From the NCBI RefSeq assembly GCF_000178835.2, contig NC_015275.1, forward strand, positions 1,137,001 to 1,201,000: a DNA stretch of 64,000 nt. The letters are read 5' to 3'. Origin of the DNA: Cellulosilyticum lentocellum DSM 5427. GTDB taxonomy: Bacteria; Bacillota; Clostridia; Lachnospirales; Cellulosilyticaceae. This document shows, one piece after another, positions 1 through 64,000 of this stretch. The position numbers were made by a program, and so were the translations under genes. Under the pieces are notes generated by a model. The model was not told the origin of the DNA and did not search any database. It saw only the letters and a program-made list of their open reading frames with translations. Numbering within the stretch: position 1 is the stretch's first letter; each line of letters begins with the position of its first letter.

Positions 1-1
1 T

Positions 2-205
2 GCTGATTCATGGAAAGAAGCCGTTCAAGGAGTTTCTGAGAATATGAAGCATTATAAAGCTAATAGAGGAATAGTTATAACAAACAGTAAGTTTAATAAT
101 TATGATATTAAGGAGGCTAGGCCGAAACATACACAATTAATAGACTATCATTTATTAGTTCCACTTATAAAAGAGGGGATGCTCATCAATCTGAAAAATG
201 GTTAA
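2..205 (+). CDS. Mrr-like restriction endonuclease, C-terminal fragment (5' cut by window edge)
   Basis: An open frame runs in from the window edge and stops at 203-205, leaving 67 residues. It reads as the end of a restriction-endonuclease-like (Mrr_cat, PD-(D/E)xK) domain: a GIVITNS strand, then a KFNNYDIKEA helix and a HTQLIDYHLLVPLIKEG tail, the usual pattern in which the sheet is followed by a helix that tests whether the DNA 'belongs' to the host. The catalytic D...ExK residues would lie upstream of the window, so activity and any N-terminal membrane or winged-helix region cannot be judged. The next gene starts 57 bp downstream on the same strand. Family assignment is by pattern only and fairly confident; the specific role (methylated-DNA restriction or housekeeping) is unknown. 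Confidence 0.6.
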   Translation, partial: ADSWKEAVQGVSENMKHYKANRGIVITNSKFNNYDIKEARPKHTQLIDYHLLVPLIKEGMLINLKNG

Positions 206-262
206 CTTAAAGATGGATAAAATTAAAAGGCTTAATAGCAATGATTAAGGGGATGATGAAAA

Positions 263-718
263 ATGAAAGCAAGTTCATCAGATAAAGAATATGGTGATTT
301 AATGTTGGTTGTGAAATCAAGAGCAGGTATCTGGTATACGATTATGTTATTTATGTGGTTTGTAGTAATCATGATGGCACAGGAATATTGGCGTACGCAA
401 AGGCTTGCAGTAATTGGATTAGGGATAATTGTAATTATTCTGTCATTAGTATTGATACGCATGAGACATAGAAAAATTAGCTTTTTTGAAAAAGGTATTA
501 TATTTAAAGGGACTTTTAAGCAAGACAGAATACACTACAATGATATTATAGAAGTCAAAGAAATAACTAGAAAAGGACCTACTACCTATGTGATTGTTTT
601 AAATAATGGAAGAGATCTTCATTGGTCTGAGCAAGAGTTCCTAAAATTAGAATTTGCCATGGATAATTACAGAGGTTATATGGGTAAGAAAGAGATTAAA
701 GAAGTAAATACAAATTAA
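263..718 (+). CDS. Small membrane protein with two TM segments and a PH-like C-terminal domain
   Basis: This 151-residue protein has two adjacent hydrophobic segments (about residues 24-40 and 48-66) followed by a basic RMRHRK turn and a beta-rich soluble tail. The tail (ISFFEKGIIFKG, then IHYNDIIEVKE and TYVIVLNNGRDLHW) has the rhythm of bacterial PH-like (YcxB/DUF5673-type) domains, with the membrane hairpin in front. The start follows an AAGGGGATGATGAAAA ribosome site. The gene is closed by a hairpin shared with the convergent Crp/Fnr gene. I do not recognise a specific family member and assign no function; the PH-like reading is inference. Confidence 0.55.
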   Translation: MKASSSDKEYGDLMLVVKSRAGIWYTIMLFMWFVVIMMAQEYWRTQRLAVIGLGIIVIILSLVLIRMRHRKISFFEKGIIFKGTFKQDRIHYNDIIEVKEITRKGPTTYVIVLNNGRDLHWSEQEFLKLEFAMDNYRGYMGKKEIKEVNTN

Positions 719-752
719 AAACGCTTAATAAAGAAATGCATACAATTGACAA

Positions 753-791
753 TTAAAGGGGCTAGGACTCATTCGTGAGTAGCCCCTTTAA
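753..791. terminator. Bidirectional intrinsic terminator
   Basis: Arms TTAAAGGGGCTA and TAGCCCCTTTAA enclose an inner GACTCA/TGAGT stem with a TTCG loop. It lies between the convergent genes ending at 718 (+) and 802 (-), with A/T runs on both sides, so it can serve both. Confidence 0.8.
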
Positions 792-801
792 CTTCTGACT
801 T

Positions 802-1476
802 TTAAAGAAGGGATTTAAGTTTTGTAGGGTTAATGATAGTAATACCACCTCTAGAAAGTTCCACAATTCCTTCGTTTGAAAAATATTTTAACATACGCGT
901 AACGACTTCCCTGGCACTACCTATATATTTGGCTATTTGCTCATGAGTAAGACGAAGAGTTGTCGAATGAGTCTTTGACATTTCATCTACTAAAAAGATG
1001 GCTAAGCGTTTATCAAAACTCATAAAAAGTATTTGTTCCATGGCCCACATCACATCTGAAAAACGATCTACCAAACGTTTATAAATGAAATTTTCTACAT
1101 AAATATTATCGGTCATAAGGTCAGAAAGTATATGGGAAGAAACAGAAACAAGTTCACAGGTGTCCTCAACATCAATGTGTACATCAAAGGTAATTTGGTT
1201 CAAGATACAAGAGGCAGAAAGTAAACAAAGCTCTCCAGGAACTAGACGAAAGAGCGTAATATCTTTGCCTTCCTCTGAGAGCATATAAACTCTAAGCAGT
1301 CCTGAGCGAATCATAATAAGACCCATACAATTTTGATCACCACGATGCATGGTCTGCCCTTTTGTAAAACGAGCTATAGAGGTATGGGCGATAACATTAC
1401 TTTGCTGATCTGCACTTAAATGAGGCCAAAAGTCTAGGTTGTCTTGTAAAAATACCATTACATTCTCATTTAACAT
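802..1476 (-). CDS. Crp/Fnr-family transcriptional regulator
   Basis: The 224-residue product has the standard Crp/Fnr layout: an N-terminal cyclic-nucleotide-binding beta-roll (about residues 20-125, with KGQTMHRGD and LIMIRSGLLRVYMLSEEGKDITLFRLVPGE segments), a long dimer helix (about 130-160) and a C-terminal winged helix (about 170-222) with the recognition stretch GSAREVVTRMLKYF. The Fnr-type N-terminal Cys cluster is absent, so it is not an Fe-S sensor of the E. coli Fnr kind; an arginine pattern for cAMP is not convincing either. In Clostridia such proteins often control redox, nitrosative or fermentation genes, but no target can be named. An AAGGAG site sits 7 bp before the ATG. It is divergent from the Imm51-type gene, with overlapping -35 regions. 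Confidence 0.85.
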   Translation of the reverse strand: MLNENVMVFLQDNLDFWPHLSADQQSNVIAHTSIARFTKGQTMHRGDQNCMGLIMIRSGLLRVYMLSEEGKDITLFRLVPGELCLLSASCILNQITFDVHIDVEDTCELVSVSSHILSDLMTDNIYVENFIYKRLVDRFSDVMWAMEQILFMSFDKRLAIFLVDEMSKTHSTTLRLTHEQIAKYIGSAREVVTRMLKYFSNEGIVELSRGGITIINPTKLKSLL

Positions 1477-1584
1477 AGAATTCTCCTTAAGTTTATAGAT
1501 AGTTTTATTTTAAGCTATTTAAAGAGCAATAGCTAGATTCTTTTATATAAGATGAGTATTTAATATTTGCGGTAGGATAAATAT

Positions 1585-1615
1585 AATATAAAATTTTCGT
1601 ATTTTATATTGACAA
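1585..1615 (-). promoter_or_regulatory. Candidate sigma-A promoter of the Crp/Fnr gene
   Basis: On the minus strand TTGTCA (1610-1615) is followed after about 17-19 bp by TTTATATT-like -10 sequence (1585-1592). The -35 overlaps the plus-strand -35 TTGACA at 1609-1614, so the two divergent promoters share bases. The exact -10 is uncertain. Confidence 0.4.
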
Positions 1616-1636
1616 TAGAAAGAAAAAAACTATTAT
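1609..1636 (+). promoter_or_regulatory. Sigma-A promoter of the Imm51-type gene
   Basis: Consensus -35 TTGACA at 1609-1614 and -10 TATTAT at 1631-1636 with a 16-bp spacer, about 50 bp before the start codon at 1686. Confidence 0.6.
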
Positions 1637-1685
1637 TATTAGTAGTAGTATTTGGAAAATAAAGTAAGCTAAAAGGGGAGTCATT

Positions 1686-2027
1686 ATGAATTTTGAAAAA
1701 CAAATAAAACCTTTCTGGTGGAATGATTCAAATGGTAGTTTTTCTGTATGTTTAAATGCTGGAGATTATAAGCCTGAAATTTTTGAGTCTAGAGAAGATG
1801 AGGGGTGTGAAGGAAATGGATATGACTGGGAAGCTTTAGCTAGAGTTTTCCTTGAGGAGAAATGTGAGGAATTATTAGAAGATATAGAGTTTGATTCAGA
1901 AGCAGGCATGTTTTGTGCCTATAGTGAAGATTCGGAAGCTCTTAAGAAGTTTGTACTAGCATTTAAAGATGCTTGTGAAGATTCAGAATTTATTTTAGAG
2001 TTGTTTTCACGTGCTGAGATTGATTAA
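1686..2027 (+). CDS. Imm51-family immunity protein (orphan)
   Basis: The 113-residue acidic protein matches the Imm51 pattern I know from polymorphic-toxin loci: an aromatic N terminus (IKPFWWNDSNGSFSVCL), the signature EIFESREDEGCEGNGYDWEALA at about residues 31-52, then FDSEAGMFCAYS and a C-terminal helix LKKFVLAFKDACEDSEFI. Imm51 proteins are cytosolic inhibitors of a secreted or contact-dependent toxin made by kin. Here no toxin, secretion gene or second immunity gene lies next to it, so it is an orphan that could protect against neighbours' toxins or have been adopted for another use. It has its own promoter, a strong AAAGGGGAG ribosome site and its own terminator, so it is a single-gene unit. 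Family call is fairly secure; the role is inference. Confidence 0.75.
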   Translation: MNFEKQIKPFWWNDSNGSFSVCLNAGDYKPEIFESREDEGCEGNGYDWEALARVFLEEKCEELLEDIEFDSEAGMFCAYSEDSEALKKFVLAFKDACEDSEFILELFSRAEID

Positions 2028-2032
2028 AAATA

Positions 2033-2108
2033 AAAGATGTATAGTGTTAATAAAAAGTGTCTGTTACCTAAAAATGAGCAGACACTTTTATTAACGTTAT
2101 ACATCTTA
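2033..2108. terminator. Long bidirectional terminator hairpin
   Basis: A near-perfect stem of about 29 bp: the arm starting AAGATGTATAGTGTTAATAA (2034-2063) pairs with the arm ending TTATTAACGTTATACATCTT (2079-2107). The loop is about 15 nt. It separates the Imm51-type gene from the convergent acylation operon. Confidence 0.8.
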
Positions 2109-2121
2109 TGATTTAAAAAAG

Positions 2122-3243
2122 TTATTTAAGTAATAAACTTAGCTTAGGTTCTACACTAAAATTCTGTACATTATAAAGTAAGAGAACTTCTGATATGCCA
2201 GCTTCTTTTGCAAAAGTTGCAACAGGCACATTCATTAATCGTAAGTCTAGAACCTGAATTTCTTCGTAGTGCTGCGTTAAAAAAGGAATAAAAGAGTTTG
2301 CATAAGAATCTTTAATCACTAGAAGCTTACGTCCATTTTTAATAGAGGTTTTAATTTTAATTAAAGGGTGATTGTTATCTAAGAAAACACTATATTTATC
2401 TTTTGTATCTAAATGAGAATATTCATAAAGACTAGAAGAGGTCTTTCCTGTTGCTTCATAGGTTATTTCCAATGCTTCAGTTTGTTTAGGATAAAAGAGC
2501 TGCATCGTATCAGGTGTAGCAAAACTGAAATTGCCTTTAGAGAATAAGGTTCCATAGAAGGCATCACTTACATCTTCAATTTTAAAGTCATCTAAAGTTA
2601 AAGCAATTAAATCAGCTGATTTGCAAAATTCAGTATAAGCATAATAAGCTCCTAAAGTAGTCCAGTGATGATCTGTTTTATAATAAATGTACTCATCCTT
2701 ATGAGTGCTTAAAGTATTAAGAAAGTCTAGTTTAGTAACTTGATTAGAAAGTTTATTATAAAAAGTAGAAATATAAAATGCTTCATCATATGGGGTGGCG
2801 TAGTTTGGCAATTTATCTTCAAGCACTTTGGTTGCAGTAGGAGCAAGTCCAACATAAACTTTAAACTCTTTAGCAAGTTCATTAATATAAGTGGCATTTC
2901 TAGCTGCTAAATCTAAATCGGGTGCATCAAAGTTTTGAAGAAAGTAATCATCTTTTCCAATATAAACGCCATTATTATCTTTCTTTTGTAAAATGAGTTC
3001 ACTATAAGCTTTAGTAGAAATAAATTGATTTCTTAAAGGAAATTGATCAGCTATATAAGTCTCAAAAGCTTTGCCATAAGTACCATCTAATAAGCTAGCC
3101 ATAGTAAAAGATGGCTTAGCACTTAAATTACGGTTTTCTAACTCTGAGAAGGTCTTATCTTTGGCTAGTAGTTGTAAACCAAAGAAAGTAAAAATATAAA
3201 AGATAAAAGTAATACCTATTACAAAAGGTAATTTTTTCTTCAT
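2122..3243 (-). CDS. DHHW-family (AlgX/AlgJ-like SGNH) surface acetylation protein
   Basis: A 373-residue protein with one N-terminal membrane anchor (about residues 7-27) and a large external domain. The family signature DHHW is at YKTDHHWTTLGAYYAY (about residue 190); an NRNLSAKPSFT segment and FETYIADQFPLRNQ precede it, and a VIKDSYANSFIPFL block follows near residue 310, as in AlgJ/AlgX-type SGNH esterase-like acyltransferases. In that family the Asp-His pair and a Ser (here in KDSYAN) form the active site that moves an acetyl group onto a polysaccharide outside the cell. It is the last gene of an operon, 10 bp after the MBOAT gene, its expected membrane partner. The acceptor polymer is not known. 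Confidence 0.85.
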   Translation of the reverse strand: MKKKLPFVIGITFIFYIFTFFGLQLLAKDKTFSELENRNLSAKPSFTMASLLDGTYGKAFETYIADQFPLRNQFISTKAYSELILQKKDNNGVYIGKDDYFLQNFDAPDLDLAARNATYINELAKEFKVYVGLAPTATKVLEDKLPNYATPYDEAFYISTFYNKLSNQVTKLDFLNTLSTHKDEYIYYKTDHHWTTLGAYYAYTEFCKSADLIALTLDDFKIEDVSDAFYGTLFSKGNFSFATPDTMQLFYPKQTEALEITYEATGKTSSSLYEYSHLDTKDKYSVFLDNNHPLIKIKTSIKNGRKLLVIKDSYANSFIPFLTQHYEEIQVLDLRLMNVPVATFAKEAGISEVLLLYNVQNFSVEPKLSLLLK

Positions 3244-3253
3244 GGTTCACCTC

Positions 3254-4639
3254 CTAAAATCTAAAGTATAAAAACGGGTTAAAAGTAGCATCTACCAAGT
3301 AAGCAGTACTTAGAAAAAGAGTAACGACATAAAATGCAAATACAACCCATTCATTAAGACGTGCTTTAAGATTATTCATTAGTGGTGTTGCAAATACGAT
3401 TCCAATAATGATAAGGACATAAAAATTGGTGATAGCATATAATGAGGGGGTATTAATGAAACTGTTAGTACCTATACCAAACATAACCTTTAGATATGAA
3501 ATGGCTTGTTCCAAAGAGTCATGAGCAAAAAGCACCCAACTTATTGTTACAACAAATAAAAGGTAAAATCTAGAGATAAAGCTAGGTAATTTTTCTAAAT
3601 ACTTAAGTAAAAAGCTACGCTCTATAATCATAAGCACGGCAAAGAAAAGACCCCAAAGGATGAAGTTCCAGCCAGCACCATGCCAAAAGCCTGTTAAAAA
3701 CCATACAATCAAAATGTTGAGATAGAAACGAGGCTTACTTACACGATTTCCTCCTAAAGGAATATACACATACTCTCTGAACCAACCGGTTAAGGTCATA
3801 TGCCATCTTCGCCAAAAATCAGATACACTTTTAGCAATATAAGGATAATTAAAGTTTTCAGGGAAACGAAAACCTAACATTTGGCCAAGTCCAATAGCCA
3901 TATCAGAATAGCCACTAAAGTCAAAGTAAAGTTGAAGTCCAAAACTAATAGCACCTAGCCAAGCTCCTATAATAGATAAATTATTAATAGGTGTATTGAG
4001 TATTTGATCCCACAAAAGACCAATGTTATTAGCAATAAGTACTTTTTTTCCAAGTCCTTCGATAAAGCGCATGGCACCTAATCCAAAATCTTCAAATGTA
4101 ACTTCGCGGTGATTAAGTTCTTTTTCAACGGTGGCGTAAGTAACGATAGGGCCGGCGATAAGCTGAGGAAACATTGATACATAAGCACCAAAGGCAATTA
4201 TATTTTTTTGAACTTGAATTTTACCCCGATATAAATCAATGGTATAGGACATGGTCTGAAAGGTATAAAAGGAAATACCTATAGGTAATGCAATACGAAG
4301 TAAATCCCAATGAGTTCCTAAAAGTGCATTAGTATTACTAATAAAAAAGTCGGCATACTTGAAGAAGCCTAGCATTCCTAAGTTTCCTATAAGAGAGAGA
4401 CCAAGTCCTAATTTGGGAATCAGCTTATGCGCCCTAAAGTGATCAATGATGCGTCCACATGTGTAATCAAGCACAGTAGAAAAAATCATAATAGACACAT
4501 AAACAGGTTCGCCCCATGCATAAAACATGAGGCTAGCTAGAAATAATATAAGATTTCGTAAATTTTTAGGGAGTATAAAGTAGACTGTTAAAAAAACAGG
4601 TAAAAATATAAATAAAAATAGTAAACTGCTAAATACCAT
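3254..4639 (-). CDS. MBOAT-family O-acyltransferase (AlgI/DltB-like)
   Basis: A 461-residue polytopic membrane protein with about 10-12 hydrophobic segments. Family landmarks are visible: LFLFIFLPVFLTVYFILPK at the N terminus, LPIGISFYTFQTMSYTIDLYRG, PQLIAGPIVTY, the conserved QLYFDFSGYSDMAIGLG, FPENFNYPY, SVSDFWRRWHMTLTGWFREYVYIPLGG and the catalytic-His region WFLTGFWHGAGWNFILWG. MBOAT proteins of this branch carry acetyl groups across the membrane for O-acetylation of cell-surface polymers. It lies 13 bp after the DUF4358 lipoprotein gene and 10 bp before the DHHW gene, so the three are almost surely co-transcribed. The ATG follows AAGGAGC. Alginate is not implied; wall or capsule glycan is more likely in this kind of organism. 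Confidence 0.9.
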   Translation of the reverse strand: MVFSSLLFLFIFLPVFLTVYFILPKNLRNLILFLASLMFYAWGEPVYVSIMIFSTVLDYTCGRIIDHFRAHKLIPKLGLGLSLIGNLGMLGFFKYADFFISNTNALLGTHWDLLRIALPIGISFYTFQTMSYTIDLYRGKIQVQKNIIAFGAYVSMFPQLIAGPIVTYATVEKELNHREVTFEDFGLGAMRFIEGLGKKVLIANNIGLLWDQILNTPINNLSIIGAWLGAISFGLQLYFDFSGYSDMAIGLGQMLGFRFPENFNYPYIAKSVSDFWRRWHMTLTGWFREYVYIPLGGNRVSKPRFYLNILIVWFLTGFWHGAGWNFILWGLFFAVLMIIERSFLLKYLEKLPSFISRFYLLFVVTISWVLFAHDSLEQAISYLKVMFGIGTNSFINTPSLYAITNFYVLIIIGIVFATPLMNNLKARLNEWVVFAFYVVTLFLSTAYLVDATFNPFLYFRF

Positions 4640-4652
4640 AAATCAAAGCTCC

Positions 4653-5480
4653 TTACTTGATAAGGCTATTAAAGTTTGAAGCAATAGTACTTGCCGCCTC
4701 ATCCATAGCAAATAATATGTAGTTTCCTTTAGTGATGATTTGTCTACCTTCAAAGGTTTCGATAAGAGAAGGATAGAGCATTTGTCCAACATTTTCGGCA
4801 CGTTTATTAATGCCTTCAACAATAGTATTTACATCTTTAACATCTTTAACCTTAAAGACACCAACTTCTGAAATACTAAAGCTTAACATTGGCATTTTAA
4901 CGCAGTAACTGTCTAGAAGGCTAGTATCAATACCATAGAGATCTTTTAATAGAGTATCATCTACATCTGTTAGGCGAGAAAAATCAAGATCAGAGGTAAT
5001 CTTACTATATACTTCACTAGCACTTAAACTAGTTGTTTCAGGGCTGGGTGTTGGTTCTGGTTTGGGTGTTACTTCAGGTTTTGGAGTTGCTGCAGGTTTA
5101 GTACTAGCTTCAGGTTTTGGTGAAGGTTTAGGTGTTGTTTGTGGTTTAACAGTCGCTTCAGGCTTTAGACTTGTTTGTGGCTTGGAAGCTGTCTCAGGTT
5201 TTTTTGTTGCCTCAGGTGAAGTACTTGCTTCTGGAGTTACACTTTCTTCGGGTTTCATAGTTACTTCAGGCTTTATAGTTTCTTCTGGTATAATACTTTC
5301 TTCTAGAACAATACTAGATTCAGGTTCATTAGTTAATTCTTCAGTAGTAGGTTGCTTCTCTTCAGGGGTAGAGGAAGCCTCTGTATTCATCTCGGATGAA
5401 GTTGGTATTTTAGAATTACAGCCTACAACGACTGTACTGAGTGTTAGCGCGGCTATAGCCATTACAAATTGTTTTCTCAT
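4653..5480 (-). CDS. DUF4358-domain lipoprotein with Pro/Glu/Thr/Ser repeat linker
   Basis: The 275-residue protein begins with a lipoprotein signal (MRKQFVMAIAAL, lipobox VVVGC with Cys21). Residues about 30-150 are a low-complexity linker rich in P, E, T, S and K built from degenerate P-E-x-T/S-x-K-P units; it probably spans the wall. Residues about 155-275 form a DUF4358 domain (SASEVYSKITSDLDFSRL, LYGIDTSLLDSY, FKVKDVKDVNTIVEGI, GRQIITKGNYILFAM). DUF4358 lipoproteins commonly sit beside MBOAT/DHHW pairs in Clostridia, as here, so a supporting role in surface acylation is likely, but its chemistry is unknown. It is the first gene of the operon, with TAAGGAGA before the ATG. Confidence 0.8.
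   Translation of the reverse strand: MRKQFVMAIAALTLSTVVVGCNSKIPTSSEMNTEASSTPEEKQPTTEELTNEPESSIVLEESIIPEETIKPEVTMKPEESVTPEASTSPEATKKPETASKPQTSLKPEATVKPQTTPKPSPKPEASTKPAATPKPEVTPKPEPTPSPETTSLSASEVYSKITSDLDFSRLTDVDDTLLKDLYGIDTSLLDSYCVKMPMLSFSISEVGVFKVKDVKDVNTIVEGINKRAENVGQMLYPSLIETFEGRQIITKGNYILFAMDEAASTIASNFNSLIK
5035..5400. repeat. Degenerate short tandem repeat encoding the lipoprotein linker
   Basis: Imperfect units of roughly 18-36 bp, on the plus strand built around GGTTT and ACTTCAGG-like words, recur across this stretch. They encode the PExTxKP-type linker of the minus-strand lipoprotein and also create a long meaningless open frame on the plus strand. Confidence 0.6.
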
Positions 5481-5718
5481 AGTTGTCTCCTTAACATAAA
5501 TCCATTAATTGTTAGATTGCAATGATAAAGTGTAATCATAAAATATAAGTATATTTATAATAATTATGACGAAAAATGATATAATAAGGTTTCATAAATC
5601 AATAAAATACGAGAAAATATTAAAATTGAATTATTGTTTAGCTTTTAATAAAAATGAGGTATACTATTTTATAATCATTATTACTTAGTATATATTAATG
5701 TAGTTGGAAGGAGATTTT

Positions 5719-8046
5719 ATGCTTAATCAATTAAAGCAATTATTTAATAGAGAAGATTTATTAGCTGCAAGCATTGGTATTGAAAGAGAAGGACTTAGAG
5801 TAACACCTGAAGGAAAGCTTGCTATGTCCAAGCATCCGGCTGTATTTGGGGATAAACTTAAAAACCCATACATTACTACAGATTTTTCTGAGAGCCAGGT
5901 AGAGATTATTACACCTAATTTAGATAGTAGTCAAAAAGCATACGATTACTTAAATATTTTATATGATATAGTCGCACTTAATATAGAAGATGAATATATA
6001 TGGCCGGGTTCTATGCCATGCGATATACCAGCAGATGAACATATTCCTATTGCCGAATATAGAGATTGTAAAACTTGTCAAGAAGCGAGGCTTTATAGGG
6101 AGGAGCTACTTAAAAAGTACGGAGGGAAAAAGCAACTTATTTCAGGAATCCATTATAATTTTTCCTTTGAAGAAAATTTTATACAAAGACTTTATGAAGC
6201 AGAAGATACTCACTTAAGTTATCAGCTATTCAAAGATAGTATTTATCTGAAAATGGCAAGAAATTATTTAAGGTATCGTTGGTTACTTATTTATTTATTA
6301 GGAGCGACACCTGTATTTCATAAAACCTATGCTACAGAGTGTACGCGCTATTTAAATAAGGTAGATGAAGAAAGCTTTACAAATCCAGGGGCTGTATCTT
6401 ATCGTAATGGTGAATGTGGTTATAAAAATCATACTGATCTTTATCCTGACTACTCTAGTGTAGAGGCCTATGCAAAAAGTATTGAGAGATTTGTAGCAGA
6501 TGGTATGATTCAAAGTCACAAAGAACTTTATAGTCAAATCAGGCCTAAGGCAAAGGATAATACAAGACTACTGGAGTCCTTAAAACAAGAAGGTATCTTA
6601 TATATTGAAGTGAGAAGTATTGATAATAATCCTTTTGAAAAAGGCGGTATTAGCTTAGAAGACTTAGAGTTTTTACACTTATTTATGTTATATCTTCTCA
6701 TAAAAGAAGAAAGTAAAGAAGAGCTAAGTAATTGGCAAGAAGAAGCTACTAATAATCAGCGTTTAATTGCCAAGGGTGGAAGACTAGAGGTTTGGTTAAG
6801 TAAGGAAGGAAAAGAAATTACGAAGACCGAGTGGGCTTTAGAGATTTTAGATGAAATGAAAGTGATGGAAGAAACTTTAGATCTTAACAAGGCAGGAGTT
6901 ATTGATGAAATGGTCAAGAAGGTATGTGACCCTGAGCGTACTTATGCAGCTAAAATAACAGAAATCTCTAAACAAAAAGGCTATTTACAGAGCCAATTAG
7001 AACTAGCAGAAATTTATAAAAAAGATGCTTATGCGAACCGCTATAAACTATATGGTTATGATGATATGGAACTTTCTACACAAATTCTTATGAAAGAAGC
7101 TATTAAAAGAGGGATAAAAGTAGAAGTATTAGATCGTAGTGACAACTTTATTGCTCTTACCCAAGGAACACATACCGAATATGTGAAACAAGCTACCAAG
7201 ACATCTAAAGATAGTTATATGACTATGCTGATGATGGAAAATAAAACAGTTACTAAGAAGGTGTTAGAGAAGCACCAGGTTTGTGTACCAAAAGGTATTG
7301 AAGTTTTTAAAGGACAAGGCTTAGAGTTAGCAGTTAAGCGTTATGCCAATAAACCTATTGTTGTTAAACCAAAGTCTACGAATTTTGGTAAAGGCATTAG
7401 TATTTTTACACAGGGAGCCAGTGAAGTAGATATCAAAAGGGCGCTTGAGATAGGCTTTGAACATGATGATACAGTTTTAATTGAAGAGTTTGCCAAAGGT
7501 AAGGAGTACCGATTCCTTGTAATCGGAGATCAAGTGGCAGGAGTTCTTCACCGCGTACCGGCCAATGTTATAGGTGATGGAGCACATACGATAACACAGT
7601 TAGTAGCTATAAAAAATCAAGATAGCTTAAGAGGGAGAGGTTATAAAACACCATTAGAAAAAATTAACTTAGATGCAAGTAGCGCTTTATTCCTAAAACA
7701 AAGCGATTTGGATTTCGACTATATTCCTGCTGAAGGAGAGGTTGTTTATTTAAGGGAAAATTCTAACATTAGCACAGGTGGAGATAGCATTGATTATACA
7801 GATGATATTCCAGAATACTTTAAAGAGATAGCTGTTCGTGCAGCCAAAGCAGTAGGTGCTAAGTTTTGTGGTGTTGATATGATGCTAGAAGATTATAGAG
7901 ATGAAAAAGCACCTTATGCAATTATTGAACTTAATTTTAATCCCGCTATTCATATTCATTCTTATCCTTATAAAGGAACAGAACGTCAAATAGCTGAACA
8001 AGTTTTAAAGGTATTAGAATTTAATTTAGAGTCTGATTGTAATTAG
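5719..8046 (+). CDS. gshF: Bifunctional glutamate-cysteine ligase / glutathione synthetase (GshF)
   Basis: The 775-residue product joins two enzymes. Residues 1 to about 470 are a gamma-glutamylcysteine ligase of the gshA type (IGIEREGLRVTPEGKLAMS, ITTDFSESQVEIITP, WPGSMPCDIP, SGIHYNFSF, YIEVRSIDNNPFEKGG). Residues about 490-770 are an ATP-grasp domain (VVKPKSTNFGKGISIF, VLIEEFAKGKEYRFLVIGD, GDGAHTI, FCGVDMMLEDYRDE, IIELNFNPAIHIHSYPYKG) that adds glycine. GshF makes glutathione in one protein in some Firmicutes. A longer frame begins with TTG at 5704, but GGAAGGAGA at 5706-5714 places the ribosome just before the ATG at 5719, which also gives the family's normal N terminus. Single-gene unit with its own terminator. 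In an anaerobe this suggests oxygen or thiol-stress protection. Confidence 0.93.
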   Translation: MLNQLKQLFNREDLLAASIGIEREGLRVTPEGKLAMSKHPAVFGDKLKNPYITTDFSESQVEIITPNLDSSQKAYDYLNILYDIVALNIEDEYIWPGSMPCDIPADEHIPIAEYRDCKTCQEARLYREELLKKYGGKKQLISGIHYNFSFEENFIQRLYEAEDTHLSYQLFKDSIYLKMARNYLRYRWLLIYLLGATPVFHKTYATECTRYLNKVDEESFTNPGAVSYRNGECGYKNHTDLYPDYSSVEAYAKSIERFVADGMIQSHKELYSQIRPKAKDNTRLLESLKQEGILYIEVRSIDNNPFEKGGISLEDLEFLHLFMLYLLIKEESKEELSNWQEEATNNQRLIAKGGRLEVWLSKEGKEITKTEWALEILDEMKVMEETLDLNKAGVIDEMVKKVCDPERTYAAKITEISKQKGYLQSQLELAEIYKKDAYANRYKLYGYDDMELSTQILMKEAIKRGIKVEVLDRSDNFIALTQGTHTEYVKQATKTSKDSYMTMLMMENKTVTKKVLEKHQVCVPKGIEVFKGQGLELAVKRYANKPIVVKPKSTNFGKGISIFTQGASEVDIKRALEIGFEHDDTVLIEEFAKGKEYRFLVIGDQVAGVLHRVPANVIGDGAHTITQLVAIKNQDSLRGRGYKTPLEKINLDASSALFLKQSDLDFDYIPAEGEVVYLRENSNISTGGDSIDYTDDIPEYFKEIAVRAAKAVGAKFCGVDMMLEDYRDEKAPYAIIELNFNPAIHIHSYPYKGTERQIAEQVLKVLEFNLESDCN

Positions 8047-8086
8047 TATTAAATGATCAAATAAAACTTATAAAAGAATAAAATGG

Positions 8087-8132
8087 TAAAAGCTGAGATT
8101 TTCGTATAGCGAGAAATGCTCAGCTTTTTTCT
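8087..8132 (+). terminator. Intrinsic terminator of gshF
   Basis: AAAAGCTGAG pairs with CTCAGCTTTT around an inner ATTTTCG/CGAGAAAT stem and is followed by a T run (CTTTTTTCTTTTC). Confidence 0.8.
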
Positions 8133-8265
8133 TTTCTCTCTATATGTCTTTGTATAAAACAAGTATGAATTATCCTTTAATGTGAAACACTAGTGAAGTG
8201 AAAAATAGAATAAAAGATATCGAGAAAATAGGCTTCAAGTTAAGACATTAGAAAGGAAAGATGAA

Positions 8266-11200
8266 ATGGGAAAAACAATGATGACTGTAGATGGTAACAC
8301 AGCGGCAGCATATATCGCTTATGCGTATACTGATGTGGCAGCTATCTATCCAATTACGCCATCTACACCTATGGCTGAACAAGTAGATGAATGGGCCGCA
8401 CAAGGCAAGAAAAATATATTTGGACAAACTGTCAATGTAGTAGAAATGCAATCTGAAGCAGGGGCTTCAGGGGCTTTTCATGGTTCACTTCAAGCAGGTG
8501 CGTTAACAAGTACCTTCACTGCTTCACAAGGCTTGTTACTTATGATTCCAAATATGTATAAGGTATCCGGAGAGCTTTTACCAGGTGTTTTTCATGTGAG
8601 TGCTAGAGCAATAGCTGCGCAGGCTCTTTCGATTTTTGGTGATCACCAAGATGTTATGGCTACAAGACAAACCGGATGTGCGTTATTTGCAACTAGTTCT
8701 GTTCAAGAGATTATGGACCTAGCACCAGTAGCACATCTTGCGGCTATTAAAGGACGTGTACCCTTTGTTCATTTCTTTGATGGTTTTAGAACTTCACATG
8801 AGATTCAAAAAGTAGAAGCAATTAACTATGAAGATTTAGCAAAGCTAATGCCCATAGAAGAGCTTCAAGCTTTTAGAGATAGAGCTTTATCTCCTAATCA
8901 TCCCGTTATTCGTGGTACAGCGCAAAATCCAGATATTTATTTCCAAACAAGGGAGGCAAGTAATAAATTTTATGAAGCTCTAGTACCTATTGTAGAAGAA
9001 TATATTGAAAAGATGAATGCCCTTACTGGCAGAAAATACGGCCTCTTTGATTATTATGGGGCAGAGGATGCAGAAAATATTATTGTAGCTATGGGGTCTG
9101 TAACAGCTACCATTGCGGAAACTATAGATGCCTTAAATGCTAAAGGACAAAAGCTAGGTCTTGTTAAAGTGCATCTTTATAGACCTTTTTCAGTAGAACA
9201 CTTTCTTAAAGCGGTGCCAAAGAATGTTAGGCGTATATGTGTACTGGATCGTACTAAAGAGCCAGGTGCTATAGGGGAACCACTTTATTTAGATGTACGT
9301 GCTGCTTTCTATGAAAAAGAAGATGCACCCATGATTATTGGTGGTCGTTATGGATTAGGCTCTAAAGATACCACGCCAACAGATATTAAGGCAGTAGTAG
9401 AAAATCTTTTAAGTAGTACACCTAAAAATCAATTCACTGTGAGCATTGATGATGATGTTACGCATACTTCTATTAATACAAAAGAACCACTTAAGCTTCA
9501 AGTGCCGGATTTAGTACGTTGCAAATTCTGGGGACTAGGTTCAGATGGTACAGTTGGGGCTAATAAGCAAGCTATAAAAATTATTGGTAATTATACGGAT
9601 ATGTATGCTCAAGCTTATTTTGACTATGACTCTAAAAAGTCTGGTGGCTTAACCATGTCACATCTTCGTTTTGGTAAAGAACCGATTAATGCACCTTATC
9701 TTATTGATGAAGCAGATTATATTGCTTGCCATAATCAATCTTATATACATCAGTATGATGTTTTAAAAGGACTTAAAAAGGGAGGCATATTCGTTCTTAA
9801 CTGCTTATGGGATGAAAAAGAATTAGAAGAGAATTTATCAACTACCATGAAGCGCACCATCGCAGAAAATGACATCCAATTCTACACTGTAAATGCTGTT
9901 AAAATTGCTTCTGAAATAGGACTGGGTAACCGTATTAATATGATTATGCAAGCAGCCTTCTTTAAGTTAACAGATATTATACCAGAGGCCCAGGCAGCTC
10001 AGTATTTAAAAGAAGCAGTGGTTAAAGCTTATGGGAAAAAAGGTGAAAAGGTCATTAATATGAACTATGCTGCTATTGATAGGGGGCTTGAGGCAGCGAT
10101 AAAAGTTAATGTGCCAGAAAATTGGAAAAAGGGAACAAGTGTAGATGAAAGAGGTTTTGACGAACCTGAATTTGTAACGAAGATATTACGCCCTATGAGT
10201 AGACAAGAAGGCGATAGCCTTCCAGTAAGTACATTTAATGGGATTGAAGATGGTACTTTTCCAAGTGGTAGTGCAGCTTATGAAAAGCGTGGGGTAGCTA
10301 TTAATGTACCAGAGTGGGTTCCCGAGAACTGTATTCAATGTAACCAATGCTCATTTATTTGTCCGCATGCTACAATTAGACCTTATCTTTTAAATACCGA
10401 AGAGGAAAGCGAAAAGCCAGGTAGTTTTGTAACACTTAAGGCCATGGGAAAGGATATGAATGAGTTTGGTTATCGCATTCAAGTTGATACAATGGACTGT
10501 ACAGGCTGTGGTAACTGTGCTGATATTTGTCCAGGTAAAAAAGAAGGTAAGGCCCTTATTATGAAACCACTCCATACTCAGGTAGAAAAGGAAGTACCTA
10601 ACTGGGAATATGCAGTTTCTAAAATTGCCAATAAGGGAGATGTTATGGCACCACATACCGTCAAAGGTAGCCAGTTCAGACAACCTCTTCATGAGTTCTC
10701 AGGTGCTTGCGCAGGCTGTGGTGAAACAGCGTATATTAAAGTCATTACACAGCTTTTCGGAGATCGTATGATGATTGCTAATGCCACTGGTTGTTCTTCT
10801 ATTTGGGGGGCATCTGCGCCTGTTACACCATATACGGTCAATGAAAAAGGCCAAGGACCATCATGGGCCAACTCTTTGTTCGAAGATAATGCTGAATATG
10901 GATTAGGAATGTATCTAGGTGTGAAACAAATGCGAAATAAAATCGAAGACAATATGAGGTCTTTACTAGAACTGCCTATTGGTGAAGATATGAAATCAGC
11001 ATTTAATGAATGGTTAAGTACAAAAGAATCTGGGGCTGAATCTAGAAGAATAAGTGAGCAGGTTCTAGCGGTATTAGAAAAAGACACAACGGCTGACGAA
11101 GCTACTAAAACTTTAATTAATGAGATTAAGGAAAGAAAGGATTATCTTGTTAAACGTTCACAATGGATATTAGGTGGTGACGGCTGGGCTTATGATATTG

Positions 11201-11811
11201 GTTATGGTGGTCTTGACCAAGTCATGGCCTCAGGTGAAGATGTTAATGTGCTTGTATTCGATACTGAGATTTACTCTAATACAGGTGGTCAAGCTTCTAA
11301 ATCTACACCAGCAGCAGCTATTGCCAAATTCGCTGCCTCTGGTAAAAAATCTCGTAAAAAAGACTTAGGTTTAATGATGATAACCTATGGTAATGTGTAT
11401 GTAGCTCAAGTATCTATGGGAGCAGATAAAAATCAATTTATGAAAGCTGTTATAGAAGCAGAAGCACACCCAGGACCATCTATTATTATTGCTTATGCCC
11501 CATGTATTAGTCATGGACTAAGAGAAGGTATGGGCAGAACAACAGCTAATCAGGAACAAGCTGTTAAATGCGGTTACTGGCATTTATATCGTTTTAATCC
11601 ATTGCTTAAAGAACAAGGTAAAAATCCATTTACTTTAGATTCGAAAGAAGCAAAAGAAAGTTTTAGAGATTTCATAATGGCGCAGGTGCGTTATTCAGCT
11701 TTAATGAAACAGTTCCCAGAACATGCTGAGCATTTATTTGAGCTTACTGAGCAATATGCAAAGGAACGTTATGAAAATTATAAACGTTTAGCTGAACAGG
11801 TATACAGCTAG
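8266..11811 (+). CDS. nifJ: Pyruvate:ferredoxin (flavodoxin) oxidoreductase, copy 1
   Basis: A full-length 1181-residue single-chain PFOR, which splits pyruvate and CoA into acetyl-CoA, CO2 and two electrons for ferredoxin. Visible in order: N-terminal pyrimidine-binding domain (MTVDGNTAAAYIAYAYTDVAAIYPITPSTPMAE, VEMQSEAGASGAFHGS), the transketolase C-terminal and gamma domains (RTKEPGAIGEPLYLDV, FWGLGSDGTVGANKQAIKII), two 4Fe-4S motifs (CIQCNQCSFICP at about 689 and CTGCGNCADICP at about 745), and the TPP-binding domain (GACAGCGETAYIK at about 812, NATGCSSIWG, GGDGWAYDIGYGG at about 970). All cluster cysteines are present. It has a GAAAGGAAAG ribosome site and stands alone. A second PFOR of nearly the same length lies 1.5 kb downstream on the same strand; the two align almost without gaps. 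Confidence 0.95.
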   Translation: MGKTMMTVDGNTAAAYIAYAYTDVAAIYPITPSTPMAEQVDEWAAQGKKNIFGQTVNVVEMQSEAGASGAFHGSLQAGALTSTFTASQGLLLMIPNMYKVSGELLPGVFHVSARAIAAQALSIFGDHQDVMATRQTGCALFATSSVQEIMDLAPVAHLAAIKGRVPFVHFFDGFRTSHEIQKVEAINYEDLAKLMPIEELQAFRDRALSPNHPVIRGTAQNPDIYFQTREASNKFYEALVPIVEEYIEKMNALTGRKYGLFDYYGAEDAENIIVAMGSVTATIAETIDALNAKGQKLGLVKVHLYRPFSVEHFLKAVPKNVRRICVLDRTKEPGAIGEPLYLDVRAAFYEKEDAPMIIGGRYGLGSKDTTPTDIKAVVENLLSSTPKNQFTVSIDDDVTHTSINTKEPLKLQVPDLVRCKFWGLGSDGTVGANKQAIKIIGNYTDMYAQAYFDYDSKKSGGLTMSHLRFGKEPINAPYLIDEADYIACHNQSYIHQYDVLKGLKKGGIFVLNCLWDEKELEENLSTTMKRTIAENDIQFYTVNAVKIASEIGLGNRINMIMQAAFFKLTDIIPEAQAAQYLKEAVVKAYGKKGEKVINMNYAAIDRGLEAAIKVNVPENWKKGTSVDERGFDEPEFVTKILRPMSRQEGDSLPVSTFNGIEDGTFPSGSAAYEKRGVAINVPEWVPENCIQCNQCSFICPHATIRPYLLNTEEESEKPGSFVTLKAMGKDMNEFGYRIQVDTMDCTGCGNCADICPGKKEGKALIMKPLHTQVEKEVPNWEYAVSKIANKGDVMAPHTVKGSQFRQPLHEFSGACAGCGETAYIKVITQLFGDRMMIANATGCSSIWGASAPVTPYTVNEKGQGPSWANSLFEDNAEYGLGMYLGVKQMRNKIEDNMRSLLELPIGEDMKSAFNEWLSTKESGAESRRISEQVLAVLEKDTTADEATKTLINEIKERKDYLVKRSQWILGGDGWAYDIGYGGLDQVMASGEDVNVLVFDTEIYSNTGGQASKSTPAAAIAKFAASGKKSRKKDLGLMMITYGNVYVAQVSMGADKNQFMKAVIEAEAHPGPSIIIAYAPCISHGLREGMGRTTANQEQAVKCGYWHLYRFNPLLKEQGKNPFTLDSKEAKESFRDFIMAQVRYSALMKQFPEHAEHLFELTEQYAKERYENYKRLAEQVYS

Positions 11812-11828
11812 GGAAGTTAAAATATATC

Positions 11829-11868
11829 AGAGGAGAAGATATACCAATTAGGTGATATCTTCTCCTTT
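11829..11868 (+). terminator. Hairpin terminator of the first PFOR gene
   Basis: AGGAGAAGATAT (11831-11842) and ATATCTTCTCCT (11855-11866) form a perfect 12-bp stem with a 12-nt loop. The T run after it is short, so termination may be partial. Confidence 0.65.
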
Positions 11869-12121
11869 GCTGTATTAGGAAGACAAGAATTATAAGTGTA
11901 ATGAGAATAAGCCGGTTTATAGGATATAAAAGTAAGATTAATGCATGATTATTTACAATAATATACAATTGTATCATATATTCTATTGATTTAATTTTTT
12001 TTGTAGCATATAGTAGTTTTAGTAGAGTGTATACGAAATAACATTGTACATAATTTCAATCTTGTATAGGGGCCCATAAAGAAAAGAGATATAAATGGGT
12101 AAGCTGATGGGAGGATGTTAT

Positions 12122-12955
12122 ATGAAGTTGTCGGTTTGTTATAATCACATTTTGTTGGCAAGTGAACAAACAGGTTTATCACTTTCGGAGGTATTGAAAA
12201 AAGTAAAAAATATGGGGATTCAATCTGTGGCATGCTCCTATGAAGAGTTAAAGCCTTATACTAGAGAGATGAAAGTATTATTAAAGGCAGTCGAATTGGA
12301 GATTAGTTGTATCTATAAATATTTTGATTTTGGTTATGAGGAAACAGGTGAAGCTGGTTACGGATTAATTGATCTAGCGGAGCATATGGGAGCTAAGTTT
12401 GTACTAGTCATTCCAGGGTTGTTAAAAGAAGAAGTAGGTATCAAACGCGAACAAGCTATAAAGCATATGGTTGAGGCATTAAGATTAATGTGTGATTATG
12501 CCAAGGATAAGGGAATCACTGTTACTTTAGAAGATTATGATAATGTTTGTGCACCTTATACTACAGCAAAAGAAATATTATGGTTTATGGAGCAGGTTCC
12601 AGATTTAAAGCATACTTTTGATACGGGTAACTACAGATATAGAGGTGAAGATGAAATCGAGGCTTTTGAGTTGTTGAAAGACTATATTGTATATGTTCAT
12701 GTAAAAGATAGAAGTACTGCCATGAAGGGAGAAGAAGTGGCTAAGATAGCTGCTGATGGAACGGCCTTGTTTTCAACTCCAGTAGGTTCTGGTGTTATTA
12801 AAATTAAGGAAATACTTGATAAACTAGAATTTATGGGGTATGATGGCACACTTAATATAGAGCATTTTGATGCACCTAATCAACTAGAGTATATAGAACA
12901 ATCTATAAGATGGCTTCTCAAAAATATATCTACCAATTCAGAGAAAAATATATAA
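12122..12955 (+). CDS. Xylose-isomerase-like TIM-barrel protein (sugar phosphate isomerase/epimerase family)
   Basis: The 277-residue protein follows the AP-endonuclease-2/xylose-isomerase-like TIM-barrel pattern: a C-terminal strand set with metal-site candidates ITVTLEDYDN (Glu), DLKHTFDTGNYRYRG (Asp), YVHVKDRS (His/Asp) and GTLNIEHFDAP (Glu). Members isomerise or epimerise sugars, keto-sugars or inositol derivatives; the substrate cannot be read from sequence. The frame extends up to an ATG at 12095, but GGGAGGATG at about 12111-12118 places the start at 12122. It sits between the two PFOR genes and has a different composition from the second PFOR, with no evident shared promoter, so its link to pyruvate metabolism may be positional only. 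Confidence 0.75.
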   Translation: MKLSVCYNHILLASEQTGLSLSEVLKKVKNMGIQSVACSYEELKPYTREMKVLLKAVELEISCIYKYFDFGYEETGEAGYGLIDLAEHMGAKFVLVIPGLLKEEVGIKREQAIKHMVEALRLMCDYAKDKGITVTLEDYDNVCAPYTTAKEILWFMEQVPDLKHTFDTGNYRYRGEDEIEAFELLKDYIVYVHVKDRSTAMKGEEVAKIAADGTALFSTPVGSGVIKIKEILDKLEFMGYDGTLNIEHFDAPNQLEYIEQSIRWLLKNISTNSEKNI

Positions 12956-13279
12956 ATAAAACTATCTCAAAACGAATATATAGATTGTTTTTTAACAATA
13001 AGGATATTAGCAAGAAGTTAGATTCTTAACAATACTAAAGTAAAATATATTAGTTGAGTATAAAAAAGTAATTTTAAACAAGTTATTTAAAAGAAATTGT
13101 CCCTTTTTGCTAGTTAGTTCATGAAGAAATTCTAAATGACCCGATAAATAATTTACAAAAACATAAGATATTGAGTGCAAGATATTTACAAATATTGGCC
13201 AAAAGCGTAAAATTATTTAGAATACTTTAGATAGTATTTGGAATGCTTGTATTATTAATAAATAAAAAGGAGAGATAAT
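12956..13279. other. 324-bp AT-rich intergenic region before the second PFOR gene
   Basis: No gene or terminator is evident. Two small palindromes are present: ATTGTT-TTTT-AACAAT near 12984-12999 and AATACT-TTAGAT-AGTATT at 13221-13238. A -10-like TATTAT at 13250-13255 lies just after the second one, which could be an operator over the promoter of the second PFOR gene. No clear -35 was found. AAAGGAGAG precedes the ATG at 13280. Confidence 0.4.
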
Positions 13280-16200
13280 ATGGGAAAAACGATGATGACT
13301 GTTGATGGTAATACAGCTGCATCTTATGTTGCGTATGCTTTTACTGATGTTGCTGCAATTTATCCAATTACCCCCTCATCAACTATGGCAGAAGTAGTTG
13401 ACGAATGGTCTGCTCAAGGAAGGAAGAATATTTTCGGACAAACTGTTAATGTAGTAGAGATGCAATCTGAAGCAGGAGCTGCGGGGGCTTTCCACGGCTC
13501 ACTTCAAGCTGGAGCTTTAACAACTACTTTTACAGCTTCACAAGGCTTGTTATTAATGATTCCTAATATGTATAAGGTTGCAGGGGAACTTTTACCAGGC
13601 GTTTTCCATGTAAGTGCCCGTGCTCTTGCTGCTCAAGCGCTTAACATTTTTGGCGACCACCAAGACGTTATGGCTACAAGACAAACAGGCTGTGCTATGC
13701 TTGCAACAGGCTCTGTACAAGAAGTTATGGACCTTGCACCAGTGGCTCACCTTGCTGCTATTAAAGGTAGAATTCCTTTTGTACATTTCTTTGATGGCTT
13801 CAGAACTTCACATGAGATTCAAAAAGTAGAAGCAATTGATTATGATGATTTTGCTAAACTAGTAGATCAAGATGCTCTTAAAGCATTTAGAGATAATGCA
13901 CTTTCTCCAAATCATCCTGTAACAAGAGGAACTGCACAAAATCCAGATATTTATTTCCAAACAAGAGAAGCTAGTAATAAATTCTATAATAACTTAGTGC
14001 CTGTTGTTGAAGAATACATAGGAGAAATCAATAAATTAACAGGTAGAAATTATGGTTTATTCAATTATTATGGTGCCGATGATGCAGAAGATATCATTAT
14101 AGCAATGGGTTCTGTAACAGAAACAATTGAACAAACAATTGAAGAACTTAATAAAAAAGGTGCTAAATACGGTGTAGTTAAAGTTCACTTATATAGACCT
14201 TTCTCAACAAAACATTTACTTGCAGCTATTCCAAGCACAGTAAAACGTATTTGTGTATTAGATCGTACAAAAGAACCAGGTTCAGCAGGTGAACCACTTT
14301 ATTTAGATGTATGTTCAGCATTTTATGGAAAAGCTGATGCGCCTACAGTTATTGGTGGACGTTATGGTCTTGGGTCAAAAGATACAACACCAACAGATAT
14401 TAAAGCTGTATTTGATAATTTAGTAAGTGCTCAGCCAAAGACTGGATTTACAGTAGGTATTAATGATGACGTAACATTTACTTCATTAACTTACAAAGAC
14501 GAATTAAGAATTGCTGAGCCAGGTACAGTAAGATGTAAATTCTGGGGTCTTGGTTCTGATGGTACAGTTGGCGCTAACAAGCAAGCCATTAAAATCATTG
14601 GTAATCATACAGATAAATATGCACAAGCATATTTCGCATACGACTCTAAAAAATCAGGTGGAGTAACTATTTCTCACTTACGTTTTGGTGATACACCTAT
14701 TCGTTCAACCTATTTAATTGATGAAGCAGATTATATTGCTTGTCACAATCAATCCTATGTTCATCAATATGATTTATTAAAAGGACTTAAAAAGGGCGGA
14801 GTATTCGTACTTAACTGTATTTGGGATGAAAGTGAATTAGAAGCTAACCTTCCAGCACATATGAAAAAATATATTGCTGACAATGAAATTAGATTTTATA
14901 TTGTTAATGCAACTAAAATAGCAGGAGAAGTAGGCCTTGGTAACCGTATTAATATGGTTATGCAATCAGCATTCTTTAAATTAGCTAATATTATTTCAGA
15001 AGAAGATGCTATTAAATACTTAAAAGAAGCCGTAGTTAAAGCTTACGGTAAAAAAGGCGAAAAAGTTGTTAATATGAATTATGCAGCTATTGACCGTGGT
15101 TTTGAAGCAGCAGTTAAAGTTAATGTTCCAGCTAGCTGGGCAAGCGCAGTAGAAGAAGCGGCAGCAGCAGTAGATGAACCAGAATTCATTACTAACATCT
15201 TACGTCCTATGAATGCTCAAGAAGGAGATAAACTTCCTGTAAGCGCATTTAATGGTCTTGAAGATGGTACTTTTCCAGCAGGAACAGCTGCTTACGAAAA
15301 ACGTGGTATTGCTATTGAAGTACCAGAATGGGAGATTGAAAATTGTATTCAATGTAATCAATGTTCATTTGTTTGTCCACATGCATGTATTAGACCAGTG
15401 CTTTTAACAGAAGAAGAACAAGCAAAAGCACCAGGTACATTTGCTACTAAGAAAGCAATTGGAAAAGGTTTAGAAGGCTTAACTTATAGAATACAAGTGA
15501 GTCCATATGACTGTACAGGTTGTGGCAACTGTGCTGATATTTGTCCAGCTAAAACTAAAGCTTTAGTTATGAAACCATTTGCTTCTCAATCAGAAGTTGA
15601 AGATGCAAACTGGAGCTTTGTTGTGAAAGAAGTAAGTAGTAAAGATGATTTAGATCTTACAATGAACGTTAAAAATAGCCAATTCAAGACACCACTTATT
15701 GAGTTCTCAGGTGCTTGTGCAGGTTGCGGTGAAACAGCTTATATTAAAGTTGTAACACAGCTTTTCGGAGATCGTATGATGATTGCTAATGCTACAGGAT
15801 GTTCTTCTATTTGGGGTGGTTCTGCGCCATCTACACCATATACTACAAATAGCAAGGGTCAAGGACCATCATGGGCAAACTCTTTATTTGAAGATAATGC
15901 TGAATATGGTCTTGGTATGAGTCTTGGTGTTAATCAAATGAGAAATAAATTAGCTAATGTTATGCATGAATTAGTTGACTTAGATATTGATGAAACAGCT
16001 AAAGCAGCATTTAATGAATGGCTAGAAGTAATGAACTTAGGTGAACCTTCTAAAGCTGCAAGTGCTAAAGTATTAGAAGTACTTGAAAATAATACAATTA
16101 CTGATCCAGCAGCTAAAGCACTTCTTGCAGAAATTGAAGATAAGAAAGATTATCTTGTTAAACGTTCTGTATGGATGCTTGGTGGAGATGGTTGGTCATA

Positions 16201-16807
16201 TGATATTGGTTATGGCGGTCTTGATCACGTATTAGCATCAGGTGAAGATGTTAATGTACTAGTATTTGATACAGAAATTTACTCAAACACTGGTGGTCAA
16301 TCTTCTAAAGCAACACCAGCAGCAGCTATTGCAAAATTCGCTGCATCTGGTAAGAAGACACGTAAAAAAGATTTAGGTATGATGATGATGAGCTATGGCA
16401 ATGTTTATGTGGCTCAAGTAGCTATTGGTGCTGATAAGAACCAATTTATGAAAGCTATTATGGAAGCAGAAGCACATCAAGGTCCATCTATTATCATTGC
16501 TTATGCACCATGTATTAGCCATGGACTAAGAGAAGGTATGGGACGTTCTGTTGCTAATGAAGATCAAGCGGTTAAATCTGGTTACTGGCATTTATATCGC
16601 TATAATCCAAATGTTGAAAAAGGTAAAAATCCATTTACCCTTGATTCAAAAGAACCAACAGCTAGCTTCAGAGACTTCATTATGGGGCAAGTACGTTACT
16701 CATCACTTGCTAAACAATATCCAACACAAGCAGAAGAACTTTTTGAGTTAGCAGAAGAAAACGCTAAAGCAAGATATGAATCTTACTTACGTTTAACTGA
16801 CAGATAA
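13280..16807 (+). CDS. nifJ: Pyruvate:ferredoxin (flavodoxin) oxidoreductase, copy 2
   Basis: A second full-length PFOR of 1175 residues with the same domain order as copy 1: pyrimidine-binding domain (PITPSSTMAEVVDEW), gamma domain (FWGLGSDGTVGANKQ), cluster motifs CIQCNQCSFVCP at about 689 and CTGCGNCADICP, and TPP domain (GACAGCGETAYIK, NATGCSSIWGG, GGDGWSYDIGYGG). No key residue is lost. Its codon choice is visibly narrower than copy 1 (repeated use of GCT/GCA, GGT, ACA, CGT, AAA, GAA), as in highly expressed genes, so I infer that this copy carries the main flux. The two copies differ most in the loop near residue 620-630 and near 800 and 940. Likely an old duplication rather than a recent one, because silent positions differ widely. 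Confidence 0.95.
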   Translation: MGKTMMTVDGNTAASYVAYAFTDVAAIYPITPSSTMAEVVDEWSAQGRKNIFGQTVNVVEMQSEAGAAGAFHGSLQAGALTTTFTASQGLLLMIPNMYKVAGELLPGVFHVSARALAAQALNIFGDHQDVMATRQTGCAMLATGSVQEVMDLAPVAHLAAIKGRIPFVHFFDGFRTSHEIQKVEAIDYDDFAKLVDQDALKAFRDNALSPNHPVTRGTAQNPDIYFQTREASNKFYNNLVPVVEEYIGEINKLTGRNYGLFNYYGADDAEDIIIAMGSVTETIEQTIEELNKKGAKYGVVKVHLYRPFSTKHLLAAIPSTVKRICVLDRTKEPGSAGEPLYLDVCSAFYGKADAPTVIGGRYGLGSKDTTPTDIKAVFDNLVSAQPKTGFTVGINDDVTFTSLTYKDELRIAEPGTVRCKFWGLGSDGTVGANKQAIKIIGNHTDKYAQAYFAYDSKKSGGVTISHLRFGDTPIRSTYLIDEADYIACHNQSYVHQYDLLKGLKKGGVFVLNCIWDESELEANLPAHMKKYIADNEIRFYIVNATKIAGEVGLGNRINMVMQSAFFKLANIISEEDAIKYLKEAVVKAYGKKGEKVVNMNYAAIDRGFEAAVKVNVPASWASAVEEAAAAVDEPEFITNILRPMNAQEGDKLPVSAFNGLEDGTFPAGTAAYEKRGIAIEVPEWEIENCIQCNQCSFVCPHACIRPVLLTEEEQAKAPGTFATKKAIGKGLEGLTYRIQVSPYDCTGCGNCADICPAKTKALVMKPFASQSEVEDANWSFVVKEVSSKDDLDLTMNVKNSQFKTPLIEFSGACAGCGETAYIKVVTQLFGDRMMIANATGCSSIWGGSAPSTPYTTNSKGQGPSWANSLFEDNAEYGLGMSLGVNQMRNKLANVMHELVDLDIDETAKAAFNEWLEVMNLGEPSKAASAKVLEVLENNTITDPAAKALLAEIEDKKDYLVKRSVWMLGGDGWSYDIGYGGLDHVLASGEDVNVLVFDTEIYSNTGGQSSKATPAAAIAKFAASGKKTRKKDLGMMMMSYGNVYVAQVAIGADKNQFMKAIMEAEAHQGPSIIIAYAPCISHGLREGMGRSVANEDQAVKSGYWHLYRYNPNVEKGKNPFTLDSKEPTASFRDFIMGQVRYSSLAKQYPTQAEELFELAEENAKARYESYLRLTDR

Positions 16808-16839
16808 TAAGTATAGCTTTTCAATAAAAATAAATAAAA

Positions 16840-16885
16840 ACAGGAGATAGATAACCGAAAGCGTTATTTGTCTCCTGTCTCTTTT
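16840..16885 (+). terminator. Intrinsic terminator of the second PFOR gene
   Basis: CAGGAGA (16841-16847) pairs with TCTCCTG (16871-16877), with an inner GATAAC/GTTAT(T) stem, followed by TCTCTTTTTG. Confidence 0.75.
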
Positions 16886-16935
16886 TGTAGTAAACTCATA
16901 AATAAATAGGTTATAATCATGAGTTTACTACAAAA
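16883..16935. promoter_or_regulatory. 17-bp perfect inverted repeat around a -10-like hexamer
   Basis: TTTTGTAGTAAACTCAT (16883-16899) is repeated in inverted form at 16919-16935. The 19-bp spacer contains TATAAT at 16912-16917, and the right arm touches the AAGGAG ribosome site of the next gene. It may be an operator over the promoter of the 16948 gene or an mRNA stem near its ribosome site; it also overlaps the T run of the preceding terminator by a few bases. Confidence 0.5.
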
Positions 16936-16947
16936 GGAGCAGCTAGC

Positions 16948-17748
16948 ATGAGAATATTGACGTTAAACACACATTCATGGAGAGAAGAGAACCAAGAGGA
17001 AAAAATGAGCTATTTAGCAGAAATCATAAAAGAAAGAGACTATGATATCATTGCACTACAAGAAATTAATCAAAGTACAGCATCACCCTATTTACAAGAT
17101 AGACATTTAAGAAGAGATAATTTTATGGTGGTATTACAGCAATTAATAGAGAAAATAGGTGGGCCAAAGTATAATAGCTTTTGGGACTTATCTAAAGTTG
17201 TTAGAGATGAATATGAAGAAGGGTCTGCTATTTTATGCAAGATGCCGATTACACACACTTCTTGCTTTACAGTAAGTAAGAGTCGAGATAGAGACGATGT
17301 TAAAGCGAGAAAGATTGTTAAAGTAACTGTAACGTATAAAGAACAAGAAATAGATTTATATTCTTGTCATTTAGGTTGGTGGCATGACGAAATAGAGCCT
17401 TTTGAATATCAGTGTGATCGATTAGTAGAAGAAATGGACTCAGATAAACTTAGTCTACTTATGGGTGATTTCAATAATAATGCTAATCTTAGAGAAGAGG
17501 GCTATGATTATCTAATTGATAAAGGATTTTATGATACCTATATTCTAGCAGGAGAAAAAGATCAAGGAGTTACTGTACAGGGAGAAATAGCCGGCTGGAA
17601 AGGTAATAAAGTAGGTTTGCGTATTGATCTTATTTTGGTAAATAAGACGTTAACGGTTAAAAGCTCAAAGGTTATCTTTAATGGAGATTATAAAAATGTA
17701 GTTTCAGATCATTATGGGGTAGAGGTAGAGCTGGAGTTAGAGGACTAA
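16948..17748 (+). CDS. Endonuclease/exonuclease/phosphatase-family protein
   Basis: The 266-residue cytoplasmic protein has the EEP-fold motifs in order: N-terminal LTLNTHSWRE (Asn ligand), DIIALQEINQ (metal Glu at about residue 39), SCHLGWWHDE (catalytic His), LLMGDFNNNA (Asp/Asn) and a C-terminal VVSDHYGVEVELE (Asp-His pair). The family cleaves phosphodiesters in DNA, RNA, lipids or inositol phosphates; the lack of a signal peptide and presence of a GVTVQGEIAGWKGN insert resemble clostridial proteins annotated as nucleases or sphingomyelinase-like hydrolases without experimental support. ATG is 8 bp after AAGGAGC. The gene lies behind the unusual inverted repeat at 16883-16935. Substrate unknown. 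Confidence 0.8.
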   Translation: MRILTLNTHSWREENQEEKMSYLAEIIKERDYDIIALQEINQSTASPYLQDRHLRRDNFMVVLQQLIEKIGGPKYNSFWDLSKVVRDEYEEGSAILCKMPITHTSCFTVSKSRDRDDVKARKIVKVTVTYKEQEIDLYSCHLGWWHDEIEPFEYQCDRLVEEMDSDKLSLLMGDFNNNANLREEGYDYLIDKGFYDTYILAGEKDQGVTVQGEIAGWKGNKVGLRIDLILVNKTLTVKSSKVIFNGDYKNVVSDHYGVEVELELED

Positions 17749-17796
17749 GTGATTTAGAGAGATATTTGGCAGAAATAACAGAATAGGAGAATACAG

Positions 17797-18945
17797 ATGA
17801 CTAAGAAGTTATATTATACAGATAGCTATTTAACTGATTTCACGGCAACCGTATTAAGTTGCAATGAAGGAAAGAAGGGGTATGAGGTAGTTCTTGATCA
17901 AACAGCTTTTTATCCTGAAGGAGGTGGTCAACCATCAGATGAAGGCATATTAGGTGGAGTAAAAGTTAAAGATGTTCGTATAAAGGACCATGTGATTTAT
18001 CATATAGTAGAGTGCCCTTTAGAAGTAGGCAGTAGTGTAGAGGGTAAGATAGATTTTGACAAGCGATTTGATATGATGCAACAACATAGTGGGGAACATA
18101 TTATATCAGGTCTTATTAATAAGTATTACGGTTATAACAATGTAGGTTTTCATTTGAGTAGAGAGAATATGACGGCAGATGTAGATGGTGAGTTAACAAG
18201 TGAGCAAGTTTCAGAAATAGAATACTTAGCCAATGAAGCTATCTATAAAAATATACCAGTGCAAGGGGCTATTTATGGACAAGAGGAAGTAAGAGAGATG
18301 ACTTATCGTTCTAAAATTGAACTCAATGAGGATGTTAGACTAGTAACCATACCAGGGTATGACACCTGTGCTTGCTGTGGCACACACGTGAAGTATACTG
18401 GGGAGATTGGAATGATTAAGTTTATTAGTAGTGAAAGACATCGAGGTGGTACAAGGCTTACATTAGCTTGTGGCAAGAGAGCACTAAAAGATTACAGTAA
18501 GAAGCAAGAAATCGTAAGTAGTGCCATGGCTATACTTTCAGCTAAACCTGAGATGATTACATCGCATCTTCAAAAGTTACAAGAAGAATTCAACGAAACA
18601 AAGTTTAAATTAGCAGAAGTTAAAGGAATACTTTTTTCATATATGGTAGAAGAATATATAAAGTGCAATCAAGCAACACTTTGTATTTGTGAAGAAGGTT
18701 TAGTTCCAGAGGAACTAAGAAAACTATGTACTCTCTTAATACAGAAGGTAGATAAAACCTGTCTGGTAGTAACACCTGATGCAACGGGATTTAAGTACGC
18801 CCTAGGAAATAGCAAAATAGATATAAGACCTCTTTGCAAAGCAATGAATATGAAGTTTCAAGGCAAAGGAGGAGGCTCATCAGAGCTCTGTCAAGGAAGT
18901 TTGTTGGGGGAATGGGAAGAAATTAAATTGTTTTTGAGTGAATAG
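17797..18945 (+). CDS. AlaX-type alanyl-tRNA editing protein with DHHA1 tail
   Basis: The 382-residue product resembles the editing half of alanyl-tRNA synthetase without the synthetase core. N-terminal region: VLDQTAFYPEGGGQPSDEG (about 31-50), the AlaX barrel. The zinc/editing site is visible as QQHSGEHIISG (HxxxH, about residue 98) and CACCGTHVKYTGEIG (about 190). The C-terminal 130 residues resemble a DHHA1 domain ending in GKGGGSSELCQGSL. Such long AlaX proteins hydrolyse Ser-tRNA(Ala) or Gly-tRNA(Ala), protecting translation from mischarging. Start follows AGGAGAATACAG. It is 48 bp after the EEP-family gene on the same strand and may share its transcript. Confidence 0.88.
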   Translation: MTKKLYYTDSYLTDFTATVLSCNEGKKGYEVVLDQTAFYPEGGGQPSDEGILGGVKVKDVRIKDHVIYHIVECPLEVGSSVEGKIDFDKRFDMMQQHSGEHIISGLINKYYGYNNVGFHLSRENMTADVDGELTSEQVSEIEYLANEAIYKNIPVQGAIYGQEEVREMTYRSKIELNEDVRLVTIPGYDTCACCGTHVKYTGEIGMIKFISSERHRGGTRLTLACGKRALKDYSKKQEIVSSAMAILSAKPEMITSHLQKLQEEFNETKFKLAEVKGILFSYMVEEYIKCNQATLCICEEGLVPEELRKLCTLLIQKVDKTCLVVTPDATGFKYALGNSKIDIRPLCKAMNMKFQGKGGGSSELCQGSLLGEWEEIKLFLSE

Positions 18946-19147
18946 ACGTTATGTTTTATTGGGAGTGCATATATCTATTAGCACCCCCATTATTAATAAA
19001 GTAGTGACAATGTTAATGGCTGGTTCTAGATAATAGAGAGTAATGTTTTATTAGGTAAATCATAAGCAGAAATTCATATTGTAATGAGTGAATAATTATA
19101 ATAAATTAGAATAAATAATATATTAAACTATTATAAGGAGTGGGCCT

Positions 19148-21418
19148 ATGCTAGATCAAGTACTCTGGTATAAACAAGCAGCACGGAATTGGAATGAAGC
19201 ATTACCAATTGGCAATGGTGCATTAGGGGGCATGATTTTTGGAGGAATAAAAAAAGAACTCATTCAAATGAATGAGGAAAGCCTTTGGTATGGTACTTTT
19301 AGAGATAGGAATAATAAAGATGCTAGAAAATATTTGCCTGTTATAAGAGATTTATTATGGCAGGGGAAGATAGGAGAAGCAGAGAAACTTTTATCCATGA
19401 GTATGTTTGGAACTCCAGATGGCCAAAGGCAATACTCTGTATTAGGGGATTTGGTTATTCAATGCTTTGGGCAAGAAGAACCAGTAAGTCACTATAGAAG
19501 AACGTTAGATTTAGAAACAGCTTGTGCTACAGTAGGTTATGTGAGTCCAAAAGGAAAGTTTGAAAGAGAGTATTTTTGTTCTAAACCCGATAACTTACTA
19601 GCTGTTCGGTTAAGATGTGATCAAGAGGAACAAATAGAATTAATGGCTTATATTGATAGATGGAAATATAATGATGAGATAGAGATGAGCAAAGATGGCA
19701 TGAGCTTGTACGGTTCAAGTGGTCCTTGTTCTAGTGAAGGAATAGGATATCATTTTATGATGAAACTTATACCTAATGGAGGAACTGCACAAAACATAGG
19801 ACAACGTCTTTATGCAAAAGGTTGTAATGAAGTCATTATTTTAGTGACAGCAACTACAGATTATAAAGACAGTAATCCAAGGAGTATTTGTGAAGAACGT
19901 TTGAAAAAAGCAACACAGAAAGGATATGAGGAGTTAAAAGCAAGGCACGTGGCAGATTATAAAAGTCTATACAAACGCCTATCTTTGGATTTAAAAGGAG
20001 AATCATTAAATCATTTACCTACAGACGAACGCCTTGAAAGAATAAAAAAGGGTGGAGAAGATTTAGATTTAATAGCCATGTATTTTCAGTATGGACGTTA
20101 TTTGTTAATTAGTTGTAGTAGGGAAGGTGGGTTGCCTGCTACTCTACAAGGTATTTGGAATGGAGAATGGTTACCCCCATGGGACAGTAAGTATACCATT
20201 AATATTAATACAGAGATGAATTATTGGTTGGCAGAAAAATGCCATTTATCAGAATGTCATTTACCTTTAGTTGAACACCTAGAGAAGGTAAGAATACATG
20301 GAGAGAAAACAGCAGAGCAGATGTATGGTTGTAGAGGCTTTATGGCGCATCATAATACGGATATTTGGGGAGATGCGGCACCGCAAGATATGTGGATGCC
20401 AGCAACTATCTGGCCTATGGGAGCAGCCTGGTTAGTGTTACATATATGGGAGCATTATGAGTATACTTTGGATCAAGCATTCTTAAAAGAAAAGTATCAT
20501 CTTCTTAAAGGAGCAGGAGACTTCTTTAAAGACTACTTGATGATGGATGAAAATGGCTATCTGGTAACAGGCCCTTCTACATCTCCTGAAAATACATATC
20601 GCTTATCTTCAGGGGAGCAAGGAACTGTGTGTATAGGACCAAGTATGGATAGTCAAATATTATTTGAATTATTTACCGCAATTATTGAAGCAGGTCAGTT
20701 AGTAGGAGAAGCGGAAGAAGAAATTCAATGTTTTAAAGAGATGAGAAAAAAATTACCTCCTATACAAATCGGTAAGTATGGTCAGATTATGGAATGGAGA
20801 GAGGATCATGAGGAGGTAGAGCCAGGGCATAGGCATATTTCACAATTATTTGCATTATATCCAGGCCACCAAATTACTAAAGAAGATACACCAGAATGGG
20901 CGAAGGCAGCCAAGAAAACTTTAGAAAGGCGTCTAAGCTATGGTGGAGGTCATACGGGGTGGAGTAGGGCATGGATTATCAATTTGTGGGCAAGGCTAAA
21001 AGAGGGAGACTTGGCTTATAGCAATATAAAGGAATTACTTAAATGTTCTACACTGATTAATTTGTTAGATAATCATCCGCCTTTTCAGATTGATGGTAAC
21101 TTTGGGGCAGCAGCCGGAATAAGTGAACTGCTATTACAAGGAGAAAAGGATTATATTGAGTTATTGCCAGCTTTACCTAAAGGAATACCAAATGGTAAAG
21201 TAACAGGATTATGTGCCAAAGGGAAAGTGACGGTAGATATAGACTGGGAAGATGGGCATTTGGTAAGTGCAAAATTACATATAGGTAGAGATGGAGAAAT
21301 AAAGGTAAAATGCAAAGATAAGATCGTACTAAAGGGTAAAAAAGAAGTAGAAAATGAGATTCTATTTTGTAAGGTTAAGCAGGGAGAAACGCTAGAATTT
21401 ATAAGGGCTTGCAAATGA
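19148..21418 (+). CDS. Glycoside hydrolase family 95 (alpha-L-fucosidase / alpha-L-galactosidase type)
   Basis: A 756-residue enzyme with the full GH95 layout: N-terminal beta domain (LWYKQAARNWNEALPIGNG, GGIKKELIQMNEESLWYG), helical barrel with QGIWNGEWLPPWDSKYTIN at about 334, NTEMNYWLAEKCHLSEC, HHNTDIWGDAAPQDMWMP at about 400, GHRHISQLFALYPGH at about 559 and QIDGNFGAAAGISELLLQ at about 647, then a C-terminal beta domain. GH95 enzymes remove alpha-1,2-linked L-fucose, for example from xyloglucan side chains or host glycans. There is no signal peptide, so it acts on imported oligosaccharides. It opens the locus with the ABC transporter and GH31, and TAAGGAGTGG precedes the ATG. Fucose versus galactose preference is not decidable here. 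Confidence 0.9.
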   Translation: MLDQVLWYKQAARNWNEALPIGNGALGGMIFGGIKKELIQMNEESLWYGTFRDRNNKDARKYLPVIRDLLWQGKIGEAEKLLSMSMFGTPDGQRQYSVLGDLVIQCFGQEEPVSHYRRTLDLETACATVGYVSPKGKFEREYFCSKPDNLLAVRLRCDQEEQIELMAYIDRWKYNDEIEMSKDGMSLYGSSGPCSSEGIGYHFMMKLIPNGGTAQNIGQRLYAKGCNEVIILVTATTDYKDSNPRSICEERLKKATQKGYEELKARHVADYKSLYKRLSLDLKGESLNHLPTDERLERIKKGGEDLDLIAMYFQYGRYLLISCSREGGLPATLQGIWNGEWLPPWDSKYTININTEMNYWLAEKCHLSECHLPLVEHLEKVRIHGEKTAEQMYGCRGFMAHHNTDIWGDAAPQDMWMPATIWPMGAAWLVLHIWEHYEYTLDQAFLKEKYHLLKGAGDFFKDYLMMDENGYLVTGPSTSPENTYRLSSGEQGTVCIGPSMDSQILFELFTAIIEAGQLVGEAEEEIQCFKEMRKKLPPIQIGKYGQIMEWREDHEEVEPGHRHISQLFALYPGHQITKEDTPEWAKAAKKTLERRLSYGGGHTGWSRAWIINLWARLKEGDLAYSNIKELLKCSTLINLLDNHPPFQIDGNFGAAAGISELLLQGEKDYIELLPALPKGIPNGKVTGLCAKGKVTVDIDWEDGHLVSAKLHIGRDGEIKVKCKDKIVLKGKKEVENEILFCKVKQGETLEFIRACK

Positions 21419-21544
21419 TTTAACCAACTTTTTAAAGTTTATTTAAAATGTATATGAAAAGGTGCAATTTTTACCCTCAAATAGCTGTATTTTTAGAGGT
21501 ATATTTAATGAATTACTTATATTAATATAGATATATACAACAAA

Positions 21545-22522
21545 ATGCATAGCTTACAGAGGGGAGTGAGTAATATTTTAGTTAAAACAAACAAAAATGT
21601 AGGAACCATTAAAAAAATGACTGTATGGTCAAGAATGAAAGAACAAAAATACTTAATTGCAATGTCTGCACCCTTTGTAATATGGGTTATTATTTTTAAG
21701 TATTTACCTTTAACAGGTTGGGCCATGGCTTTTCAGGATTATAAGCCACAATTAGGTATTACTAAATCACCGTGGGTAGGGCTTAAACATTTCAAGGTGC
21801 TATTTAAAGAAGAACAGTTTTATCAAGCTCTACAAAATACCTTGGGAATGAGTATTCTAGCTATTGTATTTAGTACCATATTTTCAATTAGCTTCGCGCT
21901 ATTACTTAATGAGTTAAGATCACTTAAATTTAAGCGACTGATTCAAACCATTTCTTATTTACCTCACTTTGTATCGTGGGTAGTAGTCGCTAATATTGTA
22001 GGTCAAATTTTAGCGCCTACGGGAACTATTAATGAAATACTGATGAATTTACATATTATTAATACACCGATTAACTTTTTGGCTAAGCCATCTATGTTTT
22101 GGGGTATTGTTACAGCATCGGACCTTTGGAAAGAAACAGGTTGGAATGCAATCATTTATTTGGCAGCTATTACAGGTATAGACATGCAGCTTTATGAGGC
22201 GGCTAAAGTCGATGGTGCTAATAGATGGCAACAAATTAAAAACATTACACTGCCAGGCATTAAAGCAACAGCAATTATCTTATTAATTATGTCTATAGGA
22301 AACTTAATTAATATTGGTTTTGAAAAGCAATACTTATTAGGAAACAATACAGTAGCAGCTAAATCTTTAGTACTTGATAAATATGCCTTAGATTATGGAA
22401 TTGGAATGGTAAGATACTCTTATGGTACAGCCATTGGTATGTTTAAGTCGGTTGTTGGTATCGTACTTATTTTCATTGCAAATACCTTGGCTAAGAAAAG
22501 CGGCGAAGGAAGGCTCATTTAA
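21545..22522 (+). CDS. Sugar ABC transporter permease, LplB type (CUT1 family)
   Basis: The 325-residue frame holds six membrane segments (first at about residues 35-55) and the EAA-type loop LYEAAKVDGANRWQQIKNITLPGI at about 217-240, diagnostic for the permease that contacts the ATPase. FQDYKPQLGITKSPWVGLKHF is typical of LplB/YteP permeases. Start choice is unsettled: the ATG at 21545 has no ribosome site, whereas AGAGGGGAG at about 21558-21566 is followed 8-9 bp later by ATT (21575), not by ATG, GTG or TTG, and the next ATG (21617) lacks a site. The partner permease follows 15 bp downstream. The ATPase is not in this window, as is usual when a shared MsmK-type ATPase serves several systems. 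Confidence 0.88.
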   Translation: MHSLQRGVSNILVKTNKNVGTIKKMTVWSRMKEQKYLIAMSAPFVIWVIIFKYLPLTGWAMAFQDYKPQLGITKSPWVGLKHFKVLFKEEQFYQALQNTLGMSILAIVFSTIFSISFALLLNELRSLKFKRLIQTISYLPHFVSWVVVANIVGQILAPTGTINEILMNLHIINTPINFLAKPSMFWGIVTASDLWKETGWNAIIYLAAITGIDMQLYEAAKVDGANRWQQIKNITLPGIKATAIILLIMSIGNLINIGFEKQYLLGNNTVAAKSLVLDKYALDYGIGMVRYSYGTAIGMFKSVVGIVLIFIANTLAKKSGEGRLI

Positions 22523-22537
22523 AAGGAGGGGAAGAGT

Positions 22538-23425
22538 GTGCTAGCTAAATTAAAGAAGATAACACTATTTGATGTTATAGTTACATTATTAATGACTATT
22601 GTTTTAATTATCACCATGTACCCTTTCTTACAAGTAGTAGCCATTTCATTTAATGATGCAACAGATACTGTAAGAGGAGGTATACATATTATACCAAGAA
22701 AGTTTACATTCCAAAATTACATTAGCATTTTTGAATCTAATAGCAAGCTTATTACTGGCTTTATCAATTCCGTTTTAAGAACTGTTATAGGAACTATAGC
22801 AGGTGTGCTTTGTACCACAATGTTAGCTTATACATTGAGCCGAACAGATTATATGTTTAGAAAGCCTATATCCGTACTTTTCGTTCTTACAATGTATGTA
22901 AGTGGGGGGCTTATTCCAGAGTATATGGTTATTAGAAACCTAGGATTAATTAATAAGTTTTCAGTATATGTTTGGCCAATGCTCATTAATGCATTTAATG
23001 TTATTGTTCTAAGATCTTTCATGGATAATTTGCCTTTTGAATTACAAGAATCAGCCAAGATAGATGGGGCAAATGATTTAGTAATCTTCTGGAAGATTAT
23101 ATTCCCACTATGTATGCCGGCTATTGCAACCGTTGCCTTATTTGTTGCAGTGGGACAATGGAATAGTTGGTTTGATACATATTTATATGCTAAAAAAGAT
23201 TATTTAACTACACTACAATATGAACTCATGAAAGTACTAGATAATGCTGCAGCAGGAGTAAAAGCAGCAGATATCAACACCCAGGGACTCAAAAAAGTTA
23301 CGACTAATCCAGAATCTATAAAGATGGCTATTACAGTTATCACAACCGTACCTATTGTTTGCGTTTATCCATTCTTACAACGCTACTTTGTATCTGGTAT
23401 GACTGTAGGAGCTGTAAAAAGTTAA
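22538..23425 (+). CDS. Sugar ABC transporter permease, LplC/YtcP type (CUT1 family)
   Basis: The 295-residue protein has six membrane segments and the motif FELQESAKIDGANDLVIFWKIIFPLCMP at about 168-195, the EAA loop of the second CUT1 permease. The LplC-type landmarks MYVSGGLIPEYMVIRNLGL and GQWNSWFDTYLYAKK are present, as is the C-terminal PFLQRYFVSGMTVGAVKS. Translation starts with GTG after AAAAGGAGGGG. It pairs with the 21545 permease and the binding lipoprotein to import oligosaccharides, probably the substrate of the GH95 and GH31 enzymes in the same locus. Confidence 0.92.
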   Translation: MLAKLKKITLFDVIVTLLMTIVLIITMYPFLQVVAISFNDATDTVRGGIHIIPRKFTFQNYISIFESNSKLITGFINSVLRTVIGTIAGVLCTTMLAYTLSRTDYMFRKPISVLFVLTMYVSGGLIPEYMVIRNLGLINKFSVYVWPMLINAFNVIVLRSFMDNLPFELQESAKIDGANDLVIFWKIIFPLCMPAIATVALFVAVGQWNSWFDTYLYAKKDYLTTLQYELMKVLDNAAAGVKAADINTQGLKKVTTNPESIKMAITVITTVPIVCVYPFLQRYFVSGMTVGAVKS

Positions 23426-23466
23426 TGTATTATATTAAGTAAATTTTATTTTGAGGGGATGAAAAA

Positions 23467-25194
23467 ATGAAAAAAAGAAAATTTGTGTGTTTATTAGCGG
23501 CAATGAGTTTGTTTGGAAGCATGTTAACAGGCTGTGGTGGTAATGGTGGGAAGGAAACAGTAGCAAGTCCAGAAGCAAGTACGGAAGCATCACCTAGCGC
23601 ATCAGCAGATGCAAGTGGTTTTGTAGGCTTAGAAGACCGTACACCAGTTACTTTAAAGATTTTTATGAAAGACATCACAGAAGATATTGAATTTACTGAT
23701 CCTGTTGCTGAAAAGATCAAAGAATTAACAGGTGTTACCTTGGAAATTGAGCATGCTGTCGGTGGTGATGAGCAAGCTATTCCATTGATGATTGCTAGTG
23801 GTGATTATCCTGATATGATTTTTGCAAAAGGTGATACAGGACTTCTTGTAGATGCAGGAGCACTTATCCCATTAAATGATTTCATTGAAGAAAAAGGTAC
23901 TAATACAAAAGCACTTTACGGAGATATGATTCAGAGGTTAAAATATTCAGAAGCTGACCCTAATATTTACACAATGGGTACTTATGGTGTTCATACAGCA
24001 GCTTGGAAAACAGATGGTGTTATGCAAATTCAACATGCTATATTAAAAGATCAAGGTTATCCAGAGATTAAAACAATTGCACAATATGAGGAAGCAATCA
24101 AAGCTTATAAAGATAAGTATCCACAAATTAATGGTCAAGATACCATCGGTCTTACCCTTATGGGAAGTGACTGGAGATGGCTTATTACAGTAGGAAACGT
24201 AGCTTCTGCTGCTTCGGGTATTCCAGATGATGGTGAATGGGCTATTGATGATAATGCACAAACAGCTGTTTATAAATATCTTGCACCAGGTGTAAAAGAT
24301 TATATGAAATGGCTTAATCATATGAATGATATTGGATTACTTGACCCAGAATCTTTCACACAACAAGAAGATGTATATTTTGCTAAACTTGCTTCTGGTC
24401 GTGTACTTGGTACAGCTACTCCTGAATGGGGCACTGGTGAATCTAAGAAAGCACTTGTTGCTGCAGGTATGGAAGAAAGAACAACAGCTCCACTTGCTGT
24501 AACAGTATCAGAGGAGTTTACACCAGCTGTAACGAAAGACTATGGTTTTAGTGGTGGTCATGGTATTGGTATTTGTGCATCTAGCGAAAACCAAGAAAAA
24601 GCTTTTGAATTCTTAGATTGGATGTGCTCAGAAGAAGCTCAAATCCTTATTAACTGGGGATTAGAAGGTGAAAATTATACTTATGATGCAAATGGTAAGA
24701 GACAATTAACACCAGAAATGGCAGCTGCAAGAATATCAGATAAAGACTTTACTAAGAAAACAGGTATTACTAAATATGTTTATCCATTCCCACAACAAGG
24801 TAATGGAGGCATAGATTCAACAGGTAACAGATTTACATTAGATAATAAAGAAACGATTATTGAACAAATGACAGCAACAGAGAAAGAAACACTTAAAGCT
24901 TATGGTAAAGAATTATGGACGGATTTCTTCCCAACTCCAGAAGAGCTTGGTGTTTCTAAACATGGTCAAGCATGGCAGTTTAATATTCCATCAGATGGTA
25001 ATTTACAAGTATTTAATCAAAAATCACAGGATTATATTCAACAAGCTGTGACACAAGCTATTCTTGGAAAACCAGCAGACTTCGATGCAGCGTGGGATAC
25101 AATCTTAGCTAAGCTTGATGAGATTGGTGTAGAAGAAGCTAATGCAGAAATGACTAAGTTAACCCAAGAAAAGATTCGTTTCTGGGGTAACTAA
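23467..25194 (+). CDS. Extracellular solute-binding lipoprotein of the sugar ABC transporter
   Basis: The 575-residue protein begins with a lipoprotein signal (MKKRKFVCLLAAMSLFGSML, lipobox LTGC with Cys23) and a Gly/Ser/Glu/Ala linker, then a family 1 binding-protein fold: VTLKIFMKDI, EKIKELTGVTLEIEHAVGGDEQ, MIASGDYPDMIFAKGDTG, PLNDFIEEKGTN and a C-terminal FWGN. Length and the FPTPEELGVSKHGQAWQFNIPSD tail fit LplA/YtcQ-type proteins that bind long oligosaccharides. It captures substrate at the outer face for the two permeases upstream. Base use is biased to preferred codons, consistent with high expression, and a stable hairpin follows the stop, which would help keep its mRNA in excess over the downstream GH31 message. 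Confidence 0.92.
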   Translation: MKKRKFVCLLAAMSLFGSMLTGCGGNGGKETVASPEASTEASPSASADASGFVGLEDRTPVTLKIFMKDITEDIEFTDPVAEKIKELTGVTLEIEHAVGGDEQAIPLMIASGDYPDMIFAKGDTGLLVDAGALIPLNDFIEEKGTNTKALYGDMIQRLKYSEADPNIYTMGTYGVHTAAWKTDGVMQIQHAILKDQGYPEIKTIAQYEEAIKAYKDKYPQINGQDTIGLTLMGSDWRWLITVGNVASAASGIPDDGEWAIDDNAQTAVYKYLAPGVKDYMKWLNHMNDIGLLDPESFTQQEDVYFAKLASGRVLGTATPEWGTGESKKALVAAGMEERTTAPLAVTVSEEFTPAVTKDYGFSGGHGIGICASSENQEKAFEFLDWMCSEEAQILINWGLEGENYTYDANGKRQLTPEMAAARISDKDFTKKTGITKYVYPFPQQGNGGIDSTGNRFTLDNKETIIEQMTATEKETLKAYGKELWTDFFPTPEELGVSKHGQAWQFNIPSDGNLQVFNQKSQDYIQQAVTQAILGKPADFDAAWDTILAKLDEIGVEEANAEMTKLTQEKIRFWGN

Positions 25195-25221
25195 GTCTCC
25201 CCCTAAAATAAATAGCAGTAA

Positions 25222-25260
25222 AGCATAAGCTTGGTAAAGTAATTTTGCCAAGCTTGTGCT
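25222..25260 (+). terminator. Intercistronic hairpin after the binding-protein gene
   Basis: AGCA/TGCT and AAGCTTGGTAAA/TTTTGCCAAGCTT arms make a long stem with a short loop, but no T run follows. Position between binding protein and GH31 suggests mRNA end protection or partial termination rather than full stop. Confidence 0.6.
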
Positions 25261-25294
25261 ATATCACAATTTTATAGACAAAAGGAGAAAAGCG

Positions 25295-27643
25295 ATGAGA
25301 TTTAGTAATGGTTGTTGGCTTAATAAAGAAGGAATTGAAAGTTATAGTCCACAAGAAATTTATCAGACATGCAAAAAAGGGAAACGAATAGAAGTTTTTG
25401 CGCCCTCCAAGAAAATTAAACAAAGAGGAGATACTTTAGGTGGGCCAGTGCTGACTTATACTATTTCAGCTCCAATGAAAGATGTTTTTAAAATTCAGGT
25501 AGAACATTATAAAGGCATTAATAAGATAGGACCCTATTTTGAGATCTATGCATCAGAAGAAATTGATTTAGAAATGCTCCAAAGTGAAGGGAAAGTTGAA
25601 ATCAGAAATGGTGAGTTGAGTCTTGTTATTGAAGATAAAGAGCAATGGAAGATGAGCTTTTATAGAAAAGGCAAGAAACTCACTTCAAGTAATTTTAAAT
25701 CAACAGCTTATATTAAAAATTATGATGCAGAATTCATGAATGAAGACTTGAGCAGTACTTTTATGAGAGAACAACTGAGCTTATCTGTAGGAGAGCTCAT
25801 TTATGGTTTAGGAGAACGCTTCACACCTTTTATTAAAAATGGTCAAACAGTAGAGACTTGGAATGAAGATGGTGGTACTAGTACGGAACAATCCTATAAA
25901 GCTATCCCTTTTTATCTTAGCAATAAAGATTATGGTGTATTTGTTAACCATCCTGAAAGAGTTTCCTTTGAGGTGGGCTCTGAGAAAGTAACAAAGGTAC
26001 AGTTTAGTGTACCAGGTGAAAGTTTAGAATACTTCCTTATTGCGGGCGAGAATATGAAAGAAGTCCTACGTAACTATACTAGTTTAACAGGAAAGCCAGC
26101 CCTTCCACCAGCTTGGTCATTTGGTCTGTGGCTCACAACATCCTTTACAACTAATTATGATGAAGCGACTGTCATGGGATTTATAGATGGTATGGCCGAT
26201 AGGCAAGTGCCTCTCCATGTTTTCCATTTCGATTGCTTTTGGATGAAGGGCTTTAACTGGTGTGATTTTACTTGGGATGATGAAGTATTTCCAGATCCAG
26301 TGGGGATGATTAAACGTATTAAGGAAAAAGGCCTAAAAGTGTGTGTATGGATTAATCCATATATAGCTCAGGCTTCTAGCTTATTTGATGAAGCAATGGA
26401 GGGAGGCTATTTATTAAAACGCAAAGATGGCTCTGTATGGCAGTGGGATATGTGGCAACCAGGTATGGGGATTGTAGATTTTACTAATCCGGCAGCTTGT
26501 GCATGGTTTAAAGCAAAACTAGCAGCTCTTCTAGAAATGGGAGTGGATTGTTTTAAAACAGATTTTGGTGAAAGAATCCCTACCCAGAATGTTATGTATT
26601 TTGATGGTAGTAATCCAGATAAAATGCATAACTATTATACACAACTTTATAATAAAGTAGTATTTGATATTCTCAAGGAAAAAAAGGGAGAAAAAGAAGC
26701 CGTATTATTTGCTCGTTCAGCAACAGCTGGAGGGCAACAATTCCCTGTTCACTGGGGAGGTGATTGCACAGCTGACTATGAGTCTATGGCAGAAAGCTTG
26801 AGAGGAGGTTTATCTCTATGTCTTTCAGGCTTTGGTTTCTGGAGTCATGACATAGGAGGATTTGAAAGTACCTCTACAGCAGATGTTTACAAGCGTTGGG
26901 CAGCATTTGGACTACTCTCTTCTCATAGTCGTTTGCATGGTAGCACCTCTTATCGTGTACCTTGGCTGTATGATGAAGAAGCCGTAGAAGTTGTTAGATA
27001 TTTTTCAGAGTTAAAATGTACTTTAATGCCGTATTTATTTAATGCAGCATCTAAAACTGCTAAAACAGGTGTTTCTACAATGAGAGCTATGGTTGTTGAA
27101 TTTGAAGAGGATCCAACTTGTGCATACTTAGATAAACAATATATGCTAGGCGAAAATATTTTAATTGCTCCTATTTTTAATGAAGAAGGATTGGCACAGT
27201 ATTATGTACCAGAAGGCAACTGGACTAACTTTTTAACAGGAGAATGTGTTCAAGGCGGCAAGTGGATTAATGACAAGCATGGCTATAAGAGTATACCTAT
27301 GCTTGTTCGTCCTAACAGTTTAATTGCTATAGGTAATAATTCATTAAAGCCAGACTATGACTATAGAGAAGGGGTACAAATAGCAGCATATGGTCTAATA
27401 GAAGGTAAGGTAGCGTCAACTCAGGTTATTAATATGAATGAAGAAGTAGAATTAGACGTTAGTGTACTTAAAGCAAATCAGACAGTGAATATTTCATTTA
27501 AAGGAAATAACAAAGCTTTTAGCATCATATTAAAGGGTATAATGGCTATAGAAAAATTAGAAGGTGGAAGTTTTACTATAGAAAGTGATGGTATCCACAT
27601 CGTACCACATATAGCAGAGAACCAGGTTATTTGTTATTTATAA
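25295..27643 (+). CDS. Glycoside hydrolase family 31 (YicI-type alpha-xylosidase likely)
   Basis: The 782-residue protein has GH31 order: N-terminal beta-sandwich, (beta/alpha)8 barrel and C-terminal beta domains. The nucleophile region KTDFGERIPTQ (Asp at about 423) and acid/base region HWGGDCTADYESM (Asp at about 490) are intact, with FHFDCFWMKGFNWCDFTWD and FGFWSHDIGGFE as in E. coli YicI. The KTDFGE and FxWDxxxF features favour alpha-xylosidase over alpha-glucosidase. No signal peptide, so it is cytosolic. A longer frame opens with TTG at 25256 inside the upstream hairpin; AAAGGAG at 25281-25287 fixes the ATG at 25295. With GH95 it would remove fucose and xylose from imported xyloglucan oligosaccharides; the needed beta-galactosidase and beta-glucosidase are not in this window. 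Confidence 0.9.
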   Translation: MRFSNGCWLNKEGIESYSPQEIYQTCKKGKRIEVFAPSKKIKQRGDTLGGPVLTYTISAPMKDVFKIQVEHYKGINKIGPYFEIYASEEIDLEMLQSEGKVEIRNGELSLVIEDKEQWKMSFYRKGKKLTSSNFKSTAYIKNYDAEFMNEDLSSTFMREQLSLSVGELIYGLGERFTPFIKNGQTVETWNEDGGTSTEQSYKAIPFYLSNKDYGVFVNHPERVSFEVGSEKVTKVQFSVPGESLEYFLIAGENMKEVLRNYTSLTGKPALPPAWSFGLWLTTSFTTNYDEATVMGFIDGMADRQVPLHVFHFDCFWMKGFNWCDFTWDDEVFPDPVGMIKRIKEKGLKVCVWINPYIAQASSLFDEAMEGGYLLKRKDGSVWQWDMWQPGMGIVDFTNPAACAWFKAKLAALLEMGVDCFKTDFGERIPTQNVMYFDGSNPDKMHNYYTQLYNKVVFDILKEKKGEKEAVLFARSATAGGQQFPVHWGGDCTADYESMAESLRGGLSLCLSGFGFWSHDIGGFESTSTADVYKRWAAFGLLSSHSRLHGSTSYRVPWLYDEEAVEVVRYFSELKCTLMPYLFNAASKTAKTGVSTMRAMVVEFEEDPTCAYLDKQYMLGENILIAPIFNEEGLAQYYVPEGNWTNFLTGECVQGGKWINDKHGYKSIPMLVRPNSLIAIGNNSLKPDYDYREGVQIAAYGLIEGKVASTQVINMNEEVELDVSVLKANQTVNISFKGNNKAFSIILKGIMAIEKLEGGSFTIESDGIHIVPHIAENQVICYL

Positions 27644-27644
27644 A

Positions 27645-27703
27645 GAAAAAAGGTGCTTATAGCGTTTTATACTTATATAAAAGCTTATAGGCACCTTTTT
27701 TGT
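27645..27703 (+). terminator. Intrinsic terminator ending the transport/GH31 unit
   Basis: GAAAAAAGGTGC and GCACCTTTTTT flank an inner TATAAGCTTTT-like stem; a T run ends the structure. It separates the enzymes from the sensor genes. Confidence 0.8.
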
Positions 27704-27760
27704 GAAAAGTATTCTGCAATATCTTATGTAAAAATTAAATTTTTTTATTAGTATAAAAAA

Positions 27761-27769
27761 TGCTATAAT
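27761..27769 (+). promoter_or_regulatory. Extended -10 promoter of the sensor/regulator pair
   Basis: TGC-TATAAT at 27761-27769 is a TGn-extended -10. The -35 region is only T-rich (27741-27746). The histidine kinase starts 31 bp downstream. Confidence 0.45.
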
Positions 27770-27799
27770 ATAATGGATAACAAGGATAGGGGAGTTACT

Positions 27800-29590
27800 A
27801 TGAGGATCATAAAGAAGATATTAACCTTTAATAGAAATATGAAAGTCAAAAAACAACTCATAGGGATTTATGTCATTGTTATTCTTATACCTATATTAAT
27901 CATAGGTGTACAGTTGACAACACTCATGTGTAATATGGTTGTAGATAGGGCTATCAATGAAGCATGTGTTAATATTGAACGTATTAAAGAACGTTTAAAT
28001 GAAAAAATAAAGATTGCTAATTCTGTAGCAGAGAGTATTTATGTAGATGGAAAAATTGCTCAAGTTTTAAAAACACAGTTTGAAGACAGTGCTCAGATTG
28101 TAAATACCTATAAGGACTTAACTATTATATCTACATACCTGATGCATTATGAAGAAATTAGTAGTATTCGTATTTACAATGATAACCTTACATTACTAAA
28201 TAATTCTCAATTTGTAAGAGCAACAGAGGATATTAAGCGATCCGATTGGTATCAAGCGGCTTTAGCAAGAGATAGTCAGATGGAATGGCATCTTAAATAT
28301 GATGAAATAAGGAAACAATACTATATGAGCTTGATACGAGCACTAAGAGATAAACAGAAAAATTTATTAGGTGTATTAGTTATTAATTTCGATCCAGAAA
28401 AGATTAATAGAATTATTAAAGATGAACCCTACGATACAATGATTACTATTAATGGACAGGTGGTAACAACATCCGGTAATAGTGATCCTCTATATGAACA
28501 ACTGGACCACTTACGAGAGTTGCAGGTAGAACAAAATAAGAATTATAAGATTAAGGTGAGTAATGACACAGGTGCAGAATACATTATTTTTACTAGCTTT
28601 ACACCGGTTAAAACATTTAATAGTAAAGTTGAGATATGCATGAGTATGTCTGTTAATAGTATTACAGGTGAGACGCTAAAAATTGTTAGGACGAGTTTGG
28701 CGATGATAATGATTAGCTTAGGTTTGTCAGGAATACTCATTTTGATATTTTCTAAGGGGTTTTCAAACCGTATCATTTTAGTGAGAAAAGAAATGCATAA
28801 GGTTAGTCTAGGTGATTTTAATATTAGAAAGAGCATTGAGGGGAATGATGAAATCGGAGAACTTTATGAAGATATTTGTCAAACAGTAGAGAGCGTTAAA
28901 CAACTTATAGAAGAAAATTATTCTGCTAAAGTGCAAAAAGAGGAACTAAAAAGAAAGCAAAAGGAAATGCAGTTTGAGATGCTATCTAGCCAGATTAATC
29001 CTCACTTTTTATATAATACATTAGAAACCATTCGTATGAAAGCCTATTGCAATGGAGAAACAGAACTTGCTGGCGTGGTAAAAAAACTATCTAAGCTTCT
29101 TAGAAGAAATCTGGAAGTGTCCGATCGTAGTGTGAGTTTAGCTTCAGAATTAGAAATGATAGAAGCCTATTTAACCATTCAGAAGTTTAGATTTGGTGAA
29201 AGAATTAGTTATCATATTGAGAATGAAATAGAGAGTGAAAAGTACTACTTATTACCATTATTATTACAGCCTATTGTAGAAAATGCATTTATACATGGAC
29301 TTGAAGCTAAGCAAGGAAGTGGAAAAATTGTTTGTAGTATAAAAGAACAGAATCATTGTTTAAAAATAGCTATTTCTGATAATGGCTTAGGAATAAGCAA
29401 GGAAAGGTTACAGCAAATTCAGAGAAGTTTACATGGTGAACAAATAGAAGAAAGAAATAGAGTAGGCCTGAAAAATATAAATGAAAGAATCAAACTATAC
29501 TATGGTGATATGTATGGTATTACAATTGAAAGCATAGAGGATCAGGGAACAACAGTAACAATTGTTTTGCCAAAAATGCAGGAGGGGTAG
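27800..29590 (+). CDS. YesM-type sensor histidine kinase
   Basis: The 596-residue membrane kinase has an N-terminal membrane segment (about residues 18-40), an extracellular sensor domain to about residue 295, a second membrane segment (SLAMIMISLGLSGILILIF), a HAMP linker (about 318-370), a His_kinase domain with QINPHFLYNTLE (phospho-His about 401) and a HATPase_c domain (LLLQPIVENAFIHGLE N box, ISDNGLGIS, GVGLKNIN-like GLKNINERI). This LytS/YesM class senses extracellular sugars or binding-protein complexes. The start at 27773 lacks a ribosome site; TAGGGGAG before the ATG at 27800 is better. The response regulator follows after 2 bp. Its likely targets are the neighbouring transport and hydrolase genes, by inference from position. 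Confidence 0.92.
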   Translation: MRIIKKILTFNRNMKVKKQLIGIYVIVILIPILIIGVQLTTLMCNMVVDRAINEACVNIERIKERLNEKIKIANSVAESIYVDGKIAQVLKTQFEDSAQIVNTYKDLTIISTYLMHYEEISSIRIYNDNLTLLNNSQFVRATEDIKRSDWYQAALARDSQMEWHLKYDEIRKQYYMSLIRALRDKQKNLLGVLVINFDPEKINRIIKDEPYDTMITINGQVVTTSGNSDPLYEQLDHLRELQVEQNKNYKIKVSNDTGAEYIIFTSFTPVKTFNSKVEICMSMSVNSITGETLKIVRTSLAMIMISLGLSGILILIFSKGFSNRIILVRKEMHKVSLGDFNIRKSIEGNDEIGELYEDICQTVESVKQLIEENYSAKVQKEELKRKQKEMQFEMLSSQINPHFLYNTLETIRMKAYCNGETELAGVVKKLSKLLRRNLEVSDRSVSLASELEMIEAYLTIQKFRFGERISYHIENEIESEKYYLLPLLLQPIVENAFIHGLEAKQGSGKIVCSIKEQNHCLKIAISDNGLGISKERLQQIQRSLHGEQIEERNRVGLKNINERIKLYYGDMYGITIESIEDQGTTVTIVLPKMQEG

Positions 29591-29592
29591 AC

Positions 29593-31125
29593 ATGAAAGT
29601 GCTTATTATTGATGATGAACCTAATGTAAGGGAAGGATTAAAAAAAATTATTCCTTGGGAAGCAGAAGGTTTTGACATATGTGGTGAGGGCATAGATGGA
29701 CAAAATGGCTTAGAGAAAATAATGATATTGAATCCAGATTTGGTTTTAATAGATATTAGAATGCCAGGTTTAATGGGGATAGAAGTTATTGAAGAAGCTA
29801 AAAAAAGAGGATTTAAAGGAAAGTTTATTATTACAACAGGCTATTCAGATTTTACGTATGCTAAAAGAGCCATGGGCCTAGGCGTAGAAGCTTATATTCT
29901 AAAACCAATAGATGAAGATGAATTAATTGAAATGATTGAAAAGATTAAAGATAAAATTCTAAAGGAGAAAGAAATCACTCAAAAATTAGATGTAAGTGAG
30001 ACTTATGTTATTAAAAGTTTATTAACTCACTTATTATTAGGAAGTTCATTGAGTATAATGGAGCAAGATAAGTACAATGAGTTAAAAGAAAAAAATGAAA
30101 GTTATCAATTATTGCTTGTAGATATAGAAGAGAAGAAGGAAACAGTAAGTTTAATAGAAGAGCAAATAAAGGATTATCTAGAAGCACGCTTAGCTGTGAA
30201 AACACTTATTGTTGAAAAATATCTGTTAATCATTATTCAAAATAAAGAACAAGGGTATATAGATGAGGCTATTGATACCCTGCAAGAAAAATTAGCAAAG
30301 AGGTACCAGATTACATGCAAAATGGCTTTAGATACTTCACTGATTAAGATACAGGAGATAGGTGAGAGTTATACTTTAGTTAAAGAACTTTTGAATAAGA
30401 AGTTTTTGTATCCAAATGAAAGGCTTTTAACTTCTAAGCGTATTGATATGTATGCTAAGGAGAGTGAACAGAGCAGAATAATAAATGTGGAGCATGTTAG
30501 TGAGCAGATTTACCGATTATTGCAAGTTGGAGATATGATTAAGATTAAACAAGTACTAGAAGAACTCAAATTGCAACTGCAAAGTGAAAGCGTAAGAAAA
30601 GATAAAGTTATTTCAGTATTTAGTAATATCTTAGTTAAGACTGGGACAAAGACAATAGAGGCGAATCAAGAAGTAGGAAAGCTTCTACCTAGTGGAGAAC
30701 AAATAATAGAAGTAATTTATCATTGTAGAGATGTAGAAGATGTTATAGAATATATAGAGGAACAGTTACGTATTATTGTACAAGAGTTTAAAGTAAGCAG
30801 TCCTGAAAATAATATGAAAAAGATTATTTATTACATAGAAAACAACTATAATAAGGAACTAAAATTAGAATTGTTAGCAGAATTATTTAATTATAATAGT
30901 GCTTACTTAGGAAAAAGCTTTAAGAATTATACAGGACAAAGCTTTAATGTTTATATTGATCAGCTAAGAATAAACAGGGCAAAAGAATTGCTTCGTCATA
31001 AAGAAATGAAAGTGTATGAAATTGCTAAGGCAGTAGGATATAAACATATTGACTATTTTCATAGTAAGTTTAAAAAGTATGTTGGAATTAGTCCTTTAGA
31101 GTATAAGAAGAATTGTGAAAAGTAG
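29593..31125 (+). CDS. YesN-type response regulator with AraC-family DNA-binding domain
   Basis: The 510-residue protein has an N-terminal receiver domain (acid pocket DDE at 7-9, phospho-acceptor Asp54 in LVLIDIRMPG, Thr in IITTGYSDF, Lys in ILKP) and a C-terminal AraC double helix-turn-helix (about 405-508: LKLELLAELFNYNSAYLGKSFKNYTGQSFNVYI and VYEIAKAVGYKHIDYFHSKFKKYVGISPLEYK). The middle 250 residues are a variable linker. It pairs with the kinase immediately upstream, whose stop is 2 bp before this start, behind GGAGGGG. By analogy with YesMN systems it activates carbohydrate uptake genes nearby. Confidence 0.93.
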   Translation: MKVLIIDDEPNVREGLKKIIPWEAEGFDICGEGIDGQNGLEKIMILNPDLVLIDIRMPGLMGIEVIEEAKKRGFKGKFIITTGYSDFTYAKRAMGLGVEAYILKPIDEDELIEMIEKIKDKILKEKEITQKLDVSETYVIKSLLTHLLLGSSLSIMEQDKYNELKEKNESYQLLLVDIEEKKETVSLIEEQIKDYLEARLAVKTLIVEKYLLIIIQNKEQGYIDEAIDTLQEKLAKRYQITCKMALDTSLIKIQEIGESYTLVKELLNKKFLYPNERLLTSKRIDMYAKESEQSRIINVEHVSEQIYRLLQVGDMIKIKQVLEELKLQLQSESVRKDKVISVFSNILVKTGTKTIEANQEVGKLLPSGEQIIEVIYHCRDVEDVIEYIEEQLRIIVQEFKVSSPENNMKKIIYYIENNYNKELKLELLAELFNYNSAYLGKSFKNYTGQSFNVYIDQLRINRAKELLRHKEMKVYEIAKAVGYKHIDYFHSKFKKYVGISPLEYKKNCEK

Positions 31126-31167
31126 CTGTCAGCCTAGCCCTGAGAAAACGAGATAGGTAGTGATTAA

Positions 31168-31977
31168 GTGATTAATATATTTGAAGAATTAAAAGACATG
31201 GGGTTTGAAAATCTAGAGAAAATAGAACTTTTCCCCGAAAAAGAAGTCTCTAATGAAATTGAAAATAAGAAGGGGAAAAGAGTAACATTAGAAGAAGTTT
31301 TATATGATAAAACTTATGTATGCCCTGTGTGTAAAACAGAATTTAAAACAAAAGCTATTCGTTCAGGTAAAAATAGATTAGTTAATTCAGATTTAGACTT
31401 AAAGCCAGAGTATGATATCGCTAATCCCATTTTTTATGAATGTATTGTATGTGAAACTTGCGGTTATGCTGCTCTTAGTAAAAATTTTAGCACCTTAACG
31501 ACAAGTCAAATAAGATGGATTAAAGAGAAAATTAGCTCGGTTTACAAAACTTATCATTATGAGCCTATTATAGATGCAAAATCAGCTATATCCAGATATA
31601 AATTAGCACTCCTTAATAGTTTTGTAAAAAAAGCTAAAGATGGAGAAAAAGCTTATATATGTTTAAAGTTAGCGTGGATTTATAGAGAATTAAAAGATGC
31701 AGAGCAAGAGAAGCTATTTCTAAGCCATGCTTTAACGGGATTTGAAAATGCTTATAATAATGAGCGTTTTCCAATATTTGAACTAGGAGAATTAACGACA
31801 GCATACATTATTGCAGATATTTATCGAAGATTTAAGGAATATGATAAAGCAATGCAATGGATTAGTTATGTTATTTTGGATAAAAGTATTTCCTTAAGGC
31901 TAAAAACAAGAGCACTTCATTTAAAAGGTGTTATTCATGATGAAAAAAAGATAGCAGAAAATCACCATATTGAGTAA
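31168..31977 (+). CDS. DUF2225 zinc-finger-like protein
   Basis: The 269-residue cytoplasmic protein has the DUF2225 pattern: paired Cys motifs YVCPVCKTEFKTKAIRSG (about residues 50-67) and CIVCETCGYAAL (about 92-103), followed by a helical, TPR-like half with repeated A-Y and L-A-W segments (YICLKLAWIYRELKDAEQE, TAYIIADIYRRFKEYDKAMQWI). The cysteines should bind zinc. Members are widespread in Clostridia and of unknown role. It begins with GTG at 31168; the ribosome site is weak (GATAGGTAG), so the start is less certain than most. It follows the YesN-type gene by 42 bp and may be read from the same transcript. Confidence 0.8.
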   Translation: MINIFEELKDMGFENLEKIELFPEKEVSNEIENKKGKRVTLEEVLYDKTYVCPVCKTEFKTKAIRSGKNRLVNSDLDLKPEYDIANPIFYECIVCETCGYAALSKNFSTLTTSQIRWIKEKISSVYKTYHYEPIIDAKSAISRYKLALLNSFVKKAKDGEKAYICLKLAWIYRELKDAEQEKLFLSHALTGFENAYNNERFPIFELGELTTAYIIADIYRRFKEYDKAMQWISYVILDKSISLRLKTRALHLKGVIHDEKKIAENHHIE

Positions 31978-32008
31978 TAGTAGAATAGGTTTGATTTTGA
32001 AAATAAAT

Positions 32009-32057
32009 GAGGTGTTATCATATGAACAAGTTTGACCTCTTGTATGATAACACCTCT
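32009..32057. terminator. Bidirectional terminator
   Basis: GAGGTGTTATCATA and TATGATAACACCTC form a 14-bp stem between the DUF2225 gene (+) and the convergent ferredoxin gene (-), with a smaller inner AAGTTTGACCTCTT loop. Confidence 0.75.
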
Positions 32058-32065
32058 TGATTAAG

Positions 32066-32392
<327 letters not shown>

Positions 32393-32434
32393 TTAGCATA
32401 AGATATAGTGAATTTATTATTCAGGATGATGTAT

Positions 32435-32902
32435 ATGTGGATGAGACAAAGTTATCCTACGGGAGAACAATTAGCAAACGCCGTTAGTTTAATTGGAAGT
32501 TCAATTGAAAATGAAAAATCTGATGCAATGTTTTATGAATGGCTTATTAATAACGTTCCCAATAATATAGGTGAAAAAGCTAGGCAAGATATTATAAAAA
32601 CTATAACTGGGATTAAAGAAGATGAACAAATGCATAATAAGATTTTTAAAAGTATGTATAAGCAATTAACAGGAAATGAAGCGCCTATACCGATGGAGGA
32701 AGAATTTGTTCCACCTGCTAATTTTACTGAGGGGATTATTAAAGCATTAAAAGGTGAGACGGAAGCTGTTAGAAGATATCGTACGATTATGTCAGGTTTA
32801 CCAGATAATTCTTACAGGGATGCAGTCTTTAATATTTTAACAGATGAAATAAGGCATGGTATATTATATAATTATGTTTATACTACAACTATAATGAGTT
32901 AA
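32435..32902 (+). CDS. Ferritin-like diiron-type protein
   Basis: The 155-residue all-helical protein has two half-site motifs: ENEKSDAMFYEWL with KEDEQMHNKIF (ExxH) in the first half and KGETEAVRRYRTIM with LTDEIRHGILYNY (ExxH) in the second. That is the ferritin-like/rubrerythrin four-helix arrangement that binds two irons. No rubredoxin domain follows. The role may be peroxide reduction or iron handling, unproved. The frame opens with GTG at 32408; the weak CAGGA site at 32422-32426 fits the ATG at 32435 best, but an ATG pair at 32426-32431 is also possible, so the start has an uncertainty of a few codons. Confidence 0.75.
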   Translation: MWMRQSYPTGEQLANAVSLIGSSIENEKSDAMFYEWLINNVPNNIGEKARQDIIKTITGIKEDEQMHNKIFKSMYKQLTGNEAPIPMEEEFVPPANFTEGIIKALKGETEAVRRYRTIMSGLPDNSYRDAVFNILTDEIRHGILYNYVYTTTIMS

Positions 32903-32905
32903 GAA

Positions 32906-32954
32906 TAACAACCTTGTAAAATGACTATATTAGGAATTTTTCAAGGTTGTTTTA
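32906..32954 (+). terminator. Intrinsic terminator of the ferritin-like gene
   Basis: AACAACCTTG and CAAGGTTGTT arms (32907-32916 and 32942-32951) followed by TTT. Confidence 0.65.
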
Positions 32955-33035
32955 TATGATATTAGATGTAGTCATATAGGGAATAAGTTTAATATGATTT
33001 AACCATAGAAATATTCCATATGAGAGTCATGCTTT

Positions 33036-33082
33036 TGTCAATAGAAAAGTGTACCACCCCGCTAGTCAAAAGGTGTACCACC
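33036..33082. repeat. Left end of the IS21 element
   Basis: Starts TGTCAATAG and contains GTGTACCACC twice with a 24-bp period (33049 and 33073); these are the typical multiple transposase-binding repeats of IS21 ends. Confidence 0.65.
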
Positions 33083-33118
33083 TTAATTAGAAATATGGGC
33101 CCTATCTCTAGGGCTTTT

Positions 33119-33859
33119 TTATTCTGTCATTTGAATCTTTTGTTTGTAACGATAGCTAGGACCATTGCACGTGATAATCTTACTGTTATGTATGAGCCTA
33201 TCAATGATGGCAGTAGTCATGCGTTCATCATGAAAGACCTTCGCCCATTCTTTGAACTCAAGGTTTGTAGTCACAATGATCGATCCCTTTTCATAGCGTT
33301 CTGAAAAGATTTGAAACATCAGTTGCGTGGTATCAGCAGAAAGCTCTACATAACCTAGTTCATCAATGATGATCAAATCTATCTTTTTAAGTTTGTCTAT
33401 AAATCGGCTTAATGCCAGGCTTTCCTGCATTTCTACAAGTCTATTACCTAATGAGGCAGCGGTAAAGAAGGTTACACTAAAACCACGTTTGCATGCCTCA
33501 ACACCTATCGCTGTGCTTAGGTGAGTTTTTCCAACACCAGAGCCTCCAATAAGTATGAGGTTTCCGTATTCTTCAATAAATCTACAATCCATAAGCTTTA
33601 TGATCTTATCTTTAGGGATAAAAGGAGCCTCTAAAAAATTAAACTCATCTATTGTTTTTACTGTAGGAAAACCGGCCTTTTTACAGAGTCTGCTAAAGCG
33701 ATTGTTTTCCCTTGAAAGTAGTTCTTCATCTAATAAGCCATTAAAGAACCGTTCATAAGTCCATTGCCCAGAAGTTGCCGTATCAAGTATTCTATCATAG
33801 CACTTGTTGATTCCAGCAAGTTTACAGAGTGTTAGTTTCTCTTGCAATGCCTCATCCAT
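33119..33859 (-). CDS. istB: IS21 transposition helper ATPase IstB
   Basis: A 246-residue AAA+ ATPase with Walker A GGSGVGKTHLS (about residue 105), Walker B IDLIIIDELGYV and sensor-like IIVTTNLEFKEW, matching IstB. It is a DnaC-like partner that guides IstA to target DNA. A longer frame starts at 33871, but that ATG touches the AAAAGGAG site with no spacing, whereas the ATG at 33859 gives the usual MDEALQEKL start of IstB. Its first 8 bases overlap the end of istA, so it is translationally coupled. No frameshift or stop is seen. Confidence 0.93.
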   Translation of the reverse strand: MDEALQEKLTLCKLAGINKCYDRILDTATSGQWTYERFFNGLLDEELLSRENNRFSRLCKKAGFPTVKTIDEFNFLEAPFIPKDKIIKLMDCRFIEEYGNLILIGGSGVGKTHLSTAIGVEACKRGFSVTFFTAASLGNRLVEMQESLALSRFIDKLKKIDLIIIDELGYVELSADTTQLMFQIFSERYEKGSIIVTTNLEFKEWAKVFHDERMTTAIIDRLIHNSKIITCNGPSYRYKQKIQMTE

Positions 33860-35366
33860 TACTATAAGCATCTCCTTTTAACAAAGCATCATACATTGAA
33901 GGCGGTGCCGTTATTGAGACCACGTTTAAGGCTTCTAATGGCATCTTTGACATTGTTGTTACTTTGTGTATTTTCTCGTTCTGTTTGAAGCGTATATAGC
34001 TCTTTAATTCCTCCAAACTATAATTATTCTTCTTAGATAGATCATTTAAAAAATGTGCTATCTTATGGATACCATGACTTTCTGTAAGTTGAAGAATCTT
34101 GATGTATTCCTTCGTACCTGCATTCTTTGAACAACTTCTTGCTTGCAACTGTTTGTGGTAGGTTTCAAAAATAGGTGGGAGGTGCCAGTTTTGCATAAAC
34201 TTTGCATCTTCAATAGCACCTGGTTTTTTAGCTAATAAAGGGAGGTAATGGTAGGGATTTAAGGCTTCATCATGTTTTCCCAAAAGCCTTGAGTGTTTTG
34301 CAATAAGCTGATCTCGGTATGAGATTTGAACTTCAAATGGATAGATTTTTACGATCACTTGTTTTCCTACATAGCTGCTTGGAACGGAATAATGGTTGGT
34401 ATCACAAGAAACTAATGCATAGCAATCAACCTTTGCCATCATGATCTTGGAAACATCATAAAAATCTTTAAGTGGCATAAACGCATGATCTTGTTCTTCT
34501 TGTAACAGATCTTTCCAAAGGATTCCTTTTACTTTTTGGGTATTCATTCTTCTAACACAAGCATTATGTAATAAAGAGTTGAGTTCGTGATAAGAGTTAA
34601 ATTCTAGGATAGGAATAAAGTAGTTGTTGCGAGTATATTTAACAAGATTTTCGATCATACCTTTTTCATGGCCACTTGCAGGATTACAGAAAACGGCATC
34701 AAAACCATAGTAAGCTTTAAATTTAAGAAAGGCATCTTGAAGGACACGTCCACCATCTGGTTTGATTTCTTTCACGGCTTGTTTAAGGTTATCGAAAACG
34801 ACTTTCCGTGGAATACCACCAAAGAACTGGAAAGCACGATTAAGACCTTCTAAGAAGTACTCTGTACTTTGCCTTGGAAAAGCTGTGATAAACTCACATT
34901 TACTGCACTTAAGTTTTGCACAGAAGACGATGACCTTTGTCTTTTTCCCCTGATAAATGGTGCTCATTTCACCGAAGTCTACTTGCATGGTACCCTCTGT
35001 TGGCAAGAGCTTTAAAAAGGCATCTTCCTGAGTAAGTGATAGTTCATCTTCCAGCTGCCTTGTTAACTCTGTAAAAGAAGAATAGCATCCTATATAGCCT
35101 TCATCTTGCATTAGCGTAAACATACGCGTCTTAGTTAAGCGCTCTTTGCGAGGTTTTATCTTATTATCTAAAAGTATTGCTTTAACTTTAGCTATAAAAT
35201 CACCATTAACAGGCTTTTCTTTAACGTTCTGCCGTTGATAAGTATTTGAATTCCTTTCAATAGCCCGTTTTACAGTATTTCGATGAATCATAAGCCTTTT
35301 AGCGATTGTACGCTGAGATAAACCTTCATTAAAATACAACATTCTGATATAATCATACTGTACCAT
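33852..35366 (-). CDS. istA: IS21 transposase IstA (DDE recombinase)
   Basis: A 504-residue transposase with an N-terminal helix-turn-helix (NEGLSQRTIAKRLMIHRNTVKRAI), then a DDE integrase core: TMQVDFGEMST (first Asp), RKVVFDNLKQAV (second Asp) and GHEKGMIENLVKYTR (Glu), and a C-terminal Mu-transposase-like domain. All three catalytic residues are present. The frame can begin with GTG at 35375, but TTGGAG lies 8 bp before the ATG at 35366, which I prefer. The gene appears functional. Confidence 0.93.
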   Translation of the reverse strand: MVQYDYIRMLYFNEGLSQRTIAKRLMIHRNTVKRAIERNSNTYQRQNVKEKPVNGDFIAKVKAILLDNKIKPRKERLTKTRMFTLMQDEGYIGCYSSFTELTRQLEDELSLTQEDAFLKLLPTEGTMQVDFGEMSTIYQGKKTKVIVFCAKLKCSKCEFITAFPRQSTEYFLEGLNRAFQFFGGIPRKVVFDNLKQAVKEIKPDGGRVLQDAFLKFKAYYGFDAVFCNPASGHEKGMIENLVKYTRNNYFIPILEFNSYHELNSLLHNACVRRMNTQKVKGILWKDLLQEEQDHAFMPLKDFYDVSKIMMAKVDCYALVSCDTNHYSVPSSYVGKQVIVKIYPFEVQISYRDQLIAKHSRLLGKHDEALNPYHYLPLLAKKPGAIEDAKFMQNWHLPPIFETYHKQLQARSCSKNAGTKEYIKILQLTESHGIHKIAHFLNDLSKKNNYSLEELKSYIRFKQNEKIHKVTTMSKMPLEALNVVSITAPPSMYDALLKGDAYSNG

Positions 35367-35439
35367 CTCGATCACTCCAAATCCCCCCCACTATATAATT
35401 GTTTGTCGTAAAACTAATTATAATGGGGAATGTGATAGA

Positions 35440-35495
35440 GGTGGTACACTTTTTTGTTAGCGGGTGATCATAAATGGTACACATTTAGAATAGCA
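35440..35495. repeat. Right end of the IS21 element
   Basis: Complement of the GTGTACCACC word at 35440-35449 and a degenerate copy at 35473-35482, spaced 33 bp apart (24 bp at the left end). The outer limit at TAGCA 35495 is inferred from alignment to the left end. Confidence 0.5.
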
Positions 35496-35673
35496 AATGC
35501 AAGTCATAAATACTATTATTAAAGTAATTCTAAAATACTTAGGTAAATGTAATAATTAGGGAAAAATCAATCAATAATAGCGATAAGTCAAATAAAATGC
35601 TTAAAAATGTGATTTATTTGGAAGAAATGTTAACAATTATTATAGGATATTCTATGTAATTTGATACAGAATA

Positions 35674-35682
35674 TGTTATAAT
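35674..35682 (+). promoter_or_regulatory. Extended -10 promoter of pyruvate kinase
   Basis: TGT-TATAAT at 35674-35682, about 67 bp before the start codon. A TTGATA at 35661 is too close to be its -35. Confidence 0.5.
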
Positions 35683-35748
35683 AAGTACGAAAATTGTCGT
35701 GTAAGCATATTACGAAGCAAAATCTTAAAGGAGACTAGAGATACTAAT

Positions 35749-37491
35749 ATGAGAAAAACTAAAATTGTATGTACATTAGGTCCATCAACAAAGGATGACA
35801 AAATACTAAAGAGATTAATGCTAGAAGGGATGGATGTTGCTAGATTCAACTTCTCACATGGCACTCACGAAAGTCATAAAGAAAATTTTGACCGTGTAGA
35901 TAAACTTAGAAAAGAATTAGATTTACCAATAGCAGTTTTACTTGATACAAAAGGACCAGAAGTAAGAGTTTGTCAATTTGCAGAAGGAAAAGTTTCTCTT
36001 AAAAAAGGTGAACAATTTACACTTACAAGTAGAGATATTCTAGGAACAAATGAAATTGTTTCTATCACATACAAGAATTTACCAAATGATGTAAAAGAAG
36101 GTTCAAGAATTTTACTTGATGATGGTCTTATTGAGTTAATCGTGGAAAAAGTAGTAGACGGCAGTGATATTGTTTGTAAAATTATGAATAATGGTGATGT
36201 ATCAAACAATAAAGGTGTTAACTTACCAGATACTAGACTTTCTATGCCATACTTAAGTGAAAAAGATCGATCTGATATCATCTTTGGAATTCAAACAGGT
36301 TATGACTTTATTGCAGCTTCTTTTGTAAGATGCGCCGAAGATGTTCTTCAAATTAGAAGAATTCTTGAAGAATATAATTGTCATACAATTAATATTATCT
36401 CTAAAATTGAGAATCAAGAAGGTGTAGATAATATTGATGAAATTATTCGTGTATCTGATGGAATTATGGTAGCCCGTGGAGATATGGGGGTTGAAATTCC
36501 AGGAGAAGAAGTACCATCTATCCAAAAAATGATTATTAAGAAAACAGTTGCAGCAGGTAAACAAGTTATTACTGCTACACAAATGTTAGATTCCATGATG
36601 AAAAATCCTAGAGCTACAAGAGCCGAAATTAGTGATGTTGCTAATGCAATCTACGATGGTACAAGTGCTATTATGTTATCTGGTGAAACAGCAGCAGGTG
36701 CATATCCTGTTGAATCAGTACAAACGATGGCGAGAATTGCTTTAAAAACAGAGTCAGATATTGATTATGTAAAACGTTTTAAAGAAAGAGGTAGTACAGC
36801 AACTAATAATGTAACTAGTGCAATCTCACATGCTACTTGTACAACAGCACATGACCTTGGTGCAGCAGCTATTGTAACTGTAACTAAGTCAGGTAGAACA
36901 GCTAGAATGATTTCTAAATATAGACCAGTATCACCTATCTTGGGTTGCACAACTTCAGCAAGTGTATACCGTCACATGAGTTTAATGTGGGGTGTAAAAC
37001 CACTTTTAATGGAAGAAAAACAAAATGCAGATGAATTATTTGAAGAAGCATTAACTGTAGCTGAACACACAGGTATGGTTAATAAAGGGGAATTAGTTGT
37101 TATCACAAGTGGCTTACCAGTAGGCGTAACCGGTACAACTAATATGATTAAGGTAGATGTCATCGGACACATTTTAGTTTCAGGTGTAGGTGTTGGTTCA
37201 AAACAAGTATGTGGTAATCTTTGCGTATGTAAAACAGAAGAAGAAGCTAATGAGAAATTTATTGAAGGGGATATCCTTGTTATTCCGGAAACTACAAATG
37301 AGATGCTACCATTATTAAGAAGAGCAGCTGGTATTATTACAGAAGAAGATGGTGTTAATTCACATGCTGCAATTGTTGGACTTGCTATTGATATTCCAGT
37401 CATTACTGGTGCGACAAATGCAACAGATATTCTTAAAACAGGTTCAGTTGTAAGCCTAGATGCAGGTAGAGGAATTGTTTCAAGTAACTAA
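35749..37491 (+). CDS. pyk: Pyruvate kinase with C-terminal PEP-utiliser-type domain
   Basis: A 580-residue pyruvate kinase, which turns PEP and ADP into pyruvate and ATP. N-terminal MRKTKIVCTLGPSTKDD, ARFNFSHGTHESH, LDTKGPEVRV, the catalytic block IISKIENQEGVDNIDEI, VARGDMGVEIP, ATQMLDSMMKNPRATRAEISDVANAI and SGETAAGAYPVE are all present. After the usual ~475 residues comes the extra domain of Bacillus-type enzymes (about 500-580) with IITEEDGVNSHAAIVGLA, akin to the mobile His domain of PEP synthase. It feeds pyruvate to the PFOR enzymes of this window. It follows the IS21 right end by about 250 bp with its own promoter and a strong AAAGGAGAC site, so the insertion has probably not cut it off from its promoter. 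Confidence 0.96.
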   Translation: MRKTKIVCTLGPSTKDDKILKRLMLEGMDVARFNFSHGTHESHKENFDRVDKLRKELDLPIAVLLDTKGPEVRVCQFAEGKVSLKKGEQFTLTSRDILGTNEIVSITYKNLPNDVKEGSRILLDDGLIELIVEKVVDGSDIVCKIMNNGDVSNNKGVNLPDTRLSMPYLSEKDRSDIIFGIQTGYDFIAASFVRCAEDVLQIRRILEEYNCHTINIISKIENQEGVDNIDEIIRVSDGIMVARGDMGVEIPGEEVPSIQKMIIKKTVAAGKQVITATQMLDSMMKNPRATRAEISDVANAIYDGTSAIMLSGETAAGAYPVESVQTMARIALKTESDIDYVKRFKERGSTATNNVTSAISHATCTTAHDLGAAAIVTVTKSGRTARMISKYRPVSPILGCTTSASVYRHMSLMWGVKPLLMEEKQNADELFEEALTVAEHTGMVNKGELVVITSGLPVGVTGTTNMIKVDVIGHILVSGVGVGSKQVCGNLCVCKTEEEANEKFIEGDILVIPETTNEMLPLLRRAAGIITEEDGVNSHAAIVGLAIDIPVITGATNATDILKTGSVVSLDAGRGIVSSN

Positions 37492-37496
37492 AAATA

Positions 37497-37533
37497 GAAA
37501 GAAGATCACTATTTATAGGGATCTTCTTTTTTT
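37497..37533 (+). terminator. Intrinsic terminator of pyruvate kinase
   Basis: AGAAGATC and GATCTTCT arms with a 12-nt loop, followed by seven T. Confidence 0.85.
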
Positions 37534-37584
37534 ATGAACTAAAATACTATAAGATGATAAAGTTATGAGAAAACAAGGTAAGAA

Positions 37585-37629
37585 AAATAAGCTCTAGTCA
37601 AATTTTTAATAGACTAGAGCTTATTTTGA
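37585..37629. terminator. Bidirectional hairpin terminator
   Basis: AAAATAAGCTCTAGTC and GACTAGAGCTTATTTT make a 16-bp perfect stem with a 12-nt loop. On the minus strand it ends with a T-rich run and lies 30 bp beyond the stop of the S-layer-homology pseudogene, whose terminator it probably was. Confidence 0.75.
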
Positions 37630-37659
37630 TAAAGTGTATATATCATCTAAAGTATGTTA

Positions 37660-37930
37660 CTACTTAGAAGTATCTAGGGGAATAATTTTGGCAAACATAG
37701 TAACCATATCAGCTCTTGTTACCATGTTTTTAGGAATAAAGTAACCTTCATTTTTAAGAATATCTGCTCCAATACAGATTCCTATTAGTAAAGCTACTTG
37801 TACTTGAACTTGTAGAAAGATTTAAGATTCTAATTCATAAGTATACTTGAAGCGTATATAACACTTAAGTTAGATAAAACTAGAATAGTAGCTACGGCAG
37901 TATAAAGATGTGCTTTAATTTTTTACTCAT
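37660..37930 (-). pseudogene. Remnant of a secreted S-layer-homology (SLH) protein gene
   Basis: Three minus-strand reading-frame pieces line up as the two ends of one exported protein. At 37930 an ATG opens MSKKLKHIF; after a frame change the next piece reads LYTAVATILVLSNLSVIYAS, a clear signal-peptide core, and stops. After another frame change 37660-37821 reads GADILKNEGYFIPKNMVTRADMVTMFAKII and ends PLDTSK, the C-terminal part of an SLH domain (F-x-P-x-x-x-VTRA-x-M pattern). The body of the protein is missing, so an internal deletion plus at least two frameshifts destroyed it. A terminator follows at 37585-37629. SLH proteins bind wall polymers at the surface; this copy cannot work. Confidence 0.65.
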
Positions 37931-38097
37931 AAAGGATTCTCTTATGTGATAAAATGTAAAAAAATAACAAGTATACATAAAAAAGCAAACTATCACATGA
38001 ATTATCCTAACATAAGAGGAGAATTAAGGTCAATAATAGAAATAGAATTTAACAAAGTAAATATTAGTAATTATCTTTTATAAAAATCCATTTAAGA
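37931..38097. other. AT-rich intergenic stretch upstream of the SLH remnant
   Basis: No gene seen. TCTTATGT near 37937 recurs inverted as ACATAAGA near 38011, an imperfect inverted repeat with about 70 bp between the arms, possibly part of the old promoter region of the pseudogene. Otherwise featureless. Confidence 0.3.
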
Positions 38098-38138
38098 AAA
38101 AATAAACTAAGTTCCTAGTAAACTTAGTTTATTTTTAA
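38098..38138 (-). terminator. Intrinsic terminator of the YjiH-type gene
   Basis: AAATAAACTAAGTT and AACTTAGTTTATTT arms with a short CCTAGTA loop; the minus strand runs into a T-rich tail. Confidence 0.75.
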
Positions 38139-38144
38139 TTAATA

Positions 38145-39536
38145 TTAAAATATAAGATGAGCAATCAATGAAATGATTGGTAGCGTGATAAGTGTACGTT
38201 CAATAAAGATGATGAATAATTCCCAAAACTTAACAGGTATTTTAGAACCTAATAAAAGAGCACCAACTTCGGAGAGATAAATAAGTTGAGTGACGGATAC
38301 ACTTGCTACAATAAATCTTGTCATATCACTTTCTATAGAAGAGGCTAAAATAGATGGAAGGAGCATATCCGCAAATCCAGCTACTAAAGTTTGAGCAGCA
38401 GCAGCAGCTTCAGGTACACCAAGTACATTTAAAAGTGGTGTAAAAGGTATGCCAAGTATTTGGAAAATAGGTGTATAAGTGGCTAAAATAAGTGCTAATG
38501 TACCTACAGCCATAACTACGGGGATGACACCAAACCACATATCAAGTACATTTTTAAAGCCATCTATTACAATTGATTGTTTAAAGGTTTGTTTTTCAGC
38601 TTTTTGAATTGCATTCTTAAAACCGTGAGCAATTATGTGTGTTGTTTCCACAGTTGAAGCTTCTGGTATAGAACCATCATATAATATATCTTTTTTTAAG
38701 GAAAGTGGTGGGAGTTTAGGCATGATGATAGCAGCCACTAAACTAGCTACCGTGACAGTTAAATAGAAAGGAACAAAAAGATGCCCTAATTTAACGGTAT
38801 TAATAACAACCAAACTAAAGGTGATTGATACAAGAGAAAAGGTAGTACCAATAACAGCAGCTTCCCTTTTTGTATAAAAACCTTCTTCATATTGTTTGCT
38901 AGTTAGTAATACACCGATAGTACCATCACCTAACCAAGAGGCAATACAGTCAATGGCAGAACGTCCTGGAAGTCCAAATACAGGACGCATGACTTTTACT
39001 AAAAGAGAGCCTATAAATTCAAGTAGGCCGAAATCGAGTAAAAGTGGCAAAAATAATCCTGCAAATAGAAAAATTGAGAAAAGTACAGGGAGTAAATCTG
39101 CTAGTACAAGGCTACCGGTATCTGAAGAAGTTATGACTTCTACTAAAGGAAGCATAAAAGGTGGAAAACTAAAACCAGATACTTGCATAGTAATGATACT
39201 AATAAAAACAAAGGCTAAGACTCTTAAACTAAGCCAAACCCAAGTGGTGTTAAAAAGTGAATTAAGAAGATTACTTCCCATAATCAATTTAGGTTTAAAA
39301 AGATAGGTAATAAGGCTTCCTAGTGCAGAAATGCCAGTAACAACCACTAAAATAATAGGAGTATGATGGCCCAATAATTCTTGAAGTCCTGTAGATAAGA
39401 TGGCAATAGGGATAGTGATAGAACCATCTTTAGGAAGAGGAATCATAAACAGGAAGATCCCTATTAGGGAAGGTATTATAAATTTAAAAAGGGCTGATAA
39501 ATAATGTTTCGACTGCTGTTTTTTTGTTGAGTGCAT
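38145..39536 (-). CDS. YjiH-family membrane protein with nucleoside-recognition (GATE) domains
   Basis: A 463-residue polytopic protein with about ten hydrophobic segments. The YjiH pattern is visible: FIIPSLIGIFLFMIPLPKDGSITIPIAIL at the N terminus, the Gate-domain GLPGRSAIDCIASWLGDGTIGVLLTSKQYEEGFYTKREAAVIGTTFSLVSITF at about 190-242 and the C-terminal repeat VAGFADMLLPSILASSIESDMTRFIVASVSVTQLIYLSEVGALLLGSKIP. Gate-domain proteins include nucleoside transporters and the spore proteins SpmA/SpmB; YjiH itself has no proved substrate. It has its own promoter at 39585-39613 and terminator. The start follows GAAAGG at a rather long spacing of 11 bp. Confidence 0.85.
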   Translation of the reverse strand: MHSTKKQQSKHYLSALFKFIIPSLIGIFLFMIPLPKDGSITIPIAILSTGLQELLGHHTPIILVVVTGISALGSLITYLFKPKLIMGSNLLNSLFNTTWVWLSLRVLAFVFISIITMQVSGFSFPPFMLPLVEVITSSDTGSLVLADLLPVLFSIFLFAGLFLPLLLDFGLLEFIGSLLVKVMRPVFGLPGRSAIDCIASWLGDGTIGVLLTSKQYEEGFYTKREAAVIGTTFSLVSITFSLVVINTVKLGHLFVPFYLTVTVASLVAAIIMPKLPPLSLKKDILYDGSIPEASTVETTHIIAHGFKNAIQKAEKQTFKQSIVIDGFKNVLDMWFGVIPVVMAVGTLALILATYTPIFQILGIPFTPLLNVLGVPEAAAAAQTLVAGFADMLLPSILASSIESDMTRFIVASVSVTQLIYLSEVGALLLGSKIPVKFWELFIIFIERTLITLPIISLIAHLIF

Positions 39537-39584
39537 ATCTGTAAAAACCTTTCTGAAAAATTATGTCAACTATTATTGTGCATT

Positions 39585-39613
39585 ATTATATCGGCTAAAC
39601 ACATAAAAAACAA
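39585..39613 (-). promoter_or_regulatory. Sigma-A promoter of the YjiH-type gene
   Basis: Minus strand TTGTTT (39608-39613), 17-bp spacer, TATAAT (39585-39590). The leader to the start codon is about 40 nt. Confidence 0.6.
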
Positions 39614-39883
39614 GTGTTTTGATGTATAAATATACGTCTTTCAAAATATAGATACAAGACATAAAAAAAGTATGGTAATGCACGGCATTAACCATACTTG
39701 GAGAAAGGATATAGTAAAACAGAACATAATAAGCATATAGCAGTAAGAGCTGAAAAACAAGGCTATGGGGGTATCTAAATAAGGACATAAGATTTGTAAT
39801 AATAATAAAATATTTTGCGTTACGACATAGAATCCTCTATAATAGAGTTAAATCGACAAGCTCGCTAGCTAATTAAAGAGGAA
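39614..39883. other. 270-bp region between divergent promoters, no gene
   Basis: Apart from the orphan minus-strand terminator at 39662-39699 and a small CTCTATAATAGAG palindrome near 39835-39847, nothing coding is supported. A 71-codon minus frame crosses the terminator hairpin and lacks a ribosome site. Confidence 0.4.
39662..39699 (-). terminator. Orphan minus-strand terminator
   Basis: AAGTATGGT(T)AATGC and GCATT(A)ACCATACTT arms with a 3-nt loop, followed on the minus strand by seven T. It lies upstream of the YjiH promoter and no annotated gene reads into it from the minus strand, so it may end a small RNA arising near 39700-39850. Confidence 0.6.
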
Positions 39884-39912
39884 TTGTATAATAAAAGAAA
39901 AAATAGTATAAT
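39884..39912 (+). promoter_or_regulatory. Sigma-A promoter of the 39954 gene
   Basis: TTGTAT (39884-39889), 17-bp spacer, TATAAT (39907-39912), 41 bp before the start codon. Confidence 0.65.
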
Positions 39913-39953
39913 GCTAGGAATAATCAAAGGATTAGTGATATAAGGAGTAAAAA

Positions 39954-41438
39954 ATGGAAAGAATAAAAGAAGAGTTTAATCGATATAAATGGGTATTATT
40001 AGCAGGTCTTATTGTAGCAGTACTTATAGGACTAATTACTGCTAATCTTCATGTGTTACAATTTATGACTTATAAAATGCAAGGTAATACAACGGGAATC
40101 ATCAGTATTTTAGAGGATAGTGTGAAAAATAGTGATGCCCAAGCAGATTGGTATTTTTCACAAGGAATAGAGTATTTATTAAAACAAAAAGAAATGTCAG
40201 AAGAAAGTCGTCAATTTTTTGAAACCTACTTTGAACGGTTTACGTCAGAGAAAAAATTAGAAGTTATTGAAGGCTATAATAAAAAGAATTTATTTATACC
40301 GACAACAGATGTCTTAATGCAAACATTTATGGAGAATTTAGATCATTCAAGTATACAAAATTATATAAAAAGAATGGAAACTAGTGATTTAGAACAAGGT
40401 CTTGTCATGTATTATGGAGCGGTGGCAAAGGTAGATACCACTTTTATAGATCATATGTATAAGATTTTAAGTATATATCCTAAGACACTACCATTTGAAA
40501 AGTTTCAATTTGATTTGTACCCGATTCTGGCTTTAACAGGAGAAGAGAACGAACTTAAAAAGGCTACTATTTTTAGTAAGTTAAATCCAGAAAATGCTAA
40601 AGAAAATATTTTCAAATCTTTAAAAGGCCAATCAATAGAAGGCGAACAGTTAAGAGTATGGGTTGAATTTTTAAATAAAACCCAAATTCTGGATGGTGGA
40701 ACCTATACTAAGTTTAATAATTTATATAGTGAAATTTACCTAGTACGTAATCAATATAAAGAATTAGATACAAGGGAAGTTGATCTTAAGAATAAAAAAG
40801 AAGCTGTAGAAGTTCAAATAGAACAGAGTTTAAAAGATATAGAAAGCAAACAAGGCGAACTAGCAACTTTGAATAATGAAATTAGTGGTATAGACAGTCA
40901 ATTAAGAGATTTAACTGACTCTGCTTATATGGCGCTTTATATTGAAAAATCTTCAGGAACAGGTAATAATGAATATGAAGCTTCCATTCCTAAGAAAGGC
41001 ATTTTTGGCAACTATAAACCATCAGGGCAAAAGTATATTGTAAGGCTTTCCGAGACAAGTTTTTTATCTGAAGGAGTCTATTATGTAGACATTTACTTAA
41101 AAGGAACCAAGGTAAATAATAAAGGTAATGAATACCCTTATTATGTAGAAGTTTCTAGTAGGGAATTAAGTGATATAGCAACGTTACAAGGAGAAAGAAG
41201 TCAAAAAGTAGAAGTAAGAACAGCGCTGCAGCAGACAATTAATCAGTTAGAGGATGAAGTGAGTGCTATTAAAGAAAAAATGGGATATGACGATAATCAA
41301 GAGGCCTTAAAGGGGATAGCAGTAGAAAGAGATAATCTTACAAAGAAGCTAAATGAAAAAGTAGTGGAGATAAAAACATTATTTGGACTTGGGGATTTGA
41401 AAATCACTGTGGAGACAGAAGACTCTAAAACGGAATAA
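39954..41438 (+). CDS. Membrane-anchored coiled-coil protein of unknown function
   Basis: I do not recognise this 494-residue protein. It has one N-terminal membrane segment (KWVLLAGLIVAVLIGLITA, about residues 12-30), so the rest probably lies outside. Residues about 45-250 are helical and alpha-solenoid-like, with a TFIDHMYKILSIYPKTLPFEKFQFD stretch. Residues about 255-320 and 405-475 are heptad-rich coiled coils (QIEQSLKDIESKQGELATLNNEISGIDSQL and TINQLEDEVSAIKEKM) that flank a beta-rich insert (about 330-400: KKGIFGNYKPSGQKYIVRLSETSF, VYYVDIYLKG). The two coils could fold back on each other as a hairpin with the beta domain at its tip. It has a good promoter and a TAAGGAGTAAAA site, and the 41533 membrane-protein gene follows. 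Confidence 0.75.
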   Translation: MERIKEEFNRYKWVLLAGLIVAVLIGLITANLHVLQFMTYKMQGNTTGIISILEDSVKNSDAQADWYFSQGIEYLLKQKEMSEESRQFFETYFERFTSEKKLEVIEGYNKKNLFIPTTDVLMQTFMENLDHSSIQNYIKRMETSDLEQGLVMYYGAVAKVDTTFIDHMYKILSIYPKTLPFEKFQFDLYPILALTGEENELKKATIFSKLNPENAKENIFKSLKGQSIEGEQLRVWVEFLNKTQILDGGTYTKFNNLYSEIYLVRNQYKELDTREVDLKNKKEAVEVQIEQSLKDIESKQGELATLNNEISGIDSQLRDLTDSAYMALYIEKSSGTGNNEYEASIPKKGIFGNYKPSGQKYIVRLSETSFLSEGVYYVDIYLKGTKVNNKGNEYPYYVEVSSRELSDIATLQGERSQKVEVRTALQQTINQLEDEVSAIKEKMGYDDNQEALKGIAVERDNLTKKLNEKVVEIKTLFGLGDLKITVETEDSKTE

Positions 41439-41532
41439 AGGTTAAATAGATAGGATAAAGATAATTTTACTTCTAGAGCGAATAGAGAAGTGTAATGAAG
41501 AGCAAAACAGAACATTAGGAAGTTGGGGGAAA

Positions 41533-42117
41533 ATGAATAAAGAGAATAAAAGGCAGGACGACTCAAAGATGATGGAGCATAGGCTTTATCTATTCAACTT
41601 GATTTGTCCTAAAGGTGTAATAAATAAAATAGCAAGTAATAATCAAATAGATATAATGCAGTTATTAGTTGCAGCAATACTTATTATTTGTAGTAAGCTT
41701 TTAAGGGGAAATACTTTTTCAATTATTATGTTCGCAGAAGTTATTGCATCCATACTAATATTTGTTATATTTCTTAAAGTAATATTTTGGCTTGCAAAAG
41801 GGAAAATATCTTTTTTCAAAGTTATCAATTTATCTGTATATATACATATTTGGGTTATTTTGACCAATATGTGTAGCAGAATACCTATACTATCTATAAC
41901 TGCTTTTATTGGAGCACAGTTATTAGGTGTTTATTTACAGTATTTAGCAGGAATACAAATTGCTCATTCAGATGCTAATCGTCTGAAAAGTATTTGTTTA
42001 GTTGAACTGTTTCTTGTATTATTTTCCATAGTGATGTTATTGTTAACTTCTTGGGGGAAATATGTAGCGTATAGTAGTAAAACCTATTATTTTCCATTGG
42101 TAGTAAATTACCTTTAA
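41533..42117 (+). CDS. Yip1-like five-helix membrane protein of unknown function
   Basis: The 194-residue product has five predicted membrane segments (about residues 45-62, 66-90, 100-118, 122-142 and 155-175), short loops, and a charged N terminus. The pattern resembles bacterial Yip1/YIF1-domain proteins, often found downstream of an anchored coiled-coil or zinc-ribbon protein, but the match is weak. A GTTGGGGGAAA site precedes the ATG. The gene follows the 39954 gene after 94 bp and ends inside the large hairpin at 42115-42177; the two probably form one transcript and may work together at the membrane. Confidence 0.65.
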   Translation: MNKENKRQDDSKMMEHRLYLFNLICPKGVINKIASNNQIDIMQLLVAAILIICSKLLRGNTFSIIMFAEVIASILIFVIFLKVIFWLAKGKISFFKVINLSVYIHIWVILTNMCSRIPILSITAFIGAQLLGVYLQYLAGIQIAHSDANRLKSICLVELFLVLFSIVMLLLTSWGKYVAYSSKTYYFPLVVNYL

Positions 42118-42177
42118 TTAGCAAAAGCCTTTTATAGTGTGTTATGTGAAACACTATAAAAGGCTTTTGCTAATTAA
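42115..42177. terminator. Very long perfect bidirectional terminator
   Basis: TTAGCAAAAGCCTTTTATAG plus GTGT on the left pair perfectly with the complementary 42149-42174 arm, about 26 bp, around a roughly 9-nt loop. The stem includes the stop codons of both convergent genes (42115-42117 and 42174-42176). Confidence 0.85.
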
Positions 42178-43613
42178 TCAGTTTTCTTATTACCAATGGA
42201 CTGTTTGGTACAGATTCTAGTTCTAAAAAGTAAGTGGTAAAGAGCATTCCCATTAAAAGGAATGAGAGGATATAGATAAGGCTCATTAGTAAAGGTTTTC
42301 GTGCATGCAATGACTGTAATAATAACAACTAAAGCAATGATAAAACCAGTAGTACCTAGCAATCCTGTTAAAATAATAAGTAGTAATCTGGAAAACTTAA
42401 AAGCATAGGTAAGCTCAATGCTTGTTTGGGTAAAACTAGAAAGCGCGATAACGGCTGTATATAAAATAGTATGCGGGATAAACCAACCAGTATCTACAGC
42501 GAAGTCACCTAAGATAAGTCCGCCAATAATAGATAAAGAGGTACCCAAAGCACTAGGCGTATTAAGTGAAGCTAGATTAAGTCCGTCTAGTGCGATTTCT
42601 AATATGACAAATTGAAGGAAAATAGGAATCACATAAGGTACATCAGGCAATAAAAATTCCGCAGCACTACCTTGTATCCATCCTGGATTGTCTGTTAGGA
42701 GAACAAAGAGGGGGCTAATAAGAAGATTAGTAATAAATACAAGATACCTAATAAGCCTTAAATAATTACCAGTTAGAACCGGTAAATAATAATCATCCAC
42801 AGATTGCATGAAATCAAATATATTGGTTGGTAAAATAAGTGCAGTAGGTGTATTGTCAACAAGAATAATTACCTTTCCTTCCATGAGGTGAGCAGCGGCT
42901 ACATCAGGCCTTTCTGTGTAACGAACTTTAGGAAAAGGATTAAACCAAGAGTAAGAATGTACAGATTCTACTAGACTTTGATCACCCATAGTTAAAGCAT
43001 CAACATTAAGTGTTTTAATAGTTTGTTTAATTTTATAAAGCGTTTTTTTGTCCACCTTATTACGCATGTAACCAACAACAACATCTGTTCTAGATACATC
43101 ACCTATATTTTCCATTTCGAAGACCAAATGAGGGTCACGGATGCGTCTACGGATTAAAGCTGTGTTAGAAATTAATGTTTCAACAAACCCATCATGAGAG
43201 CCTCTTAATACTTTTTCTTTAGCAGGTTCTTCCGTACCGCGGGCAGGATAAGTACGAAGGTCAATAATGAGGCCTTCTGCATAATGAGGACCAAGTAAAA
43301 CAGTTTGCCCAGAAAGAACAGCAATGATAAGATTATCTATATTGTTATCAGTAGATACCTCAATAGAACTAATTGCCTTTTCAGAAAGCTCTTTGGCAGA
43401 CTGAATAGTTTTGAAGATTTCAGCAGAGAGATTAGTCATATCACGACGAACATATTCTAAGTTGGTATCCTTTGCAAAACCATCTAAATAGTACAGATAA
43501 AAAGTAGTTTCGTGAACAGTGATTTTGCGTTCTAGGACATCAAAGCTTTCTCCTAAAGGTAGAGATTCACGAAACATTTGTATGTTTTTTTCTAAGTCAG
43601 TTGATAAAATCAT
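42174..43613 (-). CDS. spoVAF: SpoVAF/GerA-family spore membrane protein
   Basis: The 479-residue protein is a GerA-family member closest in pattern to SpoVAF: an N-terminal soluble domain (STDNNIDNLIIAVLSGQTVLL, PARGTEEPAKEKVLRGSHDGFVETLISNTALIRRRIRDP at about 130-170) and a C-terminal membrane domain with four or five segments (VPYVIPIFLQFVILEIALDGLNLASLNTPSALGTSLSIIGGLILGDFAV). FNPFPKVRYTERPDVAAAHLMEGKVIILVDNTPTALILP is strongly SpoVAF-like. In Bacillus SpoVAF works with the SpoVA calcium-dipicolinate channel and FigP as an ion channel that speeds germination. No spoVA genes or GerB/GerC partners lie nearby. Start follows AGAGGTGG, behind a sigma-G-like promoter. Confidence 0.85.
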   Translation of the reverse strand: MILSTDLEKNIQMFRESLPLGESFDVLERKITVHETTFYLYYLDGFAKDTNLEYVRRDMTNLSAEIFKTIQSAKELSEKAISSIEVSTDNNIDNLIIAVLSGQTVLLGPHYAEGLIIDLRTYPARGTEEPAKEKVLRGSHDGFVETLISNTALIRRRIRDPHLVFEMENIGDVSRTDVVVGYMRNKVDKKTLYKIKQTIKTLNVDALTMGDQSLVESVHSYSWFNPFPKVRYTERPDVAAAHLMEGKVIILVDNTPTALILPTNIFDFMQSVDDYYLPVLTGNYLRLIRYLVFITNLLISPLFVLLTDNPGWIQGSAAEFLLPDVPYVIPIFLQFVILEIALDGLNLASLNTPSALGTSLSIIGGLILGDFAVDTGWFIPHTILYTAVIALSSFTQTSIELTYAFKFSRLLLIILTGLLGTTGFIIALVVIITVIACTKTFTNEPYLYPLIPFNGNALYHLLFRTRICTKQSIGNKKTD

Positions 43614-43641
43614 GGGGTCACCACCTCTCTATGATATAAAG

Positions 43642-43671
43642 TAGGATGTAACATAATACAAAAAATTATAC
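43642..43671 (-). promoter_or_regulatory. Sigma-G-like forespore promoter of the SpoVAF-type gene
   Basis: Minus strand GTATA (43667-43671), 18-bp spacer, CATCCTA (43642-43648). This matches the sigma-G consensus gHATR-N18-CATnnTA and leaves a leader of about 22 nt. No sigma-A pair fits as well. Confidence 0.5.
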
Positions 43672-43765
43672 TTGTTGAAAATAACTATGGAAACAATAAC
43701 AAATTAAATATATAATTTAAAGTACCTAGAGATCATTGAAAGTGGTTTTTAGAAGAGGAGATACT

Positions 43766-44293
43766 ATGGAAAAAGATATTGAGTTTATGAAACAAGCATT
43801 AATAGAAGCTGAAAAGGCATTTACCCTAGACGAAGCACCTATAGGAGCTGTTATTGTTTACAAGGAGCAGGTTATAGGGAGAGGGCATAATAGAAGAAAT
43901 ACAGACAAAAATGCCCTAGCTCATGCAGAAGTAATGGCTATTAATGAGGCTTGTAAGCATATAAAGGATTGGAGACTTGAAGAGTGTACTATTTACATTA
44001 CTTTAGAGCCTTGTCCTATGTGTAGCGGTGCTATTGTACAAGCTAGGCTTCCTAGAGTAGTTTTTGGGGCACGTAGTCCTAAAGCTGGCTTTGGAGGCTC
44101 TGTATTAAATATATTACAGATGGATGAGCTCAATCATCGTTGTGAAGTAGTAGAAGGTGTTTGTGAAGAAGAAGCAAGTCAGTTACTAAAAAGCTATTTT
44201 AAACAGATGAGACAAAAAAATAAAATTATCGGAGGGGAATTATGGCAGCAAATCCAAGACATAAGAAAGCAAGAATGCTTAGAGATTTTATGA
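43766..44293 (+). CDS. tadA: tRNA-specific adenosine deaminase
   Basis: The 175-residue enzyme converts A34 to inosine in tRNA-Arg(ACG). The zinc deaminase motifs are present: HAEVMAI with zinc His53 and proton-shuttle Glu55, and PCPMCSGAI with Cys83 and Cys86. ARSPKAGFGGSVLNI and LNHRCEVVEGVCEEEASQLLKSYF are typical of TadA. A longer frame begins with TTG at 43736, but AGAGGAG right before the ATG at 43766 fixes the start. The next gene begins inside its last 52 bases in another frame. As in Bacillus, tadA is followed by the SRP RNA gene. Confidence 0.95.
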   Translation: MEKDIEFMKQALIEAEKAFTLDEAPIGAVIVYKEQVIGRGHNRRNTDKNALAHAEVMAINEACKHIKDWRLEECTIYITLEPCPMCSGAIVQARLPRVVFGARSPKAGFGGSVLNILQMDELNHRCEVVEGVCEEEASQLLKSYFKQMRQKNKIIGGELWQQIQDIRKQECLEIL

Positions 44294-44676
44294 TTGAAAC
44301 ACAAACAGTTAATATGTTTAAGGAAGAAGAAAAAGATGATACTATTTTCTTTAGAAGTATTTATCCAATGGGAGAAGATAAAAAACAAGTCGTTATTACT
44401 ATCAATGATACAGTTTATCTAGGTGTACAATCATTGCTGATGAATGAAATACCTGAGGAAAGAAATGCAGCCATCCTAGATTGTTTAAATGAATGCAATC
44501 TAGAATTACCAACTGTAAAATATGTATTAACAAAAGATCAATGTGTTGTTGTATCTATGTTTTTTCCTGCTGATGAAGCACACTTTAATGCAGGTTTAAT
44601 TATGGGGGCTATCGTTCAAGTGATGAAAAATGTGTCAGAAAAACATTACGAGAAAATAAAGGCAGCTTTAGCTTAA
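44242..44676 (+). CDS. YbjN-like small protein overlapping tadA
   Basis: The 144-residue protein has the alternating pattern of YbjN/sensory-domain folds: FFRSIYPMGEDKKQVVITINDTVYLGVQSLL, a helix ERNAAILDCLNECNLELPTVKYVLTKDQCVVVSMFFPADEAHFNAGLIMGAIVQVM. YbjN-like folds are thought to act as chaperone-like or sensing modules; no role is known. The first 17 codons lie within the end of tadA in another frame. A strong GGAGGGG site 5 bp before the ATG (within tadA) supports real translation and coupling. The promoter of the SRP RNA begins about 20 bp after its stop. Confidence 0.75.
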   Translation: MAANPRHKKARMLRDFMIETQTVNMFKEEEKDDTIFFRSIYPMGEDKKQVVITINDTVYLGVQSLLMNEIPEERNAAILDCLNECNLELPTVKYVLTKDQCVVVSMFFPADEAHFNAGLIMGAIVQVMKNVSEKHYEKIKAALA

Positions 44677-44696
44677 GAAAATAAAAATGAGAGACG

Positions 44697-44725
44697 TTGA
44701 CATATAGCATGAAAGAAGGTATACT
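44697..44725 (+). promoter_or_regulatory. Sigma-A promoter of the SRP RNA gene
   Basis: TTGACA (44697-44702), exactly 17 bp, TATACT (44720-44725), about 33 bp before the first base of the mature RNA. Near-consensus, as expected for an abundant RNA. Confidence 0.85.
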
Positions 44726-44757
44726 ATTACCTGTGACAGATACTTGTCAAAAAATTT

Positions 44758-45021
44758 CCGTGCTAGCCGGGGAGGTAGCGGTGCCCTGTACTTGCAACCC
44801 GCTGTAGCAAGGGTGATGCTTCGTCTGAGGCAGAAATTTGTATAGTCTGCCCTTAATAAGTGGCGATGAGGATTGGGTCTTACGCAATAAGTACTTATGA
44901 ACCGTGTCAGGTCCGGAAGGAAGCAGCACTAAGTAAGATCACTTATGTGCCGTGAGGTTGCCTAGTCTGAGTTAACTGTTAAGGTAACGTATATGGCTTT
45001 TTGTCGAAGCGAAGTGCACGG
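44758..45021 (+). ncRNA. ffs: Signal recognition particle RNA, large Firmicutes type
   Basis: The 264-nt RNA begins CCGTGC and ends GCACGG, which pair. The 5' Alu-like domain GCCGGGGAGGTAGCGGTGCC-type sequence, and the distal S-domain signature GTGTCAGGTCCGGAAGGAAG (about 44903) with GCAGCACTAAG after it, identify an SRP RNA with both Alu and S domains, as in Bacillus scRNA (scr). It binds Ffh and guides ribosomes making membrane and exported proteins. It lies after tadA and its neighbour, as in Bacillus, though dnaX is displaced by 2 kb. Mature ends are inferred from the closing stem. Confidence 0.95.
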
Positions 45022-45046
45022 ATTAAACTATAAATATAAAGTTAGA

Positions 45047-45077
45047 AGATTAAGCAAGAGTGCTTAGTCTTTTTTTG
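45047..45077 (+). terminator. Terminator of the SRP RNA gene
   Basis: GATTAAGCA and TGCTTAGTC arms with an AGAG loop, followed by seven T. Confidence 0.8.
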
Positions 45078-45090
45078 TGTGTCCAATAAA

Positions 45091-45127
45091 GAAAAGGCTG
45101 AGTTTGGTCTTAAAACTCAGCCTTTTT
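45091..45127 (-). terminator. Terminator overlapping the 3' end of the AraC-type gene
   Basis: AAAAGGCTGAGTTT and AAACTCAGCCTTTTT arms; the right arm includes the last codons of the minus-strand AraC-type gene. It can act on both strands. Confidence 0.7.
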
Positions 45128-46028
45128 CATCCACCTTATGTAATTGAGAAAGAGCATAATAGCGCTGTCTGTACCCAGACGGTGTATGATGCATATACTT
45201 TCTAAATAATTTAGCAAAGTAAGCAGTATCATTAAACCCAACTTCATCTGCAATATCAGAAATAGATAATGTTGATTCCCTAAGGAAAATAGCAGAAAGA
45301 TTAATGCGATGCTTATTTAAATAGGTAATGATGGTTTCACCAGTAGCCTCGTAAAAACGATCGCTAAGAGTAGTACGGTTAACATGGAAATGTCTACTTA
45401 AATCAGGGATAGTAATCTTTTGCTTATAATTATTATGGAGATATAAAAGCACATCCTTAACTTCAAATGAAGTTTCAGTAATAAGTGATTCTGACAAAAT
45501 CGAATATGTTTTTACCAAATGTTCAATATAAGTTAAAAGTTCCGATAACCGTAGTGATAAAAGGAGGGGTTGTTCTGCAACGCCTAAAATAGTTTCTAAC
45601 AATTTATTCAAATGTTTTAAAACTGGTTCTGAAGTTGAGAGATGCCCAGCATAATTTTTAGATCTTCTAAAGAAAATAGATAAACTCATAATATATCTAA
45701 TATCTTCTACAGAGAAGGAGTGATCTAACGTCCTAATATTTTCTAGTGTAAAGTAATCTTTAATAACATTTGGATGAAATGAAATAACTTTACCCATAAG
45801 ATTTGAGGCAGAGGTAAAATGAAGCCTTTCAGTTTCATTTAAACAGATAATCATAGGACTAGCTATAGAAATGACTTGCTCATTAATTAAGACTGATCCA
45901 ATGCCTTTTTCAATAATGACTACGCTTAATCTATTACAGCAACCTAATAAATGTGTATTAATATTTAGAGATTTTATATTAAAATTGCTAGAAATGTGAT
46001 TAGGGGAAATACTATCTAAAAAACCCAC
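45117..46028 (-). CDS. AraC-family transcriptional regulator
   Basis: The 303-residue protein has an N-terminal cupin-like sensing half (LSVVIIEKGIGSVLINEQVISIASPMIICLNETERLHF) and a C-terminal AraC double helix-turn-helix at about 190-290 (ITIPDLSRHFHVNRTTLSDRFYEATGETIITYLNKHRI and SISDIADEVGFNDTAYFAKLFRKYMHHTPSGYRQR). No receiver domain, so it probably senses a small molecule. Translation starts with GTG behind GGAGG; the site lies in a tiny GGAG-GTA-CTCC palindrome that could mask it. No obvious target gene is adjacent on the same strand; the neighbours are the SRP RNA and ytaF. Its ligand is unknown. Confidence 0.85.
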   Translation of the reverse strand: MGFLDSISPNHISSNFNIKSLNINTHLLGCCNRLSVVIIEKGIGSVLINEQVISIASPMIICLNETERLHFTSASNLMGKVISFHPNVIKDYFTLENIRTLDHSFSVEDIRYIMSLSIFFRRSKNYAGHLSTSEPVLKHLNKLLETILGVAEQPLLLSLRLSELLTYIEHLVKTYSILSESLITETSFEVKDVLLYLHNNYKQKITIPDLSRHFHVNRTTLSDRFYEATGETIITYLNKHRINLSAIFLRESTLSISDIADEVGFNDTAYFAKLFRKYMHHTPSGYRQRYYALSQLHKVDEKG

Positions 46029-46246
46029 AGGAGTACCTCCGTTAAATTAATATCATAAAAATAATATATTTTGATTAAATAAAATATAGCACAATTTATT
46101 TAATCTAGCAATATAGGGATTTAATATCATAGTATAGGATGAATAGGATACTTCATTAAAATTTTGATAAGAATATATACTTAACATATGTATACAAAGA
46201 ATACTTAATAATGATGTTACTTTGAAAAAGGAAGTGTTTTATAGTC
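46029..46246. other. Intergenic region upstream of the AraC-type gene
   Basis: About 220 bp of AT-rich DNA. It should hold the promoter of the AraC-type gene, but no convincing -35/-10 pair was found and no gene is supported. Confidence 0.3.
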
Positions 46247-46290
46247 ACTAAAAATGGAGTGCTACTGTAGGAATAGTAGTACTCCATAAG
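46247..46290 (-). terminator. Terminator of ytaF
   Basis: ATGGAGTGCTACT (46254-46266) and AGTAGTACTCCAT (46275-46287) form a 13-bp stem with one mismatch; the minus strand runs into TTTTTAG. Confidence 0.7.
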
Positions 46291-46299
46291 AGATAATCG

Positions 46300-46923
46300 C
46301 TAAAAGATTTTTAATAGCGCAAGTAAAATAAGTGTGGCACCACCTAGCCAAGAAAGGTCTATGCTAAGTTTTTCTGCACATTTACGGCCTAAAACGCCGC
46401 CCAGTATAATAGCTGCTGAGTTAAAAAGAACGGATAGAACGATGATTTGTAAAAGGTTAATGGAGGCTAAGGCTGCACCAAAACCCACCACTAAACTATC
46501 TAGAGAAAGAGCAATACCCAAGTAAAGAGCTTCTTTAGCGTTTAATGTTTGAGAATGGTCAATATCGGCAAGAGTTGAGTCTGCATAAACGTTAAGTACT
46601 AATTTGAAATTAAGAAGGGTAAGCTCGATATTTCCTAGTGAAATTGCTTTTTTATTTAAATATTGCTTGAGTAGGCCTTCGAAAAGTCGCATAAAACCTA
46701 AGATAAATAAGATGCCAAAGCAAATGAAACTAGTTAAGTTTGCAGGAATGAACCCTTTAATAATAGAGCCAAGACTGATAGAGATAATAAGAAATAGAGT
46801 AGAAATTCCTGTAAGGATCAAACCAGAAAGGACTGGGATTTTAATTTTATTGGTACCATAAGCAAAACTAGCAATGCAAGCATCTATGCAAAGTGAAGTA
46901 ACAAGTAAAGCAGATTCTAACAT
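46300..46923 (-). CDS. ytaF: YtaF-family sporulation membrane protein (MntP-like)
   Basis: The 207-residue protein has about six membrane helices in two similar halves, each with a D-x-x-x-x-x-G motif: SLCIDACIASFAYG near residue 17 and GIALSLDSLVVGFGAAL near residue 140. That is the MntP/YtaF pattern of divalent-cation exporters. YtaF is named after sporulation genes; its transported ion is not proved. The frame can start at TTG 46938, but the GAGGT site fits the ATG at 46923. The gene sits between the AraC-type gene and the divergent dnaX, an intrusion in the Bacillus order tadA-scr-dnaX. Confidence 0.88.
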   Translation of the reverse strand: MLESALLVTSLCIDACIASFAYGTNKIKIPVLSGLILTGISTLFLIISISLGSIIKGFIPANLTSFICFGILFILGFMRLFEGLLKQYLNKKAISLGNIELTLLNFKLVLNVYADSTLADIDHSQTLNAKEALYLGIALSLDSLVVGFGAALASINLLQIIVLSVLFNSAAIILGGVLGRKCAEKLSIDLSWLGGATLILLALLKIF

Positions 46924-47013
46924 AGTAAATAACCTCAATCATTAAAGTGATACTATATATATTATGGTGAATGGTAAAAAAAGGAACTTGGCCGGTGGAT
47001 AAAAAGCTAGTTC

Positions 47014-47045
47014 TTGTATTAGAACACTTTAAATTGTGGTATAAT
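47014..47045 (+). promoter_or_regulatory. Extended -10 promoter of dnaX
   Basis: TGG-TATAAT at 47037-47045; TTGTAT at 47014-47019 is a poorly spaced -35 (20 bp), so the extended -10 probably carries it. The dnaX start is 45 bp downstream. Confidence 0.5.
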
Positions 47046-47089
47046 AAGACATAATGAAAATTTGCTAGTCAATAAGGAAAGGAGAAAAC

Positions 47090-48703
47090 ATGAGTTACTT
47101 AGCTTTATATAGGAAGTACAGACCCTATATTTTTGATGACGTAGTAGGACAAGGGCATATTGTGCGTACACTTAAAAACCAAATAAATTCACATCGTGTG
47201 GCTCATGCTTATCTGTTTTCAGGAAGTAGAGGGACGGGAAAAACCTCTATTGCTAAAATTTTTGCTAGGGCAGTTAACTGTGAGGAGCCAGTGAATGGTT
47301 CTGCTTGTGGTAAATGTGAAACTTGTAAGAGGATAAGTGATGGTGCAGGTATTAATATTATAGAAATAGATGCGGCTTCACATAATGGTGTAGATAATAT
47401 TCGTGAAATTAATGAAGAAGTTAAATATACACCAGCTGTGGGCAAGTATAAAGTATATATTATTGATGAGGTACATATGCTCTCTACAGGTGCTTTTAAT
47501 GCGCTTTTAAAGACATTAGAAGAACCTCCAGCTCATGTCATTTTTATCTTAGCAACAACAGATCCACAAAAAATTCCGGTTACTATTTTATCTAGATGTC
47601 AACGTTTTGATTTTAAACGTATTTCAGCTAAAGAAATTGAAGAAACACTTATTAGCTATATGCAAACAGAGAAAATTGACATAGAGGAAAAAGCGCTGGC
47701 TTATATTGCAAGATTGGCTGATGGTGGTATGCGTGATGCACTTAGTATTTTAGAGCAAAGTATTTCATTTTATTTTGGTGAAACAATTACGTTAGATAAA
47801 GTATTATATCTAGTTGGAGCTGTAGATAGTAATATACTGTTTGAAATGATTGATGCTATTGCAGGTAAAGACGCTACAAAGGTTTTAGAACTTTGCGAAG
47901 AGGTTAATAGACAAGGCAGAAGTATGAGGCAGTTTGTAAGTGATTTACTAGAGCATAGCCGTAACCTTTTAGTTGCCAAAACAACTAAGGGTGGAGTAGA
48001 AGTACTGGATTATAGCTTAGAGTATATTGAGGCACTTAAAAAGCAAGCGAGTGATATAAGTACTAATGAACTCATGCGCTATATGAAGCATTTAAGTGGA
48101 TTAGAGTATGAAATGCGTACGTCAGTATCTCCTAGGATTTTATTAGAAGTGGCACTTCTTAAACTGAGTGAAGTACAGATGGATAGCTCTCCAGAAGGAA
48201 TGATGACAAAAGTACAATTACTTGAAGAAAAATTAGAGAAATTAATGCAAGAAGGTCTTTCGGTAGCGGCTCCAGTACAAGTGGTACAAGCAGCTCCTAA
48301 AAAAGAGATAGTGCCACATAAACTACCAGAAGCTGTCCCAGAAGAGGTGAAGAGTTTAAGGGATAAGTGGCCTCAAATTGTAAGTAAGCTAGGGACTACA
48401 TCAGCAGCTAGAACGGTTTATGCTACAGCTGAAGCTGGCTATATAGAAGGTGACCTCCTTTATATTGTATATCGCAAAGGAATGGAAGCTGGGGTCAATA
48501 AGTATCTAGATGAAATTAAAGAGGCTATTAATCAAGTGGCAGGTAAAGAAGTGAAAGTAAGAACTATATCAGCCGATGATTATGCTAATAAATCTATTGA
48601 AACATATGGTTCTAGCCCTAAGCTTTCAGAAGAGGTTCAAGATATTTCCAAGGTGTTAAGAAACGTACAATCAAAAATAAACTTTAATATTGAAGTTAAA
48701 TAA
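47090..48703 (+). CDS. dnaX: DNA polymerase III subunits gamma/tau
   Basis: The 537-residue clamp-loader ATPase starts YLALYRKYRPYIFDDVVGQ and has Walker A FSGSRGTGKTS (about 44), the zinc site CEEPVNGSACGKCETC (about 64-79), Walker B VYIIDEVHMLS and the SRC motif ILSRCQRFDF. Domain III and a C-terminal tau part follow (ending KVLRNVQSKINFNIEVK). It opens the clamp and links the polymerases to the helicase. First gene of dnaX-ybaB-recR; AAAGGAGAAAAC before the ATG. Tau is short compared with E. coli but normal for this group. Confidence 0.95.
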   Translation: MSYLALYRKYRPYIFDDVVGQGHIVRTLKNQINSHRVAHAYLFSGSRGTGKTSIAKIFARAVNCEEPVNGSACGKCETCKRISDGAGINIIEIDAASHNGVDNIREINEEVKYTPAVGKYKVYIIDEVHMLSTGAFNALLKTLEEPPAHVIFILATTDPQKIPVTILSRCQRFDFKRISAKEIEETLISYMQTEKIDIEEKALAYIARLADGGMRDALSILEQSISFYFGETITLDKVLYLVGAVDSNILFEMIDAIAGKDATKVLELCEEVNRQGRSMRQFVSDLLEHSRNLLVAKTTKGGVEVLDYSLEYIEALKKQASDISTNELMRYMKHLSGLEYEMRTSVSPRILLEVALLKLSEVQMDSSPEGMMTKVQLLEEKLEKLMQEGLSVAAPVQVVQAAPKKEIVPHKLPEAVPEEVKSLRDKWPQIVSKLGTTSAARTVYATAEAGYIEGDLLYIVYRKGMEAGVNKYLDEIKEAINQVAGKEVKVRTISADDYANKSIETYGSSPKLSEEVQDISKVLRNVQSKINFNIEVK

Positions 48704-48749
48704 GGTAAAATAGATACCATAATACAGTGTTATTTAGGAGGAAGAAAGA

Positions 48750-49082
48750 ATGAAAAATTTTGGTGGCGGTATGCCTAATATGCAACAGCTTATGAAACAA
48801 GCACAAAAAATGCAAAAACAAATGGAAGAAGCACAAGCTGCTCTTGAAACCAAAGAACTTACTGCAACAGCAGGGGGTGGTATGGTAGAAGTTGTGATTA
48901 CTGGTAAAAAAGAAATCAAATCTATAAAAATTAACCCAGATGTAGTAGATCCAGATGATGTAGAAACATTAGAAGACTTAGTACTTGTTGCAGTAAATGA
49001 AGCTGTTCGTCAGGCAGATGAACTTAGTCAAAAAGAAATGGGCAAACTTACAGGAGGTTTACCAACTGGAGGATTATTCTAG
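48750..49082 (+). CDS. ybaB: YbaB/EbfC-family nucleoid-associated protein
   Basis: The 110-residue protein shows the family hallmarks: Gln/Met-rich N-terminal helix ([23 protein letters not shown]), central strand [29 protein letters not shown] and C-terminal helix ending in a Gly-rich tail. It binds DNA as a dimer. AGGAGG lies 9 bp before the ATG, and the stop shares one base with the recR start, so the pair is translationally coupled, as in Bacillus (yaaK-recR). Confidence 0.94.
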
Positions 49083-49684
49083 TGGCTGGCTATTATGGAG
49101 ATAAGATGGTAGCTCTTATAGAAGAGTTATCAAGATTGCCGGGAATAGGAAGTAAATCTGCTCAACGTTTGGCTTTTCATATTATTAGTATGCCTGTAGA
49201 AAAAGTTGAGCATTTAGCAAATACTTTAGTAGCTGCTAAAAAGCATATTAACTATTGTGAGAAATGCTGTACGATTACAGATGATAAGCTTTGTCCTATT
49301 TGTAAGGATTCTAATAGGGCTAATGGTCAAATTATGGTGGTAGAAGACCCGAGAGATATGGCAGCTTATGAAAAAACGAAGGAATTTAAAGGACTGTATC
49401 ATATACTACATGGTGCTATTTCGCCTATGATGGGAGTAGGTCCTAGTGATATCAAGATTAAAGAGCTTTTAGAGCGTATCCAAAAGGAAGCCATCGAAGA
49501 AGTGATTATTGCCACTAATCCTAATATTGAGGGTGAGGCAACAGCTATGTATATTAGTAAGTTATTAAAGCCCCTTGGTATAAAAATTACCCGTATAGCT
49601 CATGGTGTACCAGTAGGTGGAGATTTGGAGTATGTAGATGAAATTACACTTACCAGAGCGTTAGAAGGTAGACGTGAAATGTAG
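49082..49684 (+). CDS. recR: Recombination mediator protein RecR
   Basis: The 200-residue protein has the helix-hairpin-helix near [19 protein letters not shown], the zinc ring [16 protein letters not shown] (about residues 56-72), a Toprim domain ([36 protein letters not shown]) and a C-terminal Walker-B-like tail. It clamps DNA with RecO/RecF in gap repair. Translation starts with GTG, overlapping the ybaB stop by one base, behind GGAGG. A terminator ends the operon, cutting the link to yaaL-bofA, which follow recR directly in Bacillus. Confidence 0.95.
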
Positions 49685-49728
49685 TGAAAAGAGATTATTA
49701 AGGAGAAAACTTAATAATCTCTTTTTGC
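49685..49728 (+). terminator. Terminator of the dnaX-ybaB-recR operon
   Basis: AAAAGAGATTATTAA and TTAATAATCTCTTTT make a 15-bp perfect stem, followed by T. Confidence 0.85.
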
Positions 49729-49848
49729 ATTTAATTAACTAAATAAATAAGGTGTTTTTAAGTTAGAATATTTTAATAAAATGTATTTTTCATTTTATAT
49801 TACTTTTCTGTATGTTATACTATAAAAAATAGTGTAAGGAGTGGTCTG

Positions 49849-52698
49849 ATGCAAATTAAGAAAAAATTACCTTTAATAATGATAAGTTTAATTTGTGTGC
49901 CGCTACTTATTTTGGCTGTTGTTATCTATCTATATTCGGCTAATAATCTGATTAGGAGAAGTGAAAATAATATTAAACAATTAGCTACTTCTGAAGGAAG
50001 AGCTTTAGAGGCATTAATAAAAGCTAAAGAGTACCGTGTACAAGTATTAGCCACAGATGAGCGTATTATAGATGCATTAAATGAAAAAGAAAGTAACGCT
50101 ACTAGGATGAGTAGCTTGAAGGTGGAGAAGGCTAAAGAACTTTTGAAACAAGTATGTACAAATGAAGATATATATGAGGCTTTTTTGATTGATAAAGAGG
50201 GAAACATCTTTATTGATAGTAATGAGGAATCGGAACAGATTACTTTAAAAGATCAAGAGATGTACGAAAACGTATTAAAAGGCGAAACTGTTTTTTCGGA
50301 CATTTTATTTTCTAATACGGAAAGTGGTAAGGTTATTAATATCACTGTACCGGTAAAAAATGAATACGATGAAGTTATCGGAGCAGTGTGCCAAGTTATA
50401 TTTAATAATTGGTTTAGTGATTTTAGTAAGAATATTAAAATTGAACAAACAGGCTATGCTTACATATTGGATGAAAAGCTAAATTTTATTGCTCACCCGG
50501 ATATTATTAAAGAAGGGGAGGCTTTAGTGAGTGATGGGATGAGGCAGATGATTAAAGAGGCTTATGATAAAGAAGAAAATCATGGTGCAGGTGTTTATAC
50601 ATATAAAGGACAAGAAAAATATGGTTCTTTTTATATTGTAGGAGATATAGATTGGATTATCTGTGTTGTTCAAAACGTAAAAGAGATAGAAAAACAAGCA
50701 GTAATAGAATTTTTACTCATTATTATGAGTATTATTGTACTTGTTATTATCGTAAGTATAGCAAGTATGCAGATTTCTAAGAAGATTACAAGGCCAATAG
50801 ATCAACTCACTACAATAATAAGTCATGCGTCAGATGGTGATTTTGGTCAGATTTGTTCTTATGCAGGCAATGATGAAATTGGTGTTCTTTCGAAGCATTA
50901 TAATCAAATGCTAAAAAGTCTAGGAGAAAGTCATAGTGATTTGAATCATGTATGTGAAGAATTATCTGCCACTCAAGCCGAATTGAAAAATAACATTGAG
51001 GAATTAACAAGGAGTAAAGAAGCGCTTCTGATTAGCGAGAAACGATATAAAACGACCCTAAATGCCATTGAAGAAGTGATTTGGGAGTATAATGTTAAAA
51101 CCAAGACTTTTTTTGCTACAGAGAAGTGGGAAGAATTAGTGGGGTGTAGTAGTAATAACATTAAAATTTTTAATGTTATTAAGGATACGTTAGAGCCTCA
51201 TCATATAGAAGTATTTATGTTAGTGCTGAAAGGGTGTATAGAAGGAAGGAACGATAGTTTTAGTCAAGAACTTTATATGAAGAATGAACATAGGTGGCTA
51301 TTATGTAAAGGACATGTTGTTCGAAGTGAAAATGGCAAATTAGATAAGTTGATTGGTATATTAACGGATATTACAGATAATAAGGCTAATGAGGAGCGTG
51401 TTAGAAAATTAGCATTTTTTGATGTTTTAACAGGATGCTTAAATAAGCAGACCTTTATGGAGAGTTTAGAGACGTGGCTCTCACCTGGTGAAGCTATTAA
51501 AGATGCAGCTCTCTTATTTATAGATCTTGATGATTTTAAGAAAATTAATGACACATTAGGCCATGAGATGGGAGACAAACTGCTAAATTACGTAGCGAAA
51601 GTACTTAGACATATTATTCCACAAGATTCTTTCATAAGTCGTTTTGGAGGAGATGAGTTCGTTATCTTTAAAACCAGTGTTTCTGACTTAGGTGAAATTC
51701 AGGAAATGGTATATTCTATTCTTAATATATTTCAAGATCCAATTCGTATTGATGGAAAGGATATTCACATTACATGTAGTATCGGTATTGCTTTGTATCC
51801 GTTAGATGGGACAAGCGGGGATATACTTCTTAAAAATGCAGATACAGCCATGTATAAAGCGAAAGATAATGGTAAAAACAGCTATAGCTTCTATGCTCCA
51901 GATATGTCAAAGTCATTGGATAGAAAGCTTTTAGTAGAAGGTGCTCTTAGAGAAGCGATAGGAAAGAATACGCTTTATTTACAATACCAGCCTATAATAG
52001 AGCTTAAGACTGGAAAAACAGTGGCGGCAGAAGCCTTATTAAGGTTAAAGGATGATGAGTTAGGTTTTATATCACCAGGTGAGTTTATTCCTATTGCAGA
52101 AGAAACGGGACTTATTATTCCCACAGGTGATTGGGTTATAGAAAATGCTTTAAGAGAATTAAGTTATTATAGATTAGTTGGATATGAAAGCTTAAGTATA
52201 ACCATTAATGTATCTTCATTACAAATGAAGGATAGAAATTTTATTGATAAACTTAAGTTGATGGTACAAAATGCTAAAATTCCACCTGAATTTATTAAGT
52301 TAGAAGTGACAGAATCTGTTTTTATGGAAAATGTGGAAAAAAGTATAAACTTATTCCGTGAGATTAAGAAGATGGGAATTAAATTAGCGCTAGATGACTT
52401 TGGAACAGGCTATTCTTCCCTTAATTATTTGCGTAGCATTCCACTAGATATTTTAAAGATTGATAAATCGTTTATAGATGAAATCACAACAAGCAGAGTT
52501 TTATCTGAAATAGTTGATAGTATTATTGGAATGGCACACACACTTGATATTCTCGTAGTAGCAGAAGGAGTAGAAAGTGAAGAGCAGTTATCTATTTTAA
52601 AAGAAAAAGGTTGTGATTTTATACAAGGCTATTTCTTTAGTAAACCCCTGATGCCAAATCAATTAGAGGAAAGGTTACAGGAGGAGAAGTATGCCTGA
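49849..52698 (+). CDS. Membrane-bound GGDEF/EAL c-di-GMP protein (dCache-HAMP-PAS-GGDEF-EAL)
   Basis: A 949-residue protein: N-terminal membrane segment (about 8-30), an extracellular Cache sensor to about 280, a second membrane segment (LLIIMSIIVLVIIVSIASM), HAMP, a PAS/PAC region (KRYKTTLNAIEEVIWEYN to LIGILTDITDNK, about 400-515), a GGDEF domain with intact SRFGGDEF (about 600) and an EAL domain with AAEALLRL, TESVFMEN, DDFGTGYSSLNYL, KIDKSFI and AEGVESEEQ. The inhibitory RxxD site before GGDEF reads IPQD, so product feedback is probably lost. Both catalytic sites look whole, so the enzyme may make or break c-di-GMP depending on signal. It begins the block inserted between recR and yaaL and precedes flagellar genes. 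Confidence 0.92.
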   Translation: MQIKKKLPLIMISLICVPLLILAVVIYLYSANNLIRRSENNIKQLATSEGRALEALIKAKEYRVQVLATDERIIDALNEKESNATRMSSLKVEKAKELLKQVCTNEDIYEAFLIDKEGNIFIDSNEESEQITLKDQEMYENVLKGETVFSDILFSNTESGKVINITVPVKNEYDEVIGAVCQVIFNNWFSDFSKNIKIEQTGYAYILDEKLNFIAHPDIIKEGEALVSDGMRQMIKEAYDKEENHGAGVYTYKGQEKYGSFYIVGDIDWIICVVQNVKEIEKQAVIEFLLIIMSIIVLVIIVSIASMQISKKITRPIDQLTTIISHASDGDFGQICSYAGNDEIGVLSKHYNQMLKSLGESHSDLNHVCEELSATQAELKNNIEELTRSKEALLISEKRYKTTLNAIEEVIWEYNVKTKTFFATEKWEELVGCSSNNIKIFNVIKDTLEPHHIEVFMLVLKGCIEGRNDSFSQELYMKNEHRWLLCKGHVVRSENGKLDKLIGILTDITDNKANEERVRKLAFFDVLTGCLNKQTFMESLETWLSPGEAIKDAALLFIDLDDFKKINDTLGHEMGDKLLNYVAKVLRHIIPQDSFISRFGGDEFVIFKTSVSDLGEIQEMVYSILNIFQDPIRIDGKDIHITCSIGIALYPLDGTSGDILLKNADTAMYKAKDNGKNSYSFYAPDMSKSLDRKLLVEGALREAIGKNTLYLQYQPIIELKTGKTVAAEALLRLKDDELGFISPGEFIPIAEETGLIIPTGDWVIENALRELSYYRLVGYESLSITINVSSLQMKDRNFIDKLKLMVQNAKIPPEFIKLEVTESVFMENVEKSINLFREIKKMGIKLALDDFGTGYSSLNYLRSIPLDILKIDKSFIDEITTSRVLSEIVDSIIGMAHTLDILVVAEGVESEEQLSILKEKGCDFIQGYFFSKPLMPNQLEERLQEEKYA

Positions 52699-52787
52699 TA
52701 GATGAGGGTATTTAGGCTAGACAACAGCTAATAACTTTTGTAGACTAGAAGAATAATATTTAGCAAGAAAAGTTGGAGGAAATAAAA

Positions 52788-53249
52788 ATGAAAATTGAAT
52801 GCACAAAAGAAGAATTCAAGGTGCTTTTAGATATGGTATATGCTGGGAATATTCTTATTAACAGTATGAGAAGTCAAGAAGAAAAAATTGAGGAATATGC
52901 CAATATGGAACAATTCTTTTTATCTAAGGCTAAAGAATATGGATTAGAAAATATTGCAGAGTACGATGAAGAGTACAGCGAATATATACCAACTCGTGAA
53001 TATGAAGATGAAGATTTTAATGGATATATAGACGAATATGAAACACGTGTATTTTGGGAAGAACTTATTATGAGACTTGCACGCCGTGATGCACTTAATT
53101 ATGCAGGGGATGTAGATCAAGATATCACTAAAGCTGCTTTAAAAGAAATGCAATTTAAGTTAGAAGATAAATATGAAGAAGAGATAGAAGCTAATGGCAT
53201 CATGAATTTAAAAGTAATAACATGGAATGAAAATAATGCTAACTCATAA
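52788..53249 (+). CDS. Acidic cytoplasmic protein of unknown function
   Basis: I do not recognise this 153-residue protein. It is helical and very acidic, with a Tyr/Glu-rich middle (EYDEEYSEYIPTREYEDEDFNGYIDEYE, about residues 62-90) and no membrane segment or Cys motif. A longer frame starts with TTG at 52773, but that codon sits on the GGAGGA site itself; the ATG at 52788 fits. It is 89 bp after the GGDEF/EAL gene and has its own terminator. No function inferred. Confidence 0.7.
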   Translation: MKIECTKEEFKVLLDMVYAGNILINSMRSQEEKIEEYANMEQFFLSKAKEYGLENIAEYDEEYSEYIPTREYEDEDFNGYIDEYETRVFWEELIMRLARRDALNYAGDVDQDITKAALKEMQFKLEDKYEEEIEANGIMNLKVITWNENNANS

Positions 53250-53326
53250 AGCTGACAAGGTATAAATTAAGCTTAGCATACTTGATATATAACATGTTCT
53301 TTTCAATAAATCAAAATAGGTTATAG

Positions 53327-53363
53327 GAAGGCTGATGCATAGGTAATGCAACAGCCTTTTTTG
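53327..53363 (+). terminator. Intrinsic terminator
   Basis: AAGGCTG and CAGCCTT arms with an inner ATGCAT/ATGCA stem and six T after. Confidence 0.8.
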
Positions 53364-53389
53364 TAAAATGATTAAAGGTGGGAAAACGT

Positions 53390-54067
53390 ATGTTGAAAAT
53401 GGAAGGTATTAAAAAGAATTATGGTAAGAAGCAAGTCTTAAAGGGAGTAGATTTAAAGATAGAAGAAGGTGAGTGTCTGGGTATTATAGGACCTAATGGT
53501 TCGGGGAAATCTACTTTGTTATCCATTATGGTAGGTGCACTCAAACCAACTGAAGGAGAAAGATTTATTCAAGGGAAAATTGGATATGTACCACAAGATA
53601 ATGCATTAATGGAAGAATTAACAGTAAAAGATAATTTGGAGTTTTGGGCTGCAGCTCATAATAAGCATATAAATGAAATCTTGCATACAGCTTATTTTAA
53701 AGAAGTATTAGGTCTAGAAGATATGTTAAAAGAAAAGGTGAAGCATTTATCGGGTGGAATGAAGAAACGTGTAAATATAGGAATTGCGCTTATAGATGAT
53801 CCTCAGTATATCGTTTTAGATGAACCTTGTAGTGCTTTAGACATAATTTATAAAAATGAGGTAATTGATTACTTATTGGAGCTTAAACAAAAAGGAAAAA
53901 CGATTATTTACACCAGTCACTCTGGAGATGAGATAGAACGACTTTGTGACAGAGTTTGTATTTTAAAAGAGGGGACCATTATTAAAGAAGCTAAGTTAGC
54001 TGAATTACGAACCGAGAATAAAGAGTGTAGTACTTTCGATGAAATGGTATATAGGTTACTAGCATGA
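53390..54067 (+). CDS. ABC transporter ATP-binding protein (ABC-2 exporter)
   Basis: The 225-residue ATPase has Walker A IIGPNGSGKSTLLS (about residue 35), Q-loop GYVPQDNALMEELTV, signature HLSGGMKKRVNIG, Walker B YIVLDEPCSALD and an H-loop YTSHSGDE. It is of the ABC-2 exporter (drug or antibiotic resistance) type. The GTG at 53378 lies directly on the ribosome site, so the ATG at 53390 is chosen. Its last bases overlap the first permease gene (ATGA), and the second permease overlaps in the same way, so all three are coupled. Substrate unknown. Confidence 0.92.
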   Translation: MLKMEGIKKNYGKKQVLKGVDLKIEEGECLGIIGPNGSGKSTLLSIMVGALKPTEGERFIQGKIGYVPQDNALMEELTVKDNLEFWAAAHNKHINEILHTAYFKEVLGLEDMLKEKVKHLSGGMKKRVNIGIALIDDPQYIVLDEPCSALDIIYKNEVIDYLLELKQKGKTIIYTSHSGDEIERLCDRVCILKEGTIIKEAKLAELRTENKECSTFDEMVYRLLA

Positions 54068-55290
54068 GACAGTTAGGGATTAGTATAAAAACAGACCTTA
54101 AGGTATTGGCAGTACACTATAAAAAGTTATTGTTTTTTGCTATGCAAATGTCTATTTTATGTTTAGCAATTGGTATGGCAGGAAGTCAGATACTTTATGC
54201 TAATAAAAATGTGCAGCCCTTTACATTGGCTATTGTAGATTTAGAAGCTTCTAAGTGGACGGATATGATTATTGATACAGTTAATCAAATGGAGACTGTC
54301 ACAAAGCTGTGCGATATTGAAGTGTTACCTAAAGAAGAAGCTAAAGAGAAGTTATCACGAGGCCAAGTAACCGCCATTATTACTATTCCAGAGCATTTTA
54401 TAGAGGATATTATGAATGGGGTGAATACACCCCTCACGATTGAGAAAAAAGATGGTACTTTATTAGAAAGCATAGTAGCAGATAAATTGATTTCAGCAGC
54501 AGCTAAACTCCTATCTGCAGCTCAAGCAGGTATTTATACAACTTTAGATGCTTATGAAACTTTTAGCACAGATGATGGTATTAGCTTTGAAAAATTAATG
54601 CAAGAAATTAATATTATTTTTGCTAAAGAAATGTTAGGACGTCATCAGTTGTTTGAAGAACAAGAAGTAGTAGCTACCAAAAATATGGCACCGTTAGAAC
54701 ACTATATTTTGTCAGGCTTTATAGCTATGATGCTTTTAAGTTTAATGCTTATTATGGAGGTTATAGAGCCTCTTAATAAGAAGGAAAACTTAATGAGATA
54801 TAGTGTGGTTCGATTAAAACCCGAAAAATTAATAGTGAGTAAAGTGATTAGCTTAAGCTTATTTTACTTAGTAGCTGGCGGCATTATTCTGGGGAGTGTA
54901 GCTGTGCTGTCGAGGATGGTTGGTTTAGAAATCGATTGGCATTTTTCAATTCAAGGATTATTTGGCATTATATTAGGAACTATTAGTTTGGCAAGTGTAA
55001 GTATGATAATAGGTATGGTGCTCAAAGGAAAAGAAGCTTATAGCTTATTTATATTTGTCATTGTAGCGGTTATGACATTTTTATCTGGAGGGATTATTCC
55101 AGCAGCCTATTTGCCAGAAGCAATTAATGAAATGGGGAGATTTACGTATAATGATTATGCGTTAGAACTGTTAAAGCCTTTAGTAGGTGTTGCATGTGAG
55201 CCAATAGCATATATAAAAGTAGTCATAATGATTGCGGCATGCTTAATGGTAGGTATTGGTATGCTTAGAAGAAGAGGGGTGAGAGGATGA
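54064..55290 (+). CDS. ABC-2 type transporter permease (first)
   Basis: The 408-residue protein has the YhgE/Pip-like ABC-2 layout: one N-terminal membrane helix (about residues 22-42), an extracellular domain of about 170 residues (LAIVDLEASKWTDMIIDTVNQME, GQVTAIITIPEHFIEDIMNG) and five C-terminal membrane helices (about 215-400) with FLSGGIIPAAYLPEA, the usual export motif. It overlaps the ATPase gene by 4 bases (ATGA) and the next permease by 4. Likely exports a peptide, lipid or drug; the substrate cannot be told. Confidence 0.88.
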   Translation: MRQLGISIKTDLKVLAVHYKKLLFFAMQMSILCLAIGMAGSQILYANKNVQPFTLAIVDLEASKWTDMIIDTVNQMETVTKLCDIEVLPKEEAKEKLSRGQVTAIITIPEHFIEDIMNGVNTPLTIEKKDGTLLESIVADKLISAAAKLLSAAQAGIYTTLDAYETFSTDDGISFEKLMQEINIIFAKEMLGRHQLFEEQEVVATKNMAPLEHYILSGFIAMMLLSLMLIMEVIEPLNKKENLMRYSVVRLKPEKLIVSKVISLSLFYLVAGGIILGSVAVLSRMVGLEIDWHFSIQGLFGIILGTISLASVSMIIGMVLKGKEAYSLFIFVIVAVMTFLSGGIIPAAYLPEAINEMGRFTYNDYALELLKPLVGVACEPIAYIKVVIMIAACLMVGIGMLRRRGVRG

Positions 55291-56465
55291 GATTTTACTG
55301 TGTGGCCCTTAGACTAAAATTAAAAGAACTTTTAAGAAATAAAGCATATATGGTAGTACTCATCATTTTACCTATTTTAATGAGTTTGATTGTGAGTTAT
55401 GGTAAAGCGTACATAGATGAAGGAAGCCTAAAAGCAGGTCTTTGGAGTGATAGTATCTTAGGAAATCGTATTTCGGATATTTTGCTGGAAGACAAGGGGA
55501 TTAACTTTATAAAGTATGATACAGTGGAGATTTTAGAAAAAGCTGTAGCTACTAATGAAGTTGAATGTGGATTTGTTATTAAACCTATTATTGATGAACA
55601 AAAGGAGAATATGAGTTTTGAAAGAGCAATAACAGTCATTACTTCTCCGGCTACTATGGCTCAAGGACCCCTTCAAGAAGTAGTGACAGCGACGATATAT
55701 CGTCTTGTGGCAGAAGATATTGCATACATGACATTAAAAGGTAAATCTTATATGCAAGTAGAGATAGATTTAAAAAATTGGATTCATCAGCAGGTGGAAG
55801 GTTATTATGCCGATGGCGAATTAATGCAAATTGTTTTTGTTCAAGGAGACTCGAAGGTCATTGGTGCAACTGTGCAAAAAAGAGAAGGTATATTAAGGAT
55901 AGCGAAAGGTTTGATGGCGATATTTTTAATGATGAGTAGTTTGCTCATGGGAGTTAGATTAATTGAAGACAGAAAAGGGAAAATTTATAGCCGCTTTTGC
56001 ACTATAGGAAAAGGTAAGTTGAATCCTGATTTACCACTTGTTGGTGCGCATATTTCATTACAAACGATAGTAGGAATCCTAGCACTTATTATTATTAAAC
56101 TAAGTGGAAAAGAAATCATTTATTTAGATTTAGGAGAAGAAGTAGGGTTATTAATAGCTTATATTCTATGCTTGGCCGCCTTAGTGTTATTGGTGAGTGA
56201 GCTTGTTTCTAGTAGTGAATTGTGGTTTTCGATGATTCCCATTTGTATTATTGCAGCTATTTTATTTTGTCCCATTGTAGTAGATATGAGTAGTATGCAA
56301 ACATGGTTTAAATATTTATCTTACTTGATGGTGCCTTATTATTATTTAGGAGGTACAACATATCTACTAGGTTTAGTAAGTGCGACTATAGCATTTACAT
56401 TGATTTACTATGTAGTTACAAGGTTAAAGATTTTGCGCTCTAGTGACGACATACTATATAAGTAG
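55287..56465 (+). CDS. ABC-2 type transporter permease (second)
   Basis: The 392-residue partner permease has the same one-plus-five helix plan: N-terminal helix about residues 17-37, an external domain with NRISDILLEDKGINFIKYDTVEILEKAVATNEVECGFVIKP, and five C-terminal helices from about 205 on. It is shorter and more divergent than the first permease, so the exporter is probably a heterodimer with one ATPase homodimer. It overlaps the first permease by 4 bases. The stop is 21 bp before the next gene, whose GAGGTGG site lies close by, so the flagellar group may be read from the same transcript. Confidence 0.85.
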   Translation: MRFYCVALRLKLKELLRNKAYMVVLIILPILMSLIVSYGKAYIDEGSLKAGLWSDSILGNRISDILLEDKGINFIKYDTVEILEKAVATNEVECGFVIKPIIDEQKENMSFERAITVITSPATMAQGPLQEVVTATIYRLVAEDIAYMTLKGKSYMQVEIDLKNWIHQQVEGYYADGELMQIVFVQGDSKVIGATVQKREGILRIAKGLMAIFLMMSSLLMGVRLIEDRKGKIYSRFCTIGKGKLNPDLPLVGAHISLQTIVGILALIIIKLSGKEIIYLDLGEEVGLLIAYILCLAALVLLVSELVSSSELWFSMIPICIIAAILFCPIVVDMSSMQTWFKYLSYLMVPYYYLGGTTYLLGLVSATIAFTLIYYVVTRLKILRSSDDILYK

Positions 56466-56485
56466 CACAAAGGTGAGGTGGATAT

Positions 56486-59299
56486 ATGATCCAAGGAATA
56501 AAGGAATTAGGTTATAGCACTTATACCCCAATTGGTATGCAGGGGGGAGTTGAGAACAGTGAAAAATCATCAGAACCTAAACGTTTTAATCTTCAAGAAG
56601 TGATAGAGCAGATTAAAAGCTATACTTATACAGAAGAAGATACAAAGCAAGTAGATAATGAACTCTTAAGTCAACTAAAGAATCAATTTGATTTAAGAGA
56701 AGAAGATATTTATGAACTACATAAAAGAGGATTTAATTTAGAATCTTTATTAATTGATGATTCAAAGGCTTATAGAGGACTGGAAAATAGTCATATGTCC
56801 AAGGAAGAAAGTGAAGATACGAAGAAACAGGAAAGTGAATCTAAAAAGGTGAGTGATAAAATCAGTGTTATTCAACAAGCTAACGATTCAATGTACTTAA
56901 ATACTCTAATAAGTAAAGAACCTATCACTATTAATAATTTATATACCAATAATTTTAAAGGAAATTTAAAGAAAGTAAGCGCAAATTTTAGTAAATCAGA
57001 TATAGCTAGTGTGCTTCAAATGAACGGACTTCCTAATAACGAAGGAAATACTTGGGCAGCTAAGGCGCTAATGAGTTGTGGGATGGATGTTAGTAAGCAA
57101 GATGTATTAAAGCTTCAAAATATGAAAGCAGCAGTAGCTGCCTTGGAACCTCAGGCGGAAGCTTCTGGAGATCGTGAGTTACTCCAGGACAATGCAGTGC
57201 AATATGAGCCTTATCAGATAGATCGTATTACAGATGATTTAGGCATGGTTACAGATGAGCATATCGAAAAGCTTATTGAAGAGGGTAAAGACGTTAATAT
57301 TACTAATTTAAGAGAAAGTATTTATAAAAACACAGAAGCCATATTAAAGGAGCAGCAAGCAGCAAGACCATCAGCCATAGAAGTGCAAAATGTTAACTCG
57401 GCAGAAGCTGAATCAGTATTGTCAGATGGAACGATGCAGAATCAAGAAGTCATTAATATAGACCAAGCAGTGACTGAAATTAAAGATCAAATTAATCAAA
57501 TTAGAGCAAAGCTTACTTTAGAGGCAGCTCAGAAAATAAGTGAAAAGTTACCGTTAGAAAGTGCAGAGCTGAGTGTTGTTGCAAAGGAGCTTCAGCAGTT
57601 ACAAGAACAAAAAGTGATTGCTGCACTTAACCAAGTAGGTCTAGAAGTAAACGAAGCTAATATAACAGCAACTACGGAAGTTTTAGATACTGTTATAGAT
57701 ATGAAACGTTATCCTATGGAGACGATTCATATCGAATTAAACAGTCAAGAAACAGCTGTTTTAGCAGAGGTAAAAAGTGCTTTAAATGCTTATAGTGAAA
57801 ATGAAACACCAGTAGAAAAAAGATTTGGAGAAACTATTAAGAAAGTAGAAGGGCAAATTGAAAGCCTTTTAGAAGGGCAAAATATAGAGGTAACAGCTGA
57901 AACAATTCAGGCTGCAAAAGCACTTATTACAAATGGAATGGAAGTAAGTTCTGAGAATATAACCTCAGTGTTAAGTATTGTTACTAAACTTACTACCTTT
58001 CTAGAAGACATGACACCTATCCAAGCAGCAGCTTTTATTAAAGAAGGAATGAATCCTTATTATGCATCAGTAGATACTTTATTAACATGGATGAGTAAGG
58101 AAAAGCTAGAGGGTCTAAAGGTAAGTACAGCAGAAACAATTGTAGCATTACAAGAACAAAAGCAAATAAATAGTGAACAAAAGGAAGCGATGATTGGATT
58201 ATATCGTATTTTACAAGGTGTAACAAAGCATAAAGAAGAAGTGATAGGATACTTGTTTAAAAATGATTTACCGCTTACTATAGAAAAATTACAAGAGGCT
58301 ACCCGCTACATACAAGACAAAAATCATATTGAAGTAAATATCGATGATGATTTTGGGGAGTTAGAGAATTTACAATATAATAAACAATCAGCCAAGAATT
58401 TAATCAATGAGCAGAGTGAACAAACGAGTAAAGTAGCTCAACTTATTAAGCAATTAGAAGAAATGGAACTACCTGTGTCAGAAAGTAATATCAATAAACT
58501 AAGTAAGATGAGCGCATTATTATATCCCTATATTAAAGAGCAATTTAAAAAAGAAGTGGGGAGTTTTGAAGGATTATCAACCTTGCCAAAGAGTTTTCTA
58601 GATAAATTAGAAGCTGTACAAAATGTAGAACCAGAGGTTATTGAAAAGATGATAGAACAAAAAGTTCCTTTAACCTTATCTAATATTTATTGGATGGACA
58701 AAATAACTCATGAACCTACGGTGTATGGAGATTTACTGAATGAAGCAGGTATGTTAAAAGACGAATTACCAGAGCATTTAGATGAGATAGAAGATGAACT
58801 TTTGAAATTAGAAGAAACGGCAAGGAAAGAACAAGAAGTAGCCACTTTGTCAGGTGACCTACTTAAGTATAAGCAGTATAAGCAATTAGAGGAAGCAAGT
58901 CATTTGCAACGTCAATTAATAGATAAAGAAGGATTATATCAGATTCCGTTTGTGATCAATGGAGAGCAAAGATTAGTTAATCTTTATGTTCATAAGGATG
59001 CACATCACTCTGTAGAATCAGGGCAACATACCAAAGCTATTATTAGCTATCAAACAAAAAATCTTGGGATGGTTAAAGCATACATAGAAATAAAAGATGA
59101 TCATCTAGGTTATAAAGTAGAGGGAGAAACTGAAAGTATTACCAATAAACTAGAAGCTCATGGTGAAACATTAATGAATCTCTTAACACAAATTGGATAT
59201 AACGTAGAATATACGGCTTATGCTACGGAAGTAGAACCTGATAACATGAGTGCAATACCTTTAAAAAGAGGTGATAGCAACTTTGAGGAAATGATATAG
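56486..59299 (+). CDS. Large DUF6240-like protein with hook-length-control-like C terminus
   Basis: A 937-residue, helical, charged cytoplasmic protein with no membrane segment. The N-terminal and middle parts hold repeated helix-turn units built on the sequence NLxxLxxxNxPxxxxNI (for example PLTIEKLQEATRYIQDKN and PVSESNINKLSKMSALLYP), often with 'Ax.A...L...G.xVS..N' spacing; at least six can be picked out from about 150 to 760. The C-terminal 130 residues (YQIPFVINGEQRLVNLYVH, KNLGMVKAYIEIKDDHLGYKVEG, GETLMNLLTQIGYNVEYTAYA) have the order and beta-helix rhythm of a FliK-type hook-length domain. It sits before a FliS-like chaperone and flagellin. DUF6240 is my best family guess; a role in flagellar export or length control is inference. 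Confidence 0.65.
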   Translation: MIQGIKELGYSTYTPIGMQGGVENSEKSSEPKRFNLQEVIEQIKSYTYTEEDTKQVDNELLSQLKNQFDLREEDIYELHKRGFNLESLLIDDSKAYRGLENSHMSKEESEDTKKQESESKKVSDKISVIQQANDSMYLNTLISKEPITINNLYTNNFKGNLKKVSANFSKSDIASVLQMNGLPNNEGNTWAAKALMSCGMDVSKQDVLKLQNMKAAVAALEPQAEASGDRELLQDNAVQYEPYQIDRITDDLGMVTDEHIEKLIEEGKDVNITNLRESIYKNTEAILKEQQAARPSAIEVQNVNSAEAESVLSDGTMQNQEVINIDQAVTEIKDQINQIRAKLTLEAAQKISEKLPLESAELSVVAKELQQLQEQKVIAALNQVGLEVNEANITATTEVLDTVIDMKRYPMETIHIELNSQETAVLAEVKSALNAYSENETPVEKRFGETIKKVEGQIESLLEGQNIEVTAETIQAAKALITNGMEVSSENITSVLSIVTKLTTFLEDMTPIQAAAFIKEGMNPYYASVDTLLTWMSKEKLEGLKVSTAETIVALQEQKQINSEQKEAMIGLYRILQGVTKHKEEVIGYLFKNDLPLTIEKLQEATRYIQDKNHIEVNIDDDFGELENLQYNKQSAKNLINEQSEQTSKVAQLIKQLEEMELPVSESNINKLSKMSALLYPYIKEQFKKEVGSFEGLSTLPKSFLDKLEAVQNVEPEVIEKMIEQKVPLTLSNIYWMDKITHEPTVYGDLLNEAGMLKDELPEHLDEIEDELLKLEETARKEQEVATLSGDLLKYKQYKQLEEASHLQRQLIDKEGLYQIPFVINGEQRLVNLYVHKDAHHSVESGQHTKAIISYQTKNLGMVKAYIEIKDDHLGYKVEGETESITNKLEAHGETLMNLLTQIGYNVEYTAYATEVEPDNMSAIPLKRGDSNFEEMI

Positions 59300-59310
59300 G
59301 GGAGGATGCT

Positions 59311-59463
59311 ATGCAGCAGTCTAACATAAGTAAGAATGAGGAAAAGCAGGCTAAGGAAACTAGAAAAAAAGACGATATATTAGATGTAGTAAAGCAATTT
59401 ATCAGCTATTTTGAAGAGACAGATAGGAGCGAAAATAATGATTACAGTATCTACCATAGCTAA
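59311..59463 (+). CDS. Small 50-residue protein in the flagellar group
   Basis: An ATG at 59311 follows GGGGAGGATGCT at ideal spacing and opens a 50-codon frame ending at 59463, overlapping the FliS-like start (59438) by 26 bases in another frame. The product is hydrophilic: a Lys/Glu-rich first half (NISKNEEKQAKETRKKDD), then DILDVVKQFISYFEE, possibly an amphipathic helix. I know no family for it. Its position 11 bp after the large protein and the strong ribosome site support real translation; otherwise it could merely be a ribosome-passing leader for the chaperone gene. Confidence 0.5.
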   Translation: MQQSNISKNEEKQAKETRKKDDILDVVKQFISYFEETDRSENNDYSIYHS

Positions 59464-59875
59464 TGCTTCAAGGGGAGAATTACTTTGTATCACCTATGAA
59501 ATACTGCTAGAAAATATAAAAGCAGCAGAGGGAAATACAGGGGAAGAACGAGAAAAGAAATTAAAAAAATCTATTGAGATTATACAAATGCTAGTTGGAG
59601 ACCTTAATTTTGAATTCGACCTATCAAAAGAATTATTTAGAATTTATGTTTATGTACAAGGTTTATTAGTAAATGCAAAAACTGCGGAACCTATAGAAGA
59701 AGCATATAAGATTATAAGTAAGATTTATGAGGGTTTTAAGCAAGTGACACAAGAAGAAAAGCTATCCTCTCCATGTATAGATAATGCAGAAGTCGTGTAT
59801 GCAGGGCTTACCTACAGTCCTAATGATTTAAATGAGTTAAGTATGAAACAGCCCAACAGGGGATTTAAAGCATAA
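59438..59875 (+). CDS. fliS: FliS-like flagellin export chaperone
   Basis: The 145-residue helical protein fits FliS: N-terminal ISTASxx-like TVSTIANASRGELLCITYEILLENIKAAEG, then EKKLKKSIEIIQMLVGDLNFEFDLSKELFRIYVYVQGLLVNAKT, the family's L..sLd.....s..L..LY.Y....L..A pattern, and a final helix IEEAYKIISKIYEGFKQV. FliS binds the flagellin C-terminal D0 region and prevents premature assembly. It is unusual in having a 35-residue tail after the last helix. A TTG start at 59411 is less likely than the ATG at 59438, which has ATAGGAG. It is directly followed by flagellin (22 bp), supporting the call. Confidence 0.8.
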   Translation: MITVSTIANASRGELLCITYEILLENIKAAEGNTGEEREKKLKKSIEIIQMLVGDLNFEFDLSKELFRIYVYVQGLLVNAKTAEPIEEAYKIISKIYEGFKQVTQEEKLSSPCIDNAEVVYAGLTYSPNDLNELSMKQPNRGFKA

Positions 59876-59897
59876 TTACATAAAAGGATGTGGAAAA

Positions 59898-60713
59898 ATG
59901 AAAATTAATACCAATATGTCAGCTATTAGAACTTTAACAAGTTTGACAAAAGCAAATGGTAGTGCATCAAAAGCAATGGAAAGATTATCTTCTGGCCTAA
60001 GGATTAATAGTGCTGCAGATGATGCAGCAGGAATGGCTATTTCAAGAAAAATGAATACACAAGTTAAAGGATTGGATCAAGCAAATCGTAATGCTATGGA
60101 TGGTATTTCGATGATTCAAACTGCTGAGGGTGCATTAGATGAAGTTCATAGTATGCTACAAAGAATGAGAGAACTATCGGTACAGGCATCTAATGGTACT
60201 TATGAAAATGCGGATAGGGAAACTATTGAACAAGAGATTAATCAGCTTATGCAAGAAATGGAAGCTATGAAGGAACGTACACAATTTAATAAGATGAATC
60301 TCTTAGATGGGAGTTACGAGAATTTTACATTACATATAGGTGCTAATAAGGATCAATGTATGAACATTGATGGGGAGGAGATTAGTATAGAGAATATACT
60401 CACTCCTTTGCAAGGGATTGATATTGTTACAAAAGCAGATGAGGCTATACAGAAAGTAGATGCTGCTATAGAAAAGACTTCTGCAATTAGAGGAAGATTA
60501 GGAGCTTATCAAAATAGATTAGAACACACGGTATCAAATATACAAGTTAGTGAAGAAAATATGACTGCATCTATGTCGCGCATACAAGATGCAGATATGG
60601 CAGAAGAGATGACAGACTACACACAATATAATGTTATTTCTCAAGCAGCGACAGCTATGTTAGCACAAGCTAATCAAAGACCACAACAAGTATTACAACT
60701 TCTTAACTCATAA
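59898..60713 (+). CDS. hag: Flagellin, short D0/D1-only form
   Basis: The 271-residue protein has complete conserved ends: MKINTNMSAIRTLTSL, ERLSSGLRINSAADDAAGMAIS and LDQANRNAMDGISMIQTAEGALDEVHSMLQRMRELSVQASNGTY at the N side, and AIRGRLGAYQNRLEHTVSNIQ, ADMAEEMTDYTQYNVISQAATAMLAQANQRPQQVLQLL at the C side. The middle is only about 60 residues, so no D2/D3 surface domain, as in Bacillus Hag. Ribosome site AAAAGGATG. No sigma-28 promoter was found right before it; it may be read through from the 56486 gene. A strong terminator follows. Other flagellin copies may exist elsewhere. Confidence 0.93.
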   Translation: MKINTNMSAIRTLTSLTKANGSASKAMERLSSGLRINSAADDAAGMAISRKMNTQVKGLDQANRNAMDGISMIQTAEGALDEVHSMLQRMRELSVQASNGTYENADRETIEQEINQLMQEMEAMKERTQFNKMNLLDGSYENFTLHIGANKDQCMNIDGEEISIENILTPLQGIDIVTKADEAIQKVDAAIEKTSAIRGRLGAYQNRLEHTVSNIQVSEENMTASMSRIQDADMAEEMTDYTQYNVISQAATAMLAQANQRPQQVLQLLNS

Positions 60714-60760
60714 AAATAAAAACCAGATTACACTTTAAAGTAATCTGGTTTTTATTTTTA
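60711..60760. terminator. Strong bidirectional terminator after flagellin
   Basis: AAAAATAAAAACCAGATTA and TAATCTGGTTTTTATTTTT arms form a 19-bp stem with a 10-nt loop; a T-rich tail follows in both directions. Confidence 0.88.
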
Positions 60761-60815
60761 TGAGTGTGTATAAGGCTATAGGCGTTAGGTCATACTTAAA
60801 TAAAGGAGGTGCCTA

Positions 60816-61034
60816 ATGAATAAGGATAATAACAATAAAAAGATACAACATGAAGAAAAAAGGGTTATAGAAAAGGAGATTTGTGATGTGCAAAAAGAAT
60901 TAGCAGCAACTTTAGAAGGATTTGAAAATGTAGTAGATCCAGATCTGGTAGATTATTATAGTTATTCCTATAAGGCCACAGAAGCCAAATATACTTACCT
61001 AATAAAAAAATTAAAAACGTTATACCGTAAATAG
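60816..61034 (+). CDS. yaaL: DUF2508 family protein (YaaL-like)
   Basis: The 72-residue helical protein matches the YaaL/DUF2508 pattern: a charged N terminus, EKEICDVQKELAATLEGFENVVDPDLVDYYSYSYKATEAKYTYLIKKLK. Bacillus yaaL lies between recR and bofA, and here it is directly before bofA, which supports the name despite low overall similarity. TAAAGGAGGTGC precedes the ATG. Function unknown. Confidence 0.82.
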   Translation: MNKDNNNKKIQHEEKRVIEKEICDVQKELAATLEGFENVVDPDLVDYYSYSYKATEAKYTYLIKKLKTLYRK

Positions 61035-61100
61035 TCTAAATTAATAAAATAGGCATATTAATAAAATATACAAGCTTAGAAGCATACATGGAGGAAGTCA

Positions 61101-61346
61101 ATGAATGGGGATTTAGTGATTTTTATATGTATAGGAATATGTATTGCTATTTTAGTATGGATACTATTTGGAAAACAGATTTTTAATATTATTATTAATG
61201 GAGTGGCAGGTTTTATCATTATTTATTGTATTAATGGATTATTACCGGCTTATGCTATAGGTATTAATCTGTTAACTATGGGCGTTGCAAGTCTACTTGG
61301 AATTCCAGGGATTATTACATTGTATATTATATCAATGATGATATAG
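61101..61346 (+). CDS. bofA: Pro-sigma-K processing inhibitor BofA
   Basis: The 81-residue membrane protein has two or three hydrophobic segments and the BofA pattern: VWILFGKQIFNIIINGVAGFIIIYCIN followed by LPAYAIGINLLTMGVASLLGIPGIITLYI. In Bacillus, BofA holds back the SpoIVFB protease so that sigma-K is activated only when the forespore is ready. SpoIVFA is not in this window. ATGGAGGAAG precedes the ATG. It is the last gene of the ancestral recR-yaaL-bofA block and lies directly before the DnaA-box cluster. Confidence 0.9.
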   Translation: MNGDLVIFICIGICIAILVWILFGKQIFNIIINGVAGFIIIYCINGLLPAYAIGINLLTMGVASLLGIPGIITLYIISMMI

Positions 61347-61349
61347 GTG

Positions 61350-61534
61350 TGTTGATAATTTGTGGATAAGTTTAATAAATGTGGTGATAACACATGTAGA
61401 AAAATAATCTGAAAAGATGTTGATAATGTGGATAATATATTTTTTTAACTATAGAAGCTTGTAAATATAAGGAATAAAATATTGACAGTTATTCACAGAT
61501 GTGTTAATATAAATGTGGATATAGGTGTGGAAAA
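61350..61534. promoter_or_regulatory. Cluster of DnaA-box-like sites
   Basis: Perfect TGTGGATAA (complement of TTATCCACA) at 61361-61369 and 61427-61435; TTATTCACA (fits TTATNCACA) at 61489-61497; one-mismatch copies TGTTGATAA at 61350-61358 and 61418-61426, TGTGGATAT at 61514-61522 and TGTGGAAAA at 61526-61534. Six of seven point the same way, and an AT-only stretch (61432-61447) lies among them. No dnaA, dnaN or rpmH is near, so this may be an origin-like or DnaA-titration/regulatory site rather than the main oriC. Confidence 0.65.
61482..61510 (+). promoter_or_regulatory. Strong promoter with a DnaA box in its spacer
   Basis: Consensus TTGACA (61482-61487), exactly 17 bp, TAATAT (61505-61510). 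The spacer contains TTATTCACA at 61489-61497, and two more DnaA-box-like words lie at and just after the expected start near 61517. No coding start is close enough for a normal leader. Confidence 0.6.
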
Positions 61535-61613
61535 AATATATCCAGTTGATTTGACGTAAGTATAACATATCAATCCCTTTATGCTCTATAGGCGACTATA
61601 GAGTTCTTTTTTT
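61517..61613 (+). ncRNA. Candidate short RNA or terminated leader, about 97 nt
   Basis: Promoter 61482-61510 predicts a 5' end near 61517. The RNA would start with a stem TGGATATA/TATATCCA (61516-61523 with 61537-61544, 13-nt loop), continue with an unpaired stretch, and end at the 61584-61613 terminator. It contains no open frame with a ribosome site. It fits no RNA family I know. Alternatively it is an attenuated leader for the 61726 gene, 113 bp beyond the terminator. Confidence 0.45.
61584..61613 (+). terminator. Intrinsic terminator of the candidate short RNA
   Basis: CTCTATA and TATAGAG arms (61584-61590, 61597-61603) around GGCGAC, followed by TTCTTTTTTT. Confidence 0.75.
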
Positions 61614-61725
61614 GCAAAATATAATTGAATTAAATAAAACATATTTCCAGATATAGGTATAAAAGCTGTAGCATGTGTATACACTATAACAACGAATGAT
61701 AACGATTATACCTATGGAGGAGTAT

Positions 61726-62424
61726 ATGCATTTATTAGAACGTATTGAAGAATATGTACAAGATATTAAAAAAAACTCTTATATCTATGATATCCAAAAA
61801 GCAGGAATTGAGATTTTTTGTAAATACATTACCAATAGTGGTTTAGATATACGAGAAGAAGATTTAGATAGGCAGATGCTCAATAAGTTATTGCTCTATT
61901 GGTTACCTCGTAACAAAAAGTATTTGAGTGATGTAGAAGCTTATCAGATTATTTATACGATACATGATATATATTATTATATAAAGAAAAGGAATAAACA
62001 AGAGGAGGTAGAGACTCCTACTATTTTGGAAAGCTATGGACAAGAATATATGAGAGTATATAAGGCCAAAAATATGCTTTTGAAAATGACTAAAGACCCA
62101 GTTGTCTCGGTTAATCCTATTATTATTGCATTAGACAAATACAAAGAAAAGAAGAAAAAAAATAATTATACAGACATTGCTACTACGTATGAACAAGCCG
62201 TTTTTGAAGTTCAAGAATGCAAAGAAGGGGGACAAGTTATTTTAAATAAATTGGGACAAAGTAAACCATATAAACTGCTACTAGAGTATCCTACTTATAA
62301 ATATTTACGAGTAGGAGATATACTACATGCTGTTATTAAACGTAAATTATTTTATGTTTATTGGGAGGTAGAAGAATTAAAATTTTATTATCTACCACAA
62401 GCACAGGAATTTCTAGTATTATGA
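61726..62424 (+). CDS. Protein of unknown function, 232 residues
   Basis: I do not recognise this protein. Residues 1 to about 95 are helical with many Tyr, Ile and Asp (RIEEYVQDIKKNSYIYDIQ, LLLYWLPRNKKYLSDVEAYQIIYTIHDIYYYI); then a charged linker and an IVNPIIIALDKYKEKKKK segment; the last 70 residues look beta-rich (VILNKLGQSKPYKLLLEYPTYKYLRVGDILHAVIKRKLFYVYWEVEELKFYYLP). No membrane segment or metal motif. The frame opens at ATG 61696, but the TGGAGGAG site at 61714-61721 points to the ATG at 61726. It lies behind the DnaA-box region, whose promoter would have to read through the 61584 terminator to reach it. Confidence 0.7.
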   Translation: MHLLERIEEYVQDIKKNSYIYDIQKAGIEIFCKYITNSGLDIREEDLDRQMLNKLLLYWLPRNKKYLSDVEAYQIIYTIHDIYYYIKKRNKQEEVETPTILESYGQEYMRVYKAKNMLLKMTKDPVVSVNPIIIALDKYKEKKKKNNYTDIATTYEQAVFEVQECKEGGQVILNKLGQSKPYKLLLEYPTYKYLRVGDILHAVIKRKLFYVYWEVEELKFYYLPQAQEFLVL

Positions 62425-62464
62425 TGAACTACCTTTGGAGAATAACATAAAACATATAATTTTA

Positions 62465-62494
62465 TTGAAATCTCTATATTAATATGCGTATAAT
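62465..62494 (+). promoter_or_regulatory. Sigma-A promoter of the 62594 gene
   Basis: TTGAAA (62465-62470), 18-bp spacer, TATAAT (62489-62494); the start codon is about 100 bp downstream, leaving a leader of about 93 nt with an AGCTTTATT/AATAAGCT stem. Confidence 0.6.
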
Positions 62495-62593
62495 AAAAAC
62501 ATATCAAGGGATATTTCTAAGGTTCATAAGGAGCTGGAAGCTTTATTATGGGCCTTAAAATAAGCTGTTTATACAAAAGAAAGGAAGTGCACT

Positions 62594-63748
62594 ATGAAAA
62601 TCACCTTATTACTTGCCCAGTGTACCCCAGAACCATTAATATATAGCTTAAACATCATACTGAAAGTTTTAAAGGAGTTAGATGTTGAAGTACATAAGAT
62701 AGAGCTTAATAAATTACCCTACTTTGATGGGAAGAAAAACAAAGAAATAGAAAAGGTAATGCAGACTCTTGCTGAGAGTAAAGGTGTTATTGCTATGACT
62801 ATGGTTCCTATGCTAAGTATGCATGGCGCAATGCAAAGTTTTTTTGATTCGGCCACATTATATGAAGATTACTATTTTAATAAACCACTATTGGCTGTTA
62901 CCTATAGTGAATGGTTAGGGGAACAAGAAGCTGCGAATTTGATGCTAAGGTGTTGGAATATTCTGGGCGGCACAGATGGTGGAAAATTATTTTTTAATAA
63001 ACAGACGGATATGACTCAGATGCAAGAGCGATTAGAACGAGAGGTAGAAGATTTTTATCGTTTAGTTAAACAGGAACGTATGAATGTTATATCGAGTGAG
63101 CGCTTCATTTTTTATGGGATGAAGAAAGGAAATTTAAGTCATCTTATTCAAGAAGAACCGTCGGTAACAACTGAAATAGAGAAAGAAAAACCAGTAGAAA
63201 TAAGAAGCTTTGCAGATTTAATACGAGAAGAAGCTAATAAGAAACAGGTGAGCACAGAGATTGATACTGATGTGGAAAAAAGAGGTGAGTCAGAGCACAT
63301 TATTAATTTATCTACAAAAGAGCAGACTATAAAAGAAATAGCTAATTTACTTCAAAGAGAAGTAGATGAAGAGGGATTTAAGGAATTTAACACAGGTATT
63401 TATACAAGACCTCCTCAATTTTTAGGGGCTAATGCTAATAGTAAACGCTTGCAACAGATTCCACACTATTTCATAGCGCAATTTGATAAAGAATTAGATT
63501 TAATATTAAGATACCATATAACAGACATAGAGGAAGAAGGCTATATTATTATTAAGGATGGGGACTGTTGGTTTAAAGAGGAAATAGACGGAAGTCCTAC
63601 TGTTGAAATGATTTTAAGTGAGGAAGTGCTTCAGTCAATTTTGACTAAGAAGATTACTTATCAAAAAGCTTTTATGCTAGGGAAGTTAAAGGTAAAAGGC
63701 AATTTTGCTATTTTACCAAAACTAGATCAGGTGTTTAAGACTTTATAA
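62594..63748 (+). CDS. Flavodoxin-like domain fused to an SCP2 sterol-carrier domain
   Basis: The 384-residue protein has two domains. Residues 1 to about 160 resemble a flavodoxin/NADPH-FMN-reductase fold (KITLLLAQCTPEPLIYSLNIILKVL, VIAMTMVPMLSMHGAMQSFFD, KPLLAVTYSEWLGEQEAANLMLRCWNILGGTDGGKLFF), though the phosphate loop is not canonical. A charged linker of about 90 residues (REEANKKQVSTEIDTDVEKRGE) follows. Residues about 285-384 match SCP2 (GYIIIKDGDCWFKEEIDGSPTVEMILSEEVLQSILTKKITYQKAFMLGKLKVKGNFAILPKLDQVF). SCP2 domains bind lipids; such fusions occur in Clostridia without known role. AAAGGAAGTG site; the HIT gene follows after 24 bp. Confidence 0.8.
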   Translation: MKITLLLAQCTPEPLIYSLNIILKVLKELDVEVHKIELNKLPYFDGKKNKEIEKVMQTLAESKGVIAMTMVPMLSMHGAMQSFFDSATLYEDYYFNKPLLAVTYSEWLGEQEAANLMLRCWNILGGTDGGKLFFNKQTDMTQMQERLEREVEDFYRLVKQERMNVISSERFIFYGMKKGNLSHLIQEEPSVTTEIEKEKPVEIRSFADLIREEANKKQVSTEIDTDVEKRGESEHIINLSTKEQTIKEIANLLQREVDEEGFKEFNTGIYTRPPQFLGANANSKRLQQIPHYFIAQFDKELDLILRYHITDIEEEGYIIIKDGDCWFKEEIDGSPTVEMILSEEVLQSILTKKITYQKAFMLGKLKVKGNFAILPKLDQVFKTL

Positions 63749-63772
63749 TCCTATGGGAAAGAGGTATATGTG

Positions 63773-64000
63773 ATGAAAGAAGATTGTATTTTTTGTAAGA
63801 TTATAAAAGGAGATATTCCATCCTTTACAATTTATGAGGATAAGTTGTTTAAAGTGATTTTGGATCGTTTTCCAGCAGCACCGGGACATGCACTCATTAT
63901 ACCTAAGGAGCATTATAAAGATATATTTGAGTTGCCAGAAGAAGTAGCTCAGGCACTTTATCCTTTAGCTAAAGAGATGGCTACTAGAATCAAGCTAGCT
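63773..64000 (+). CDS. HIT-family nucleotide hydrolase, N-terminal part (3' cut by window edge)
   Basis: The first 76 residues of a HIT-like protein: MKEDCIFCKIIKGDIPSFTIYEDK, FKVILDRFPAAPGHALIIPKEHYKDIFELPEE. The N-terminal zinc Cys pair CIFC and the FPAAPGHALIIPKEH strand are typical of HinT-type phosphoramidases/AMP hydrolases. The catalytic HxHxH triad lies beyond the window. AAAGAGG precedes the ATG. It follows the flavodoxin/SCP2 gene by 24 bp and is probably co-transcribed. Confidence 0.9.
   Translation, partial: MKEDCIFCKIIKGDIPSFTIYEDKLFKVILDRFPAAPGHALIIPKEHYKDIFELPEEVAQALYPLAKEMATRIKLA

Follow-up and report, generated by a model that had tools for sequence, protein, structure and literature searches.

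A cluster of DnaA boxes beside bofA in Cellulosilyticum lentocellum: a probable DnaA-controlled promoter of a small RNA gene

Results

Genes and features at the locus

The window considered here is a stretch of 64,000 nucleotides, positions 1,137,001-1,201,000 of the closed 4,714,237-bp genome of Cellulosilyticum lentocellum DSM 5427; unless given as chromosomal, coordinates are counted from its first letter. The gene bofA lies on the plus strand (61101..61346; Pfam PF07441, E 2e-10), with its stop at 61346. On the same strand, at 61726..62424, is a gene for a family-specific protein of 232-242 aa (hereafter the 242-aa gene) that belongs to no Pfam family and has homologues in 18 of the 24 Cellulosilyticaceae genomes; its predicted structure, of moderate confidence (pLDDT 78), is helical in the N-terminal part, has a beta domain at the C-terminus and gave no significant match in the PDB. 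In one relative (G005) this gene appears broken.

Directly after bofA, seven DnaA boxes are found within 185 bp: two are TTATCCACA, one is TTATTCACA and four carry one mismatch, all of them where the initial annotation of this DNA had placed them, and six of the seven share the minus strand, as it had also noticed. An upstream tandem pair, TTATCCACA-AA-TTATCAACA, occupies 61350..61369 on the minus strand (TTATCCACA at 61361-61369 and TTATCAACA, with one mismatch, from 61350), and a second upstream pair, TTATCCACA-TTATCAACA, occupies 61418..61435 on the same strand (TTATCCACA at 61427-61435, TTATCAACA from 61418); the AT-rich stretch described within the cluster is present at about 61434-61455.

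The remaining three boxes are arranged on a promoter. A -35 element TTGACA (61482..61487, plus strand) and a -10 element TAATAT (61505..61510, plus strand) are separated by a 17-bp spacer with a TG upstream of the -10, that is, a near-consensus promoter of the extended -10 type, and the boxes lie on and around it. The perfect TTATTCACA box (61489..61497, plus strand) is located within the spacer and is inverted relative to the other six. A one-mismatch box, ATATCCACA (61514..61522, minus strand; TGTGGATAT on the plus strand), covers the inferred transcription start, and a second one-mismatch start-site box, TTTTCCACA (61526..61534, minus strand; TGTGGAAAA on the plus strand), follows at 12 bp from the first. 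Consequently five of the seven boxes precede the predicted transcript, whose first bases are overlapped by the other two.

The predicted product is a small non-coding RNA of about 100 nt (61514..61613, plus strand), deduced from the positions of promoter and terminator, from conservation, from the single match per genome and from the lack of a conserved ORF. It contains a conserved 16-nt motif, ACATATCAATCCCTTT (61565..61580, plus strand), which we propose as the seed from a comparison of the relatives' elements, and it ends in an intrinsic terminator, GCTCTATAGGCGACTATAGAGT TCTTTTTTT (61583..61613, plus strand), kept at the equivalent place in all relatives while its sequence changes. The candidate thus appears to have the features of a trans-acting small RNA gene: its own promoter, an intrinsic terminator, a length within 50-250 nt and no conserved ORF. 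A search of the predicted RNA against Rfam gave nothing over the gathering score. A small peptide encoded by the frame running over the boxes (VDIGVD..) was considered and rejected, because the ends of this frame differ between relatives and no frame is conserved.

Between the terminator and the 242-aa gene, at 61646-61689, a further stretch, TTTCCANATATAGGTATAAA-N16-TGTATANANTATAA, is conserved in the relatives having both; it resembles a promoter in its own right, possibly one read by a sporulation sigma factor.

Density and chromosomal position of the cluster

In the 390-bp intergenic region, eight boxes with at most one mismatch were counted against a mean of 1.4 in 3,000 dinucleotide shuffles (p about 3e-4), and three perfect boxes against 0.08, a number that none of the 3,000 shuffles attained. 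When 200-bp stretches were scored with two points for each perfect box and one for each one-mismatch box, the cluster reached 10, by far the highest value in the 64-kb window, where the next unrelated stretch has 3; by the same score the oriC of C. lentocellum has 10 upstream of dnaA and 9 in dnaA-dnaN. The box total across the whole window is at chance level (105 vs 103 +/- 11), so the cluster is local. The locus therefore has the composition of a DBC outside oriC, namely several TTATNCACA boxes with at most one mismatch in a few hundred bp, away from dnaA.

The gene dnaA is outside the window, as had been said, at position 352 of the contig, and the cluster, at chromosomal position 1,198,350, is therefore about 1.2 Mb from oriC and dnaA, one quarter of the way round the chromosome; the idea that this region is fairly near oriC, formed earlier, is wrong for this genome. 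GC skew is positive in all 2-kb bins of the window, with no sign change, and neither a skew switch nor an initiator gene is found near the cluster.

Similar clusters elsewhere in the genome exist and are few, as judged by a pattern search that does not yield a complete ranked list. A second cluster outside oriC, at chromosomal positions 3,798,973-3,799,061, has an invariant 30-bp core, TGTGGATAATGTGTATAACTTTGTGCATAA, with three boxes at 9 and 12 bp; it is located upstream of an ABC-transporter-like gene and is conserved in two genera (G001 C21, G007 C44). No matching promoter-RNA unit was seen there, and the clade thus has other extra-oriC clusters of different make-up. Another candidate DnaA-binding region is a group of five boxes where a murC-like gene begins (chromosomal 1,259,829-1,259,930). 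Pairs of the form TTATCCACA-N3-TTATNCACA occur at chromosomal positions 976,226, 1,101,864 and 3,031,755, near repeated genes; two of the three are a few kb from near-identical genes for DnaA-family ATPases, perhaps mobile elements carrying their own DnaA boxes. The window itself contains an IS21-type istA/istB-like gene pair (33119-35375), whose IstB-like protein is the DnaA-family match at chromosomal position 1,170,266.

Conservation in the Cellulosilyticaceae

The boxes are kept in close relatives, which was the check proposed when the cluster was first noticed. With a sequence model, promoter, boxes, 16-nt motif (ACATATCAATCCCTTW) and terminator were found to recur together, one copy each, in 11 of the 24 Cellulosilyticaceae genomes searched, and the unit is missing in several of them. 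It was read downstream of bofA in six further genomes of the family, it was reached through homologues of the 242-aa protein in a genus here called g9 (G014, G017, G019, G021), and a diverged form is present in G008. Cellulosilyticum and Sporanaerobium share the same sequence of the 16-nt motif, from which the g9 copies depart by one terminal base. Exact matches of this 16-mer outside the family (G132, G245, G301, G339) were discarded as chance, since boxes and promoter are absent there.

The individual elements are retained to different degrees. The -35 reads TTGAC[AG] in all 12 Cellulosilyticaceae elements read, and the -10 is conserved in relatives. The first start-site box is present in the same number (12/12, the C. 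lentocellum copy in this tally being read by eye) and in 21 elements of a second family described below, at 32-34 bp from the start of the -35. The second start-site box is TGTGGATAA in most relatives and is decayed in G019. Orthologues of the spacer box read TTATGCACA, TTATACACA, TTATGAACA or TTATTAACA, most of the variation falling on the N of TTATNCACA, which is T, G or A; the box is TTATNAACA in g9 and Sporanaerobium and is absent in G005. Further upstream, a pair is found at the place equivalent to 61350..61369 in most Cellulosilyticum relatives and other boxes instead in some, and near the place of 61418..61435 most relatives have a single TGTGGATAA/TGTGGATAT box.

The distance between the unit and bofA grows to about 2.4 kb in G019 and about 5.6 kb in G017, which indicates that the unit is not part of bofA; on this comparison it is an independent RNA gene, and its adjacency to bofA is real in most genomes. 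Apart from the terminator, the RNA of this family has little structure, and no covariation was seen in it.

A second family with the same arrangement

Among 30 bofA loci chosen regardless of boxes, one outside the Cellulosilyticaceae had the same box pair; it belongs to a second family of the same order, here called f17 (G039), and both families consist of anaerobes. In f17 the unit is found directly after bofA in about 22 genomes, with the following layout: a TTGACA promoter, a start site covered by tandem TGTGGATAA boxes with a 12-bp period, a further TTATNCACA box, and the RNA, which forms a hairpin with a CCCC loop (GATAAG..CCCC..CTTATC) followed by a covarying terminator. The gene downstream encodes a rhomboid-type protein (motifs identified by eye) unrelated to the 242-aa gene.

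A genome-wide pattern not tied to bofA, consisting of TTGACA followed at the appropriate distances by two GTGGATA boxes, was searched in 246 genomes of the order. It matched in 16, all of them Cellulosilyticaceae or f17, and a reversed control gave 0; all eight f17 matches are directly after bofA. When 196 genomes from across the class were searched, the only match of the strict pattern was an f17 genome already known.

Of 58 f17 genomes, 28 gave a match to a covariance model of the unit, about 22 of them a strong one, and boxes after bofA are present in those inspected by eye; the model contains the boxes, so its matches favour loci that have them. It also found G207, where promoter, hairpin and terminator are kept and the boxes are lost, which indicates that the model is not blind to box loss and that DnaA control is not essential everywhere. 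In the f17 RNA the proportion of paired cells is 96.1%, and nine pairs show two-sided changes vs 3.8 after shuffling, a value reached by none of 500 shuffles; the compensatory changes are mainly in the terminator.

Throughout the two families the spacing of the boxes is nearly constant, with a period of 12 bp in 30 of 32 elements and 32-34 bp from the -35 to the first box. In f17 the boxes are nearly invariant and the 3-bp gap between them is free. The later f17 box fits TTATNCACA and varies mainly at its N (A or G on the box strand), being TTATACACA in 9 of 21 elements and TTATGCACA in 4 of 21, with few one-mismatch copies, and it therefore matches the specificity of DnaA. The DnaA proteins of these genomes have the canonical recognition motif GG[RK]DHTT.

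Discussion

DnaA as the predicted regulator

We give a probability of about 0.7 to the reading, based on sequence comparison, that the cluster serves as control region for a DnaA-regulated small RNA gene. A DnaA-controlled regulatory region was one of the possibilities raised by the initial annotation; it is supported at the level of sequence and has become specific, a small RNA gene promoter with conserved boxes. The RNA gene is probably repressed by DnaA and its product is probably trans-acting. To the wider proposition, that a family of bofA-adjacent trans-acting small RNAs exists in two bacterial families, is repressed by DnaA and relays DnaA activity to unlinked mRNAs rather than acting as a dnaA antisense, we would assign even odds.

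In the mechanism that we propose, DnaA would bind the boxes and block RNA polymerase, as suggested by the overlap of the boxes with the start site and with the region between -35 and -10. Low or titrated free DnaA would then allow synthesis of the RNA and high DnaA would repress it, and the upstream boxes of the Cellulosilyticaceae may add cooperative binding or titration. The RNA would then pair with its targets through an unpaired C-containing stretch, AUCAAUCCCUUU in C. lentocellum and the CCCC hairpin loop in f17, and the most likely pairing sites, by analogy with FsrA and RoxS, would be ribosome-binding sites. The conserved 5' end of the Cellulosilyticaceae RNA (GGAU..GGUGUG) may pair with the 16-nt motif and mask it.

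The comparisons made here found no conserved target mRNA, and near-matches of the motif complement in the C. lentocellum genome gave no convincing start region. The dnaA mRNA was not supported as a target, its start region ranking only 28th of the 143 start regions tested. A 13-nt perfect complement of the motif is present at 60412-60424, inside a neighbouring flagellin-like gene; this candidate was rejected, since the complement was not found in the relatives' loci examined.

Other explanations of the cluster

The sites datA and DARS are defined biochemically, by an activity in DnaA-ATP hydrolysis or in DnaA-ADP reactivation. A titration or reactivation site, of the B. subtilis DBC type or similar to datA/DARS, would act on initiation at oriC, adjusting it by the binding of free DnaA, with the RNA being incidental; we consider this unlikely as the function of the cluster. 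Its box density equals that of oriC, the second conserved cluster at 3.799 Mb has no such RNA, and in B. subtilis the joint removal of six clusters outside oriC causes early initiation (PMC5295017). However, the best-conserved boxes are those locked to the promoter and the start site, the upstream ones being less fixed, and the conservation of the boxes is equalled by that of promoter, RNA motif and terminator, none of which titration requires. Of the datA/DARS-like site suggested earlier, titration as a side effect is possible, and the conserved promoter, terminator and RNA are left unexplained by it.

It is quite unlikely that the unit is a leader or attenuator, in which the DnaA-controlled promoter and the terminator would serve the downstream gene, expressed only by read-through. 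In three genera the unit does immediately precede a homologue of the 242-aa gene, even where bofA is 2-6 kb away (G019, G017), but the f17 unit is alike with an unrelated rhomboid-type protein gene downstream, no alternative antiterminator pairing was found, and the separate promoter-like stretch between terminator and gene is conserved.

A very improbable explanation is that the repeats work in the RNA, TGTGGATAA representing GGA-type sites recognised by a protein that binds RNA, for example CsrA, and the match of TGTGGATAA to the DnaA box being a coincidence. The 5' end of the RNA does contain two or three GGA motifs, spaced by 12 nt, and in the Cellulosilyticaceae conservation extends to the gap between the boxes (AGG/AGA), for which pairing with the 16-nt motif is conceivable; against this, the gap is free in f17, the later f17 box has no GGA and still keeps TTATNCACA, and some boxes lie outside the RNA altogether, ahead of the start or, in inverted orientation, within the spacer. 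Finally, a second or accessory replication origin, proposed earlier and suggested by dense boxes next to an AT-rich stretch, has next to no chance of being correct, given the absence of a GC-skew switch across the window and of an initiator gene nearby, the canonical dnaA-dnaN origin elsewhere in the genome, an AT-rich stretch not specially conserved among relatives and a conserved core that consists of promoter and terminator.

Comparison with known systems

DnaA-regulated promoters and DnaA-box clusters are already known, as is one DnaA-repressed antisense RNA, reported in 2025 at the dnaA locus itself. This is ArrA of B. subtilis, whose promoter carries two boxes, the first between -35 and -10 and the second past the -10, and is repressed by DnaA in vitro (PMC12112137). 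ArrA resembles the DnaA-controlled RNA proposed here in being a non-coding RNA of an endospore former and in having a vegetative-type promoter whose boxes lie within the spacer and immediately past the -10; it differs in that it is located at oriC, runs antisense to the 5' region of dnaA and exceeds 1 kb in vitro (PMC12112137), whereas the candidate is about 100 nt long, lies 1.2 Mb from dnaA and has its own conserved motif and terminator. The candidate is not antisense to the dnaA 5' region, and its duplex with the dnaA start is unremarkable (rank 28/143).

The B. subtilis DnaA-regulated promoters and DBCs, such as sda, ywlC, trmE, ywcI and vpr (PMC5295017, PMC4447404), are likewise dense groups of boxes outside oriC, mostly at intergenic promoters, and sda ties replication to sporulation; unlike our cluster, they control protein genes or titrate, and the available text of these sources lists none at bofA. 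Small RNAs connected to the replication and cell-cycle circuit are also known in EcpR1 of Sinorhizobium and CcnA of Caulobacter. EcpR1 differs in being under stringent-response control and in repressing the dnaA and gcrA mRNAs (PMC4414408), and CcnA in being presumably CtrA-activated and within the origin (PMC8959179); regulation by DnaA is reported for neither in the available portions of these papers. FsrA and RoxS/RsaE are, like the candidate, short Gram-positive small RNAs with C-rich stretches, theirs pairing with ribosome-binding sites; they differ in their regulators, Fur for the former and ResD/Rex for the latter, and the candidate has no Rfam match (PMC7430163 for FsrA and RoxS/RsaE). 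Our search of the literature found nothing linking bofA, DnaA and a small RNA, nor anything on a DnaA-controlled trans-acting small RNA.

A link of the RNA to replication control, division or sporulation is at present a guess. If the proposed regulation is true, the combination of promoter, tandem boxes and terminator would be a ready motif for finding further DnaA-controlled RNAs, and DnaA would gain a second, post-transcriptional arm reaching unlinked genes, offering a testable route by which replication status could be coupled to division or sporulation in the Lachnospirales, which include many gut anaerobes.
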